Virus record (IMG/VR): IMGVR_UViG_3300022690_001189
Location: 1-49,026 of that record
Direction: 5' to 3' (one strand)
Origin: a virus
DNA: 49,026 nt
This document shows positions 1 to 49,026 of this stretch, one piece after another. Within the stretch, counting starts at the first letter, position 1, and the number at the start of each line of letters is the position of its first letter. The notes under the pieces were generated by a model. That model did no database searches. It saw only the letters and a list, made by a program, of their open reading frames with translations, and was not told the DNA's origin. The position numbers were made by a program, and so were the translations under genes.

Positions 1-2
1 GA

Positions 3-131
3 TTTATGCAAAGAATTAGTAATTTCAGTGTTGGATTAGGACTAACGAATACAGACCCTGTTGCTGGACCTTCTGGAACACCAAGAACTCCATCAATTAT
101 CTTTACTATGGTCAGAACTGGAGGATTTTAA
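3..131 (+). CDS. C-terminal end of a virion-associated protein (partial)
   Basis: The reading frame is open from the window edge and ends in TAA at 129-131, overlapping the next ATG as TAATG. About 42 residues are visible, rich in Gly, Thr, Ser and Pro (for example VAGPSGTPRTPS), as in phage tail or fibre proteins. The gene begins outside the window, so its family cannot be assigned. Translational coupling to the downstream tail-fibre-like gene supports a structural role. Confidence 0.6.
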   Translation, partial: FMQRISNFSVGLGLTNTDPVAGPSGTPRTPSIIFTMVRTGGF

Positions 132-1129
132 TGTTATTGACTGTTAGGAATGATATATCTAATCAAATAGGTAATGATGTATTATTTTGTAAACGAATTG
201 ATAGTTCGGGTAACCCAGCTTTCAAAGCCGAAACAGTATTAAGTAGTGGATATACAGATATAACAAATGTAACAAATTGGAATTTATATGGACGACAAGC
301 TGAAACAAATTATGAGAATTATAGAAATATTTTAATTGATGATTATATTGGAAGTTGGGGAGCATTATCAAGTGGTGACAAAGGAGTGCTGGTTGAAAAT
401 TTTGTTTATCCGTCAGGCACAACTGATGGCGAATTGGACGGTTTCTATACTAGTTCAGAACGTTCCATATTCAACGAAAAAGTAATTCAAAGTTTGGATA
501 TTGAAAATGCTTTAACTTTGAAAAGTGCTGATAATCCTGGTAAATTTTTTGAAATTTTAGTATCCGATAATCAAATTATGAGAGGTTTGGAAGTTCTACC
601 GTATACTACTAGTAATAGTGGAGTTCAAATAGAAACGGTCGCACAATGGAATGCTTCTGAGTTACAAGGAAGACCTATAGATAATAGTGCTCCAACCACA
701 AATCAATTTTTAAAATGGGATGGGTCCAAATGGATACCATCTGCTGGTAGTAATGGTTTAAATGTGTTGACTAGTGGTGAATCAGAAGGTGCATCAACAA
801 CTACTAGTGATAGTTATCAACAAAAATTACGTGTTGTAGCTATTCCTAATGCCTCTGGCCAACATATTGTGCATTGGTCAGCAGAACTAGATAATGATGC
901 TAGTGGTGGTGTGTGTGACTGTCGAGTACAATTGGATGATGTATCAGATTTAACTATTGTGCAACATCAGACTTATTCAGCCGGTTATGGTGATTATCAT
1001 AGTGTTAGTGGTTTCAAACGGTTGGTGTTGGCCACCTCTGGTAATATAGATGTAGATTTTAAGCGACAAAGTGCTGCGGGTGGAACAGCTAAAATACGTC
1101 GTGCCAGAGTAGTGATAATGGAGGAATAA
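131..1129 (+). CDS. Putative tail fibre / virion structural protein
   Basis: The 332-residue protein is rich in Ser, Thr, Gly and Asn and lacks a signal peptide or membrane segment. Around residues 190-205 it has the pattern APTTNQFLKWDGSKW, a repeat-like motif common in phage tail fibres. The C-terminal 110 residues look like a compact beta domain ending in a basic stretch. The start is the ATG in a TAATG overlap with the preceding virion-like gene. It probably sits on the tail and contacts the host surface. Family and role are inferred from composition, motif and position; receptor specificity cannot be read. Confidence 0.6.
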   Translation: MLLTVRNDISNQIGNDVLFCKRIDSSGNPAFKAETVLSSGYTDITNVTNWNLYGRQAETNYENYRNILIDDYIGSWGALSSGDKGVLVENFVYPSGTTDGELDGFYTSSERSIFNEKVIQSLDIENALTLKSADNPGKFFEILVSDNQIMRGLEVLPYTTSNSGVQIETVAQWNASELQGRPIDNSAPTTNQFLKWDGSKWIPSAGSNGLNVLTSGESEGASTTTSDSYQQKLRVVAIPNASGQHIVHWSAELDNDASGGVCDCRVQLDDVSDLTIVQHQTYSAGYGDYHSVSGFKRLVLATSGNIDVDFKRQSAAGGTAKIRRARVVIMEE

Positions 1130-1350
1130 TGAAAATTTTATATACCGGAAAAACAACATCACCAAATTTAAACCAAATACATTCTGATGTTGGGAGTGGT
1201 GTCATGATAGAAAAATCTATTGATTATTGTCGTTGGGATAAAGATAACGATGGACCGAATGGTCCCAACACATTAGCAGTATATTTTACTACTGAACCTA
1301 CTGGTGCAGATAGAACAGAATTAGATAATATAGTTACAGCTAACTCATAA
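1129..1350 (+). CDS. Small hypothetical protein, 73 aa
   Basis: The ATG overlaps the stop of the tail-fibre-like gene (TAATG), so the two are probably translated together. The protein is polar, without a membrane segment or recognisable motif. It may be a small virion or chaperone-like partner of the fibre, but that is only positional inference. Confidence 0.55.
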   Translation: MKILYTGKTTSPNLNQIHSDVGSGVMIEKSIDYCRWDKDNDGPNGPNTLAVYFTTEPTGADRTELDNIVTANS

Positions 1351-1351
1351 A

Positions 1352-1546
1352 ATGCCTATTTTAAAATGTCAAAAAGAAGGTAAATCCGGTTTTAAATTTG
1401 GCGAATCTGGTAAGTGTTTTACTGGTCCCGGCGCTAGAGAGAAAGCTAGAAAGCAGGGTGCAGCTATTAAAAGTAGAGCACAAATTATTTTAGAAGAATT
1501 AGCTAAGGTTTTGACTCAAAAGAAAAGACCACCCACCACTATATAG
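1352..1546 (+). CDS. Small basic hypothetical phage protein, 64 aa
   Basis: It starts two bases after the preceding stop. The N-terminal half is Gly- and Lys-rich with two Cys (C6 and C23) and patterns such as GKSGFKFGESGKC; the C-terminal half is a basic helix. I recognise the general look of a short protein seen in phage structural regions but know no function. The two Cys are too few for an obvious zinc site. Confidence 0.5.
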   Translation: MPILKCQKEGKSGFKFGESGKCFTGPGAREKARKQGAAIKSRAQIILEELAKVLTQKKRPPTTI

Positions 1547-1556
1547 GACGCCCCAA

Positions 1557-2273
1557 GTGAAGCTCACCGATATATTTGATGAAATTATCTGTATGTGCTA
1601 CGACAAAAGGCAGGACCAATGGCCTTATATAGAAAGCTTTATTCATCAACGTGGTGGTAAATTACGTAAAATAATATGTGGTGATGGAGAAATTCTTGAC
1701 AAATCTGAATATTTTTCTATTGACACGGACCCACCTTTAGGTTATAATCTTCGCAGGCAAGGTTGGAACTATTTTAGGGCAGTAAAAAAATTATTTAATG
1801 AGTATAGAAAGAAAGACATAGATAGTATATTGTTTTTGGAAGATGATATACAATTTTCACCAGGATTTGACGACATATTTAGCAAAGCTTTCACTCAGTT
1901 ACAGAATAACAGTCAAAAGTGGGATATGGTTTATTTTGGGTATAGCTTGATACAGAAGACTAGAGCCTTACAAATTTATGACAATGTACTGGCTTTTACG
2001 GGACGAGCGTGTGGAATGCATTGTGTTGGTATTCACAGAAGTATGTTCGATAAAATATTATCTTTAGATGAGGAAAGTTATATTGATGTGGGAATTGGAG
2101 AAAAATTTCATAACACACTAAACTGTTTTGGAATTTATCCGCAGATTGCTACCCAAGAGACCGGATTTAGCTATAACGCTCAAAAGGTATTGGATAAAAC
2201 CCAAAAAATGGTAACTAAAAAAAAAGAGATTGTTGATGTACGAAAAACCTATCGAGAATTGAAAGCGGTTTAG
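1557..2273 (+). CDS. Glycosyltransferase family 25-like protein
   Basis: This 238-residue protein starts at GTG. Near residue 97 it has LFLEDDIQFSPGF, the acidic metal/sugar-nucleotide motif expected for GT25 (LPS-type beta-galactosyltransferase) enzymes, followed by a VYFGYSL segment and GMHCVGIHRSMFDKIL, typical of the later part of the fold. It would transfer a sugar from a nucleotide donor to a glycan acceptor in the cytoplasm. Placed behind fibre genes, it may glycosylate a virion protein or alter host surface glycan. Family assignment is fairly secure; donor and acceptor are unknown. Confidence 0.7.
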   Translation: MKLTDIFDEIICMCYDKRQDQWPYIESFIHQRGGKLRKIICGDGEILDKSEYFSIDTDPPLGYNLRRQGWNYFRAVKKLFNEYRKKDIDSILFLEDDIQFSPGFDDIFSKAFTQLQNNSQKWDMVYFGYSLIQKTRALQIYDNVLAFTGRACGMHCVGIHRSMFDKILSLDEESYIDVGIGEKFHNTLNCFGIYPQIATQETGFSYNAQKVLDKTQKMVTKKKEIVDVRKTYRELKAV

Positions 2274-2479
2274 TGGAGAGATTCAAGAGGATTTTTTTAA
2301 GTGAAAAGAGATTAATGAGTTATGGTCCAATTTGGAATGAAAACACTTTTATTAAGGCTTTAGAAGATACTGAGATTGATACTAAATTACCGTATGAAAT
2401 TGAGAAAAATAAACGTGAACGAGGATATTACATTACACAGATAATGAATGATGAAAGTAATAATAGCGGGCTCACGTAA
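2273..2479 (+). CDS. Small hypothetical protein, 68 aa
   Basis: It begins at a GTG that overlaps the stop of the glycosyltransferase gene and runs 32 bases into the SLOG gene. It is charged and probably helical (repeated Lys, Arg, Glu). No known motif is visible. The long overlap with the next gene makes this call less certain than its neighbours. Confidence 0.4.
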   Translation: MERFKRIFLSEKRLMSYGPIWNENTFIKALEDTEIDTKLPYEIEKNKRERGYYITQIMNDESNNSGLT

Positions 2480-2801
2480 TATACATCTGAATTCAACACA
2501 AATAGCGGAAATAGTTAACAAATCCACTTTTGACATAACAGAATTAGTATGTGGGGGAGCGAAAGGAATTGATTGGGCAGGAGCAATTTGGGCGAGAAGA
2601 CATAATATTAAAATAAAATGGTTTAGACCGGATTGGCAAAAGTATGGAAAAGCGGCTGGTCCAATTCGTAATAAAGAAATGGCTGAATATGCTGAAGGTT
2701 TGATTGCTGTCTGGAATGGACAAAGTAGAGGAACCAAAAACATGATAGATGAAGCCGAAAATCTTAATCTAAAAGTATTCATAGACGATGGAAGGTTGTG
2801 A
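2448..2801 (+). CDS. SLOG-domain protein, DUF2493/YspA-like
   Basis: The 117-residue protein is a near-complete single SLOG Rossmann-like domain: VIIAGSR at residues 4-10, VCGGAKGIDWAGAIWA around 34-49, and KAAGPIRNKEMAEYAEGLIAVWNG around 67-90. These correspond to the GGxxG(I/V)D loop and the AGPxRNxxM motif of the DUF2493 family. SLOG proteins bind nucleotide-derived ligands, and members occur in phages and defence-associated loci. ATG codons at 2448 and 2451 are both possible. It overlaps the ExbB-like gene as TGATG, so it may act with that membrane module. No catalytic activity can be claimed. Confidence 0.75.
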   Translation: MMKVIIAGSRNIHLNSTQIAEIVNKSTFDITELVCGGAKGIDWAGAIWARRHNIKIKWFRPDWQKYGKAAGPIRNKEMAEYAEGLIAVWNGQSRGTKNMIDEAENLNLKVFIDDGRL

Positions 2802-3280
2802 TGCCAGCTTTTGTCCGATGGTGGATGTTTATGAATTTAGTTTTGATTGGAAATTTCATAGCTTACAAATTTAATGTATTCACGGAATTATATGAGAAAG
2901 ATTTCACTAAATTATCATTCATTATCTTAGTCATTTTTTATTTTATATCATTCTTATGTGGTTTGAGAATTTACAAAGTCTCACGAGTTCCAAAATCTGT
3001 CAATGACTATTCATACTATTTTGCACGCAGAGATACTGAGTTGGTTCTATTTTCTAGCGAAATTTGTATGGCTTTAGGAATGTTAGGAACTATCTGTGGA
3101 TTTATTGTTATAGCATTTAGCATTGGACAGGTAGATATCACTCAAGCACAAACAACACAAACTTTACTCAGTGACATGGGGTCCGGGATGGCTACTGCGT
3201 TTTATACCACCTTTGTCGGGTTATTGTGTTCCATTCTCCTGCAAATTCAGCATTTTCATCTAGAACATCTGCGCAAATGA
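2801..3280 (+). CDS. MotA/TolQ/ExbB-like proton-channel membrane protein
   Basis: The protein (about 159 residues from the ATG at 2801; a GTG lies at 2798) has hydrophobic segments near residues 8-25 and 40-58 and a C-terminal pair near 90-112 and 126-150. The C-terminal half reads LGMLGTICGFIVIAFSI, then a short loop, then DMGSGMATAFYTTFVGLL. This is the TolQ/ExbB pattern (LGxLGTVxG followed by GIxxALxTTxxGL). It lacks the long cytoplasmic region of MotA and ZorA. The partner gene downstream overlaps as ATGA and encodes a single-pass protein, as in ExbB-ExbD pairs. Proton conduction is inferred from the family only. Confidence 0.65.
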   Translation: MPAFVRWWMFMNLVLIGNFIAYKFNVFTELYEKDFTKLSFIILVIFYFISFLCGLRIYKVSRVPKSVNDYSYYFARRDTELVLFSSEICMALGMLGTICGFIVIAFSIGQVDITQAQTTQTLLSDMGSGMATAFYTTFVGLLCSILLQIQHFHLEHLRK

Positions 3281-3855
3281 AAAAAAACAGATTTGTTAGA
3301 ACTTTCCACGATTTACTTTTTAACTCATTGATGATTTTTGTTTGTTTATTTGTAATTGTTTTTATTTTAATAAATATTGAAAAGCAAGATAAAAATAGTG
3401 AATCTAAAGCAGAATTCATTATTACTATAGAGTGGCCTGATGAAATCAATAATGATGTTGATGCATATTTGGAAGACCCTCTCGGTAACCTAGTATATTT
3501 CCGCCGAAAAGAAGATGGGTTGATGCATTTAGACCGTGATGATTTAGGACATACAAATGATGTTATTTATACCGCGACAGGCACAGTTAAATATAGTGAG
3601 AATAGAGAAATTGTTAGTATACGGGGAATCATTCCTGGAGAATACATTTTGAATATTCATATGTACGCCATGAGAGACCAGAGAGAAACCCCAGTAGAAG
3701 TTAGGATAGACAAGATAAATCCCTTTTCTACAATTTATATGAAACAAACGGAACTTAATGAGCAAGGGGAAGAACAGACAATCTGTAGATTTGTTTTGAA
3801 TGAAAGAGGGTGGGTCGAAAGTATAAACCATTTACAGAAAAGCTTTACAAGATGA
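3277..3855 (+). CDS. Single-pass membrane protein with periplasmic beta domain, ExbD/MotB-position partner
   Basis: I choose the ATG at 3277, overlapping the stop of the ExbB-like gene as ATGA, over a GTG at 3226 inside that gene. The 192-residue product has one membrane segment near residues 15-35, then a soluble domain with an EWP-x5-DVDAYLEDPLGN pattern and later RDDLG. This resembles DUF2135-like beta-sandwich domains (WxxxxDVDLxVxDPxGxxV). There is no OmpA-type peptidoglycan-binding region. Topology and position fit the stator partner of an ExbB-like channel, but the usual membrane Asp of ExbD/MotB is not obvious. Confidence 0.6.
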   Translation: MKKNRFVRTFHDLLFNSLMIFVCLFVIVFILINIEKQDKNSESKAEFIITIEWPDEINNDVDAYLEDPLGNLVYFRRKEDGLMHLDRDDLGHTNDVIYTATGTVKYSENREIVSIRGIIPGEYILNIHMYAMRDQRETPVEVRIDKINPFSTIYMKQTELNEQGEEQTICRFVLNERGWVESINHLQKSFTR

Positions 3856-3932
3856 TAACAGTGATAGTTATATTATTTGTAATTTTTTTCGTGTGGTTAA
3901 TGATAGAGAATAATCATCCTTTTGATACATAA
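3852..3932 (+). CDS. Tiny membrane peptide, 26 aa
   Basis: An ATG overlapping the stop of the preceding gene (ATGA) opens a 26-codon frame ending at TAA 3930-3932. The product is a hydrophobic helix (about residues 2-18, Ile/Val/Phe-rich) with a short polar tail ENNHPFDT. Coupled translation and a clean hydrophobic profile suggest a real small subunit of the membrane module, but chance in AT-rich DNA is possible. Confidence 0.45.
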   Translation: MITVIVILFVIFFVWLMIENNHPFDT

Positions 3933-3963
3933 AGAAATTTTATTAATTTAAGGTAATCATAAA

Positions 3964-4428
3964 ATGACTACATTAATCGTTCCACTAATCTTTATCGTTA
4001 TCAGCGTTTTGCTATTGTGGTTTATCATAGAGACTAAGAGAGGTTGGTTTATAAAATCAGCCATTATTAGTATAGTATTGATATTTAGTATGTTTATATG
4101 GGAAGATATCCACAAATTAATGGGATGGGCCACACCTGAACCCCTTCCTGCTAAATTCAGATTGCATAGTGGTGTTATAAATGAACCGAAAGAAATTTAT
4201 ATTTGGGTAGAAAATTTGGAAACTGGTATTGACAAAGGACCGAGAAGTCATATAATGGGGTACAGCAGAGAACTGCATGATGAATTGGCAAAGATATTGG
4301 AGCAAGTTGGAAATGGTAAACCTTTTTATGGTACGTGTGATAAAGAATTGATAGAAGGAGAGAAAAATGACTATGACACGGAACGGATTTTTTATGAATT
4401 ACCACCACTAAAGTTAGAAGATAAGTGA
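3964..4428 (+). CDS. Inner-membrane protein with two N-terminal membrane segments
   Basis: The 154-residue protein has hydrophobic segments near residues 3-22 and 31-46, then a soluble domain with KFRLHSGVINEPKEIYIWVE and a C-terminal acidic tail. A purine-rich AAGGTAATC precedes the ATG. I do not recognise a named family. It follows the channel pair and the 26-aa peptide and is the last gene before a terminator, so it is plausibly part of the same unit. Confidence 0.6.
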   Translation: MTTLIVPLIFIVISVLLLWFIIETKRGWFIKSAIISIVLIFSMFIWEDIHKLMGWATPEPLPAKFRLHSGVINEPKEIYIWVENLETGIDKGPRSHIMGYSRELHDELAKILEQVGNGKPFYGTCDKELIEGEKNDYDTERIFYELPPLKLEDK

Positions 4429-4448
4429 GCGAGAAGTTGTCAACATTT

Positions 4449-4483
4449 ACCAGTTTTGGTTGATAACTTATATATAAACTGGT
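4449..4483 (+). promoter_or_regulatory. Inverted repeat in the 129-base gap
   Basis: ACCAGTTT at 4449-4456 is exactly complementary to AAACTGGT at 4476-4483, giving an 8-bp stem with a 19-base loop. Nine-base imperfect direct repeats flank or overlap it: GTTGTCAAC at 4436-4444 and GTTGATAAC at 4459-4467. There is no T-run after this stem, so it is more likely an operator or RNA control element than a terminator. Its function is unknown. Confidence 0.4.
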
Positions 4484-4499
4484 GTAGGTTGTTTTCAGA

Positions 4500-4540
4500 G
4501 CTGGCCTGAATATAACTGAAATTATAGCCAGCACTTTTTT
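4500..4540 (+). terminator. Rho-independent terminator
   Basis: GCTGGC (4500-4505) pairs with GCCAGC (4527-4532). An inner TATAA/TTATA stem (4511-4515 with 4522-4526) closes the loop, and the hairpin is followed by ACTTTTTT. It ends the membrane-module unit 16 bases before the start of the dehydrogenase-like gene. Confidence 0.75.
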
Positions 4541-4556
4541 ATTTGGAGGTTGATTA

Positions 4557-5627
4557 ATGGCTGATATTTTTGTGTATGGCGCTGGTCGAATGGGTCGTGC
4601 TATCTCTTGGGCGATGAATGAGCTTAATCATAATGTTTTTATTATAGATATTAGTTTAAAAGCATTTGATAAAGTTAGTGGCGGAATCACACAGCTTATC
4701 ACAAACAAATCCTATGAAATCTCTACTATTCCTGATTTAGTCATTTCGGCTCTACCGCATAGTGAAAATTATAAATTAGCTAGACGTTGTATTGATAATA
4801 AAGTTAAATATTGTGATTTGGGTGGAAATACCGACATATCTAAAATAATAAATTCATATGCTGAAGAAAAAGCATCTGTTCCAATCCTGACTGACTTGGG
4901 ATTGGCTCCTGGATGGATAAATATATTTGCAGAGGAAGTCTATAGAAAAGCAATTAGTGAGTTAGATACAGTTCCAATAAGCATTTATATGTATGTTGGC
5001 GGATTACCAATTAATAGAAATATAAATCCGTTGGGTTACGACTGTAATTGGTCTAGTGAAGGTTTAATAAATGAATATAGTGATGGTTGTTGGATATTGA
5101 AAGACGGAGAAGAAAAACTGGTTCCTCCATTAACTGGTCTAAAAAGAAGCGGTTCGCATCAATGGGAAGCTTTTTATACTAGTGGTGGCGCTGGACAAAC
5201 TATTTCTTTGATGAAAAAAAGAGGAGTAAAAAACTGTTCATACAAAACAATAAGATATACAGGTCATTGTGAATTATTGAAATTTTTGAAAAATGAGTGT
5301 GAATTAGATAATAATACTTTAGAAAAAAATATTTTTGGAAAAGGTTGCTCTCAAAATGTTGATGATATTATAGTTATGCGAATAGATATAGAATTTAAAC
5401 AAAATAAATATTGGTATTACGCATGTGAAATTGATTGTGATGATAAATTCTCTGCTATGCAAAAGGCCACAGGATTTGCTTGTGCTAGTGTAGCAGATTG
5501 GTTAGTGGATTATGAATATGGAAATAAATTTGCGTTGGATTATTCTTACGTAGATTATGGTAGATTTGATAAGACACTCAAAAAACTGTTGGGAAAAAAT
5601 GAGTGGTCGTTTTCTTCATTTGGGTGA
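4557..5627 (+). CDS. Saccharopine dehydrogenase-like NAD(P)-dependent oxidoreductase
   Basis: The 356-residue protein opens with a Rossmann loop (VYGAGRMGRAISWAM, residues 5-19). It continues with PDLVISALPHSENYKLARRCI and VKYCDLGGN, then ILTDLGLAPGWINIFAEEV, all hallmarks of the saccharopine dehydrogenase / lysine 6-dehydrogenase superfamily. These enzymes reduce or oxidise amino-acid-derived imines. TTGGAGG supplies a strong ribosome site nine bases upstream. It follows a terminator and appears to head its own unit, making it a candidate auxiliary metabolic gene. Substrate is unknown; roles in lysine, polyamine or cell-wall-related metabolism are all possible. Confidence 0.75.
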   Translation: MADIFVYGAGRMGRAISWAMNELNHNVFIIDISLKAFDKVSGGITQLITNKSYEISTIPDLVISALPHSENYKLARRCIDNKVKYCDLGGNTDISKIINSYAEEKASVPILTDLGLAPGWINIFAEEVYRKAISELDTVPISIYMYVGGLPINRNINPLGYDCNWSSEGLINEYSDGCWILKDGEEKLVPPLTGLKRSGSHQWEAFYTSGGAGQTISLMKKRGVKNCSYKTIRYTGHCELLKFLKNECELDNNTLEKNIFGKGCSQNVDDIIVMRIDIEFKQNKYWYYACEIDCDDKFSAMQKATGFACASVADWLVDYEYGNKFALDYSYVDYGRFDKTLKKLLGKNEWSFSSFG

Positions 5628-5643
5628 GGTGTATAATATTTAG
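5628..5643 (+). promoter_or_regulatory. Candidate -10-type promoter, GGTGTATAAT motif
   Basis: GGTGTATAATATTTAG lies directly after the dehydrogenase-like gene and 47 bases before the next gene. The same ten bases GGTGTATAAT followed by a TTAG element occur at 13194, also in front of a small unit. No good -35 box is present. It may be a phage late promoter read by the gp55-like sigma encoded at 12706; this is an inference from two occurrences. Confidence 0.4.
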
Positions 5644-5689
5644 AGAAAGTAAAAGATTTATTTAAAAAATTAAAAAGAAAGGTATTAAA

Positions 5690-5884
5690 ATGAACTTATC
5701 AACAGCTAACTGGGTCCATGTAGTCAAAGAAGCTCTAGTAGTCGGTGTCGGTGCTGGAATCACCTATCTATCACAGTATATGGTGGATGCAGATTTTGGT
5801 GATATGACTCCTGTAGTCGTGGCTGGATGGTCAGTTGCGGTTAACTATCTCCGAAAATTATATGTGGGTGATACTTCTGTGTAA
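5690..5884 (+). CDS. Small membrane protein, holin-like
   Basis: The 64-residue product has two hydrophobic stretches (roughly residues 10-30 and 39-55) separated by a short acidic turn DADFGD, with a positively charged end. Size and topology resemble class II holins. AAAGAAAGG provides the ribosome site. GC content and codon choice look higher than in neighbours, as in highly expressed phage genes. No lytic enzyme is adjacent; the nearest candidate is at 14184, so a holin role is uncertain. Confidence 0.5.
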   Translation: MNLSTANWVHVVKEALVVGVGAGITYLSQYMVDADFGDMTPVVVAGWSVAVNYLRKLYVGDTSV

Positions 5885-5911
5885 TAGGATTTGTATAAGG
5901 ATAATCAATTA

Positions 5912-6316
5912 ATGTGTTGGAATAGTTTTTTTTTATTGACTGTTTTAACAATTTCTCCACCACAAATTAACGGTTATATCTACCATACTGTAGAAATTTA
6001 TACGCCAAGAGCAATTCCAGATGATTCCATTCCCGATAATAATAATTTTAGCAGAAGGATTTATTTATCCAATCAAACCATCTACATATTCAGAGGTCAA
6101 CTAAACAAGTCTACACTCCGTTGGCCAAAACCTCTCAGAATTCTTCAAACAAATCGTAAAGGACGATATACTGTTCGATTAGTACCAGGTGCATATACCT
6201 TTGTAACATTTCTTAAATTTAATCTGGTATATTATAAGTTTATTTTTTACGTTAATGTAGCAAAAAACAGGACTAGATACGATTTTGAGCTATATAGACC
6301 CAACCAAAATATATAA
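5912..6316 (+). CDS. Putative secreted beta-rich protein
   Basis: A TTG at 5891 gives a longer frame, but AAGGA (5897-5901) is well spaced from the ATG at 5912, which I prefer (134 residues). The N-terminus MCWNSFFLLTVLTISPP resembles a Sec signal, followed by a single domain with GRYTVRLVPGAYTF, a pattern typical of carboxypeptidase-regulatory or transthyretin-like beta sandwiches. Function unknown. Its 3' end overlaps the next gene by about 30 bases. Confidence 0.5.
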   Translation: MCWNSFFLLTVLTISPPQINGYIYHTVEIYTPRAIPDDSIPDNNNFSRRIYLSNQTIYIFRGQLNKSTLRWPKPLRILQTNRKGRYTVRLVPGAYTFVTFLKFNLVYYKFIFYVNVAKNRTRYDFELYRPNQNI

Positions 6317-7091
6317 TTTGTATGCCTTACGCCGTTCTGGTAGTCATGCCATTTCTATCTGGATTTTGCATCAAAGATATGGTATGAAAAGTGTCAATCA
6401 AAACCAAATTAACGATAAATTACATTATTTTGAGTGTGGTGACCAACTAGCTATATTGTTCAATAATCGTGGACATGGTAGTTTATTGAATTTATATGAT
6501 GAATCATTTGCTAATTTAGAAAAAAATAAAGACATGGAATCCATTCATACTGCCATCATTTCCCATGAAGACCTACCAATTTCAGATTCGGCTACGCAAA
6601 AAGCTTATGGTGTGGAATTGTGTTTTGATGATTATACATTAAAAGATGATTTGTTTGTGTTAAGAGATTTCAAAAATTGGTTAGCTAGTAGATATATGCA
6701 CTCGAAAAAGTATAATAGTGGTCGTGATTTTTATGAAAAGTGTAGACAGTCTTGTGAAATGTGGTTGGATTATGCTAAAGAGTGTCTGGAATCTAACAAG
6801 TATTTTATTTTATATGATAAATGGTTTAGAGACGTTATATATAGGCGAAAATTATGTGATGATTTAGAGTTGGAATTTATTGATGTTGGTATGGATAAAG
6901 TATTTGATTATGGCAAAGGCAGTTCGTTTGATGGCACCCGTTTTGATGAACATGCTCAAAAAATGAATGTTGTTGGTAGATATGAGCAAGTGAAGAACGA
7001 AGAAACTATACAGTCTTTAGTGGACGAATATAAAGAATGCATGGATATGTCAACGGAAATTTTTCAGGAAATAAATGATTATGAAGCTTAA
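6285..7091 (+). CDS. Sulfotransferase-like P-loop protein
   Basis: The protein begins NLYALRRSGSHAISIWIL, in which RRSGSHAI resembles the PAPS-binding loop (RSGST) of sulfotransferases. Later FVLRDFKNWLASRYMH resembles the 3'-phosphate-binding RDP-type segment. No ATG precedes these motifs: TTG at 6285 or at 6318 must serve, so the start is uncertain. It overlaps both neighbours and sits beside a GT4 enzyme and two clear sulfotransferases, consistent with making or modifying a sulfated glycan. Divergent kinase-like P-loop proteins are an alternative. Confidence 0.5.
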   Translation: MSYIDPTKIYNLYALRRSGSHAISIWILHQRYGMKSVNQNQINDKLHYFECGDQLAILFNNRGHGSLLNLYDESFANLEKNKDMESIHTAIISHEDLPISDSATQKAYGVELCFDDYTLKDDLFVLRDFKNWLASRYMHSKKYNSGRDFYEKCRQSCEMWLDYAKECLESNKYFILYDKWFRDVIYRRKLCDDLELEFIDVGMDKVFDYGKGSSFDGTRFDEHAQKMNVVGRYEQVKNEETIQSLVDEYKECMDMSTEIFQEINDYEA

Positions 7092-8190
7092 TTTCACGGC
7101 TCCCATCAATACTTTGAGTTATGGAATATGTGGATTGAATGTACTAAAAGAATTGGTGGAATTAGGCCATGAAATAAGCTACTGGCCGATAGGTCCAATG
7201 GAAGCCCCTCCCGAATACCATAATCTAATAAAACAATCGATAGAAAACACGAAACATTTCGATTATAACGCCCCATCTCTAAGATTATACCATCAATTTG
7301 ATATGGCTCAACATGTAGGAAAAGGTATGAGGTGTGGTTTCCCCATTTTTGAATTAAATAAATTTACAGAGCAGGAAAAGCATCATCTGTGTTCGTTAGA
7401 TAAAATTTTTGTCTGTTCAGAGTGGGCCAAAACGGTGATGTTAAAGGAAATCCGACCAATTCATTCGAGAAATTGTACTCCTGATGAATTAGTCTGCGTC
7501 ATCCCTTTAGGTGTGGATAGGAATATTTTTAATGAAAATGTAATTAGTGATAGGAAAGATAACACAACCACCTTTTTGAATATTGGAAAATGGGAAATTC
7601 GTAAAGGTCATGACGTTTTATTGGAAGCGTTCAATGAGGCTTTCACTATAGAAGATGATGTTTTATTAATAATGCACTGTCCAAATATTTTTATAGGGGA
7701 AAATGAAAATAAAGATTGGCATAATTTATATTTATCAAGTAAGATGGGTCAAGCAGGGAAAATAAAAATAAGTACGGATAGATTACAGTCTCAACAAGAA
7801 GTGGCTCAATTAATTAGTCAAGCAGATTGTGGTGTTTTTCCGTCGAAAGCTGAAGGATGGAATTTGGAAGCGTTAGAGATGATGAGTATGGGAAAATCTA
7901 TAATTATTACAGATTACTCAGGGCATACTGAATTCTGTACAAATGAAAACTCTCTGCTAATTTCTATTGATGGTTATGAAGAGGCTTATGATGGGGTTTG
8001 GTTTCACGGTCAAGGAGAGTGGGCAGAATTAGGAGAAAAACAATTTCAACAGTTGATAAATTATATGAAAGACATACACGACGCCAAACAAAACCGCTCT
8101 TTAAATCCCAATCATGAAGGTATAAATACCGCTAAAAGATTTACATGGAAAAATACGGCGGAGAAATTGTGTCTTGCTTTATCTCAATAG
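7075..8190 (+). CDS. Glycosyltransferase family 4-like enzyme
   Basis: The 371-residue protein shows a GT-B fold: SYGICGLNVLKELVELGH at the N-terminus, VCSEWAKTVM and VIPLGVDRNIF in the middle, NIGKWEIRKGHDVLLEAF opening the second domain, and FPSKAEGWNLEALEMMSMGKS containing the E-x7-E nucleotide-sugar motif. Starts at 7075 and 7081 are both possible; CAGGAA upstream fits either. It would transfer sugar from a nucleotide donor in the cytoplasm. Its neighbours are sulfotransferases, suggesting a shared glycan substrate. Confidence 0.8.
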   Translation: MIMKLNFTAPINTLSYGICGLNVLKELVELGHEISYWPIGPMEAPPEYHNLIKQSIENTKHFDYNAPSLRLYHQFDMAQHVGKGMRCGFPIFELNKFTEQEKHHLCSLDKIFVCSEWAKTVMLKEIRPIHSRNCTPDELVCVIPLGVDRNIFNENVISDRKDNTTTFLNIGKWEIRKGHDVLLEAFNEAFTIEDDVLLIMHCPNIFIGENENKDWHNLYLSSKMGQAGKIKISTDRLQSQQEVAQLISQADCGVFPSKAEGWNLEALEMMSMGKSIIITDYSGHTEFCTNENSLLISIDGYEEAYDGVWFHGQGEWAELGEKQFQQLINYMKDIHDAKQNRSLNPNHEGINTAKRFTWKNTAEKLCLALSQ

Positions 8191-8732
8191 AAAATAAACT
8201 TATATTCATACATATGTACAAGGTGGCTGGAATAAGCATCACTAATGTTTTCAAACCTCTTAGAATTATACCAATTGGCAATAAGCATTTTAGATGTAAA
8301 AGATTATTGAAGATGGTTGGGCCAGAAATATGGAATGATTATTTTAAATTTACTTTTGTTAGAAACCCTTGGGATAGATTGGTATCAGCATATCATTTTA
8401 TTAGTAAAAGAAGGAATTTTCTAAAGTTATCATTTACAGATTGGATTATTAAACAGAATAATAATGACCATTCTCTACCTACTAATTTGAATTGTCAATT
8501 GAATAAATTAATGATAGATGATGAAATGTCAGTTGATTTTATCGGAAAAATAGAGGAAATAGAAAAAGATATGGATGCAATAGCAAAAAAAAGAAATCTA
8601 CATTTGAATCCTGTTCCTCATAAACATTATAATAACCATAAACACTATTCTTATTACTATACGAATAAAACAAGAGATATTGTCAGTAAATGGCATAAAT
8701 CTGATATTGAATATTTTGAGTATGAATTTTGA
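8169..8732 (+). CDS. Sulfotransferase family 2-like protein (copy 1)
   Basis: I choose the GTG at 8169, preceded by GGCGGAG, because it aligns with the start of the tandem copy; an ATG at 8145 is also in frame. The roughly 187-residue protein has LIFIHMYKVAGISITNVF (the PAPS 5'-phosphosulfate loop, usually IPKTAGTS) and FTFVRNPWDRLVSAYHF (the 3'-phosphate motif). The C-terminus HYSYYYTNKTRDIVSKWHKSD is typical for carbohydrate sulfotransferases. The usual Lys-Thr pair is altered to Lys-Val. It probably sulfates a glycan made by the neighbouring glycosyltransferase. Confidence 0.75.
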   Translation: MSCFISIENKLIFIHMYKVAGISITNVFKPLRIIPIGNKHFRCKRLLKMVGPEIWNDYFKFTFVRNPWDRLVSAYHFISKRRNFLKLSFTDWIIKQNNNDHSLPTNLNCQLNKLMIDDEMSVDFIGKIEEIEKDMDAIAKKRNLHLNPVPHKHYNNHKHYSYYYTNKTRDIVSKWHKSDIEYFEYEF

Positions 8733-8734
8733 TA

Positions 8735-9295
8735 ATGCCTTGTATAATTTCACATTCTTATAAATGTATTTTTATTCATATATCAAAAACTGGAGGTATG
8801 AGTATAGCAAATGCACTTATTAAAAATGGAAAAAAAATTGGTTGGGGTGGTCATAGTCCATGTTTTAGATTACATAAAGTAATTAATGAATGGGAAGAAT
8901 ATTTTAAATTCTGTTTTGTTCGTAATCCGTGGGATAGATTAGTATCAGGATATCATTTTTTAAAAAAGAAAAATAAAATTACAGTTCCATTCAAAAAATG
9001 GATAATTGATTTAAGTATGTCAATAAAATGGAATAAACCTCATAATAATAATTGTCAATTGAATCAAATTATGTTTGAAGATGAGTTGTGTGTTGATTTT
9101 GTCGGTAGATTTGAAAATTTTCAGAGAGATTTTGAGCTTATATGCAAAAAAATTGATTGTAAATTACCTTTGTATCATATTAATAGAAGTAAACACAAGC
9201 ATTATTCTTATTATTATGATAGTGAGACAGAAAATATTGTTGCTATATGGCATAAACCAGATATAGAATATTTTGGGTACAAATTTGAATCGTAA
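8735..9295 (+). CDS. Sulfotransferase family 2-like protein (copy 2)
   Basis: The ATG at 8735 is two bases past the stop of copy 1; an in-frame TTG lies at 8729. The 186-residue protein has CIFIHISKTGGMSIANAL and FCFVRNPWDRLVSGYHFL, the two PAPS-binding motifs, and shares the HYSYYYDSETENIVAIWHK ending with its neighbour. Unlike copy 1 it keeps the canonical KTGGMS phosphosulfate loop. The similarity and adjacency indicate a tandem duplication with possible change of acceptor. Confidence 0.8.
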   Translation: MPCIISHSYKCIFIHISKTGGMSIANALIKNGKKIGWGGHSPCFRLHKVINEWEEYFKFCFVRNPWDRLVSGYHFLKKKNKITVPFKKWIIDLSMSIKWNKPHNNNCQLNQIMFEDELCVDFVGRFENFQRDFELICKKIDCKLPLYHINRSKHKHYSYYYDSETENIVAIWHKPDIEYFGYKFES

Positions 9296-9551
9296 CAGAA
9301 AAAATAATCGGAAATATATTCGTGACTATAAACGGAGAAAAGGTTGTGCAAAATGTGACGAGAATCATGTATCGTGTTTGGAATTTCACCATTTATTTCC
9401 TAACGATAAAAAATTGACTGTGTCTAGGATGGTAAGTAAAAATTATTCTTTAGATAGAATTAAACGTGAAATTTCTAAATGTATCGTTTTGTGCAAAAAT
9501 TGTCATGCGAAATTACATTGGTTTTTGAAAAAAGACTTGACAAATGAATGA
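9273..9551 (+). CDS. HNH-type endonuclease
   Basis: The 92-residue protein has GCAKCDENHVSCLEFHH, then 35 residues later CIVLCKNCHAKLHW. The two Cys pairs bind zinc and FHH holds the catalytic His of an HNH fold. No ATG is present; TTG at 9273 or 9285 lies inside the preceding gene. Free-standing HNH proteins in phages act as homing or DNA-processing nucleases. The small, overlapping gene between sulfotransferases and a promoter looks like an inserted homing element. Confidence 0.7.
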   Translation: MGTNLNRNRKNNRKYIRDYKRRKGCAKCDENHVSCLEFHHLFPNDKKLTVSRMVSKNYSLDRIKREISKCIVLCKNCHAKLHWFLKKDLTNE

Positions 9552-9564
9552 TGTGTGGTATAAG
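9537..9564 (+). promoter_or_regulatory. Sigma70-type promoter
   Basis: TTGACA at 9537-9542, a 16-base spacer, and TATAAG at 9559-9564, 21 bases before the ATG at 9586. It overlaps the end of the HNH gene and would start the lipoprotein-methyltransferase unit. TTAGGAGGAAAC between them is a strong ribosome site. Confidence 0.65.
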
Positions 9565-9585
9565 TATACTTAGGAGGAAACTAGA

Positions 9586-9798
9586 ATGAAAAGGCGAGAT
9601 TTATTGAAAGGTGGGCTATTTGCTGGATTTGCCGGGTTAGTGGGATGTTCTTCAAAAGAGCCCAAAAATGAATTAAAAAATGAATCTGATAATATTATGA
9701 AATTAAATGAAAGTCATAAATGTTGTCCAGGAACGACTTCGCCTACTCAACTTCTTCATATTAAAAATGATAGTCCTTGTTGTTCAGGAACATTTTAA
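9586..9798 (+). CDS. Small lipoprotein with Tat-type signal (copy 1)
   Basis: The 70-residue protein begins MKRRDLLKGGLFAGFAGLVG followed by Cys. The twin Arg with LLKGG matches a Tat signal, and GLVGC is a lipobox, so the mature part would be a lipid-anchored peptide of about 50 residues. Mature sequence carries two CC pairs in related contexts (CCPGT and CCSGT). A close relative lies at 10804. A strong ribosome site and sigma70 promoter precede it. The function is unknown; the dicysteine pairs could bind metal or form disulfides. Confidence 0.65.
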   Translation: MKRRDLLKGGLFAGFAGLVGCSSKEPKNELKNESDNIMKLNESHKCCPGTTSPTQLLHIKNDSPCCSGTF

Positions 9799-10010
9799 TG
9801 CCTATAACTCAAAGTGAAGCAGAACAAATAGTTGACATAGTGTTGGAACATATTGAGCCAGAGATAGCTTTTGAATTATTAAATAGATTTGTCTTAGAAG
9901 TAGCATGGGAAATCCCTTTAGTTCCAGCGGTAGAAGAAAATAAATCTTTACGAGCCACTCTGATAATGCTAACGGATTATGTAAAATTTAGGTTGACAAA
10001 TGCACAGTAA
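9798..10010 (+). CDS. Small acidic hypothetical protein, 70 aa
   Basis: The ATG at 9798 overlaps the lipoprotein stop as TAATG; an alternative start 21 bases earlier lies inside that gene. The product is helical and acidic with no membrane segment (for example EAEQIVDIVLEHIEPEIAF). Family unknown. Its end overlaps the methyltransferase start by 11 bases. Confidence 0.55.
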   Translation: MPITQSEAEQIVDIVLEHIEPEIAFELLNRFVLEVAWEIPLVPAVEENKSLRATLIMLTDYVKFRLTNAQ

Positions 10011-10509
10011 AATAGTGAAAATGATAGCGGAAGGTTTACAATCTCGCCGCTATTTAGAATTAGGCGTAAAAAATGGAGATACCTTTAATGTGGTTGCTCC
10101 TATAGTAGAACAAGCCTATGCTGTGGATATTAGTGAGAAAAGTTATGAGAAAATTAAACATAACGAAAATAGTTTTTGGTTCCATATGTCAACAGACGAA
10201 TTTATAAAAAATAATGATAGATATTTTGATTTAGTATTTATTGATGCTTGCCATTCTCATGAACAATCATTAAAAGATTTTTTGGGAATATCTTCATTCG
10301 TCAACGATAATGGTCTAATTTTATTGCATGATACTTATCCCCGAAACACAAATATGTTACAATTTGATAGATGTGGTGAAGTATATCGTACTGCTTGGTA
10401 TATTCGACAAAACATGAGGGAGAATTTTGAAATTGTCACTTTGCCGTTTTATCATGGTATTTCCATAGTAAGAAAATGCAATAAACAATTGGATTGGAAA
10501 GATGATTAG
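10000..10509 (+). CDS. Class I SAM-dependent methyltransferase
   Basis: The 169-residue protein has RRYLELGVKNGDTFNVV (motif I, glycine-rich SAM loop), AYAVDISEKSY (acidic motif II) and YFDLVFIDACHSHEQSLKDF (motif IV region with FIDACH), matching the Methyltransf_24 type seen beside glycan genes. Motif I reads ELGVKNGD instead of ExGxxxG. It probably methylates a sugar or small molecule, but the acceptor is unknown. Confidence 0.75.
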   Translation: MHSKIVKMIAEGLQSRRYLELGVKNGDTFNVVAPIVEQAYAVDISEKSYEKIKHNENSFWFHMSTDEFIKNNDRYFDLVFIDACHSHEQSLKDFLGISSFVNDNGLILLHDTYPRNTNMLQFDRCGEVYRTAWYIRQNMRENFEIVTLPFYHGISIVRKCNKQLDWKDD

Positions 10510-10807
10510 ATTAATTATTTTAGTCACTATTCACTTATTTATTGTGGTTGGTAATATAATTAGTTTTTTCATTTTTGTTTTTATAGGATTTGGTAGTGTA
10601 TTAGGATTCAATGTTGAACTTCCGATATGGCCAGTGTGTTTAGTTTGTTCAACTATTGTTTTCAACTTATGTTTTTTAAGACAAAATTGCGAATGCACAA
10701 AATGGGAAAATGATATTAGGCGAGAACTGAATATGCCAGAAATAAAAGGATTTATTAAACATTATATATTAAAAAATGTGGTTAGAATTAGAAGGAAACT
10801 AAGATGA
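10502..10807 (+). CDS. Small membrane protein, two membrane segments
   Basis: The 101-residue product has hydrophobic helices near residues 2-32 and 38-57, then a basic soluble tail with Cys-rich CECTKWENDIRREL. The ATG overlaps the methyltransferase stop by eight bases, and the stop overlaps the lipoprotein ATG. Function unknown. Confidence 0.55.
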   Translation: MIRLIILVTIHLFIVVGNIISFFIFVFIGFGSVLGFNVELPIWPVCLVCSTIVFNLCFLRQNCECTKWENDIRRELNMPEIKGFIKHYILKNVVRIRRKLR

Positions 10808-11049
10808 AACGGCGAGATGTGTTAAAGGGTGGATTATTTGCTGGATTGGTGGGTTGTTTTGCAAAAGAATCTAAAGGTAAAATTGAAATAGATATACCTA
10901 ATGATGTGAATTTAAATGGAAATAGTAAAATAGGATGGTTAGATACAGCACTTTTTTCTTCTGGAACGCTTAATTGTTCTTTTGAAAATCATTATGGTAT
11001 AGTTGTAAACGGGTCTGGTTCTATAGTATCAGTTACGGAATTTTTATAA
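10804..11049 (+). CDS. Small lipoprotein with Tat-type signal (copy 2)
   Basis: It begins MKRRDVLKGGLFAGLVG followed by Cys, nearly identical to the leader at 9586, with a lipobox Cys at residue 18. The mature part differs: it is Asn- and Gly-rich and lacks the CC pairs. The 81-residue protein overlaps the upstream membrane gene by ATGA. A shared leader on different mature parts indicates duplication or leader exchange. Export by host Tat and lipidation is inferred. Confidence 0.65.
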   Translation: MKRRDVLKGGLFAGLVGCFAKESKGKIEIDIPNDVNLNGNSKIGWLDTALFSSGTLNCSFENHYGIVVNGSGSIVSVTEFL

Positions 11050-11052
11050 TTC

Positions 11053-11697
11053 ATGTTCGTTTCAAGAATTGGACAATTAAATGGGCTAGAAACTTTCAAT
11101 ATCAGAACAAGAGATAATCTACACGAAAGAAAGGTTGAACCAGTATACAAGATAGATGATAAAAAAACAAAATACATATCAAAAAATGACGAGGAAACAG
11201 TGACTTTTTATAGAGACCTTCCTATCGGTCAACACGGAGAATTTTTAGTACAGCAAATATTGGCAAAAATAAATGTTGATGTTGAATTCAATCATGATAA
11301 ATACTACGACATAAAAGCTAAGATTGGGAAAGAAAATGTATTGATAGAAGTAAAATTAGATTTATATGCAGAAAAATCTGGTAACATAGCCATAGAATTC
11401 TATAATCCAAAAACCATGAAATTTAGTGGAATCAATATTACTGAAGCAAATTTGTGGGCTCATATTGTAAAATTGAATGATGAATATCAAGTATGGCTTG
11501 CTAATGTAAATTTATTAAAATGTTTTATTGAAGCTTTTCCGGCTAAACGTATTATTGAATGTGGTGGAGATAATAACGCTTCATTATATTTGTATGACAA
11601 GGATTATATTTTTGATAAAGTTTTTGTGAGAATAGATAATATGGAGACAAATGAATTAGCCGAGAATTTGAGGAAAATTATAGTAAATGAAATATGA
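11053..11697 (+). CDS. PD-(D/E)XK-type nuclease
   Basis: In this 214-residue protein a glycine-rich GQHGEFLVQQIL segment (E63) leads to YYDIKAKIGKENVLIEVKLD, giving D86, then E99-V-K101: the catalytic D...ExK core of PD-(D/E)XK nucleases. SGNIAIEFYNPK follows, as in phage ExK nucleases that have a GN(I/L)xIE strand. Metal-dependent DNA cleavage is inferred. It starts three bases after the lipoprotein stop and overlaps the next gene by 11 bases. Confidence 0.65.
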   Translation: MFVSRIGQLNGLETFNIRTRDNLHERKVEPVYKIDDKKTKYISKNDEETVTFYRDLPIGQHGEFLVQQILAKINVDVEFNHDKYYDIKAKIGKENVLIEVKLDLYAEKSGNIAIEFYNPKTMKFSGINITEANLWAHIVKLNDEYQVWLANVNLLKCFIEAFPAKRIIECGGDNNASLYLYDKDYIFDKVFVRIDNMETNELAENLRKIIVNEI

Positions 11698-12103
11698 AAT
11701 TGAAGTTATTATAGGAATAGCCAGTGTTAATTTACAAAATTCAGCCGATTGCAAAATTTTAGTAAGAAATTATGATGGAATTTTAGCATTACCTACACAA
11801 ATATTAAATGTTGAAAAAGATTCATTAGAAATAGCAGCTCAAATGTTAATGGATATTGTTGGTTTGGAAGCTAAAATTGATGATAAAGGATGGGTAAATT
11901 TGCAAAAGATTGGTTTTTTTGACAAAATTGATAGATGTTTAGATGGTGTAAGATGGATAGCGTTGTTATATGGGGCAATGATTCCAGAAGAAACAAGAAT
12001 TTTGGATGATAATTTTGTATGGATGAATATATCTGAATTATATAATGAAAAATTGTTCATGGACCACTGGGGTTTAATAGAAGAAGTTTGTTTACGAATT
12101 TAA
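11687..12103 (+). CDS. Nudix-fold protein with degenerate Nudix box
   Basis: The N-terminal strand arrangement and LALPTQILNVEKDSLEIAAQ (residues 33-52) match the Nudix segment that normally reads LPGGxxExxES...AAxREL. The GGxxE glycines and the REUxEE glutamates are absent (AAQMLMDIVGL). Length (138) and the later FVWMNISEL strand fit Nudix hydrolases. It is likely a ligand-binding relative rather than an active pyrophosphatase. Family call is moderate. Confidence 0.5.
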   Translation: MKYEIEVIIGIASVNLQNSADCKILVRNYDGILALPTQILNVEKDSLEIAAQMLMDIVGLEAKIDDKGWVNLQKIGFFDKIDRCLDGVRWIALLYGAMIPEETRILDDNFVWMNISELYNEKLFMDHWGLIEEVCLRI

Positions 12104-12119
12104 CTAAGGGGAGATAGTA

Positions 12120-12725
12120 ATGAATGCTAAAAAATATGTTAAGGAACAATTAAAATATAGAAGGGTTTTTCTTTGGGGGGAAATTAAAAATAAGAAAGCA
12201 AAAACATTAATTCTCCAAATGAGACATTTATTGAACAAATCAACCAAACCAATTTTTTTATATATCCATAGTCCTGGTGGTTTTATTGATGCGGTCGATG
12301 CAATTATTAATGAAATGTTATTGGTAAAAAGTCATGGCGTTGATTTGAATACTATTGTTCATGGAAATGCTTTTTCTGCTGCCGCCGATATTCTATGTCT
12401 AGGTACTAAAGGTTGTAGATGGGGCATGAAACATTCTAGTATTATGATTCATCCAATTTCATACGGATTGGAAACAGATTATCAGATGTTTCAAGAAAGA
12501 ATGATGGAATTTTATAAGAAAAAGAGTGACGCTTTATCAAAACTTGTTGCTGAAACTTGTGGAAAAAATACGAAAAATAAATATCAGAAATTTTTGCAGG
12601 ATATAAAAGAATCTATGTGGATGACTACAGAAGAAAGCATAAAATATGGATTTATTGATGGATTGTGGACTTGTGAAAACGAGGAAAGGATAACTCAAGA
12701 GTGTGATGAGGACAATAACCAATAA
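12120..12725 (+). CDS. ClpP-like serine protease
   Basis: The 201-residue protein has the ClpP/crotonase fold: FLYIHSPGGFIDAVDAI (oxyanion Gly-Gly, residues 46-62), HGNAFSAAADIL with the nucleophile at Ser86, and SIMIHPIS with catalytic His111. The expected catalytic Asp region reads DIKESMWMTTEES, so the aligned Asp is Ser165. GGGGAGA precedes the ATG. In phages such proteins serve capsid maturation or modify host proteolysis; no Clp ATPase is nearby. The altered triad makes activity uncertain. Confidence 0.75.
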   Translation: MNAKKYVKEQLKYRRVFLWGEIKNKKAKTLILQMRHLLNKSTKPIFLYIHSPGGFIDAVDAIINEMLLVKSHGVDLNTIVHGNAFSAAADILCLGTKGCRWGMKHSSIMIHPISYGLETDYQMFQERMMEFYKKKSDALSKLVAETCGKNTKNKYQKFLQDIKESMWMTTEESIKYGFIDGLWTCENEERITQECDEDNNQ

Positions 12726-13191
12726 AGAGTTTGAATTAGCAAGACGAAATTTAGATAATGTTCGGATTATTAATAAATGTCTTGCTAAGCATAAAGACGT
12801 AATGTCTTTTGATGAATTGAAAAGTTGTGGTTTGTATGGATTGTGGAAATGTTTAAAATATCATGATAACAGTAAAAAAAGAAAATTTACTACTTCATTA
12901 TATAGTTTTGTGAGATGGGAATGTTTAAGTTATATCAAGAAAAAAACCGAATTAAACGATGAATATTTGGATAATTATAGTATATATGATGAAGAAAAAG
13001 ATAATATTATTGAGGATATAAAAGATTGTTTGAATAGATTACCCAAAAAAGATAGAAAAATTCTTGAACAATATTATTATCAGAAATTAACATTGAAAGA
13101 AATTGGAAAATTAAATAACTATAGCCGGCAAGCTGCTGGACAAAACAGGAATAAAGCTGAAACAAGATTAAAAGATATATATATTGGTTAA
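12706..13191 (+). CDS. Sigma-70 family factor, gp55-like
   Basis: The protein of about 161 residues starts at ATG 12706 (GTG 12703 alternative). SFDELKSCGLYGLWKCLKYHD and the following FTTSLYSFVRWECLSYIKK match sigma region 2 (core binding and -10 melting). LPKKDRKILEQYYYQKLTLKEIG with SRQAAGQNRNKAETRLK forms a region-4-like helix-turn-helix. There is no region 1 or 3. It resembles short phage late sigma factors that read TATA-like promoters. It lies just upstream of a GGTGTATAAT motif, so it may drive the virion gene at 13271. Confidence 0.7.
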   Translation: MRTITNKEFELARRNLDNVRIINKCLAKHKDVMSFDELKSCGLYGLWKCLKYHDNSKKRKFTTSLYSFVRWECLSYIKKKTELNDEYLDNYSIYDEEKDNIIEDIKDCLNRLPKKDRKILEQYYYQKLTLKEIGKLNNYSRQAAGQNRNKAETRLKDIYIG

Positions 13192-13193
13192 TC

Positions 13194-13211
13194 GGTGTAT
13201 AATCACTTAGG
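13194..13211 (+). promoter_or_regulatory. Candidate late promoter, GGTGTATAAT motif
   Basis: GGTGTATAATCACTTAGG begins three bases after the sigma factor stop and 60 bases before the GTG at 13271. It shares GGTGTATAAT plus a TTAG element with the site at 5628. No -35 element is evident, as expected for a promoter recognised through a TATA-like box by a gp55-type sigma. The call is inferred. Confidence 0.45.
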
Positions 13212-13270
13212 AAGTAGGAAAATTTCAGGTTGTGGGAACATAACAATCAAATCTTCTTAGGAGATTTATC

Positions 13271-13825
13271 GTGGCTCTACCCACAACTACGGCCGTAAGC
13301 GGACAACCTATTAAAAATGATGGTGCTACTGTATTGTTTGGTGGCAACATTGATAGTACAAATACTGTCACTAATGCTCCCAACAAAGAGATTTTTTCTC
13401 TCCATACCGGTTCTAGTGGCTCAAGAGTTCCTACCCCAGGTGGACAAAAACCCACGTTTAAACCTATATCTGCTGGTGCATTTGCCTCACAAAAAGAAGG
13501 TGAATACATTATACGAAGATTCACTAACGAAATTGCAGGAATTGCTAGTACTCTGTTGAATAGTGGAGCTAGTGATTTTGGTCGTAGAAGTATTCATCTA
13601 AAGGAGAATCGGCGTACTACCCTAATGGTTACCGCTGGTTGGAATTTCGCTACAGGTCAATTCTTGACTTCACCAACTGAACAACTTGACGCTTTTGGTA
13701 ATGATGATGCGGCACGACCAACTAGAGCAGTACCTGGTGAACTAGTATTCCATTCTCATGGTCCTGCAAATGAAGGTGCTTTATCTAAACCTCTCTTGGA
13801 TAAGTACAAAGCTAAGACTGGTTAA
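13271..13825 (+). CDS. Putative abundant virion protein
   Basis: The 184-residue protein starts at GTG with a strong TTAGGAG ribosome site. It has no membrane segment. It is rich in Gly, Thr, Ser and Ala, with an N-terminal disordered stretch and a C-terminal beta-like domain. Codon choice is less AT-rich than in neighbours, as for highly expressed structural genes. It stands alone between a candidate late promoter and a terminator, which fits a highly expressed capsid, decoration or tail protein. I do not recognise the family. Confidence 0.55.
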   Translation: MALPTTTAVSGQPIKNDGATVLFGGNIDSTNTVTNAPNKEIFSLHTGSSGSRVPTPGGQKPTFKPISAGAFASQKEGEYIIRRFTNEIAGIASTLLNSGASDFGRRSIHLKENRRTTLMVTAGWNFATGQFLTSPTEQLDAFGNDDAARPTRAVPGELVFHSHGPANEGALSKPLLDKYKAKTG

Positions 13826-13838
13826 AGATTATGATTCT

Positions 13839-13862
13839 GGGGCTATTAACTTAGCCCCTTTC
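13839..13862 (+). terminator. Terminator hairpin after putative virion gene
   Basis: GGGGCTA (13839-13845) pairs with TAGCCCC (13852-13858) across a six-base loop and is followed by TTTC. The stem is GC-rich in an AT-rich region. The T-run is short, so termination may be partial. Confidence 0.6.
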
Positions 13863-13876
13863 AATTAACGAATCTA

Positions 13877-14197
13877 ATGAAATCAGATATGATAAAAGTA
13901 ATATTAGCAGCTCTAATAGCTATTGTTGTAGCCATGTTAGGGTTTTGGTTAGTAGAAGCTCAGAATTATGTCAATAGAACAGATGTTGAGGTCATGATTG
14001 TTAAAGAATCACCATATATTGTTGACCGAAACCTAATTTTGGAAAAACTAAGATTACTGCTTCAACATGATGAAAAAATATTGATTAGTGTAAAACAAAA
14101 TGCGGAAGAAACACATAAATTGCAATTAGTTATTACAAGAATTGATTCTATTTTACGTAATTTAGAGTTGAAAAGTGCAAACAATGATTCCCTATAA
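13877..14197 (+). CDS. Single-pass membrane protein with coiled coil, spanin-like topology
   Basis: The 106-residue protein has one membrane helix (residues 6-27) followed by about 75 residues of predicted helix or coiled coil (VDRNLILEKLRLLLQHDEK onwards). Such N-in membrane-anchored coiled coils resemble inner-membrane spanins. It overlaps the putative cell-wall peptidase gene, which adds weight to a lysis role. No outer-membrane partner overlaps it. Function is inferred. Confidence 0.5.
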   Translation: MKSDMIKVILAALIAIVVAMLGFWLVEAQNYVNRTDVEVMIVKESPYIVDRNLILEKLRLLLQHDEKILISVKQNAEETHKLQLVITRIDSILRNLELKSANNDSL

Positions 14198-14789
14198 ATC
14201 AGCTAAAACTCTTATAAAAGAAGGGGATATTCTACTTTTCAAAGGTAAGGGTTATTTTAGCAAATTGATTACTCAGATGGGTGGTGGAATACATAGTCAC
14301 GCCGCAATGGCTTCTTGGCATAATGACCGATTAGAAATTGTAGAGTTCAGAGAATTTAAAGGTGGAAGAACAGTATCTTTAGAAAATGAAGTAAATATTA
14401 GAGGTTCTGACGTAATTGATGTATTTCGCCCAATCATGGAATATAAAAAACAAATTTTTGATAATAATGAAATAAAAGAAAAAGTCTATACATATGATGG
14501 TAAAAAAGCTACAAATCATATGCGAAAAATGACAGGATTACCATACGGATATAAAAGGATAATAAAATTAGCAGAGAGATATATACCTGTATGGAGATGG
14601 TTCGTAAAACCTAAAATTGATGATGAATGGGAAACCACTATTTATCCTGTTTGTAGTACAGCAATCGCCAAAACTTTGAGAGCTGTATATGTTGACCCAG
14701 TTCCATATAAACCTGATTGTTTGATTGAACCTCCTGATTTGGCTCGTTCTGCTGTATTAAACTATTTATTTACTATACAAAAAGATTGA
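14184..14789 (+). CDS. Permuted NlpC/P60-like cysteine peptidase (YiiX-type)
   Basis: Start is ATG 14184 (GTG 14175 alternative). GDILLFKGKGYFSKLITQ near the N-terminus and GGGIHSHAAMASW with the catalytic His match YiiX/YaeF-type permuted papain folds, in which the Cys comes late: here YPVCSTAIAKTL. These enzymes cleave amide bonds in peptidoglycan peptides or lipids. There is no signal peptide, so release would need a holin or virion delivery. Its position after a spanin-like gene favours a lysis or entry role. Confidence 0.65.
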   Translation: MIPYKSAKTLIKEGDILLFKGKGYFSKLITQMGGGIHSHAAMASWHNDRLEIVEFREFKGGRTVSLENEVNIRGSDVIDVFRPIMEYKKQIFDNNEIKEKVYTYDGKKATNHMRKMTGLPYGYKRIIKLAERYIPVWRWFVKPKIDDEWETTIYPVCSTAIAKTLRAVYVDPVPYKPDCLIEPPDLARSAVLNYLFTIQKD

Positions 14790-14791
14790 TT

Positions 14792-15490
14792 ATGAAAAAG
14801 TTATTTTCGTCTATCTTTATTTTACTTTTAGTTCCCAGTCTTTTGTTTGCTAATGAGAAGTTAATTAATTATACAGTAAAACCATTCGTTCATATTTTGA
14901 ATAATAAGCGAATAATTGGTTCAGGAGTTATAACAAATACTACAGAAAAAGAAACAATTATATTAACTTCGTATCATGTAATTCGTAAATTAGAATGTAT
15001 TGAAGTAGAAGTTCCTCAATGGGATTCGCAGGGTAAATATAATACGTATACCGTAACTACTGCAAATTGTGTAAAATGTGATGTCAAAAATGACTTTGCT
15101 TTTTTAATGATAAATATACCAAATATAGAAAAAGATAAAGTTTGTATTACTCCCAGTTGTTATGAATTGGGAAATTTGAAATTATTTGACAAAATATATG
15201 CTATAGGTAGTTCTGCTGGGCGGAAAATCTGGATAACAGAAGGAATAATCGCTAATTTACAAATTAAGAAATCTTATATAGGAATAAGTGCTCCTGGTTA
15301 TTTTGGTTCTAGCGGTGGACCAATCTATAATGGTAGTGGTAAGATAATAGGTATGACTAGTGCTGTATTTAGTGATTATGACCATACAGTTATTCCTCAT
15401 ATGCATTTAATTATACCACTTATCACAATTTATAATAAACTAAATAAAGAAGAAATAATGACTTTTTTTAAGGAACCGTTTAAATGTTAG
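14792..15490 (+). CDS. Secreted trypsin-like serine protease
   Basis: I take the ATG at 14792 (232 residues). Residues 1-21 form a Sec signal ending LLFANE. The chymotrypsin-like triad is visible: SYHVI (His62), KNDFAFL (Asp101) and GSSGGPI (Ser174), with GSGVIT preceding the His. GSSGGP replaces the usual GDSGGP. HtrA-type PDZ domains are absent. The gene precedes two matrixins, forming a secreted protease block. Extracytoplasmic proteolysis is well supported by motifs; the target is unknown. Confidence 0.8.
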   Translation: MKKLFSSIFILLLVPSLLFANEKLINYTVKPFVHILNNKRIIGSGVITNTTEKETIILTSYHVIRKLECIEVEVPQWDSQGKYNTYTVTTANCVKCDVKNDFAFLMINIPNIEKDKVCITPSCYELGNLKLFDKIYAIGSSAGRKIWITEGIIANLQIKKSYIGISAPGYFGSSGGPIYNGSGKIIGMTSAVFSDYDHTVIPHMHLIIPLITIYNKLNKEEIMTFFKEPFKC

Positions 15491-15699
15491 AAATACTTTT
15501 TACAATTGCATTATTCATTGGTCCGCCTGATTTAGGTAAATGTAGTGTCCCTGCTGATGATTGGAACAGACCTAATATAAATAAAGGAATGGCTTCACCA
15601 TTAGCCCCAAATAAACTTCATTTAATTAGTCAAGTAAAACCTTTTAGTCCAGACCGTAATATCAATAATAGTCCACAACCTCGTCCTGGTGGTATATGA
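15484..15699 (+). CDS. Small secreted or anchored peptide, 71 aa
   Basis: A hydrophobic N-terminus (MLEILFTIALFIGPP) is followed by a Pro- and Asn-rich tail ending SPQPRPGGI, with one Cys (C19). ATG overlaps the protease stop by seven bases. It may be exported and could serve as a linker or propeptide-like partner for the adjacent proteases. No family recognised. Confidence 0.5.
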   Translation: MLEILFTIALFIGPPDLGKCSVPADDWNRPNINKGMASPLAPNKLHLISQVKPFSPDRNINNSPQPRPGGI

Positions 15700-15729
15700 A
15701 GACCTTACTAAATGTGTAAGTTTATACAA

Positions 15730-17058
15730 ATGAAAAAAATAATTTATTCACTTTTAATCTTAATCGTTTGTCCACATTACACCAATGCCGATATCCCAAA
15801 AGTAAAAATATTAGGTGGTGATGTTGAGCTTGACGCTGGTGAATTAGTCATTTTAAGTTCTGAAATAGAGAATAAGCCTGATAATCTACAATCAGTTATT
15901 TATAAATGGAAAATTTTGGATGGTGTAAATGAAAAACAATTTATTGCTTGGCCAGAAGGCTCAAAAGTTATATTTAGTGCTGGTATAAGCTCAAAAACTT
16001 ATGTTGCTATTTTAACAGCTAGTTTTTTGTTTGTTGATAGAGATGAAGAAGGAAATATTAGTGATGTTAAACATGCTTTATCAGAGATTGTGACGCAAAA
16101 AATAAAAGTCAAAGGGTTGATACAACCAACTCCACCTAACCCAATTAATCCTAATCCTCCTTGGCAACCCGTTCCACCTGCTCCAGCACCCACTTCTTTA
16201 TCGGATTTATCGTATAATTGGATAATTACCTCCAATATGAATTTGCCTCCATCTGAAATAAAACATTCTGCTAGTATTTTAGCTAATTGTTTCGAAACGG
16301 TTGCTGAATTGATAAAAAATAATTTATTGACAGACCCGATGCCTATATTGGATATTACAGGAACAGATTGTAGAGCTGCATTAAGTAGAATAAATGTTGG
16401 TAATGAATTTTGGAAGCCGTGGGGAGATAAATTTCAAGAACATATTTATGGTTTATACAACCAAAACAAATTAGTTACAGCTCAACAATATGCAGTAGCT
16501 TGGCGACAAATTGCTGACGGATTGAGAAGATATTCTAATAGTCAAATTATTATGTCTGCTCGATGGAATAAAAGGGTTCTTTCTTATAAAATATTGGATT
16601 GGCTAGACGAGTTTTCAAAAATAGAGCAGAGAGCTATTGTAAGACAAGCGTGGCATGATTGGGAAAAGGTTTGTGATATTCAAGTATACGAGACTGGTGA
16701 TAGTAAAAAAGCAGATATTATAATTATAGCTGGACCAATTGATGGTAGAATGGGTACTTTAGCTTGGGCTACTCTACCGAGTGGATATCAGCTAAAAGTT
16801 AAATTTGATACTAATGAAAATTGGGTCAAAAATTTGACAAAGACTGAGAGAGGTATTATTTTTCATCATGTGGCTTGTCATGAATTTGGTCATAGCTTAG
16901 GATTAGGCCATTCAAGATATTCAGATGCACTTATGTCTCCGGGGTATAGTCCTTATGTCGCCGTTCCACAACAGTCAGATGATATTTCAAAAATACAACG
17001 GTTATATGGACCGCGTAAAAAAATTCGTTTAGAGAGAGAAGATTTCATAATACTGTAA
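15730..17058 (+). CDS. Secreted matrixin-like zinc metalloprotease with N-terminal beta domain
   Basis: I prefer ATG 15730, where a Sec signal begins (MKKIIYSLLILIVCPHYTNA); ATG 15712 is also open. Residues about 21-130 resemble a PKD/Ig-like domain, then a Pro-rich linker (NPINPNPPWQPVPPAPAP), then a helical region. The catalytic domain follows, with RQAWHDWEKVCDIQVYE, GTLAWATLP and HEFGHSLGLGH (first His near residue 384), then Met-turn ALMSPGY. This is the M10 matrixin signature. No cysteine switch is seen. It is paralogous to the protein at 17410. Confidence 0.85.
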   Translation: MKKIIYSLLILIVCPHYTNADIPKVKILGGDVELDAGELVILSSEIENKPDNLQSVIYKWKILDGVNEKQFIAWPEGSKVIFSAGISSKTYVAILTASFLFVDRDEEGNISDVKHALSEIVTQKIKVKGLIQPTPPNPINPNPPWQPVPPAPAPTSLSDLSYNWIITSNMNLPPSEIKHSASILANCFETVAELIKNNLLTDPMPILDITGTDCRAALSRINVGNEFWKPWGDKFQEHIYGLYNQNKLVTAQQYAVAWRQIADGLRRYSNSQIIMSARWNKRVLSYKILDWLDEFSKIEQRAIVRQAWHDWEKVCDIQVYETGDSKKADIIIIAGPIDGRMGTLAWATLPSGYQLKVKFDTNENWVKNLTKTERGIIFHHVACHEFGHSLGLGHSRYSDALMSPGYSPYVAVPQQSDDISKIQRLYGPRKKIRLEREDFIIL

Positions 17059-17069
17059 GGAGAACTCAA

Positions 17070-17423
17070 ATGCACGAAGAAGGAACTAAACTTGATAAAG
17101 TCGCTCATAAGGTTTTGGGAAATATGTCAAACAAATATCGACAAGATTTTGCTTTTGACCCCACTATTTTTATGATTTTGGTAGACGTAATCAATTCTTT
17201 TATTGAAAGTTGCGGGAAGAATAATCCTCCTGAAGACTTGCAAAGAATGGCAAAGAAGCCTAATTGGTTCCATCGTTGGGCCGTTAAACGAATGGTAAAG
17301 AGAGAATTTGATAATAGAAAGGCGTTTCGAGCCCATGGTAAAAAGGTCATCAATGCTTTGCTAAAAACTGGAAAAGAAACCACCGTAGAAGAAATCCAAG
17401 AGTTGATGGATGAAATTGTTTGA
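17070..17423 (+). CDS. Hypothetical protein, 117 aa
   Basis: The ATG has an AAGGAGAAC ribosome site. The protein is mostly helical, ending in a basic then acidic segment (KTGKETTVEEIQELMDEIV). No catalytic motif or membrane segment is visible. It lies between the two matrixin genes and overlaps the second by 14 bases. It could be a virion or chaperone component, but nothing supports a specific role. Confidence 0.6.
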   Translation: MHEEGTKLDKVAHKVLGNMSNKYRQDFAFDPTIFMILVDVINSFIESCGKNNPPEDLQRMAKKPNWFHRWAVKRMVKREFDNRKAFRAHGKKVINALLKTGKETTVEEIQELMDEIV

Positions 17424-18180
17424 CCATTTAATCCGTAAATATAATATAACGGAAGGTAATATTGCACATGCTTTGGAATATCTAAAGTATTACGGTTATT
17501 TATCTAAAGAAAATGATATCTCTAAAGCTGTGCAATTATTTCAAAAATTTGCCAACATTACAATTGATGGTGAAATTGGTCCACAGACATTGGGAAATAT
17601 GACAGTGAAACGGTGTGGTGTAGCCGACTTTGATGTTGAATCACTAAACTATCGCCGAAGTATGAGTAAGTGGAATAAGAAAAAACTTGTTTATTATATT
17701 AAAGGATGGTTAGGAGGAACTATTTCTAGATTACAACAACGGGCTATCATAAGACAAGCTTGGTATAATTGGGAACGTGTGTGTGATATCCATTTATACG
17801 AAACTTTTTCTGCTAGTCAGGCCAACATAATTATAGATATTGGAAGTGGCCCCACTCAACACTTTGATGGACCCGGAGGAACTCTCGCATGGGCTTATCT
17901 TCCAAGAGGAAATGATAAACAACTTTTGATGAGATTTGATGCCCAGGAAAAATGGGCAAAAACTAATAGTAAGGCTGGTGTTCTTCTACTAAATGTTGCT
18001 GCTCATGAATTTGGTCACTTGCTTGGGTTAGACCATTCCGACCGAAAAGGGGCTCTCATGGCTCCTTTCTACAATCCTCGTATTTTCAAACCACAATCTG
18101 CCGATGATGTTACGCGAATACAAATGCGTTACGGCAAGCCCTCTAATAAAATAGAAAAAAATCGTTTTTACATACTTTGA
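17410..18180 (+). CDS. Matrixin metalloprotease with PGB-like propeptide and cysteine switch
   Basis: The 256-residue protein starts with a peptidoglycan-binding-like helical domain (AHALEYLKYYGYL, then AVQLFQKFANITIDGEIGPQT, residues 18-58). A VKRCGVADFD segment follows with Cys69, matching the PRCGxPD cysteine switch of matrix metalloproteinases. The catalytic domain has GGTLAWAYLP, HEFGHLLGLDH (first His near 199) and Met-turn ALMAPFY. No signal peptide is evident, so it may be virion-borne or cytoplasmic. Architecture equals a minimal pro-MMP. GC content is higher than in its paralogue at 15730, suggesting separate acquisition or different expression. Confidence 0.85.
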   Translation: MKLFDHLIRKYNITEGNIAHALEYLKYYGYLSKENDISKAVQLFQKFANITIDGEIGPQTLGNMTVKRCGVADFDVESLNYRRSMSKWNKKKLVYYIKGWLGGTISRLQQRAIIRQAWYNWERVCDIHLYETFSASQANIIIDIGSGPTQHFDGPGGTLAWAYLPRGNDKQLLMRFDAQEKWAKTNSKAGVLLLNVAAHEFGHLLGLDHSDRKGALMAPFYNPRIFKPQSADDVTRIQMRYGKPSNKIEKNRFYIL

Positions 18181-18181
18181 C

Positions 18182-18210
18182 TTGACACGTCTGTCTAATC
18201 TTGTTATAAT
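18182..18210 (+). promoter_or_regulatory. Perfect-consensus sigma70 promoter
   Basis: TTGACA at 18182-18187, a 17-base spacer and TATAAT at 18205-18210. It begins right after the second matrixin and is 26 bases before the ATG at 18237, with GCAGGAG as ribosome site. It likely starts the nucleotide-metabolism unit using host RNA polymerase. Confidence 0.85.
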
Positions 18211-18236
18211 GTGATGAGAATGAGCAGGAGAAGTTT

Positions 18237-18620
18237 ATGTGTGAAAATATCGATTTGGAAATTGCCCATAAAGTGTTAGGTCTGGATATCGATTCTGATT
18301 GTTGCCTACCTTATTCTACTGATATAAAATTAGCTTTTTCCGTAATAGAAAAGTTTTTACCTTATTTTAGATTGGAATGTAATGAGAATAGTGAATTTGA
18401 CGATGATTGTGACAAAGATAAACCGTGGCACTGTGATGTCTGGGTGGAAGGCGGATTGGCGTGTGTATCCGCAGAAACAGCATCTTTGGCAATGTGTAAG
18501 GCTGCATTGAGAGCAACTGAGATTTTGGAAGAGAAATTTGGAGTGTCTCCGGAAGAAGTTAGAGAAGGAATGGCTCAGATAGAACGTGGGGAAGGTATTG
18601 ATTTGGAGGATTTAGAATGA
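18237..18620 (+). CDS. Phage ABA sandwich domain protein
   Basis: The 127-residue protein starts with IDLEIAHKVLGL, then LPYSTDIKLAFSVIEKF, and later ASLAMCKAALRATEIL: the conserved features of the phage ABA sandwich domain found in many tailed-phage early genes. The C-terminus is acidic. It is first after a strong early promoter. Biochemical function is unknown for the family. Confidence 0.65.
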   Translation: MCENIDLEIAHKVLGLDIDSDCCLPYSTDIKLAFSVIEKFLPYFRLECNENSEFDDDCDKDKPWHCDVWVEGGLACVSAETASLAMCKAALRATEILEEKFGVSPEEVREGMAQIERGEGIDLEDLE

Positions 18621-19174
18621 GTAAACAAAAGTTGAAGAAAATCATTCAAGAACGTGCCTTGGAGATTGCCCCAAAAGACAAACCTTTTATATTAAAATCA
18701 GGGAAGAAATCTGATTATTATTTAGATTTAAGGAAAGTTACAACTTATGGTCAAGGACTCAGACTTATTTGTTGGAAAATTGAGCAAATGTTACTGAATG
18801 AAGGTATATTTCCAGATTCAATTGGTGGACCTGAAACTGGTGCAATTCCAATAATTGGAGGGCTCATAGTAAGATTAAGTCCTATTTGCACATCAGGTTT
18901 TTGGGTCAAAAAAGAAAGAAAAGTACATGGAATGGAAAATATCATTGAAGGTTCTTTTATTGAAGGTGGAAAGGTTGTTCTTGTTGAGGATGTTACTACT
19001 TCAGGTGATAGTCTAATGAGAGCTTGTAATATAGTCAAAAAAATGGGTGGCGAAGTTTGTAAAGCAATTACAGTTGTAAATCGAGATAATGCTCATATTA
19101 TGTTCGCTGAAACAGCATATTCTTTTGCTTCCATATTTACAATTGAGGAGATTTTGGAGGAAAATAATGTGTGA
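18617..19174 (+). CDS. pyrE: Orotate phosphoribosyltransferase
   Basis: The 185-residue protein has FILKSGKKSDYYLDLRK (residues 24-40), a PyrE signature, and VLVEDVTTSGDS (121-132), the PRPP-binding loop. SIGGPETGAIPI matches the substrate-binding region. The enzyme joins orotate and PRPP to give OMP in pyrimidine synthesis. The gene overlaps its upstream neighbour by four bases and its stop overlaps the next ATG. It probably augments the pyrimidine pool for phage DNA. Other type I phosphoribosyltransferases are less likely given the SGKKSDYY motif. Confidence 0.85.
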   Translation: MSKQKLKKIIQERALEIAPKDKPFILKSGKKSDYYLDLRKVTTYGQGLRLICWKIEQMLLNEGIFPDSIGGPETGAIPIIGGLIVRLSPICTSGFWVKKERKVHGMENIIEGSFIEGGKVVLVEDVTTSGDSLMRACNIVKKMGGEVCKAITVVNRDNAHIMFAETAYSFASIFTIEEILEENNV

Positions 19175-19344
19175 TGAATAAAATAAGAATGATAATAGGA
19201 AAGCGGGTATGTCGTTTTGGTTATAAAATACTTCCTCATTATTGGAAATGTATAAACTGTAAATATATAGTTTGGAAAGAAGAAGAGATAATTTGTTGGA
19301 AATGTGGAATAGGAGAAATGTTATATAAGGAGTGGAAATTGTGA
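19174..19344 (+). CDS. Small zinc-ribbon protein, 56 aa
   Basis: A 56-codon frame begins at an ATG overlapping the pyrE stop (TGATG). WKCINCKY and CWKCGIG give two CxxC pairs 13 residues apart, a minimal treble-clef or zinc ribbon, followed by a basic tail. Its stop overlaps the GTG start of the next gene. It is probably a small nucleic-acid or protein-binding factor. Function unknown. Confidence 0.55.
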   Translation: MNKIRMIIGKRVCRFGYKILPHYWKCINCKYIVWKEEEIICWKCGIGEMLYKEWKL

Positions 19345-19646
19345 CAATACCATTTGAACCAGATTGGGCAATACCTCCTGGAGAAACTATCCGTGAATGT
19401 ATGGAATATGAATTAGCAGAAAGATTGGAGTGTTCAACAGAATATCTCGAAAACATCTTGAGTGGACATAAGAAAATCTCACCTGAATTCGCAGAAAAAT
19501 TAGAGAAAGTTTTTAATGTAAAAGCAAGTTTTTGGCTTAATTTGGATAAAAATTATTGGGATAGTTTGCAGAGATTAAAGTTAATACCAGAAGATGTGGA
19601 AGATGGAATAGCTTTCAACGAGAGAAAGGGGATGTGTGATGAATAA
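19341..19646 (+). CDS. HigA/VapI-like XRE antitoxin homologue, shortened HTH
   Basis: I choose GTG 19341, which follows AAGGAG with normal spacing and overlaps the previous stop as GTGA. The 101-residue protein has IPPGETIRECMEYELAERL, ILSGHKKISPEFAEKLEKV and KASFWLNLDKNYWD, the HigA antitoxin pattern. About nine residues corresponding to the LGLSQTE turn before AERL are missing, so DNA binding may be altered. No HigB-type toxin gene is adjacent. It could be a regulator or an orphan antitoxin countering host toxins. Confidence 0.65.
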   Translation: MTIPFEPDWAIPPGETIRECMEYELAERLECSTEYLENILSGHKKISPEFAEKLEKVFNVKASFWLNLDKNYWDSLQRLKLIPEDVEDGIAFNERKGMCDE

Positions 19647-20082
19647 ATCAGAGCGGATAGATAAACAAATAGTAGTTTTACAGAGAAAAAAGAGTAAAAT
19701 TTATGAAAAAAAGATAAATAAAAAACGAAAGAAATTTTTGAAATCATTAAAAGGTTCATCGACCACTTTCTCATGTTTACACACTTATACATTAACTCTA
19801 GATGAATCATCATTTGATAAATTTCCAGATTTGGTGAAAAAATTAGATTCTTATGATAGTGTAATATTAATGGGTGATACCTCTGAACTGTCACAAAGTG
19901 TTTGTTTATATAAAGTATATTTAGACGATAAATATTGTTATCAAGTATTGTCAGATAATGCTGAATTATTTTGTAAATTCATTAGAAAAATTAATCCTAA
20001 AATTTTGTTTCAATATCCTTCTGTTGCTAATGAAGTTTTGGAAGTTCAAGATTTTATTCACAGTGGGCGATACGAGAAATGA
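19639..20082 (+). CDS. Hypothetical protein with basic N-terminal coiled segment
   Basis: The 147-residue protein has a highly basic first 40 residues (KKSKIYEKKINKKRKKFLK) and a mixed C-terminal domain. It overlaps the antitoxin-like gene by eight bases. No known domain is recognisable. The basic region suggests nucleic-acid contact, but this is only an inference. Confidence 0.55.
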   Translation: MNKSERIDKQIVVLQRKKSKIYEKKINKKRKKFLKSLKGSSTTFSCLHTYTLTLDESSFDKFPDLVKKLDSYDSVILMGDTSELSQSVCLYKVYLDDKYCYQVLSDNAELFCKFIRKINPKILFQYPSVANEVLEVQDFIHSGRYEK

Positions 20083-20108
20083 AAAAGAAATATTAATTAG
20101 GAAAAATC

Positions 20109-20657
20109 ATGAGTTGGGACCAGTATTATCTAAAAATGTGTCACTGTATAGCGGAAAAAAGCAAAGACCCATCAACTAAAGTAGGCTGTGTAATTGTGGG
20201 GCTGGATAATGAAGTTAGGTCACAGGGTTTTAATGGATTTCCACGACACGTAGGAGATGAACTAAATATAGTAATATCGTTTTGTTGGGAAAAGTATCGC
20301 ACTAAATTTTGTCGTCCATCTGATGAACAATTAGCTGAAACACTATTAAAACCGGATATGGTTAGAGGGCCTAATCCAAGATATGAACGTCCTGCTAAAT
20401 ATTTTTTTACTGAACATGCAGAACGCAATGCTATCTATAACGCCGCCCGCTGTGGTATTCCCCTAAAAGATTGTCGAATTTACATACCTTGGTTCCCGTG
20501 TCATGACTGTGCAAGAGGTATTATTCAGTCCGGTATAAATCATGTTATTTTAGATAAATCCTTTGATGATAGTGAGTTAAAAGAACGATGGAAGGAGAGC
20601 TGGGATTATGCCCGAATAATGCTGGATGAGGCTGAAATCATAGTGAGAAAAGCCTAA
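20109..20657 (+). CDS. dCMP deaminase
   Basis: The 182-residue protein has DPSTKVGCVIV (residues 20-30), the zinc site HAERNAI (His103, Glu105) and WFPCHDCARGI (Cys131 and Cys134), typical of the deoxycytidylate deaminase family. It converts dCMP to dUMP, the precursor of dTMP. A long insertion before the HAE motif (about 40 residues) is common in phage enzymes. It sits with pyrE and RNR in a nucleotide block and would work with the dUTPase at 35708. Confidence 0.85.
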   Translation: MSWDQYYLKMCHCIAEKSKDPSTKVGCVIVGLDNEVRSQGFNGFPRHVGDELNIVISFCWEKYRTKFCRPSDEQLAETLLKPDMVRGPNPRYERPAKYFFTEHAERNAIYNAARCGIPLKDCRIYIPWFPCHDCARGIIQSGINHVILDKSFDDSELKERWKESWDYARIMLDEAEIIVRKA

Positions 20658-20685
20658 AAAAATTTTTCTAAAATAGTTAAAAGTC

Positions 20686-21399
20686 ATGAAATATACAAAA
20701 TCAGAGTGGGAACGGAAGGTGTATCTTCATAAGTGCGAATGTTATTTATGTGGTCGTTCTTATGCTCATCTTTCTCCTGCTCACATTATCCCTCCAGAAA
20801 GCGGTGGCACAAACTTGATTTGTAATATAGCCACATTGTGCCGTTCTTGTAGTCGTATTGTTGATACTAATTTACCTGGATTTGATAGTTATTTATGGGA
20901 AAGAACTAGTAAGATAAATCGTGTTATTGTCGTGTCCCTCTATGCAAACCCACTCCATTCTGGCCATCTCAATATGATTAGGGCAGCGAGAACTTTAGGG
21001 GATTATTTAGTTGTGATAGTAAATAGTGACAAGCAAGTTGAGTTGAAAGGTTCTACCAAGTTTATGGATGAACAAGAACGGCTTTATGTAGTGGCGTCTT
21101 TAAAGGATGTGGATAACGTGTTACTATCTCAGGATGAAGGACGAAGCGTATCAAAAGATTTAGAATTTTTACAACCACACGTATTTGCTAATGGGGGAGA
21201 TGTGACTGGGCCAAATTGCAGTGAGTCTGATATTTGTAAAAAGTTAAATATTAAAACTGTGTTTGGAGCAGGAGGGGAAAAAAGTCAAGGTAGTTCGGAT
21301 TTAAAAAAGGAATTAATAAAGAGACACGAAATGGATAAATGGTCAAGAATTGGACCAAAGAAAATATTTGGGAAAGAAAATGAACGCTGTAATTTCTAA
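20686..21399 (+). CDS. HNH domain fused to nucleotidyltransferase
   Basis: Residues about 15-60 form an HNH-like zinc module: CYLCGRSYAHLSPAHIIPPE with CRSC later, and Asn residues between. Residues about 78-220 form a cytidylyltransferase/HIGH-superfamily domain: VIVVSLYANPLHSGHLNMIR with HSGH (91-94), and MDEQERLYVVASLKDVD. The C-terminal domain resembles RfaE/TagD-type enzymes that activate sugar or polyol phosphates. A shared frame with no gap indicates a true fusion. Whether the HNH part cuts DNA is unknown. Confidence 0.75.
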   Translation: MKYTKSEWERKVYLHKCECYLCGRSYAHLSPAHIIPPESGGTNLICNIATLCRSCSRIVDTNLPGFDSYLWERTSKINRVIVVSLYANPLHSGHLNMIRAARTLGDYLVVIVNSDKQVELKGSTKFMDEQERLYVVASLKDVDNVLLSQDEGRSVSKDLEFLQPHVFANGGDVTGPNCSESDICKKLNIKTVFGAGGEKSQGSSDLKKELIKRHEMDKWSRIGPKKIFGKENERCNF

Positions 21400-21649
21400 A
21401 AATTGGCGATTAATAGGGGCTGACCCCGTAGCTCTACGAAAAGCAAATGACTATATGCGTGATGGTCCTTTCGACGTATCTATACCTTTAACGGTAAATA
21501 ATAAACAATATATGATAACATTCCAAAAACCTAAATCGGATGAGTGTGAAGAGACTGTTCTCGGTGATGTGGGCACTTTGCTTGCAATTAAACGGTATCC
21601 GAACGGAAAAACATTTCTTATATGTAGTAAAAAAATAGTAAAAATATAG
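21380..21649 (+). CDS. Small hypothetical protein, 89 aa
   Basis: ATG 21380 has GGGAAAG upstream; an in-frame TTG at 21350 lies inside the preceding gene. The protein is a compact mixed alpha/beta sequence without known motif. It lies between the nucleotidyltransferase fusion and RNR. Confidence 0.55.
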   Translation: MNAVISKNWRLIGADPVALRKANDYMRDGPFDVSIPLTVNNKQYMITFQKPKSDECEETVLGDVGTLLAIKRYPNGKTFLICSKKIVKI

Positions 21650-21667
21650 AAAGAAAATAGATAAAAA

Positions 21668-24600
21668 ATGTATTCATATGAAGAGGCGTTTGAAGCGTCA
21701 AAAAAATATTTTAATGGAGACGAACTTGCGGCTAAGGTTTTTATTGACAAATATTCTCTGAGGAATAATGAAAACGAAATACTTGAAGACACACCAGAAC
21801 GAATGCATTGGCGGTTGGCGAAAGAATTTGCAAGAATAGAAAAGAGAAAATATAAGGGAACTAATATTGAGCCTTTGAGTAAAGAAGAAGTGTTTTCTTA
21901 TTTTGATAAATTTAAATATATTGTGCCTCAAGGTTCTCCTATGTATGGGATTGGTAATAAGTATCAATATGTTAGTTTGAGTAATTGTTATGTATTACCT
22001 ACTTATGATTCTTATGGTGGCATTTTACAAACAGATGAACATATTGTACAAATCAGCAAAAGAAGGGGTGGTAGCGGCCATGACATTTCTCCCCTTCGCC
22101 CACGTGATTTTTATGTTAAGAATTCTGCTAAATCAACAAGTGGCGCTGTATCATTTATGAATCGATTTTCCAATACTGGACGAGAGGTAGGGCAATTTGG
22201 GCGCAGGTCAGCACAGATGATTACTATTAGTTGTCACCATCCAGATATTTTAGAATTCATAAAAGTCAAATCTGATAAAACTAAAGTGACAGGGGCAAAT
22301 ATATCTGTTCGATTATCAAATGAATTTTTAGAAGCCGTCAAAAAAAATAAAAAATATGAACTTAGATGGCCTGTTGACGCTAAAAACCTTCAATTTTCAA
22401 AAGATATAGATGCTAATTTGGTGTGGAACGAAATAGTTACTCAAGCTACAAATCATAGTGAACCTGGAATCTTGTTTTGGGACAATATTTTGCAAGAAAG
22501 TCCAGCAGATTGTTATGAAGAATATCAAACTTCATCTACAAATCCTTGCCAGCCCTCATGGAGTAAAATGTTATGTAAAAATAGTATTAGAACTTTATCT
22601 CAAGTTAATATTGGAGATTATATTTGGACTATAGAAGGATGGAGCAAAGTTGTAAACAAGCAATCTTCCGGAATACAAAAAGTTTATAAATATTCTACCA
22701 ATGCTGGAGTATTTTTCGGAACAAAAGACCACAAAATTGTTAGTAATGATAAAAAAATAAAAGTTAAGAATGCTGAATCAATAGATATGCTAGCTGGTCC
22801 ATATAATAATAAAGTTAAAATAATTCCAGAAATCGTTATGGATGGACTAATAATAGGAGATGGTAGTAAACATAAAGCTTCTAACAATTTAATTTATTTG
22901 TGCATTGGACAAAATGATTATGATTATTTTAATAGTGAAATTAAATCGTTAATTATTAAGAAATTATGGAAAAGCGTCCCGTCTAAATTTAGTGTAAAAA
23001 CTAGTATAAAAATAGAAGAATTAAATCACACTTATAATAGAAAAATCCCAACAAGATTTATATGTGGAAATAAAAATGAAATTTGTAGTTTTTTGAGAGG
23101 AATTTATTCTGCTAATGGTTGTGTGGATAAAGATGCAAAAATAATAAAATTGAGTGCTACATCATTACAAATAATAGAAGATGTTCAATGTATGTTATCG
23201 TCAATAGGTATTCGTTCTTATTATACAATAACTAAAAAGAAAATATATAAATTTAAGAATGGTAAATATGAAGGTAAGCAAAAATATAATTTGAATATTA
23301 CTGTAGATAGAGAAAAATTTTATAATCTAATAGGATTTATTCAAAAATACAAAATGCATATATTGGAACAATATATTGAAAAAATGAAAAAGCCATCTAG
23401 ACCACACAAAATAGCATATGATATAACGTCTGTTGAATTTGTATCAGAAGAAGAAGTATTTGATATCACGGTTGATAATAATACTCATACTTTTTGGTCT
23501 CAAGGATTAAATATTTCCAATTGTTCTGAAATACCTCTTAGTCCTTTCGATTCATGCCGACTTCTTTGTCTAAATCTATTTAGTTATGTTAATCAACCGT
23601 TTACTAAAAATGCTAATTTTGATTATAAATTATTTTATGAACATTCACAAATAGCACAAAGATTGATGGATGATATAGTCAATTTAGAATTAGAACATAT
23701 TGATAAAATAATAAATAAAATTAAATCTGACCCAGAGCCAGAGAAAATAAAAAGAACCGAATTAGATTTATGGATTAATATTAAAAAAGCTTGTATTAAT
23801 GGAAAAAGGACAGGAACTGGTATTACTGGTTTAGGGGATACATTAGCAGCATTAAATGCAAAGTATGGTTCAAAAAGAAGCATATTAATTGCAGAAGATA
23901 TATATAAAGTATTAAAATTCGGGTGTTATCGAGCAAGTATTAATATGGCAAAAGCTATTGGTCCATTTCCATTATGGGATTATAAAAAAGAGAAGAATCA
24001 AGCGTTTTTGAATAGATTTAAGGATGAAACAATAAAACTATATAACAATAATTGTCCTTGCGGACCTTGTGAAGATTGTGAAATTATTATTGAAGGTAAA
24101 AAATTATATAATGATATGAAAAAATATGGTAGGAGAAATATTGCATTACTCACGATTGCTCCAACTGGAACAGTTAGTATACAAACACAAACTACTTCTG
24201 GCATAGAACCAGCTTTTATGTTAAAATATACTAGAAGAAAAAAAGGTAATCCTGGAGATGATAATTTTAAAACTGATTTTGTAGATGAAAGTGGAGACCA
24301 CTGGCAAGAATTTGAAGTATATCATCCTAAATTGCAAATGTGGATGGGTATTACCGGTGAAAAAGATATTACCAAATCACCTTGGCATGAGTCATGTGCA
24401 GAAGAAATAGATTGGCAAAATCGTGTTAAACTGCAAGCAGCCGTTCAAAAGCATTGTGACCATGCAATAAGTTCGACTTTGAATCTTCCAGAAGATGTTT
24501 CTGTAGAAGAAGTTAAGAAAATATATGAAACAGCATGGAAATCTGGATGTAAAGGAATAACTGTCTATAGAAAAAATTCTCGTACAGGCGTCCTCATTGA

Positions 24601-25111
24601 TTCCCAATCCAAACCTCTCCCTACTCAACGACCCAAAGAGCTTGCTTGCGATGTTCATCATCTCACTGTAAAAGGCGAAGCCTATTTTGTTTTGGTAGGA
24701 TTATTTAATGATGTTCCTTTTGAAGTTTTTGCTGGTAAAAATGGGGTCATAAAAAAGACTGTAAAGAAAGGAAAAATTATTAGAGTGAAAAAAGGAACTT
24801 ATAACGCCTTGTTAGAAGACGGGAGTGAATTAACCCCCTCAGATTTTTGTAATAATGATGAGGAAGCCGTTGCTAGAATGACTTCTATAGCTTTAAGAGG
24901 TGGGACCGACCTTCACGAAATAGTCCTCCAATTAGAGAAAGTTCGGGGCGATATGTTAAGTTTTGCAAAATCTATCTCCAGGGCCTTGAAAAAATATCTG
25001 GCAGATGGTATAATGGTGGACGAAGCTTGTCCGAAGTGTGAGAGTAAGTCAATGGCGAGACAGGAGGGATGTGTTACTTGTTTAGCTTGTGGATATTCGA
25101 AATGTTCCTAG
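21668..25111 (+). CDS. nrdJ: Class II-type ribonucleotide reductase, intein-containing
   Basis: The 1147-residue precursor contains an 822-residue RNR and a 325-residue intein. The RNR part shows VSLSNCYVLP (catalytic Cys107), GGSGHDISPLRP, GANISVRLSNEF and, after splicing, NPCSEIPLSPFDSCRLL. The NPCxE motif holds the thiyl-radical Cys and radical-site Asn and Glu. APTGTVSIQTQTTSGIEP and a C-terminal zinc/redox tail (CPKCESKS, CVTCLACGYSKC) are typical of adenosylcobalamin-dependent NrdJ. There is no N-terminal ATP cone and no NrdB gene nearby. It reduces ribonucleotides to deoxyribonucleotides for phage replication. Confidence 0.9.
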   Translation: MYSYEEAFEASKKYFNGDELAAKVFIDKYSLRNNENEILEDTPERMHWRLAKEFARIEKRKYKGTNIEPLSKEEVFSYFDKFKYIVPQGSPMYGIGNKYQYVSLSNCYVLPTYDSYGGILQTDEHIVQISKRRGGSGHDISPLRPRDFYVKNSAKSTSGAVSFMNRFSNTGREVGQFGRRSAQMITISCHHPDILEFIKVKSDKTKVTGANISVRLSNEFLEAVKKNKKYELRWPVDAKNLQFSKDIDANLVWNEIVTQATNHSEPGILFWDNILQESPADCYEEYQTSSTNPCQPSWSKMLCKNSIRTLSQVNIGDYIWTIEGWSKVVNKQSSGIQKVYKYSTNAGVFFGTKDHKIVSNDKKIKVKNAESIDMLAGPYNNKVKIIPEIVMDGLIIGDGSKHKASNNLIYLCIGQNDYDYFNSEIKSLIIKKLWKSVPSKFSVKTSIKIEELNHTYNRKIPTRFICGNKNEICSFLRGIYSANGCVDKDAKIIKLSATSLQIIEDVQCMLSSIGIRSYYTITKKKIYKFKNGKYEGKQKYNLNITVDREKFYNLIGFIQKYKMHILEQYIEKMKKPSRPHKIAYDITSVEFVSEEEVFDITVDNNTHTFWSQGLNISNCSEIPLSPFDSCRLLCLNLFSYVNQPFTKNANFDYKLFYEHSQIAQRLMDDIVNLELEHIDKIINKIKSDPEPEKIKRTELDLWINIKKACINGKRTGTGITGLGDTLAALNAKYGSKRSILIAEDIYKVLKFGCYRASINMAKAIGPFPLWDYKKEKNQAFLNRFKDETIKLYNNNCPCGPCEDCEIIIEGKKLYNDMKKYGRRNIALLTIAPTGTVSIQTQTTSGIEPAFMLKYTRRKKGNPGDDNFKTDFVDESGDHWQEFEVYHPKLQMWMGITGEKDITKSPWHESCAEEIDWQNRVKLQAAVQKHCDHAISSTLNLPEDVSVEEVKKIYETAWKSGCKGITVYRKNSRTGVLIDSQSKPLPTQRPKELACDVHHLTVKGEAYFVLVGLFNDVPFEVFAGKNGVIKKTVKKGKIIRVKKGTYNALLEDGSELTPSDFCNNDEEAVARMTSIALRGGTDLHEIVLQLEKVRGDMLSFAKSISRALKKYLADGIMVDEACPKCESKSMARQEGCVTCLACGYSKCS
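22547..23521 (+). mobile_element. Intein with LAGLIDADG endonuclease inside RNR
   Basis: Precursor residues 294-618. It starts at Cys294 (NPC|QPSW) and ends at Asn618 (NISN|C), with Cys619 as the first C-extein residue. N-terminal splicing blocks are LSQVNIGDYIWTIEG and GTKDHKIVS; C-terminal blocks are VFDITVDNNTHTFW and LNISN. The penultimate residue is Ser instead of His. Two DOD-type motifs are visible: MDGLIIGDGSK and FLRGIYSANGCV. The element probably still homes. It sits directly before the radical Cys of the NPCxE motif. Confidence 0.85.
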
Positions 25112-25130
25112 ATTTGGAGGAAAATCATAA

Positions 25131-25274
25131 ATGAAAAATTATTGTTTATTTGTATATTATTCGTGTATGATTGTTGCTGCTTTTTACGTAATTTCCGATA
25201 AATTAGATTTGGGTATCTTCTTTTTGGTTTTAGCATCTATAAATTTACAAAATTATAATAATTACAAGGAATAA
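25131..25274 (+). CDS. Small membrane protein, 47 aa
   Basis: TTGGAGG precedes an ATG that opens 47 codons. The product has two hydrophobic stretches (about residues 5-20 and 28-38) and a polar Asn-rich tail. It follows RNR and precedes a gap of about 100 bases with a promoter. It is probably a real small membrane protein; function unknown. Confidence 0.5.
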   Translation: MKNYCLFVYYSCMIVAAFYVISDKLDLGIFFLVLASINLQNYNNYKE

Positions 25275-25373
25275 ATTTAACAAATCATTTTATTGAAGGT
25301 AATAAAGGTCACCACACAAACTAAGGTTAATTACATTTAACTACAGTTTCTTCAAAGAAATACTAAGTTGCAC

Positions 25374-25402
25374 TTGACAAACCGACAGAACTTGGATATA
25401 AT
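25374..25402 (+). promoter_or_regulatory. Perfect-consensus sigma70 promoter driving a leaderless message
   Basis: TTGACA at 25374-25379, a 17-base spacer and TATAAT at 25397-25402. The next ATG is at 25409, only seven bases past the -10, where transcription would begin. No ribosome site lies between. A short palindrome (TTTCTT, two bases, AAGAAA) at 25347-25360 lies just upstream and could be an operator. Confidence 0.8.
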
Positions 25403-25408
25403 ACTGTA

Positions 25409-25861
25409 ATGAGAAATCGCGGATATGCTTGTATTGGATTGGACCGACCTAAAGACATAAAGAATATAGGCGGGGTATTAAGAGCCGCTAGCTGTTATGA
25501 AGCACAAATGATTGTTATTTCTGAACTACAACAAACTACTGAAGTGGAACATTTAGCGGCGGATACAGCAAAAACCTATAGACATGTGCCAGTGATGTTT
25601 GGAGCAAATTTAGAAGATTTTTTACCTTACAAATGTATTCCGATTGCTGTGGAAATAACTGAGGATGCCCATTTATTACCTAATTATACTCATCCATCAA
25701 GAGCTTTTTACGTGTTTGGTCCAGAAAATGGTTCTATTAAAAAAGAAATTTTAGAGTGGTGTAGAGATATCGTATACATTCCTACTAAATACTGTATGAA
25801 TTTGGCGGCGACGGTAAATGTAGTTTTGTATGATAGGTTAGTGAAAAATGAAAAAATATAA
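25409..25861 (+). CDS. SpoU/TrmH-family RNA methyltransferase
   Basis: The 150-residue protein has DIKNIGGVLRAASCYEAQ (motif 1, residues 16-33), FYVFGPENGSIKKEIL (motif 2) and YIPTKYCMNLAATVNVVLYD (motif 3): the SPOUT knot of 2'-O-methyltransferases acting on tRNA or rRNA. The ATG coincides with the predicted transcript start, so translation may be leaderless; TTG 25439 is a weaker alternative that would cut the fold. A phage could use it to modify phage or host RNA. Confidence 0.8.
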   Translation: MRNRGYACIGLDRPKDIKNIGGVLRAASCYEAQMIVISELQQTTEVEHLAADTAKTYRHVPVMFGANLEDFLPYKCIPIAVEITEDAHLLPNYTHPSRAFYVFGPENGSIKKEILEWCRDIVYIPTKYCMNLAATVNVVLYDRLVKNEKI

Positions 25862-26108
25862 ATATGCGTCTGGTTTTAAGGTTGGTGACCGATTTCGTTT
25901 GGTCCCTGGACCACGCACATATAACACTCATATACATTTAAAAGTAGGAGATACTGGCAGAGTTGTTGAACCTGCCATAAAAGATATCACTAAATGGCCC
26001 ATTCATCTTGTAGAAGTTGAAATGGATGATGGTGGTATGGGTGCTCTTGATGCTTGTATTCTAGAAAAATGGGAACCTCTTGGGGTAAATCAAACCTATT
26101 TAAAATGA
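25848..26108 (+). CDS. Small hypothetical protein, SH3-like
   Basis: The 86-residue protein begins FKVGDRFRLVPG, with KVGDTGRVVEPA and a later MDDGGMGAL. The short alternating strands suggest a KOW/SH3-like barrel. The ATG overlaps the end of the methyltransferase gene by 14 bases. Specific function unknown. Confidence 0.55.
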   Translation: MKKYKYASGFKVGDRFRLVPGPRTYNTHIHLKVGDTGRVVEPAIKDITKWPIHLVEVEMDDGGMGALDACILEKWEPLGVNQTYLK

Positions 26109-26320
26109 AAAATAATTTATATTATGTGTTAGCTGGTTTCGTTTGGTATTTTATTATTGTTCCATTATGTAGTAGATATATTATTAAAATAGAAAGAAGT
26201 AATGTAGATATTGCCGACCCTTTTGAACTTCTACCTTTTTTTATGTGCTGGCTCTTAAGTCCTGTGATTATACCAGTAATCATTACTTATAAAATGGCAA
26301 CAATAGACAAAGAAAAGTAA
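26105..26320 (+). CDS. Small membrane protein, 71 aa
   Basis: I choose ATG 26105, overlapping the previous stop as ATGA; a longer frame starts at 26054 inside that gene. Two hydrophobic helices are near residues 6-24 and 44-62. No known family is recognisable. Confidence 0.55.
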   Translation: MKNNLYYVLAGFVWYFIIVPLCSRYIIKIERSNVDIADPFELLPFFMCWLLSPVIIPVIITYKMATIDKEK

Positions 26321-26321
26321 C

Positions 26322-26720
26322 ATGCCTATTTACGAATATCTATGCCAAACATGTACATACAACTTTGAACAAAAACAAAGTATTCATGATGATGCGCTGG
26401 AGGAATGCCCGTCATGTCTCTGCAAGTCACTAGAGAGAGTCATATTTGCCCCCATGCTAATTTCTAATGGAGAACCGCGAACATTGGGAACATTGGCTGA
26501 AAAAAATAGGAGAAAGATGGGGCAATATGCAATAGATAAGAGGGTGAGGGACAGAAAAGAAAAAGATAAGAAAGCTAGAAAGCTAGTCCTTCCTGAAGGT
26601 GCTTCCCGCTCTACTCTAAAAAAGGAAAAACCGTTTTGGCGAACTGAGGATAAACCGCTGAATCTGCATAAAATAAAGAATGTGGAAAAATATATACTAG
26701 AAGGTAAAACAAATGGCTGA
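26322..26720 (+). CDS. FmdB-type zinc-ribbon protein
   Basis: The N-terminus MPIYEYLCQTCTYNFEQ with CPSCLCKSLERVI matches the FmdB regulatory zinc ribbon (CxxC, then CPxC). The C-terminal 90 residues are basic and helical (KDKKARKLVLP). The domain is common in phages and bacteria and probably binds nucleic acid or protein. Function unknown beyond zinc binding. Confidence 0.75.
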   Translation: MPIYEYLCQTCTYNFEQKQSIHDDALEECPSCLCKSLERVIFAPMLISNGEPRTLGTLAEKNRRKMGQYAIDKRVRDRKEKDKKARKLVLPEGASRSTLKKEKPFWRTEDKPLNLHKIKNVEKYILEGKTNG

Positions 26721-26922
26721 TAATGCTCCTCATACCGCAATAATTCGAGTGGAGGCAAATGTGCATCAAAAAGGAGAAAGTAGTCAATTACTGCCCGATA
26801 TTGTCTATACAAAAAAAATAACTTTTTCAATAAATTCTGATGATAAAAATATCTGTATAAGAAGGTTGAATGAACTAATAGGAGAACTAACTGATGCAAG
26901 TGACCATCAAACAATCGAGTGA
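26713..26922 (+). CDS. Small hypothetical protein, 69 aa
   Basis: It overlaps the FmdB gene stop by eight bases and is itself overlapped by the next gene over 29 bases. It contains a beta-rich N-terminal part and a short C-terminal helix. No family recognised. Confidence 0.5.
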   Translation: MADNAPHTAIIRVEANVHQKGESSQLLPDIVYTKKITFSINSDDKNICIRRLNELIGELTDASDHQTIE

Positions 26923-27262
26923 AAATGATGTGCCAGAATTCAAAGGATTAAAAGATGGGGGCCATCATCATATAAGATGTTCCAACTGTAATGCTCCTCT
27001 AGTGGATGTGTGGATTACGCGGCCAGATGAGGATGTTGTTTGGTCATTACAATTCAATTGTGTTCATTGCGAAGACCATAGTTTTATTCAAACTGTTAAA
27101 GGAGGTTTTCATATTGGACCAGGTATTGAACCAAATCCAGCTTATCCAGATGATTTAGAAAAAGCAATTATGTATACTCTACCAGAAATAAAATCTGCAC
27201 GAACAACTGATAAAAATGCAATTCTAATAGAAACAATAAAAGTGAAAGAATATAATGAGTGA
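26894..27262 (+). CDS. Zinc-ribbon hypothetical protein
   Basis: The 122-residue protein has IRCSNCNAPLVD and QFNCVHCEDHS, two CxxC pairs about 28 residues apart, preceded by a His-rich GGHHHI. This is a zinc-ribbon architecture. It is part of a string of small overlapping early genes. Function unknown. Confidence 0.55.
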   Translation: MQVTIKQSSENDVPEFKGLKDGGHHHIRCSNCNAPLVDVWITRPDEDVVWSLQFNCVHCEDHSFIQTVKGGFHIGPGIEPNPAYPDDLEKAIMYTLPEIKSARTTDKNAILIETIKVKEYNE

Positions 27263-27557
27263 ATTAACCGGATTTTCTGTCAAGGGAAAAGAGATTATTA
27301 ATGTAAAAGAAGGGAGCCCAAATTCTTATGCGAAAACACGTTTGAATAAGGAAACAAACAAAACAGAACATTATGTAAAAATTAGCAGAGGAGGTTTATT
27401 ATTCAATCCTTGGGTTTCAGTAAATAAATTTGAAAATCACACTGGAAGAAATGTTTTTGAATATAGAAAAGTCCATGTTGATATATTCGATTTATATCTG
27501 CGATTTTTGGAAACAAAGAATATAGCTTATATCAAACAAGCAGAAAGGAATTTATAA
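27255..27557 (+). CDS. Hypothetical protein, 100 aa
   Basis: The ATG overlaps the previous stop by eight bases and the stop shares its last base with the next ATG (TAATG). Basic, mixed secondary structure, with a C-terminal helix. No recognisable motif. Confidence 0.55.
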   Translation: MSELTGFSVKGKEIINVKEGSPNSYAKTRLNKETNKTEHYVKISRGGLLFNPWVSVNKFENHTGRNVFEYRKVHVDIFDLYLRFLETKNIAYIKQAERNL

Positions 27558-27850
27558 TGAAATTGTCTGAACTAGAATTATATTATATTGAACGTAGTCT
27601 AGAAGAAAAAACTGTTGAAGAAATAGCTCAATTTTTAGGTAGAACTGTTTCGACAGTCAAGAAACATATTAAAGATAATAATTGGAAGCCAAAAACGCAA
27701 ACTCATAAATTATATGGTCAAAGAGCTGGGGCCACAGTTATGACAGAAGCGGCTTCAGAAGCTGTAGATGAGCAAAGGAATAAATCAAAAAAGAAACCTG
27801 TAAAGGTTCGTGATAAGACAAATCATATTCATACAATTTTTGGTGATTAA
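27557..27850 (+). CDS. Helix-turn-helix DNA-binding protein
   Basis: The 97-residue protein has LYYIERSLEEKTVEEIAQFL followed by GRTVSTVKKHI (residues 8-39), a classic HTH with recognition helix TVSTVKKHI, then a basic tail. It may regulate phage transcription or act as a small DNA-packaging adaptor. No partner gene clarifies this. Confidence 0.6.
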   Translation: MKLSELELYYIERSLEEKTVEEIAQFLGRTVSTVKKHIKDNNWKPKTQTHKLYGQRAGATVMTEAASEAVDEQRNKSKKKPVKVRDKTNHIHTIFGD

Positions 27851-28288
27851 ATGTCTGTGTGTAAAAATCCTAACGACTCTTTTGTGAATGAGCAATTAAG
27901 ATGGGTCGCCACATTATCTAATAAAGAAAAAATTTATCAAGATGATGGTCGGCCCGGATGTTTCCCTCCCAGTGCTTGGTTGAGACTGAAGCTATATTTG
28001 CAAGAAAATAATTTGTACATCACTGGAATGCTCTTGCAATTTCGGAGTCATATCATTAATATAGGTCATAATTATCAAGCCTATTTCTTTAGTAAAGGGG
28101 TTGGTGCATGTATGATGATGTCACATCAAGATGGTTATTCAAGTACTCTAAACTATTTTTTGGTTGGCTATAAAGATAATCATCAGGTATATATTAAAAA
28201 ATACCAAGTCCCAGAACTAATTGAGGTTGATTCATTGACACGCACAGTCGAAAATTGTAAAAACTCACTATTGCCCGGAAATGCCTGA
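27851..28288 (+). CDS. Hypothetical protein, 145 aa
   Basis: It starts right after the HTH gene. PPSAWLRLKLYLQENNLYIT and GMLLQFRSHIINIGHN are distinctive but I do not recognise the family. No membrane segment. It overlaps the next gene by eight bases and lies in front of the recombination block. Confidence 0.55.
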   Translation: MSVCKNPNDSFVNEQLRWVATLSNKEKIYQDDGRPGCFPPSAWLRLKLYLQENNLYITGMLLQFRSHIINIGHNYQAYFFSKGVGACMMMSHQDGYSSTLNYFLVGYKDNHQVYIKKYQVPELIEVDSLTRTVENCKNSLLPGNA

Positions 28289-28697
28289 AAAATATTCTAA
28301 TAGTTGTCGATATACATCTCGTTATGGGGGCGGGTGGATTACGGCCGCTCAATATTTAGCAGAGATAATGTGTGAACGGCAAGCTCAAAGAAAAGAACAA
28401 GGTCTATGTGTAAAATTTTGGAATAGCCAACCTTGGAAAAAACAGTATATGTTACAACTTTTGACCGCTAACAAACTATTGAAAAAGTATAGTGAGAGAG
28501 AAATAATAGCTGCTGTTAATTCCCAGTTCGGTTCCAAAATATTTTCATTAACTGCTAAACCTTTATTACTACCATTATTGAAACAGATAAAAAAACAAAC
28601 AGTAGATATCACAAATATTCCACAATTAAAAACTGAAGAAATACCCCGCCAACCTTTCTCTGCTAAAAAATCGAGATTGAGAGATTTAGATGACTGA
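28281..28697 (+). CDS. Hypothetical protein upstream of RecA
   Basis: The 138-residue protein is basic with a central helical region (QLLTANKLLKKYSEREIIAA) and ends in an acidic DLDD. It overlaps the recA-like gene start by eight bases, implying coupled expression. A helicase-loading or recombination-accessory role is possible from position only. Confidence 0.55.
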   Translation: MPEKYSNSCRYTSRYGGGWITAAQYLAEIMCERQAQRKEQGLCVKFWNSQPWKKQYMLQLLTANKLLKKYSEREIIAAVNSQFGSKIFSLTAKPLLLPLLKQIKKQTVDITNIPQLKTEEIPRQPFSAKKSRLRDLDD

Positions 28698-29670
28698 TAA
28701 TATATTCAAAAAAATTGTAAAAGATTACGGTGAAGGTATAATTGTTGACGGCAATCGTATACTTGACGAGGAAAAACAAATAATACCTGTCAGCCCAAAT
28801 ATAGACTTAGCACTGGGCGGAGGTATACCTGAAGGAATTTGGGTTACATTCTCCGGTCAACCAAAAACTGGAAAAACAACTACAGCACTTCATTTTGCTG
28901 CAAATTGTCAGAAAAAAGAATACGGGAACAGGAAAGTTTACTATCTTGATATTGAAGGGAGATTAAAACGTAAAAATGTTGAAGGAATTAAACATCTTGA
29001 TAAGAATAGATTTTATCCAATTAGGTCAGTAAAAGGTAAAATATTAGATGCGGAAAGTTTCCTTCAGATTGCGGAAAAAATTGTTCATGAAGAATATGGT
29101 TCAGTAATAATTATAGATTCAGTAAGCATGATATGTGCTGCTGGGGAATTATCGGACGAATTAGGTAAACAGCATAGAGCGCCTGGTTCGAAACTACTGG
29201 CACAATTTTGCCGACAACTATCAAATGTTGTACCAATAAATAATAATATAATAATTGGAATCATGCAGATGATGGCTAATGTAAGTGGATGGGGCAAATC
29301 TATAGTAGAAAAAGGTGGAAATGCCATTGTATACCAATCAGATGTTCGTATGACAATAAATAAATTTGATTATTTAAAAGATGAGAACGGAAAAAATATT
29401 GGACAGAAAGTAGAATGGACTATTTTAGAATCAGCCTTATCCACCCCAGGAGTCAAAGTAGATAGTTATATAAAATATGGTATGGGGATTGACGAATTAC
29501 ACGAATTGATTATGATGGCGATAGATATTGATGTAATACAAAAGGGTGGGACTTGGTATACATTCGAAGAAAAAAAATATCAAGGTATTGACAAATTGTA
29601 CAAATCGTTTATAATGGAACCGAAATTGGTAACTCTTCTCAAAGAGAAAATAGAAACATTATTAAAATGA
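28690..29670 (+). CDS. RecA/UvsX-like recombinase
   Basis: The 326-residue protein has NIDLALGGGIPEGIWVTFSG, Walker A GQPKTGKTT (56-64), YYLDIEG (the catalytic Glu region), Walker B SVIIIDSVS (about 138-146) and a later IVYQSDVRMTI segment. The glycine-rich GGGIPEG loop and length fit RecA/UvsX. It would form filaments on single-stranded DNA for strand exchange and recombination-dependent replication. Walker A differs from bacterial RecA (GPESSGKTT). It is coupled to a nuclease gene by ATGA. Confidence 0.85.
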   Translation: MTDNIFKKIVKDYGEGIIVDGNRILDEEKQIIPVSPNIDLALGGGIPEGIWVTFSGQPKTGKTTTALHFAANCQKKEYGNRKVYYLDIEGRLKRKNVEGIKHLDKNRFYPIRSVKGKILDAESFLQIAEKIVHEEYGSVIIIDSVSMICAAGELSDELGKQHRAPGSKLLAQFCRQLSNVVPINNNIIIGIMQMMANVSGWGKSIVEKGGNAIVYQSDVRMTINKFDYLKDENGKNIGQKVEWTILESALSTPGVKVDSYIKYGMGIDELHELIMMAIDIDVIQKGGTWYTFEEKKYQGIDKLYKSFIMEPKLVTLLKEKIETLLK

Positions 29671-30074
29671 CTATTATGGGATTAGATGGAAAACAGTATA
29701 AATTAAATTTGAATGACCTTATTCCGAAAGAATCCGACAAAAGAACACGTTCATTTGGTCATATATCAGCAAGAGAGTTATTACGTGAAGAATTTCCAAC
29801 GGACAGAATACTGGAAGAATTATATTTGCCGGGAAGTAACGGTTTATATGCTGATTTTTACTTACCCTATCAAAAATTAATGGTTGAGGTACATGGACGG
29901 CAACATTTTGAATTCACTAAACATTTTCACGGAGACAGGTGGGGATTCTTAAAATCACAAAAAAGAGACCGTCAAAAAGAACAATGGTGTGGTTTGAACA
30001 TGATATACCTTATAGTTTTGAAAGATAGTGAAATTGATGAGTGGCGAAAACAAATCAGTTCCTACAACGACTAA
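29667..30074 (+). CDS. Vsr/EDxHD-like endonuclease
   Basis: The 135-residue protein has YADFYLPYQKLMVEVHGRQH (residues 61-80): Asp63, Glu74 and the final Gln-His match the D...E-x-D/H-G-x-x-H core of Vsr-like PD-(D/E)XK nucleases. The RDRQKEQWC segment that follows is also typical. It probably cuts recombination or mismatch intermediates. It starts inside the recA stop (ATGA) and overlaps the next gene. Confidence 0.65.
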   Translation: MTIMGLDGKQYKLNLNDLIPKESDKRTRSFGHISARELLREEFPTDRILEELYLPGSNGLYADFYLPYQKLMVEVHGRQHFEFTKHFHGDRWGFLKSQKRDRQKEQWCGLNMIYLIVLKDSEIDEWRKQISSYND

Positions 30075-30534
30075 AGATTTAGTAGAGAAAATAGATAGGA
30101 CACTGGATAATTACGAAAAAGAATTAGGTATACGTCTCGAATTGGACAATGAGGCAACTAAATTATTGAATATCACAAAAGAAGAATTAGCAAGTTTTTC
30201 TGCGGAAGAGTGCGGTATCTCGGCTTATATTTTGAGTAAATTTGCTTTCTTTTTACAAAAATCCTATAATAAAGAACGGGCAAGAATAACTTGGGCAGAA
30301 GAAACAATCAAAACAGTCATATGCCATCAGACACCTCAATATAAGTCCTATTCTTACGAAGAACGGCGATTACAAGCTACTAGAAATGATGAACATGCCA
30401 GAAAATTAGATGACATTAGGATGTATGCAAAACAACGTTCAGATAGAATAGCTTATTTATCAACTAGAACTGATTTCATGGCTAAAACTTTATTAGATTT
30501 GCAACAAACAAAAAGGAGAAATTTCAATGGCTAG
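30037..30534 (+). CDS. Helical protein in recombination block, possible recombination mediator
   Basis: Start is ATG 30037 (GTG 30028 alternative). The 165-residue protein is almost all helix with charged heptads (YAKQRSDRIAYLSTRTDFM) and a basic tail. Small helical, DNA- and SSB-interacting proteins beside UvsX suggest a UvsY-type mediator, but I see no direct homology. It overlaps the nuclease gene by 38 bases and the next gene by eight. Confidence 0.55.
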   Translation: MSGENKSVPTTTKDLVEKIDRTLDNYEKELGIRLELDNEATKLLNITKEELASFSAEECGISAYILSKFAFFLQKSYNKERARITWAEETIKTVICHQTPQYKSYSYEERRLQATRNDEHARKLDDIRMYAKQRSDRIAYLSTRTDFMAKTLLDLQQTKRRNFNG

Positions 30535-30997
30535 ACCAACTTATGAGAAATTATTACAAAAAGCATTAGCAGAAGGAGATGTGGAAAAGGCAAAAGAGTT
30601 GGTTGTGAAAATAGCACAGAAAAATACTAAAGTAAAGACAAAGACGAAAAAAACGCAAACTAAATCCAAATCGCCAGATTATATTACAACTACTAGAAAG
30701 TCTGGTAGAACGGTTCAAGGTAGTGACCCAGATAAAAATTATGGAAAAGTTGTTGGGATGAATAATCAATTTCATAACAATTTTGTTGATGATGGTTCTC
30801 TCGCAGTAAAAGAGAAAGAGTTCGATAAAAAACATCCACTAAAGAGAACATCACGCGATAGACCAAAATTCAGAAAGATAACAGTAGTATGTAATTCTTG
30901 TGGAAAAAAAGAAAAAATTGCTCCAGCATTAACTAAGAAAAAAATTGGTTCAGAATATGCGTTTTACAAATGTGATAGTTGTTGCAAAGGTAAATAA
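30527..30997 (+). CDS. Basic protein with C-terminal zinc ribbon
   Basis: Residues 1-60 are strongly basic and helical (KVKTKTKKTQTKSKS). The C-terminus has VCNSCGKKEKI and FYKCDSCCKG, two CxxC pairs that likely bind one zinc. Such proteins occur next to phage replication genes and probably bind nucleic acid. Function not established. Confidence 0.6.
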   Translation: MARPTYEKLLQKALAEGDVEKAKELVVKIAQKNTKVKTKTKKTQTKSKSPDYITTTRKSGRTVQGSDPDKNYGKVVGMNNQFHNNFVDDGSLAVKEKEFDKKHPLKRTSRDRPKFRKITVVCNSCGKKEKIAPALTKKKIGSEYAFYKCDSCCKGK

Positions 30998-31002
30998 TAA
31001 CA

Positions 31003-32421
31003 GTGGAATATTTAACTGATATATCGGCTGAAAGAGCTGTTCTGGCTGGTATTTTTCAATATGGTTGTGAAGCTTTCATTGATGTGGATGATTTATTGGA
31101 TGCGAATACATTTACATTAGATTCTAATCAAATAATTTATCATTGTATGTCACACATTTTAAAGGAAGATAAAGATAGTTGTGTGGATTTCCCTACTTTG
31201 TTATCTACCGCTAATGATTTAGGCTATAAAGAATTTTTTACTAACCCTGAAGAAAAAAAATATATTAGAGCTATCCAAAATTTTCCCATCAAATTGCCAA
31301 ACGTTCGTAAATTAGCAGCCAAAATCCGCAAATTACAAATTAGTCGTATGTTAATTCAACAATTGGATGAATGTAAAATAAATTTACGAAATGTTACAGG
31401 TGCTGAACCTATTGCACATATATTAGGTCTTGTTGAGAATCCTATTTTTGATTTTTCTTTATTATTGAATGATAGTCAAAGTGGACCAACTTCATTTGGT
31501 TATGGTATAGATGATTATCTAGAGTATTTGGAAAACAATCCAAAAGATATGGTTGGTATATCTACAGGATATGATAAATATGATTTTTCTATAGGAGGAG
31601 GACTCAGACGTAAAACAATAAGTTTGATTGGGGCCAGACCTAAAACTGGAAAAACAATGTTTGTAGATAATGTTGCTTTACATATAGCAGGAAAAATAGG
31701 AATTCCCGTATTGAATCTGGATACGGAAATGTCAAAAGAGGAACACTGGGACCGGTTATTGGCTTGTCTATCTCGTATTGAAATCAATGAGATTGAAACT
31801 GGTAAACATATAAAAAATGAAGAGAAAAAACGAAAAGTCCATGAAGCGGCTCAATATTTACAATCCATTCCATATGATTATATAAGTATAAGTGGCAGGT
31901 CATTCGAAGAAGTTCTTTCTGAGATTCGCCGTTGGTTATTCAAAAAAGTTGGAACTGATGAGAATGGTCAGACAAAAGATTGTGTTATTATATATGATTA
32001 TTTAAAATTAATGTCTGCTGATGGTATTAGTGAACATATGAGAGAATATCAAAAATTGGGATTTCAAATGACTACTCTACATAATTTTGCCGTGAAATAT
32101 AATATTCCTTGTTTAGCATTCGTTCAATTAAACCGAGATGGTATAACGAAAGAGACGACAGATGCCGCAAGTGGTTCTGACCGTTTTATATGGTTTTGCT
32201 CTAATTTTTCTATTTTGAAAAGGAAATCTGAAGAAGAAATTGCTGATGATGGAATAGAGAATGGAAATCTCAAATTGATTCCTCTGATTGCTCGGCATGG
32301 GGAAGGGCTACAAGACGGCGATTACATAAATTTGAAAATGGAAGGTAGATTTAGCTCGATTAAACAAGGTAAAACAAGAAATGAGCTACACAACTTATCC
32401 AGAGACGAACCTATATTTTGA
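31003..32421 (+). CDS. DnaB-like replicative helicase
   Basis: The 472-residue protein starts at GTG 31003. The N-terminus ISAERAVLAGIFQYG matches the DnaB N-terminal domain. The RecA-like core has STGYDKYDFSIGGGLRRKTI, Walker A GARPKTGKT (210-218), LNLDTEMSKEEHWDRLL, Walker B VIIYDYLKLMSA and FVQLNRDG (DnaB motif H4). It unwinds DNA at the fork in 5'-3' direction. Its 3' end overlaps the primase gene by 41 bases, suggesting coordinated synthesis. Confidence 0.9.
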   Translation: MEYLTDISAERAVLAGIFQYGCEAFIDVDDLLDANTFTLDSNQIIYHCMSHILKEDKDSCVDFPTLLSTANDLGYKEFFTNPEEKKYIRAIQNFPIKLPNVRKLAAKIRKLQISRMLIQQLDECKINLRNVTGAEPIAHILGLVENPIFDFSLLLNDSQSGPTSFGYGIDDYLEYLENNPKDMVGISTGYDKYDFSIGGGLRRKTISLIGARPKTGKTMFVDNVALHIAGKIGIPVLNLDTEMSKEEHWDRLLACLSRIEINEIETGKHIKNEEKKRKVHEAAQYLQSIPYDYISISGRSFEEVLSEIRRWLFKKVGTDENGQTKDCVIIYDYLKLMSADGISEHMREYQKLGFQMTTLHNFAVKYNIPCLAFVQLNRDGITKETTDAASGSDRFIWFCSNFSILKRKSEEEIADDGIENGNLKLIPLIARHGEGLQDGDYINLKMEGRFSSIKQGKTRNELHNLSRDEPIF

Positions 32422-33514
32422 CAATGATAGGTTGCAAATTGTAAATGATTTAGCCGCATATAATATGGATGAACTTTTGGATAGATTGAATGTGAATTTG
32501 AATAGAACTAACAGGATGTTTGTGGGAACCTGTCCAATCCATAATGGTGATAACCCAACCGCTTTCAATTTATATTTCGATGGTCATACAGTAAAAGGTT
32601 ATTGGAAATGCCGCACTCACCTATGCCACAAAGATTTTGGTTCGACTATGATTGGATTTGTAAGGGGAATGCTTTCTAGTCAAAATTTGGGCTGGACTAA
32701 TACGGGAGACGAAAAATATTCTTTTCAGAAATCAGTAGATTTTATCTGTCAGCTAGTTGGTCAACCATATCTCAATATCAAAGTCAATAGTTCAGACGTA
32801 GAAAAACGACAATTCATTTCCCAAACATATATACAAAATGGACACGTAAATGGTAGACCCAAAATATTAAGAAATAGAATTCGTTCACTATTAGATATTC
32901 CTGCTGACTATTTTATAAAAAGAGGTTTTTCTAGAGAGATTTTGGATAAATATGACGTTGGTATGTGTGTGAATAAAAAAAAAGAAATGTATGGTAGAGC
33001 AGTTGTTCCCATATATGATGAAAATTATGAATATATGATAGGATGCACTGGAAGAATTCCGGTTGACAAATGCTCCAAATGTTGTTACTATCATCATCCT
33101 AGTCAGAGTTGTCCCGCAAATAGGGAGTCGAGAAAATGGTATAATAATTTTGGTTTTGCGAGAAAATGTTGTTTATATAATTATTGGTTTGCCAGAAAAC
33201 ATGTGGAAGAAAGTGGAGAAATAATAATTGTAGAAGGTCCAGGAGATGTTTGGAGATTGGTAGAATCAAATATACATAATTGTGTTGCGATATTTGGGTG
33301 TGAATTGAGTGATGAACAACAAATAATTTTAGAGAAATCTGGAGCAATGTCCGTAACCTTACTATTAGATAACGATTCTGCTGGTGAAGAAGCAACTATA
33401 GATATAAAAAAGAAATTATCTCGATATTATAAATTGAATATTCCACAAATTACGTCCAAAGATTTAGGTGACATGGAAAAGAAGGAAATAGAATTATGTC
33501 TCAAAAAATATTAG
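32381..33514 (+). CDS. DNA primase (CHC2 zinc finger and TOPRIM)
   Basis: The 377-residue protein has a zinc-binding motif: FVGTCPIHNGDNPTAF (Cys51, His54) and WKCRTHLCHKDF (Cys77, Cys82). The TOPRIM domain has EIIIVEGPGDVWRLVE (catalytic Glu) and VTLLLDNDSAGEEA (DxD). A second Cys-rich patch (CSKCCYYHHPSQSC) lies in between. It makes RNA primers for replication, working with the overlapping helicase. It lacks a C-terminal helicase-binding domain of usual DnaG length. Confidence 0.85.
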   Translation: MSYTTYPETNLYFDNDRLQIVNDLAAYNMDELLDRLNVNLNRTNRMFVGTCPIHNGDNPTAFNLYFDGHTVKGYWKCRTHLCHKDFGSTMIGFVRGMLSSQNLGWTNTGDEKYSFQKSVDFICQLVGQPYLNIKVNSSDVEKRQFISQTYIQNGHVNGRPKILRNRIRSLLDIPADYFIKRGFSREILDKYDVGMCVNKKKEMYGRAVVPIYDENYEYMIGCTGRIPVDKCSKCCYYHHPSQSCPANRESRKWYNNFGFARKCCLYNYWFARKHVEESGEIIIVEGPGDVWRLVESNIHNCVAIFGCELSDEQQIILEKSGAMSVTLLLDNDSAGEEATIDIKKKLSRYYKLNIPQITSKDLGDMEKKEIELCLKKY

Positions 33515-34386
33515 CTTTTTCAGGAAAAAAACAAGCAGGAAAGAATACTTGTGCTAACTTTGTTGTTGGTACTGAGATGATGGTGTTGAATCTGATAGAA
33601 TATTTTACTTTGAATGAGTTGGGTAAATTAGTAGTTCCGGCTCAAATGGAAGATGGTTCGATTGAGGATGGAATTTTTGACTTGGATAGGAAAGATGAAC
33701 AATTTATATTTTATCTAGCAGAGAAAGTGTGGCCATATGTCAAACTGTATTCGTTCGCCGACCCACTAAAAGAATTTTGTATAAATGTACTAGGCTTAGA
33801 ATATGAACAGTGTTACGGGACCGATGAACAGAAAAATAGTGAAACGCATTTAAGATGGGAAAATATGCCAGGCGTTGTCACGCCAACACAAGCACAAAAA
33901 ATAGCCGAAGGATTTGCTATTGACGATGAAGGGACAACATATAATAATTGGGTTAGCCCATTCGATACAATTGATTTTAGTGAAACAGTTATAAATTGTC
34001 CTTTGCTTAATAAAGAAAATATTATCATTCATCAACCAAGCTCAATGACAGCCCGTGAAGTTCTTCAGTATTTTGGTACTAATATCTGTCGGCGAATGTA
34101 TGACAATGTGTGGGCGGATGCTTGTATTAGAAAAGTTCAGTCAATACAAAGTGAATTTTCTGTTATTACTGATTGTCGTTTTCCAGATGAAGCAGAAGCC
34201 GTACAGAACGCCGGTGGAAAAGTAGTTAGATTGACTCGTCAAGTGAGTGAGGACCAACATGAAAGTGAAAAGGCTCTTGATGATTGGGATAATTTTGATT
34301 TTGTAATTGATAATCAAGATTTGACTATTATGGAATCTACACAATTATTGTTAGAAAAATTGAAAGAATGGAATTATGTTACATAA
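33496..34386 (+). CDS. Deoxynucleoside monophosphate kinase
   Basis: The 296-residue protein begins ILAFSGKKQAGKNTCANFVV, P-loop GKKQAGKNT (10-18). It continues with LKEFCINVLGLEYEQCYGTD and TAREVLQYFGTNICRRMYDN, then VITDCRFPDEAEAVQNAGG: the pattern of T4 gp1-like dNMP kinases. It phosphorylates dNMPs to dNDPs for phage DNA synthesis. It overlaps the primase by 19 bases and fits the nucleotide supply role of nearby genes. Confidence 0.8.
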   Translation: MSQKILAFSGKKQAGKNTCANFVVGTEMMVLNLIEYFTLNELGKLVVPAQMEDGSIEDGIFDLDRKDEQFIFYLAEKVWPYVKLYSFADPLKEFCINVLGLEYEQCYGTDEQKNSETHLRWENMPGVVTPTQAQKIAEGFAIDDEGTTYNNWVSPFDTIDFSETVINCPLLNKENIIIHQPSSMTAREVLQYFGTNICRRMYDNVWADACIRKVQSIQSEFSVITDCRFPDEAEAVQNAGGKVVRLTRQVSEDQHESEKALDDWDNFDFVIDNQDLTIMESTQLLLEKLKEWNYVT

Positions 34387-34747
34387 AACTAAGGAAATTG
34401 TCGTACAAAAAGCTGATATTGATGAGGGAATAATTCCTTTGATAAATTGGATGAATTCTCTACAGGATGTATATACATTGTACTCTTGTCAGGGCAGCAA
34501 TAAAAAAATAGCAGATTGTGCCTTATGCACGAAAAACACTCCTTATGTTTCATTCCTGTGTTTTAATCCAGTCAATTTAGCTAAAATCCTACAATTATTT
34601 GAAGACAAAGCTCAAACAGAAATATATTATGATAACGGAGTTGTTAAATATAGTGCAAGATTTTATAATGTGCAATATTTACAACTATGTGTAGACTTTA
34701 TATACAATCCTAAATATAAAACATACAATGATTATAACATATTTTAG
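34376..34747 (+). CDS. Hypothetical protein with YSCQG motif
   Basis: The 123-residue protein has LINWMNSLQDVYTLYSCQGS and YVSFLCFNP. The SCQG core recalls a phage family of unknown function. No membrane segment. It overlaps both the kinase and the nuclease genes by short stretches. Confidence 0.55.
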   Translation: MLHKTKEIVVQKADIDEGIIPLINWMNSLQDVYTLYSCQGSNKKIADCALCTKNTPYVSFLCFNPVNLAKILQLFEDKAQTEIYYDNGVVKYSARFYNVQYLQLCVDFIYNPKYKTYNDYNIF

Positions 34748-35720
34748 AAGTAGTAGTTACAACACGTATGACTGGTGCAAGCACAAATATTTCTTGGAAT
34801 ATGTTCTTGGCTTAGATGGTGGTTCCAACAAGAAAGCCGAAAAAGGAACTATTGTCCATAAAGCTTTAGAATTTCTAGCCAAGCAAGCCATCGCCGAACA
34901 AACCAATCAAGATTTTTGGGAGATAATTAAGGAGGATGATTTACAGCCAAAACGAAAAACACTAAACTCTTTTTTGAAAACGTCATACGAATTTTATTCC
35001 CGTAAAAGTGTTTATGCATGGGCTCAAGAAGATTTGGAAGATTGTAAAAATTGGACCCAGAAGGCTATTAACTATAATGATGGAATGTTTGACCCTCATA
35101 AATTGGATATAGTTGAGTCAGAATTATTTTTTGATTTTGAGATTGATAAACCGTGGGCCAAATATTCTTATGAATTACCTGATGGAAAAATTTTGGATGG
35201 ATTCTTAGCGTTAAAGGGAACAATAGATTTAGTTACACGAATAGATAATACAACATTGGAAATAATTGACTGGAAGACAGGGCGGAGACTGGATTGGGCA
35301 ACGGGAAAAGAAAAAACATTAGACACATTAAAAAATGATTTTCAACTTCGTCTTTACCATTATGGTGTTAGTCATCTTTTCCCAGAAATAGAGAATATAA
35401 TATTTACAGTATTTTATATTAATGATGGAGGACCATACTCGGTAAATTTTGAAAAGAAAGATTTGGTATATACGGAAGAGATGATTAGAAAAAGATTTGA
35501 AGAAATTCGTAGAACTACCAAACCTCGATTGAATATCACTTGGAAATGTACAAAACTTTGTAGATATGGAAAAACAATAGATAAAGACAGCGGAACAACA
35601 ATTTGTGAAACAATAAAAAATGAAATTGCACAAAATGGAATAGATTATACAATGAAGAAGAGATGCAACTGGAACAATCTATCATCTTATGGAATGGGTG
35701 GGGGTTCATGGAAAAATTAA
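34728..35720 (+). CDS. RecB/Cas4-like PD-(D/E)XK exonuclease with Cys cluster
   Basis: The 330-residue protein has YFRSSSYNTYDWCKHKYFLE (Cys17), KKAEKGTIVHKALEFL (His44), and LEIIDWKTGRR (D-x-K core). Late Cys residues lie in WKCTKLCRYG and GTTICET. One Cys near the N-terminus plus three or more near the C-terminus match the iron-sulfur arrangement of Cas4/AddB nucleases. It is probably a single-strand exonuclease for recombination. No cas genes or repeat array are in the window. Confidence 0.75.
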   Translation: MIITYFRSSSYNTYDWCKHKYFLEYVLGLDGGSNKKAEKGTIVHKALEFLAKQAIAEQTNQDFWEIIKEDDLQPKRKTLNSFLKTSYEFYSRKSVYAWAQEDLEDCKNWTQKAINYNDGMFDPHKLDIVESELFFDFEIDKPWAKYSYELPDGKILDGFLALKGTIDLVTRIDNTTLEIIDWKTGRRLDWATGKEKTLDTLKNDFQLRLYHYGVSHLFPEIENIIFTVFYINDGGPYSVNFEKKDLVYTEEMIRKRFEEIRRTTKPRLNITWKCTKLCRYGKTIDKDSGTTICETIKNEIAQNGIDYTMKKRCNWNNLSSYGMGGGSWKN

Positions 35721-36130
35721 AAATTAAGAAAATAAGTATAGATGCAATATTACCAACTCGTGGATATGACACTGATGGAGGTATGGATTTATATACTAAT
35801 AAGAATATCAAGTGTTATCCACGACAAACAACTAAAATTCCAACTGGAATAGCAATGGAAATACCAGAGACATATGTGGGGTCAATCAGAGATAGGTCTA
35901 GTTTGGGGGCTAAAGGAATTCACGTACTTGGCGGTGTGATTGATGAAAATTTCAGAGGGCAAATTTTTATTTGTTTACATAATTTAACTAATCTAGTTTA
36001 TGAAATAAAAAAAGGTGATAGAATAGCTCAAATATTGATTCATAAAGTACACAAATTTGAACTTATTGAAGTGGATGAATTAGATGAAACCGAACGGTCA
36101 ACGGGTGGATTTGGTAGTACAGGTAGGTAG
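35708..36130 (+). CDS. dut: Trimeric dUTPase
   Basis: I choose ATG 35708; the longer frame starts inside the nuclease gene. The 140-residue protein shows all five motifs: TDGGMDLYT, GSIRDRSSLGAKG, GGVIDENFRGQI, KKGDRIAQILI and STGGFGSTG. It hydrolyses dUTP to dUMP and pyrophosphate, preventing uracil incorporation and supplying dUMP. The glycine-rich C-terminal arm is complete, so it should be active. Confidence 0.92.
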   Translation: MEKLKIKKISIDAILPTRGYDTDGGMDLYTNKNIKCYPRQTTKIPTGIAMEIPETYVGSIRDRSSLGAKGIHVLGGVIDENFRGQIFICLHNLTNLVYEIKKGDRIAQILIHKVHKFELIEVDELDETERSTGGFGSTGR

Positions 36131-36140
36131 GGAGTTAATA

Positions 36141-36512
36141 ATGCCAAAAGTAAAGATTCTAGAAATTTACGGTGAATATTGTGATTCTTGCGATGTAAAA
36201 CCGCTTACTGAAAATATAACAGATTGGGAAGAGGTAACAGATAAAGAATATCAAATGTTAAAGGATTGGGTATGTAATAAAAATAATTATCATTATCGAA
36301 AAATAGACAAATATATATTAGCAGTTTATAGTCTACCATCATTAAATACAAAATTAGTTATAAAAGATTTTTTGAAAAGGACTAAAGAGAAAAAAGAACG
36401 AGAACTTAAAAAGAAGCAGACAACAGAAAAAAGAAAAGCAACGATGGCGAGAAAGAAAAGGGAAAGAGAATTGAAACAATTAAAAGAATTGGAGAAAAAG
36501 TATGGAAAATAA
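36141..36512 (+). CDS. Hypothetical protein with charged C-terminal helix
   Basis: ATG 36141 follows GTAGGGAG; the longer frame from 36084 lies in dut. The 123-residue product has a CDSC pair near residue 14 and a long Lys/Glu/Arg helix (KERELKKKQTTEKRKATMAR). It may bind nucleic acid. Unknown family. Confidence 0.6.
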   Translation: MPKVKILEIYGEYCDSCDVKPLTENITDWEEVTDKEYQMLKDWVCNKNNYHYRKIDKYILAVYSLPSLNTKLVIKDFLKRTKEKKERELKKKQTTEKRKATMARKKRERELKQLKELEKKYGK

Positions 36513-36681
36513 AGTTGAAGAATTTTTAGATGAATTGACAAAATTAACTTATAAATGTGGAATAAAAATTGCTGGATGTGGATGCTGTGGTTCTCCATAT
36601 TTATGCCCAATAAACAAAGAAGAAAAATTCAAATACTCTGTATGTAATGATTATGCAAGTTTAGGTTTGGATACAGAATAG
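36502..36681 (+). CDS. Small Cys-rich protein with GCGCCGSP motif, 59 aa
   Basis: An ATG inside the preceding gene opens 59 codons, ending at TAG. The core IAGCGCCGSPYLC is flanked by Cys19 and Cys48, giving six Cys in all, probably metal-binding. I recall similar short sequences in phages with unknown function. It was recognised by reading the gap before 36690. Confidence 0.55.
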   Translation: MENKVEEFLDELTKLTYKCGIKIAGCGCCGSPYLCPINKEEKFKYSVCNDYASLGLDTE

Positions 36682-36689
36682 GTAGAAAA

Positions 36690-36878
36690 ATGATAATATT
36701 TTCAGGGAGCAGTAAACGACAAAATGAAAAGCAACCGTTAACGTTAGAAGAAAAAATTGCCATGTATGCGACGGTTATTCACGATTCATTAGATAGATTA
36801 GAAAAGAAAAATAGACAAGAAGGAATAAAAAGCATTAAAATAATTATAAATGCTCTAGTTGCTGATTTATTAAGATAA
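36690..36878 (+). CDS. Small helical hypothetical protein, 62 aa
   Basis: It starts eight bases after the Cys-rich gene. Mostly one amphipathic helix (EEKIAMYATVIHDSLDRLEK) then a second (SIKIIINALVADLL). No motif recognised. Confidence 0.5.
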   Translation: MIIFSGSSKRQNEKQPLTLEEKIAMYATVIHDSLDRLEKKNRQEGIKSIKIIINALVADLLR

Positions 36879-36909
36879 AAATAGATAATTGTGGGAAGTT
36901 GGTTTTTGA

Positions 36910-37074
36910 ATGAGTTCACATTTAGAAATTTTTATCAACGAATTGAAATATAAAGGCAAAAAAAATAGTCAACCTAATTTTTTAGTTGAAGATAAATACC
37001 ATGAAATATACCAGATTTGGCTGGATATTGTTTTAGAAGGTAGGATTGGAGATAACATAGATTATGTGGTTTAA
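36910..37074 (+). CDS. Small hypothetical protein, 54 aa
   Basis: An ATG at 36910 opens a 54-codon frame ending TAA 37072-37074, overlapping the start of the polymerase gene by 11 bases. It is helical and mixed charge, with no motif. Overlap with a strong gene makes it plausible as a coupled leader protein. Confidence 0.45.
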   Translation: MSSHLEIFINELKYKGKKNSQPNFLVEDKYHEIYQIWLDIVLEGRIGDNIDYVV

Positions 37075-38971
37075 CTTAAACTGCCACTCACACTTTTCTC
37101 TGCTAACTTCTACAGCAAAACCCAAACAAATAGCTGAGAGATGTAAAGAGCTTGGTATGAATGGATGTGCTCTTGTAGATAGCGGTAATCTTAGCGGAGC
37201 CATACAATTTATAAAAGCTATGCACAAAGAAAAACTAAAATGGATTTTGGGTTGTGAAATATATTTATGTAAAGATGACCCATCAATAAAAAATAAAGAA
37301 AATTCTTTTTTAACTCACTTAACTGTCTTAGCCAAAAACTTAGATGGGTGGAAAAGTTTAGTAGGGGCAGTCAATGAGTCAAATAAACCCGAATACTTCT
37401 ACAAGAAACCTCGATTAAATCTAGATAAACTAGCACAATTTGCAGGAAACATAATAATTATTAATGGGGGCACCTTCACTGATTTGGGAAATTGTATATT
37501 TGGCGAAAACGTCCGAGCAGCTTATAACGCCAGAACGTATGATGAAGCAAAAAAATGCGTGGTGGATGATTGGGTAGATATAGTTTTCGTGAAGGCAATT
37601 AAATATAGAGAAATGTTTGGTAAAGAAAACTTTTTTTTGGAAATCTCACTGATGGACCAAGATAACCTACCCGCCACAAAAGTAATAGCAGAAGCTCTCC
37701 GTCATATCTCTCAAAGCACTGAAATCCCATGTGTAGCTACGGCCCCTTCTTATTACTGCAAACCTGAAGACGCTGCTGACCAACGTATACTTCTTTGCTC
37801 AAAATACGAGACTACATTGAGAAAGATTCAAAAGAAGTTAGATAATGATGATGATATCTCACTAAGTAAGTTTTTCCATTCAAATCAATATTATATGCCT
37901 TCAATGGAAGAGATGGGCCAGTTACATACGCAAGATGAGATTGAGAACTCTCTGCTAATTTCTGATATGTGTGAAGATTATAACGTCTTTAGTCAGCCCT
38001 TGCTTCCCCGTTTTGCTTGTCCTGATAGAGTGAGTGAGGTCGAACATTTAAGACAATTGTGTAGAGAGGGATGGAAGAAGAAAATAGGTAATAATATAGA
38101 CAGTTCTAAACATCCCATATATGTAGATAGAATAAAAAAAGAACTTGCGGTATTAGAAGAGGCTAATCTATCTGGATATTTTTTGATTGTTCAAGATTAT
38201 GTTGAATGGGCTCATAATAATGCTATAAACACAGGCTCGCGCGGAAGCGCCGCAGGTTGTCTCGTATCCTACTTATTAAATATTACTGATATTGACCCAA
38301 TAAGGTTCGATTTGATTTTTGAAAGATTTTATAATGCTGGTCGTAATACTAAGGATAGAGTGGCTTTACCAGATATTGATGTGGATTTTCCAAAGTTCAA
38401 ACGGTCAGAAGTAATTAACTATATAAAAAGTAAGTATGGTGAGAACTGTGTCAGTCATATGCTAACATTCGGTAGAATGCAGGGGCGTAGTGCTCTAAAA
38501 GATGTTTTGCGGGCGCATGATGCGTGTAGTTACGAAGAGATGAATTTGTTGACTAGACATATCCCTAACGAAGCAGATATTTCTGACCAACTCCAACTAA
38601 TGAGAGAACAGGATGGGGAAGCCAGTATAATTCAATGGGCTTTAGAAAATAATAAAAAGGAATTGCAACCTTGGTGTTCTATTAACGACGGTCAGTTAGA
38701 CGGTAAATTCTCACAATATTTTGCTCAAGCAATTCGATTAGAAGGCACCAAACGTAATCAAGGAAAACATGCGTCCGGTTTGGTTATTTCGGCAAATGCT
38801 CTTGACAAAACAATTCCAATGGTTTATGATAAAAGTGACGACCAATTGATTGCGGGATTGGAAATGGAAGATTTGGAGTCGTTGGGACAGGTGAAATTTG
38901 ATATATTAGGTATTACATATTTAGATAAAGTAATGGGGGTGCAAAAATTATTAGAAACTGGTACAATATAA
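37064..38971 (+). CDS. dnaE: DNA polymerase III alpha, N-terminal part (PHP and palm)
   Basis: The 635-residue protein starts with a PHP domain (NLNCHSHFSLLTS; CALVDSGNLSGAI). The palm has SGYFLIVQDYVEWAHNN, GSRGSAAGCLVSYLL, the two catalytic Asp in LPDIDVDFPKFKR, RLEGTKRNQGKHASGLVIS and the third Asp in GQVKFDILGITYLD. It then stops at KLLETGTI before the fingers domain. The remaining domains are encoded at 44590. All three catalytic Asp are here, but fingers and beta-binding regions are in the other piece. No N-intein sequence follows, so it is not an obvious split intein. Confidence 0.9.
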   Translation: MWFNLNCHSHFSLLTSTAKPKQIAERCKELGMNGCALVDSGNLSGAIQFIKAMHKEKLKWILGCEIYLCKDDPSIKNKENSFLTHLTVLAKNLDGWKSLVGAVNESNKPEYFYKKPRLNLDKLAQFAGNIIIINGGTFTDLGNCIFGENVRAAYNARTYDEAKKCVVDDWVDIVFVKAIKYREMFGKENFFLEISLMDQDNLPATKVIAEALRHISQSTEIPCVATAPSYYCKPEDAADQRILLCSKYETTLRKIQKKLDNDDDISLSKFFHSNQYYMPSMEEMGQLHTQDEIENSLLISDMCEDYNVFSQPLLPRFACPDRVSEVEHLRQLCREGWKKKIGNNIDSSKHPIYVDRIKKELAVLEEANLSGYFLIVQDYVEWAHNNAINTGSRGSAAGCLVSYLLNITDIDPIRFDLIFERFYNAGRNTKDRVALPDIDVDFPKFKRSEVINYIKSKYGENCVSHMLTFGRMQGRSALKDVLRAHDACSYEEMNLLTRHIPNEADISDQLQLMREQDGEASIIQWALENNKKELQPWCSINDGQLDGKFSQYFAQAIRLEGTKRNQGKHASGLVISANALDKTIPMVYDKSDDQLIAGLEMEDLESLGQVKFDILGITYLDKVMGVQKLLETGTI

Positions 38972-39105
38972 TTAAAGATGTAGCACAGGCTTTCATAAAG
39001 TATATTAAAATCCTGCTAATTATTTTTGGCGTCTCAGTTATAGTTGATGATTCGAGATATAATTCCGATGTAGTTAAGGTAAATTATGTACATGATAGAT
39101 ATATA

Positions 39106-39525
39106 TTGGAATTGGCTAGACAAAATAGTACCTTTGATAGGAAAAAACACAATTTTGAAGGGTTAGAACAAACACGACAAATACTTAGAAAGGTAAATAA
39201 GGGGGCGGATGATTGGTTAGTTAATACATATAAAAGAAATAAGCTATTAATAAAGCATGGATGGCCACAAGATAAAATTGCTGAGTATGATATTCTCAGT
39301 AAGAAACTGTTTTTATATAGTGCTTTTTTTGATAATAATGATGGTCTTAAAGCGTCATACATCATGCACGAATATGTTCATTCCAAACAAAGTATAATAT
39401 TACTTTTGCGTTCTCGCTTATCTTTCAACAATACAGTGATGGAGAAAGATGCTTATAATACTCAAGCTCACGTATTAGTCTGTTTAAGTCAACCAAAAAT
39501 AGCACATGAGATTTTTTTAGAATGA
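39106..39525 (+). CDS. HExxH metalloprotease-like protein, start uncertain
   Basis: The frame contains MHEYVHSKQS with HEYVH at 39367-39381, a gluzincin-type zinc motif. The first standard start is TTG 39106 (139 residues). The frame stays open back to 38929 and the upstream part encodes FIKYIKILLIIFGVSVIV, a good membrane anchor, so the true start may be a rare ATT at 38971 in a TAATT overlap with the polymerase stop. Protease activity is inferred only from the motif. It is the first gene inserted between the polymerase parts. Confidence 0.55.
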   Translation: MELARQNSTFDRKKHNFEGLEQTRQILRKVNKGADDWLVNTYKRNKLLIKHGWPQDKIAEYDILSKKLFLYSAFFDNNDGLKASYIMHEYVHSKQSIILLLRSRLSFNNTVMEKDAYNTQAHVLVCLSQPKIAHEIFLE

Positions 39526-40166
39526 CTATTTTAGTATTTGATTTTGAAACAACTGGTGTTGACCCCCACAAGTGTCAACCGGTTCAGATAGCGGCGGTCC
39601 CAATACATTCTCAAACTTTAGAATTGCAACAGAACACTTTTAATTCTATGATGAGACCAACTAATTTTGACGAGATTGATAGTGAAGTGGTAGATTGGCA
39701 CGCTAAACAAAAAGGATGTTCACCAGAAAAGATACTAGAGTCGTGGAAAAATGCCCCAGAAGCTAAAATTGTGTGGCTACAGTTTTGCGATTATGTAAAC
39801 AAATTCAATTGGAAAAATTCTAAATTTACTGGTCCTATTGCTGCTGGACATAATATAATGAATTATGATTTGATTATTGTTGAACGATTGATTCAAAGTT
39901 ATGGTTTGGGTAAGAATAAACATCTATTTAGAGTAAGAGATTGGATTGATACAATGAATCTTTGTTTTCTTTGGTTGGAAAGCGTCCCCGAGGTAAAAAG
40001 TTATAGTATGGACTATTTACGCAAATATTTTGGCTTGGATACGGAAGGAGCACATGATGCCTTGATTGATGTTATGCAATGTGGTACAATATTAACTAGG
40101 TTTTTGAAGTGGCATCGGGCTATGGCGGCAAAAACTACATTTGCTGGGAGTTTTATAAATGGATAA
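39522..40166 (+). CDS. DnaQ-like 3'-5' exonuclease
   Basis: The 214-residue protein has LVFDFETTGVDP (Exo I, Asp-Glu), GHNIMNYDLI (Exo II) and GAHDALIDV (Exo III with HxAxxD), a complete DEDDh proofreading set. It likely edits for the phage polymerase, which itself lacks an exonuclease domain. Its location between the two polymerase pieces strengthens this link. A repair nuclease role is the alternative. Confidence 0.85.
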   Translation: MTILVFDFETTGVDPHKCQPVQIAAVPIHSQTLELQQNTFNSMMRPTNFDEIDSEVVDWHAKQKGCSPEKILESWKNAPEAKIVWLQFCDYVNKFNWKNSKFTGPIAAGHNIMNYDLIIVERLIQSYGLGKNKHLFRVRDWIDTMNLCFLWLESVPEVKSYSMDYLRKYFGLDTEGAHDALIDVMQCGTILTRFLKWHRAMAAKTTFAGSFING

Positions 40167-40335
40167 CGAACATAATGATGAAGAAAAAGATTGTAATTGT
40201 GCAGGTTGTCATGCCGTAAATAAATTATTAAATATTATATCTTCTGTCTTGTTAAGTATATGCATGGTATTGTTATTTTGTGTATTGCCCGCAATGGCAT
40301 TAGTAAAATTTTTGGAGTGGTTACATGCAAGTTAA
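40159..40335 (+). CDS. Small single-pass membrane protein with Cys cluster, 58 aa
   Basis: An ATG overlapping the exonuclease stop by eight bases opens 58 codons. The N-terminus is acidic with CNCAGCH, followed by a membrane segment (about residues 22-48) and a short end. It overlaps the next ATG by 11 bases. Function unknown. Confidence 0.5.
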   Translation: MDNEHNDEEKDCNCAGCHAVNKLLNIISSVLLSICMVLLFCVLPAMALVKFLEWLHAS

Positions 40336-40582
40336 TTTGACATATTTTCAGAAACATAATGGTGAATATTATGCTAAAGGTAGTTTTGATGTTGATAATA
40401 ACTTAGACATGGATGAAATTTGTAGTATTATAAAAAAGATGGAAAATGAATGGGAATTACCTGGAGTAAATAATTTTTGTTTGGCGGAATGTTATGTAAC
40501 AGAGAATTATACGCGTTTTTATATTATACATGTAGATGTTCCTGACCATTCAAATCATTGTCCCGCATTACTTTTTGATTAA
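40325..40582 (+). CDS. Hypothetical protein, 85 aa
   Basis: TTTTGGAG precedes the ATG. It is an acidic mixed alpha/beta protein with CLAECY in the middle and a DHSNHC segment near the end. No family recognised. Confidence 0.55.
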   Translation: MQVNLTYFQKHNGEYYAKGSFDVDNNLDMDEICSIIKKMENEWELPGVNNFCLAECYVTENYTRFYIIHVDVPDHSNHCPALLFD

Positions 40583-40593
40583 AGGAGAAACTA

Positions 40594-40872
40594 ATGAAAA
40601 GAATATTTGCCTTTATCTTACTTTGTTTAATATTTGGATGTACCAATAAAAAAATAAACGAACGAGAGGTGGGTGTGTTGATTGATATTAAAGTGATACC
40701 AACATCGTTTAATGAAATTGATAAGACCAGAGTAGAAACAACAAAAGGTATATTCATTGTTAATTATTTCATATCTGGTATTAAAGGTAATCGAACATAC
40801 ATACAAGAACATGAAAACGGAGAACGTTATTTATTTATTGATAGAACACCAAAAGGTAAACGATTATTATAA
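40594..40872 (+). CDS. Small lipoprotein
   Basis: The 92-residue protein begins MKRIFAFILLCLIFGC: a Lys/Arg, a hydrophobic stretch and lipobox LIFGC with Cys at 16. The mature part is basic with several beta strands. AAAGGAG lies upstream. It is exported by Sec and lipidated by inference, possibly affecting superinfection or the envelope. Confidence 0.65.
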   Translation: MKRIFAFILLCLIFGCTNKKINEREVGVLIDIKVIPTSFNEIDKTRVETTKGIFIVNYFISGIKGNRTYIQEHENGERYLFIDRTPKGKRLL

Positions 40873-40884
40873 AAAGGAACTTTC

Positions 40885-41319
40885 ATGCCAAATTACGTAA
40901 AACAGCACGATAATTATAGTTGTGGGCCAGTAGCTATTATTAACTTATGTAAATGGGCTGGTAAAAATGTATCCTATAAAAATGATTTTGCTAAAATAAC
41001 CAAGATGTGTAAATGTAAATCTCCTAATGGAACATTTCCTGAAAATTTCAATAAGTGTTTGCGAAAATGTTTAAAAAAATGTACTAAAATTCAAGAAGTA
41101 ATCAAACCTTCTATGAAACAAATTAATAAACATTTATTGTGTAATCAGGCATTAGTTTTGCGTTACGAAGTGAAACCTCTTCATAATCATTTTATATTAA
41201 TCGTTCCTTCTAATGGTAAAACGTTTACTTGTATTAACGATGGAGATAAAATTATTAAAAAGTATTCAAAAACAATACGACAGATGAAAAAAATAGATGC
41301 TTGGTTTTTAATTAAATAA
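40885..41319 (+). CDS. C39-like cysteine peptidase
   Basis: The 144-residue protein has KQHDNYSCGPVAIINLCKWA (Cys13) at its N-terminus, the C39/papain-like pattern QxDxxSCGPxA. Later LHNHFILI supplies a His (102) and CINDGDKI an Asn/Asp (118-119). The central part is Cys-rich. No transporter is near, so it is a free-standing peptidase that may process phage or host proteins. Confidence 0.65.
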   Translation: MPNYVKQHDNYSCGPVAIINLCKWAGKNVSYKNDFAKITKMCKCKSPNGTFPENFNKCLRKCLKKCTKIQEVIKPSMKQINKHLLCNQALVLRYEVKPLHNHFILIVPSNGKTFTCINDGDKIIKKYSKTIRQMKKIDAWFLIK

Positions 41320-41327
41320 GGAGAGAA

Positions 41328-41747
41328 ATGATGGGTAAATTATTTCTAGGTTTGTGTCTTGGTTCGTTATTAGGATTATTCGTAACTGCATATACTTTTG
41401 AAACTAGCGAAGATTTGTTAAATTTAAAATTCTTTTTAAGAAAGAGTAATTTGGAATATAGCGAAACCATATCAGTTTTTCATAATCTTACATCTGAACA
41501 ATGTGGAGATGTATTTGACCCAGAATGGAAACACCCTTTATATGAAGAAGGTAAAAAGTTTATCAGTATTTCATTTAGACATAATAGTCCTAATCCTTTT
41601 AGTAATAATATCCGATTCAGTTTTGATGAAGATGGCAAGTTTGTAACTGTGGGTACGTATCCACAGATAATTGTTCCCCCATTAACAGATGAAACTTTTC
41701 CTCAAAATGGCGGAAATAAACATCCAGTTCCGGAGGATATAAAATGA
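41328..41747 (+). CDS. Putative secreted or membrane-anchored protein
   Basis: MMGKLFLGLCLGSLLGLFVTA forms a signal or anchor (ATG 41328 or 41331). The 118-residue remainder has one Cys and a beta-rich stretch RFSFDEDGKFVTVGTY, ending in a Pro-rich tail. It overlaps the next gene by four bases. Family unknown. Confidence 0.5.
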   Translation: MMGKLFLGLCLGSLLGLFVTAYTFETSEDLLNLKFFLRKSNLEYSETISVFHNLTSEQCGDVFDPEWKHPLYEEGKKFISISFRHNSPNPFSNNIRFSFDEDGKFVTVGTYPQIIVPPLTDETFPQNGGNKHPVPEDIK

Positions 41748-41935
41748 GATTTAGACTACCTAAAGATGGAGATGAGCGAATCATTACTAAATTTGCTTGG
41801 CTGCCTATCAATATAGTAGAAAATTATAGATGGTTAGAACGAGTGACAGTAAAACAAAATTATAATGAATATCACGGTTGGATGAATATGAAATTTATTG
41901 ATGAAACGGCTCCAACAGAGAGGTTAAAAGATTAA
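41744..41935 (+). CDS. Small hypothetical protein, 63 aa
   Basis: ATGA overlap with the preceding gene. Trp-rich (KFAWLPI, YRWLERV, HGWMNM), small and soluble. No known motif. Confidence 0.55.
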   Translation: MRFRLPKDGDERIITKFAWLPINIVENYRWLERVTVKQNYNEYHGWMNMKFIDETAPTERLKD

Positions 41936-41939
41936 TTGT

Positions 41940-42434
41940 ATGATAATATTGATTGATTTTGATGGTACGATTGTAGAATCCAATTATCCTCAAATAGGTA
42001 AAGCCCTACCAAAAGCTTTTGAAGTTATGGCTGAATTGATAAGGGCAGGACACACGCTTATTTTATGGACTTGTCGTGAAAATATGGGTCGTAATATAAA
42101 TAGACAGTACTTAGCTGATGCTGTGATTTTTTGTAAAGAAAATGGTGTGGAATTTGATGCTGTTAATGAAACTATTGAAGAATTAGATTTTAGAGCAGGT
42201 GAAGATTGTTTAATGAGAAAACCAAACGTAGATATTATATTAGATGATAGTAATTTTGGAGGGTTCCCCGGTTGGCAAATTATTAGAGAATATTTTTATA
42301 AAAGACCATCACCACCAATAGCACCAGAACCATCCAGTTGTCCACAAACTCCCATGGGTGATGAAAATCCCACACAAGCAGCACCACAATCTATACAATA
42401 TCCACGGGGCAGTACTGAAATAGGAATTGATTAA
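41940..42434 (+). CDS. HAD-superfamily phosphatase-like protein
   Basis: The 164-residue protein has IDFDGTIV (motif I, residues 5-12), HTLILWTCR (motif II Thr) and DIILDDSN (motif IV), as in small HAD phosphatases. A Pro-rich tail (residues 128-152) is unusual. A nucleotide or sugar-phosphate substrate is plausible; not proven. Confidence 0.7.
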   Translation: MIILIDFDGTIVESNYPQIGKALPKAFEVMAELIRAGHTLILWTCRENMGRNINRQYLADAVIFCKENGVEFDAVNETIEELDFRAGEDCLMRKPNVDIILDDSNFGGFPGWQIIREYFYKRPSPPIAPEPSSCPQTPMGDENPTQAAPQSIQYPRGSTEIGID

Positions 42435-42435
42435 A

Positions 42436-42849
42436 ATGGAAAAATTAGACCAAGAACAAATCGGTTTTATTATTAAATGTATATGTCAATGGGTAAGAAT
42501 ACGTGAAGAAGAGGGCCACCCACCTGTTCGTGAACCGATTGTGAATCATTCAGCCTTATTACGCCGATTATTAAATGGTCAGAAACCCCTTACTAAACCT
42601 CCCCCTAAAACATTTTCTCATCCTAATTATGAGTTGGGAGAAGGTAAACTTGTTGAAATTATGACTATGATTGAGACTAATTTACCAGAAATAGGTGATT
42701 GTATAGTTATTGACCATGACGCATGTTGGATGTGGTATGATAAGGATAAACAAATTTTAATATATGTACCGACACAGGAATTATATCAATTGACTATTAA
42801 AGACAATAAAAAATATTTACAAAAAATTGAACAGAATAATGACAATTAA
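42436..42849 (+). CDS. Hypothetical protein, 137 aa
   Basis: ATG 42436 follows the HAD stop by one base. It contains a basic, Pro-rich region (KPLTKPPPKTFSHP) and acidic ends. It overlaps the methylase gene by 11 bases. No motif recognised. Confidence 0.5.
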   Translation: MEKLDQEQIGFIIKCICQWVRIREEEGHPPVREPIVNHSALLRRLLNGQKPLTKPPPKTFSHPNYELGEGKLVEIMTMIETNLPEIGDCIVIDHDACWMWYDKDKQILIYVPTQELYQLTIKDNKKYLQKIEQNNDN

Positions 42850-43633
42850 ACAACCATTAAAATGGCATGGAGGTAAATATTATTTAGCAGATAAGATAAT
42901 TCAATTGATGCCGTCGCACGTACACTATGTCGAACCTTACTTTGGTGGCGGAGCTGTTCTATTTAGAAAATCATGTGATAACGTATCAGAAGTAATTAAT
43001 GATTTAAATAGTGAATTAACAAATTTTTGGACAGTCTTACAACAGAAAGATTTATTTTTTCGGTTCTATCAAATTATTATTAATATACCTTTTTCAGAAA
43101 ATGAATGGGAAAAATCAAAAACGAAAAGGTTGAATACGGTTGAAAGTGCAGTTAATTTCTTTATTAGATATCGTCAATCTAGGTCTGGATTAGGTAAGTC
43201 TTTTGCCACTCTAACCAGAAATAGAACAAGAAGAGGAATGAATGAACAGACAAGTTCTTGGTTGAGTATAATAGATGAACTACCAGAAATTCACGAAAGA
43301 TTAAAAAGGATAGTAATTCTCAATCGACCTGCTATAGATGTAATACATACGCAAGACGGGAAAAATACTTTCTTTTATCTTGACCCACCATATTTGCATC
43401 ACACTAGACAATCTACTAATTATTATGAATTTGAAATGAATGAAGATGACCATAAAAACTTGTTAAGCGTGATTAAGAACATAAAAGGAAAAGCTATAAT
43501 AAGTGGTTATGAATCAAAATTATATAATGATGAATTATGTGAATGGAATAAAAAAACATTTGATTTGCCAAATAATGCTAGTGGAAATAAGAAAAAGAAA
43601 AGAATGACTGAATGTTTATGGTATAATTACTAA
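42839..43633 (+). CDS. D12-class N6-adenine DNA methyltransferase (Dam-like)
   Basis: The protein of 264 residues starts at ATG 42839. It has LKWHGGKYYLADKI (the PxxWxGGK-type start), VEPYFGGGAVLF (SAM-binding FxGG) and FYLDPPYLHH (catalytic DPPY, Asp182), diagnostic for the D12/Dam family. The GGG and DPPY motifs are in the order of alpha-class enzymes. It probably methylates adenine in phage DNA to avoid host restriction. Recognition sequence unknown; no restriction partner is seen. Confidence 0.88.
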   Translation: MTIKQPLKWHGGKYYLADKIIQLMPSHVHYVEPYFGGGAVLFRKSCDNVSEVINDLNSELTNFWTVLQQKDLFFRFYQIIINIPFSENEWEKSKTKRLNTVESAVNFFIRYRQSRSGLGKSFATLTRNRTRRGMNEQTSSWLSIIDELPEIHERLKRIVILNRPAIDVIHTQDGKNTFFYLDPPYLHHTRQSTNYYEFEMNEDDHKNLLSVIKNIKGKAIISGYESKLYNDELCEWNKKTFDLPNNASGNKKKKRMTECLWYNY

Positions 43634-43648
43634 AATGAGATATTGTAA

Positions 43649-43939
43649 ATGATAATACCAGACCCAATACTACCATACGCCGATAAATGTCCGCATTCTG
43701 TAGATGGTTTTTGTCAAGAATGTGTGCATAAAATGACTGATTTTATAGGTATAATTAACATAAAAGATAATGGGGTAATATTAAAAAGCAGAATTGATGA
43801 ATTAATGAATGCTCGTAATGATTTAGAGGAATATCATTGTATTATTCGAATAGAAAAAGCTTTAGAAGCCCTTTTAAGATTCTATAAAACTAAAGAAGAA
43901 TTTCTAAAAGAATTTGAAGACCGTAATATTACTGAATAA
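43649..43939 (+). CDS. Small hypothetical protein with CxxC pair
   Basis: The N-terminus has DKCPHSVDGFCQECVHK, three Cys and two His that may bind zinc, followed by acidic helices. The 96-residue protein follows the methylase by 15 bases. Function unknown. Confidence 0.5.
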   Translation: MIIPDPILPYADKCPHSVDGFCQECVHKMTDFIGIINIKDNGVILKSRIDELMNARNDLEEYHCIIRIEKALEALLRFYKTKEEFLKEFEDRNITE

Positions 43940-43948
43940 GGAAAAATA

Positions 43949-44593
43949 ATGAAGTATTTTTTATTAACTATTAAACATAAATGGTTTGTTTTTTTAGCAG
44001 GATTAAAAACCAAAGCTCCTTTATGGCGTTTAATTATTCATGATTGGACCAAATTTTTACCATCAGAATTACCGCACTATCAACGTCAATTTTTCGGAAA
44101 AGCAGACCAACCTGAAAATTTCATAAAATGTTGGATTCATCATCAAAATCATAATCCTCATCATTGGGAATATTGGATTCCTCGAACGGGACATAATAGA
44201 TGTGAACCACCTTATATAGATAATGAACCTGTACCTATGCCAGAATGGGCTACAAGAGAAATGGTTGCTGATTGGTTGGGAGCTGGAAGAGTTTACGAAA
44301 AGAAATGGCCTAATATGAACTATTGGAAATGGTTAATTGAAAATAAAGATAAAATAAGATTACATGAAAATAGTGAATTCTTAATCAATAAAACATTATC
44401 CAAATTAGGTTGTCTTACAAGATTAAATAAAAAAATACAAGAAAATATACAAAATGTTTGGGTTTGTGGTAAATGTGCTGATTATGTAGGTTTTTTAGAT
44501 GAATGGGTTGAAAATTCTAGAGGTTCTGTCACCAAACCTTGCTATTTTTGTAAAGAAGTCCATTACTTGGGAAAAATCAATTGTATAAAATGA
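43949..44593 (+). CDS. DUF5662-like protein with C-terminal zinc ribbon
   Basis: The 214-residue protein has LIIHDWTKF and then CWIHHQNHNPHHWEYWI, His-rich motifs of the DUF5662 family (HD-like metal site). Residues from about 182 form a zinc ribbon (VCGKCADY and CYFCKEVH). A phosphohydrolase-like role is possible. It precedes the polymerase C-part and overlaps its ATG as ATGA, so the two are co-expressed. Confidence 0.65.
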   Translation: MKYFLLTIKHKWFVFLAGLKTKAPLWRLIIHDWTKFLPSELPHYQRQFFGKADQPENFIKCWIHHQNHNPHHWEYWIPRTGHNRCEPPYIDNEPVPMPEWATREMVADWLGAGRVYEKKWPNMNYWKWLIENKDKIRLHENSEFLINKTLSKLGCLTRLNKKIQENIQNVWVCGKCADYVGFLDEWVENSRGSVTKPCYFCKEVHYLGKINCIK

Positions 44594-46269
44594 ATGCGTT
44601 AAAAACATACAAATTTCCTTGCGGTTGTGAATTTCAAACAATAGGCCCACCACCTAATGAGGGAGAGCTGCCGTCTCTCAAAGTAGACATTAATGATGTA
44701 CCAGAAAATTGTCCAGCAACATGGGACTTACTATCACAAGGATATACTAAGGGTGTTTTCCAATTAGAAACTTATTTAGGTAAACAATGGTCTCAAAAAT
44801 TAAAACCTGAAAATTTGGAACACTTGTCAGCTCTTGGCGCTTTGTTAAGACCGGGTTGTCTAAAAGCTAAAGATTCCAATGGGATAAGTATGACTGAACA
44901 TTATTGTAGAAGAAAGAATAAGCAGGAAAGTGTTGAGTACTATCATGAGGCGTTAAAACCAATTCTTCATAAAACCTATGCCTCTTTAGTTTTTCAAGAA
45001 GATAGTATGAGAATTGCCCAGAATATTGCTGGGTTTGACTTAAAAGATGCGGACCGATTGAGAAAAAGTTTGGGACACAAATTAAGTGATGAAATGGCTC
45101 AGATAAAAAAGATATTCTTACAGGGGGCGAAAGAACAAAATATAGTTAATGAACATGACGCAGAAGAAATATTTGGGTGGATTGAAAAGGGGCAAAGATA
45201 TCTATTTTGTCAAGCTCACGCAACTGCATATGGTATAAATGGTTACATCTCTGCCTATTTAAAAACTCATTTTCCTATTCAATTTTACACTTCCTACCTC
45301 TATTACGCGAAAGACAAACAAAACCCGCATGAGGAAATAAATGAATTAGTTAATGATGCTCATTTAATGGGTGTGGACGTTTTGCCCCCTTCTATATTGA
45401 ATGTTCAAAAATATTTTTATACTAACGGTAAAGAAGTTTATTTTGGTCTAGCAAATATAAAAGGCGTTGGAGAAAAACAAATAGAGAGATTGAGTAAGCA
45501 CGTTTTAGAAGTAGAACAATTTTTGTTGAAATTCTGTCCATTTTGGACATGGTTAGAATGGTTAATATATTTTGTAAATAGTAGCTGGATGAATGTTATA
45601 GAAAGGTTAATAAAAGCGGGTTCATTCAGACATTTGAAAATTCATCGAACAAAATTATTGGCAGAATTAAATACGTGGTCACAACTAACAGATAAAGAGA
45701 GAGAGTGGGCAAAATTAGGTTGGAAAGATTGTAAAGATTTGCCAGAGATATTAGATAAAATGGCTGTAAAAAAGAGGTCAAAGAAAGACCCACCCAAATA
45801 TATTGGAGGTGCCTCCGCAAATAAGAACCGAACTGAGAAAATAAATAGTTTATCTTATCTATTGAAAAATCCACCAACAAGTTTAGGTGATAATCCCGAA
45901 TGGATAGTAAATACAGAGCAGGAACTGTTAGGAATTGCTTTAACCTGCCATAGAGTTGATTCCCATGATACTTCATCTGCTAATTCTTCCTGTAAAGATT
46001 TTTTTAATGGTAAAATAGGTAATTTGATATTGGCCGTTGAAATAAACGGAATTAGGGAAGTGACCTGTAAGAATGGGAAAAGTAGGGGAAAAAGAATGGC
46101 CTTTCTTACTGTTTCTGACCACAGTTGTATGTTAGATACGGCGATTGCCTTTCCAGATGTGTGGTCTAAATTCAATAATCTTTTGCAGGAAAAAAATGTA
46201 GTTTTAATATATAGTCAACTAAAAGAGAAAGGAGGTAGTTTAATCATACAAAAAGTCAAACAAATATGA
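44590..46269 (+). CDS. dnaE: DNA polymerase III alpha, C-terminal part (fingers to OB region)
   Basis: Start is ATG 44590, overlapping the upstream stop (TTG 44581 alternative). The first 50 residues carry YKFPCGCEFQTIG, then DINDVPENCPATWDLLSQGY leads to TKGVFQLE, the fingers motif of DnaE. HKTYASLVFQEDSMRIAQNI, HATAYGINGYISAYLK and FGLANIKGVGEKQIERL (HhH) follow, and an OB-like tail. Together with the 37064 product (635 + 559 residues) it equals a normal alpha subunit. The join lies between palm and fingers. No C-intein precedes it. Confidence 0.88.
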   Translation: MNALKTYKFPCGCEFQTIGPPPNEGELPSLKVDINDVPENCPATWDLLSQGYTKGVFQLETYLGKQWSQKLKPENLEHLSALGALLRPGCLKAKDSNGISMTEHYCRRKNKQESVEYYHEALKPILHKTYASLVFQEDSMRIAQNIAGFDLKDADRLRKSLGHKLSDEMAQIKKIFLQGAKEQNIVNEHDAEEIFGWIEKGQRYLFCQAHATAYGINGYISAYLKTHFPIQFYTSYLYYAKDKQNPHEEINELVNDAHLMGVDVLPPSILNVQKYFYTNGKEVYFGLANIKGVGEKQIERLSKHVLEVEQFLLKFCPFWTWLEWLIYFVNSSWMNVIERLIKAGSFRHLKIHRTKLLAELNTWSQLTDKEREWAKLGWKDCKDLPEILDKMAVKKRSKKDPPKYIGGASANKNRTEKINSLSYLLKNPPTSLGDNPEWIVNTEQELLGIALTCHRVDSHDTSSANSSCKDFFNGKIGNLILAVEINGIREVTCKNGKSRGKRMAFLTVSDHSCMLDTAIAFPDVWSKFNNLLQEKNVVLIYSQLKEKGGSLIIQKVKQI

Positions 46270-46277
46270 GATTTTGC

Positions 46278-46309
46278 TTGACAAATGTGGTGTCTATCGG
46301 TATTATAAT
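46278..46309 (+). promoter_or_regulatory. Sigma70-type promoter upstream of ssb
   Basis: TTGACA at 46278-46283. TATTAT at 46301-46306 gives a 17-base spacer; TATAAT at 46304-46309 would give 20 bases. It begins after the polymerase stop and is about 35 bases before the SSB start, with TTGGAGA as ribosome site. Confidence 0.7.
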
Positions 46310-46343
46310 AATGTGGTCAATTTTTTTGGATTGGAGAAATTTC

Positions 46344-46724
46344 ATGAACGTATGTCATTTTACTGGTAACTTAACTAGAGACCCAGAACTACGAGAAACA
46401 CAACAAGGTGTGGCGGTTGTAAATTTTGGGTTGGCGGTAAATAGAAGATTTAAGAGAAGTAATGGGGAAACCAAAAAGGAAGCGGCATTTCTAGAGTGTG
46501 AGGCTTGGGATAGTGGTGCCCGAACTATTAATGAGTATTTCAAAAAGGGTGATGCAATTCTTGTTCAGTGTTGTGCCCGGACGGAGAGTTGGGAAGTGGA
46601 TGGACATAAGCGTTCACGGATAAAGTTTAGAGTAGAAAAATTTGAGTTTGTTAATTCTGGTAAGAATAAGCCAGTAAATACAGATAAGGACGATGCACCG
46701 AAAACTGACGATAAACCCTTTTAA
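46344..46724 (+). CDS. ssb: Single-stranded DNA-binding protein
   Basis: I choose ATG 46344, with TTGGAGA upstream, over an earlier in-frame start at 46266 that precedes the promoter. The 126-residue protein has CHFTGNLTRDPELRETQQG, FGLAVNRRFK, FLECEAWDSGARTINEYFKK and an acidic tail ending DDKPF, the signature of bacterial-type SSB with its interaction tip. It coats single-stranded DNA at the fork and recruits partners by the tail. Confidence 0.9.
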   Translation: MNVCHFTGNLTRDPELRETQQGVAVVNFGLAVNRRFKRSNGETKKEAAFLECEAWDSGARTINEYFKKGDAILVQCCARTESWEVDGHKRSRIKFRVEKFEFVNSGKNKPVNTDKDDAPKTDDKPF

Positions 46725-46727
46725 TAT

Positions 46728-49026
46728 ATGATGGATAGAAAACGACGAATACTTCTTTGTAATGAAGCAAGCTTCCTCTCAACCGGCTACGCGGTGTACG
46801 GCGCTGAGGTATTAAAGAGGCTTCATGCTACGGGAAAGTATGAATTAGCAGAGTTTGCTTCCTATGGAGCGCCGAATGACCCACGCCAGTTTGATATGGG
46901 TTGGAAGTATTATGGGAATTTGCCAGTTAGTGAGCAGGAGAATAAAGTATATGAGTCGGACCCGGCTAATCAATTTGGTAAATGGAAGTTTGAGCACATC
47001 TGCTTAGATTTTAAGCCAGACGTAATCTTTACAATTCTCGATTATTGGATGTGTTCGCATATATTGCATTCTCCGTTTAGAAAGTTTTTTCATTATGTTC
47101 AAATGCCTACCGTAGACAGCACTCCACAGAACGAGGAATGGGTTTCAGGTCATATAAGCTCTGATGCAATTTTTACCTACACGGAATGGGCTCAGGAAGT
47201 ATTAAGAAAGCAAGGAAAAGATAAAATAAATTTGGTTGGTGTTGCCACGCCGTGTGCGGATTTAGAAGTATTTAAGCCTGTCCCCTGTAAGAAGACACAT
47301 AAAAAGGAGTTTGGATTTGACCCTGACTCTTTAATTGTTGGCAGTTTAATGAGAAACCAGAAGCGGAAGCTTTATCCGGAGTTTATTAATGCTTTCAAGT
47401 TATTTTTATCTAAGACTTCGCCCGAAATTGCGAAGAAAACTTTTTTATATTTCCATCTTTCTTATCCGGACGTGGGCTGGGATATTCCACATTTAATTAA
47501 GAAAAGTGATATTGGCCACAAAATAATATTCACTTACATTTGCAAAGGATGTCACCATACTTTTGCATCTTTTTGGAATGGTGCTCGTTGCGTTTGCAAA
47601 GCGTGTGGAGCACCATTAGGATTATTGCCAAACACAAAGCTTGGTATTACTACGGAGGCTCTAGCGAGTGTGATTAATCTTTTTGATGTATATACGCAAT
47701 ATTCAAATTGCCTTCCGCCAACAGAAGAAATTAAATTAAAGCGCGGTTGGGTGTCGATTTCTCAAGTACAAATAGGAGATTTAGCACTGACACATACAGG
47801 AGAATATAAATCGATATTAAATGTGTTTAAGAATCCGTATAAAAATAATATGAAAAAAATAAAGGTTAAAGGAGATTATGAAATATTGAAAATTAGTAGC
47901 AACCATAGAGTTTATGCGTACACAAAAAAAACTTTAGGTAAACCAAATTATTATAAGTCTACTAGAAATTTATTGGGATATCAAATTAGAAATGGAAATA
48001 AAATACCACCACCAGATTTGATTATTGTAAAAGATTTGCAGATAGGCGATTTAATGTGTATGCCAATTGACCAATCAGGGAAAAATATTTCTAAAATTGA
48101 CTTAATGGAATTTACACGACCACAAGATATTGTTTTAAATGATTCTATTAAAATATATATGGGTCATACCTATCCACGTTTTATTAATATATCTGATGAA
48201 TTTTGTCAATTTGTAGGATTATTTGTGGCTGATGGAAGTGTTAGTTATGAGAATGCTAAGAATAGTAATGGAATTCGGGTAACTAATAATATAAATTCGC
48301 ATGATAATAAACAATTATGTGAAAATATATTAGAAAAACTTACAAATAAAAAACCTGCTGTAATTAAGTGCAAACATGCAAATGCTATTATTATTGAAGT
48401 TTATTCAACATTACTCAAAATAGCATTTAGAGAATGGTGCTATGATGGTAAGCAAAAAAAGTTACCTACTTGGATAATAAATAGTTTATCGCCTAATCAA
48501 GAAAAACATGTTTTATCAGGCTTGTTCATGGGTGACGGCTGTTATTTGGATAAACAACAAATATCTTCTTACACTACCGTCTCTCCAATTTTAGCTACAC
48601 AAATTAAATTGTTATTACGTCGAAATAAAATAATTTTTCATTGTCGTATTGACACATGTCCTATGAATAATAAAAATAATTACACTAAACAACCGCTTTA
48701 CACATTTGCAGTGCAAGGAAATATTGCTAAAGGAATGTTTAAAATCAACAAAAGCGTTGGTTCACCAAGCTTATATTTTAATGATTATCATTTGCAATAT
48801 ATTAAATCCATTAAAGACGAACAATATGACGACAAACACGTATATGACATCAAAATAAAAGATAATCATAGTTACACAACAAAAATAGGCGTAATACATA
48901 ATTCAGGTGCCTTAGAAATGCCTTTGGTTGAAGCTGGAGCTTGTGGCGTCCCCATTATGGCCACCGATTTTTCTGGAATGAAGCATCCCCTTGAGAAACT
49001 AAACGGCATTCCAATAAAACCACTCT
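46728..49026 (+). CDS. Glycosyltransferase family 4-like enzyme with zinc ribbon and intein (partial)
   Basis: ATG 46728 (or 46731) opens a frame that is still open at the window end (766 codons visible). The N-domain has LCNEASFLSTGYAVYGAEVL; FHYVQMPTVDSTP and YTEWAQEVL follow; IVGSLMRNQKRKLYPEFINA begins the second domain. A zinc ribbon (ICKGCHH and CVCKACGA) is inserted within the C-domain, and an intein is inserted between YTQYSN and SGALEMPLVEAGACGVP, the E-containing donor loop. Its donor and acceptor are unknown; it may modify phage DNA bases or glycans. Confidence 0.8.
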   Translation, partial: MMDRKRRILLCNEASFLSTGYAVYGAEVLKRLHATGKYELAEFASYGAPNDPRQFDMGWKYYGNLPVSEQENKVYESDPANQFGKWKFEHICLDFKPDVIFTILDYWMCSHILHSPFRKFFHYVQMPTVDSTPQNEEWVSGHISSDAIFTYTEWAQEVLRKQGKDKINLVGVATPCADLEVFKPVPCKKTHKKEFGFDPDSLIVGSLMRNQKRKLYPEFINAFKLFLSKTSPEIAKKTFLYFHLSYPDVGWDIPHLIKKSDIGHKIIFTYICKGCHHTFASFWNGARCVCKACGAPLGLLPNTKLGITTEALASVINLFDVYTQYSNCLPPTEEIKLKRGWVSISQVQIGDLALTHTGEYKSILNVFKNPYKNNMKKIKVKGDYEILKISSNHRVYAYTKKTLGKPNYYKSTRNLLGYQIRNGNKIPPPDLIIVKDLQIGDLMCMPIDQSGKNISKIDLMEFTRPQDIVLNDSIKIYMGHTYPRFINISDEFCQFVGLFVADGSVSYENAKNSNGIRVTNNINSHDNKQLCENILEKLTNKKPAVIKCKHANAIIIEVYSTLLKIAFREWCYDGKQKKLPTWIINSLSPNQEKHVLSGLFMGDGCYLDKQQISSYTTVSPILATQIKLLLRRNKIIFHCRIDTCPMNNKNNYTKQPLYTFAVQGNIAKGMFKINKSVGSPSLYFNDYHLQYIKSIKDEQYDDKHVYDIKIKDNHSYTTKIGVIHNSGALEMPLVEAGACGVPIMATDFSGMKHPLEKLNGIPIKPL
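47709..48902 (+). mobile_element. Intein with LAGLIDADG endonuclease inside glycosyltransferase
   Basis: Precursor residues 328-725 (398 residues). It starts at Cys328 after YTQYSN and ends with VIHN before Ser726. Splicing blocks are visible: ISQVQIGDLALTHTGEY, ISSNHRVYAYT and, near the end, VYDIKIKDNHSYTT plus GVIHN with the canonical His-Asn pair. Two endonuclease motifs are FVGLFVADGSV and LSGLFMGDGCYL. The first C-extein residue is Ser. The intein part looks more AT-rich than the flanks. Confidence 0.88.

What the first reader, a model, noticed from the sequence alone, without database searches (positions are those of the whole stretch)
37064..46269. DNA polymerase III alpha encoded in two pieces 5.6 kb apart, without intein
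The first gene holds PHP and palm with all three catalytic Asp and stops after KLLETGTI. The second starts with a short Cys-containing stretch and continues exactly with the fingers (TKGVFQLE), HhH and OB regions. Lengths add to a normal alpha subunit. The break falls at a domain border. No split-intein sequence flanks it, unlike cyanobacterial DnaE. About a dozen genes lie between, including the proofreading exonuclease and a Dam-like methylase. The pieces probably assemble without covalent joining.
Basis: partly seen in the sequence, partly recalled or inferred. Interest (0 to 1): 0.85.

Follow-up and report, generated by a model that had tools for sequence, protein, structure and literature searches.

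The report
Phage DNA polymerase in two pieces
A large group of uncultivated phages makes its main DNA-copying enzyme (a relative of bacterial DNA polymerase III alpha) as two separate proteins cut at the same internal border, with no protein- or RNA-splicing element to rejoin them, so the two halves almost certainly fit together like puzzle pieces to form the working enzyme.

Summary
The window (a 49-kb IMG/VR virus record) encodes a Pol III alpha N piece (PHP + palm, three catalytic Asp) and, 5.6 kb downstream, a C piece (fingers, HhH, OB). It is no accident of one genome. In viral contigs, 277 fetched loci hold both halves and keep them as separate ORFs (161 non-redundant at 95%); the break always falls in one short linker. 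In 153 of the 161 a DnaQ-type exonuclease gene lies between, usually alone (median gap 878 bp); the window's dozen genes are a local insertion. The split lineage is one clade (support 100) apart from unsplit phage and bacterial DnaE. One nested contig has the halves re-fused (AU p=0.00018), which supports their working as one enzyme. No intein, known intron or homing endonuclease was found at the break; both free ends are translated. In 22 relatives of 64-224 kb there is one palm, one finger and no family-A or -B polymerase. A three-Cys motif (CxC...C) at the start of the C piece is present or absent almost as a unit. Non-covalent assembly is very likely but untested. Split phage replicases are known in family B; a clade-wide intein-free split of a C-family replicase was not found described in the held library.

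The parts
37064..38971 (+). Pol III alpha N piece: PHP + palm (635 aa)
   Evidence: Pfam PHP and DNA_pol3_alpha; AF2 pLDDT 90.7, Foldseek to 7pu7/2hpi E 1e-45
38372..38380 (+). codons D437-I438-D439: two catalytic Asp of the palm (PDIDVDF)
   Evidence: sequence; both Asp invariant in 126 of 126 aligned N pieces
38900..38902 (+). codon D613: third catalytic Asp (KFDILG)
   Evidence: sequence; invariant in 126 of 126
38903..38971 (+). C-terminal tail of the N piece after KFD (ILG + helix YLDKVMGVQKLL); end of the chain
   Evidence: tail after the KFDxL motif is 13-38 aa, IQR 18-22, in 123 pairs; translated, third-position excess
39522..40166 (+). DnaQ-type 3'-5' exonuclease gene, the usual occupant of the gap
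   Evidence: PF00929, phrog_192; between N and C in 153 of 161 non-redundant relatives
40325..44593 (+). block of about 11 genes between exonuclease and C piece, including D12-class adenine methylase 42827-43633 and DUF5662 protein 43949-44593; local insertion, not part of the polymerase
   Evidence: a gap over 3 kb is seen in only 10 of 161 relatives
44590..46269 (+). Pol III alpha C piece: fingers + HhH + OB (559 aa; alternative TTG start 44581)
   Evidence: Pfam finger and HHH_6; AF2 pLDDT 90.3, Foldseek to DnaE structures E 5e-24; its ATG overlaps the stop of the upstream gene (ATGA)
44590..44742 (+). leader of the C piece with the conserved CxC...C motif (C11 at 44620, C13 at 44626, C41 at 44710)
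   Evidence: CxC and C41 together in 117 of 117 CxC-bearing relatives, C41 absent from 39 of 42 others; predicted strands 6-8 and 14-18; translated

Best explanation
These phages carry a DnaE-type replicative DNA polymerase whose gene was split once, in an ancestor of the clade, in the linker between the last helix of the palm and the first strand of the fingers. N (PHP + palm with all catalytic Asp) and C (fingers + HhH + OB) are separate translation products that fold on their own and dock across the former palm/fingers linker into one ordinary Pol III alpha active site. They are not spliced together. A DnaQ-type exonuclease encoded between them, often translationally coupled to C, supplies proofreading in trans. 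In most members the new N-terminus of C carries a small hairpin with three Cys that probably stabilises the junction, perhaps through a metal. Shown: split, conservation, single origin, translation of both ends, one copy of each, one re-fusion. Inferred: docking, activity, role of the exonuclease and of the Cys motif.
For: Domains and folds. 277 viral loci with N and C always separate, one fused contig. Split rows form one branch, SH-aLRT 100 and 100/100, against fused phage and bacterial DnaE. L314, nested in the clade, has the second half of the palm joined to the fingers in one ORF; placing it outside the clade is rejected (p-AU 0.00018). One palm and one finger gene each, no family-A or -B polymerase, in 22 records of 64-224 kb. 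N tail and C leader show codon-position bias to their ends. Catalytic Asp and key finger residues invariant. N, exonuclease and C distances correlate better with each other (0.67-0.72) than with the Cas4-like neighbour (0.48-0.53).
Against: No direct test of a complex or of activity; the two-chain complex could not be modelled here. L314's polymerase is itself broken elsewhere (at the palm insert), so the re-fusion does not show a single-chain enzyme. The window's C piece has FCQAH where nearly all relatives have FNKSH. The distance correlation is only modestly above background.
Confidence: 0.87

Rival explanations
1. The halves are joined by protein trans-splicing, as in cyanobacterial DnaE or fractured phage genes with split inteins.
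For: Inteins occur in this neighbourhood and clade: in the window's glycosyltransferase, and L110's C piece is split again at the cyanobacterial DnaE site with an intein-like C-half.
Against: N ends 13-38 aa after the catalytic KFDxL motif, leaving no room for an intein N-half; C leaders align with each other and no intein family matches either piece.
Confidence: 0.03
2. The halves are joined at the RNA level by a split (trans-splicing) intron.
For: Phage genes can be interrupted by introns (general knowledge); nothing specific here.
Against: No Rfam intron match in the window or in eight relatives. N tail and C leader are translated up to their own stop and start, and the C leader carries a conserved Cys motif.
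Confidence: 0.02
3. The split enzyme is not the replicase: one half is a decaying remnant or has a separate role.
For: Window variants: S392 for G in the palm, FCQAH for FNKSH in the fingers; several PHP His are replaced in the window.
Against: Catalytic Asp and key finger residues invariant in 126 relatives; one copy of each and no family-A/B polymerase in 22 relatives; the C piece is under purifying selection (1079 synonymous against 238 nonsynonymous codon changes in close pairs); helicase, primase and SSB genes lie around it.
Confidence: 0.05
4. On origin, compatible with the best explanation: a homing endonuclease or other mobile element made the split in the ancestor, and the exonuclease gene moved in later.
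For: Precedent in Aeh1 nrdA and T4 gene 60 (PMC2988022). Deep branches (L271, L267, L152, L084, L149, L146, L147, L262) have the split without an exonuclease between. A LAGLIDADG-like ORF sits in the palm break of L314.
Against: No homing endonuclease family among the larger proteins at the palm/fingers break in the window.
Confidence: 0.3

Closest known systems
Bacterial DnaE-type Pol III alpha (C-family polymerase)
   Same: Domain order, fold and catalytic residues; exonuclease as a separate chain
   Different: Two genes instead of one; Cys hairpin at the start of the C chain
Cyanobacterial split DnaE (Ssp/Npu DnaE split inteins; PMC3919608 notes the intein split)
   Same: DnaE encoded in two distant genes
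   Different: Different break (there at the FNKSH motif inside what is here the C piece; here at the palm/fingers border) and no intein
Genes-in-pieces phage enzymes: split family-B polymerase 43A/43B of Aeromonas phage 25, split NrdA of Aeh1, T4 topoisomerase (PMC2988022)
   Same: Phage replication enzyme in two unspliced chains; 43A/43B co-purify and are active
   Different: Other polymerase family and border; reported in a few phages with a mobile element or untranslated spacer, not in a large old clade with an exonuclease gene in the gap
Rossellomorea phage phiT1 gp20/gp18 (PV767480)
   Same: DnaE split at nearly the same border, annotated as two alpha genes
   Different: Separate origin beside an unsplit Moorella phage; 49-aa ORF between, no exonuclease between, no Cys motif
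DnaE split inside the N half in actinophages (e.g. Microbacterium phage Sparcetus gp61/gp63) and in Bacillus phage G gp329/gp339
   Same: Phage DnaE in two genes
   Different: Break before or inside the palm; the palm/fingers junction is intact

Membership tests
DnaE-type Pol III alpha | PHP, palm, fingers, HhH and OB in that order | tested here: met
   (across the two chains)
DnaE-type Pol III alpha | three catalytic Asp | tested here: met
DnaE-type Pol III alpha | single polypeptide | tested here: not met
DnaE-type Pol III alpha | polymerase activity | not testable with these tools
   needs purified protein
Split-intein DnaE (cyanobacteria) | intein N-half after the N extein and C-half before the C extein | tested here: not met
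Split-intein DnaE (cyanobacteria) | break at the FNKSH site | tested here: not met
   the window's C piece runs through this site unbroken
Genes-in-pieces by homing endonuclease insertion | coding region split into separate unspliced chains | tested here: met
   (absence of splicing inferred from sequence)
Genes-in-pieces by homing endonuclease insertion | homing endonuclease gene in the break | tested here: not met
   no such family among the larger proteins between the halves in the window
Genes-in-pieces by homing endonuclease insertion | pieces co-purify as an active enzyme | not testable with these tools
   needs purified protein
Trans-spliced intron gene | intron halves next to the exons | tested here: not met
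   only families known to Rfam could be seen

The most novel reading that the evidence does not exclude
The split polymerase is an obligate three-chain replicase core (N, exonuclease, C) in which the CxC hairpin and third Cys of the C chain bind a metal at the chain junction, possibly with a ligand from the partner, so that assembly of the polymerase active site is metal- or redox-gated.
Probability: 0.2. Interest if true: 0.88.

Novelty: new variant of a known kind. Interest (0 to 1): 0.68.

Why it matters
C-family replicases were described as rare in phages, and the known naturally split ones are rejoined by an intein (PMC3919608). Here a large, deeply divergent phage lineage has kept the catalytic subunit of its replicase in two unspliced chains across about fifty 70%-identity clusters, with one re-fusion. 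It gives a natural split point for Pol III alpha (useful for testing how palm and fingers communicate, and for split-polymerase tools) and makes it testable how an essential enzyme stays split in evolution. It also warns that annotation and marker-gene surveys that expect full-length DnaE can miss or double-count these phages.

Tried and rejected
A single-protein scan of viral contigs with the C piece found nothing; profiles were needed. Assembly error rejected by recurrence. Split intein and trans-spliced intron searched for and not found. A second complete polymerase excluded in the window record and in 22 relatives. Bacillus phage G looked like a same-border split by fold search, but its gp339 contains the intact palm/fingers junction, so its break is elsewhere. 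phiT1 has the same border but a separate origin in the tree. A Cys or His in N that follows the CxC motif (a fourth metal ligand) was sought: PHP His residues and H288 differ between CxC+ and CxC- rows, but CxC- rows are largely one subclade with a shortened PHP half, so this is confounded. The AU test on the 51-row set did not finish and was redone on 22 chosen rows with a simpler model. Two papers that might mention such splits (Kazlauskas and Venclovas 2011; Dassa 2009) are not in the held library, so prior mention there cannot be excluded. Literature searches found no report of this split.

Full report
Observation. The window is a whole IMG/VR record of 49,026 bp. The ORF at 37064-38971 encodes 635 aa with a PHP domain and the complete Pfam DNA_pol3_alpha domain; the ORF at 44590-46269 encodes 559 aa with the finger and HhH domains. 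Against PHROG 405 they cover 44-614 and 623-1070 of 1190 positions, so nothing is missing at the break. AlphaFold2 models are confident (pLDDT 90.7 and 90.3), and Foldseek places both on solved DnaE structures (E 1e-45 and 5e-24). All three catalytic Asp lie in the first piece and are invariant in 126 relatives.

Recurrence. Profile scans of viral contigs brought the set to 316 viral loci. In 277 both halves are present and always as separate ORFs; one contig (L314, fetched again as L333) has them joined; 37 loci hold only one half. Several loci come from the same contig; the pairs are 161 at 95% identity and 52 at 70%. The N piece ends 13 to 38 residues after the KFDxL motif (IQR 18-22), so the break sits in one short linker throughout. 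In 153 of 161 pairs an exonuclease homologous to the window's 39522-40166 lies between the halves, median gap 878 bp, the C start within 30 nt of the exonuclease stop in 124. The window's dozen intervening genes are therefore best read as an insertion into an N-exo-C cassette. The scans were seeded with split proteins, so they favour split relatives; the test of this is that 77 of 80 loci from bacterial genome contigs came back fused. The two clearly split ones there lie in contigs binned in a Flavobacteriales and a Lokiarchaeota MAG, presumably phage contigs (inference).

Evolution. In a 51-row tree the split rows plus L314 form one branch (SH-aLRT 100) apart from fused phage and bacterial DnaE; a 22-row tree agrees (100/100). 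Holding L314 outside the split clade costs 155 log-likelihood units (p-AU 0.00018), so its joined palm/fingers is best read as a re-fusion. L314 is instead broken earlier, at an insert before the PDIDVD motif, with a LAGLIDADG-like ORF there (named by eye from its sequence). Deep branches (L271, L267, L152, L084, L149) have the split without the exonuclease between, so the split appears older than that gene's arrival. phiT1, a cultured Rossellomorea phage, has nearly the same break but groups with an unsplit Moorella phage, so a break at this border arose at least twice.

No joining element. No Rfam family reaches its cut-off in the window or in eight relatives; a permissive scan of the gap gave only chance-level hits. 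Neither piece carries recognisable intein sequence. In 23 close pairs, differences in the N tail and C leader concentrate at third codon positions (164 against 67 and 44; 397 against 209 and 162), so both free ends are translated. This fits two finished proteins and not intron or intein halves.

Function. In 22 records of 64-224 kb there is one palm and one finger gene each (the double matches in G009 and G014 are the pieces or interrupted parts of one protein), no family-A or family-B polymerase, and no match to the middle domain of the beta clamp. The window encodes a DnaB-like helicase, a primase, a UvsX-like recombinase, SSB and nucleotide-metabolism genes around it. N, exonuclease and C distances correlate at 0.67-0.72, against 0.48-0.53 with the Cas4-like neighbour. 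The two pieces are thus very probably the phage replicase; that they dock is inferred, not shown. A phage precedent for unspliced assembly exists: the split 43A/43B family-B polymerase of Aeromonas phage 25 co-purifies and is active, and split NrdA of Aeh1 is functional (PMC2988022).

The Cys motif. The leader of the C piece holds C11, C13 and C41. In relatives, CxC and C41 occur together in 117 of 117 CxC-bearing proteins, and C41 is missing from 39 of 42 others (100% against 7%). The model gives two short strands around CxC, a likely hairpin. In L314 the CxC part is gone while the third Cys remains. The set behaves as one unit tied to the free end; metal binding at the junction is a hypothesis. 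Relatedness of the sequences inflates these counts.

Known or new. It works like other phage genes-in-pieces enzymes and is homologous to DnaE, but it fails the single-chain feature of DnaE, both intein features of cyanobacterial split DnaE, and the homing-endonuclease feature of the known genes-in-pieces cases. I found no description of it in the held library, which lacks key older papers. I rate it a new variant of a known kind.

Noticed in passing
window 46728-49025: Glycosyltransferase gene interrupted by an apparent intein with a LAGLIDADG domain; the ORF runs off the record.
   Followed up: partly
window 21668-25111: Ribonucleotide reductase large subunit of 1147 aa whose family matches leave a stretch around residues 376-590 uncovered; possibly an insert or intein.
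   Followed up: no
L110 15964-18847: C piece split a second time at the cyanobacterial DnaE split-intein site; the second part starts with an intein-like C-half.
   Followed up: partly
L044, L147, L156, L314: N piece split again just before the PDIDVD motif; some actinophages also break DnaE in the N half.
   Followed up: partly
L130, L144, L149 C pieces: Inserts of about 140-300 aa in the C piece, at or near the FNKSH site in L130 and L144; likely inteins.
   Followed up: no
L158 7744-11082: N piece fused to a sequence resembling uracil-DNA glycosylase, itself apparently interrupted by an intein (named by eye).
   Followed up: no
L022, L040, L041, L046 and relatives: Subclade with N pieces of about 520 aa, about 100 aa shorter than the rest, which also lacks the CxC motif.
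   Followed up: partly
window C piece, residues 206-210 (559-aa numbering): FCQAH in place of the near-invariant FNKSH of the fingers; distant L152 has FCAGH.
   Followed up: no
L314 1131-3155: Cas4-like nuclease gene with an apparent intein inside (named by eye).
   Followed up: no
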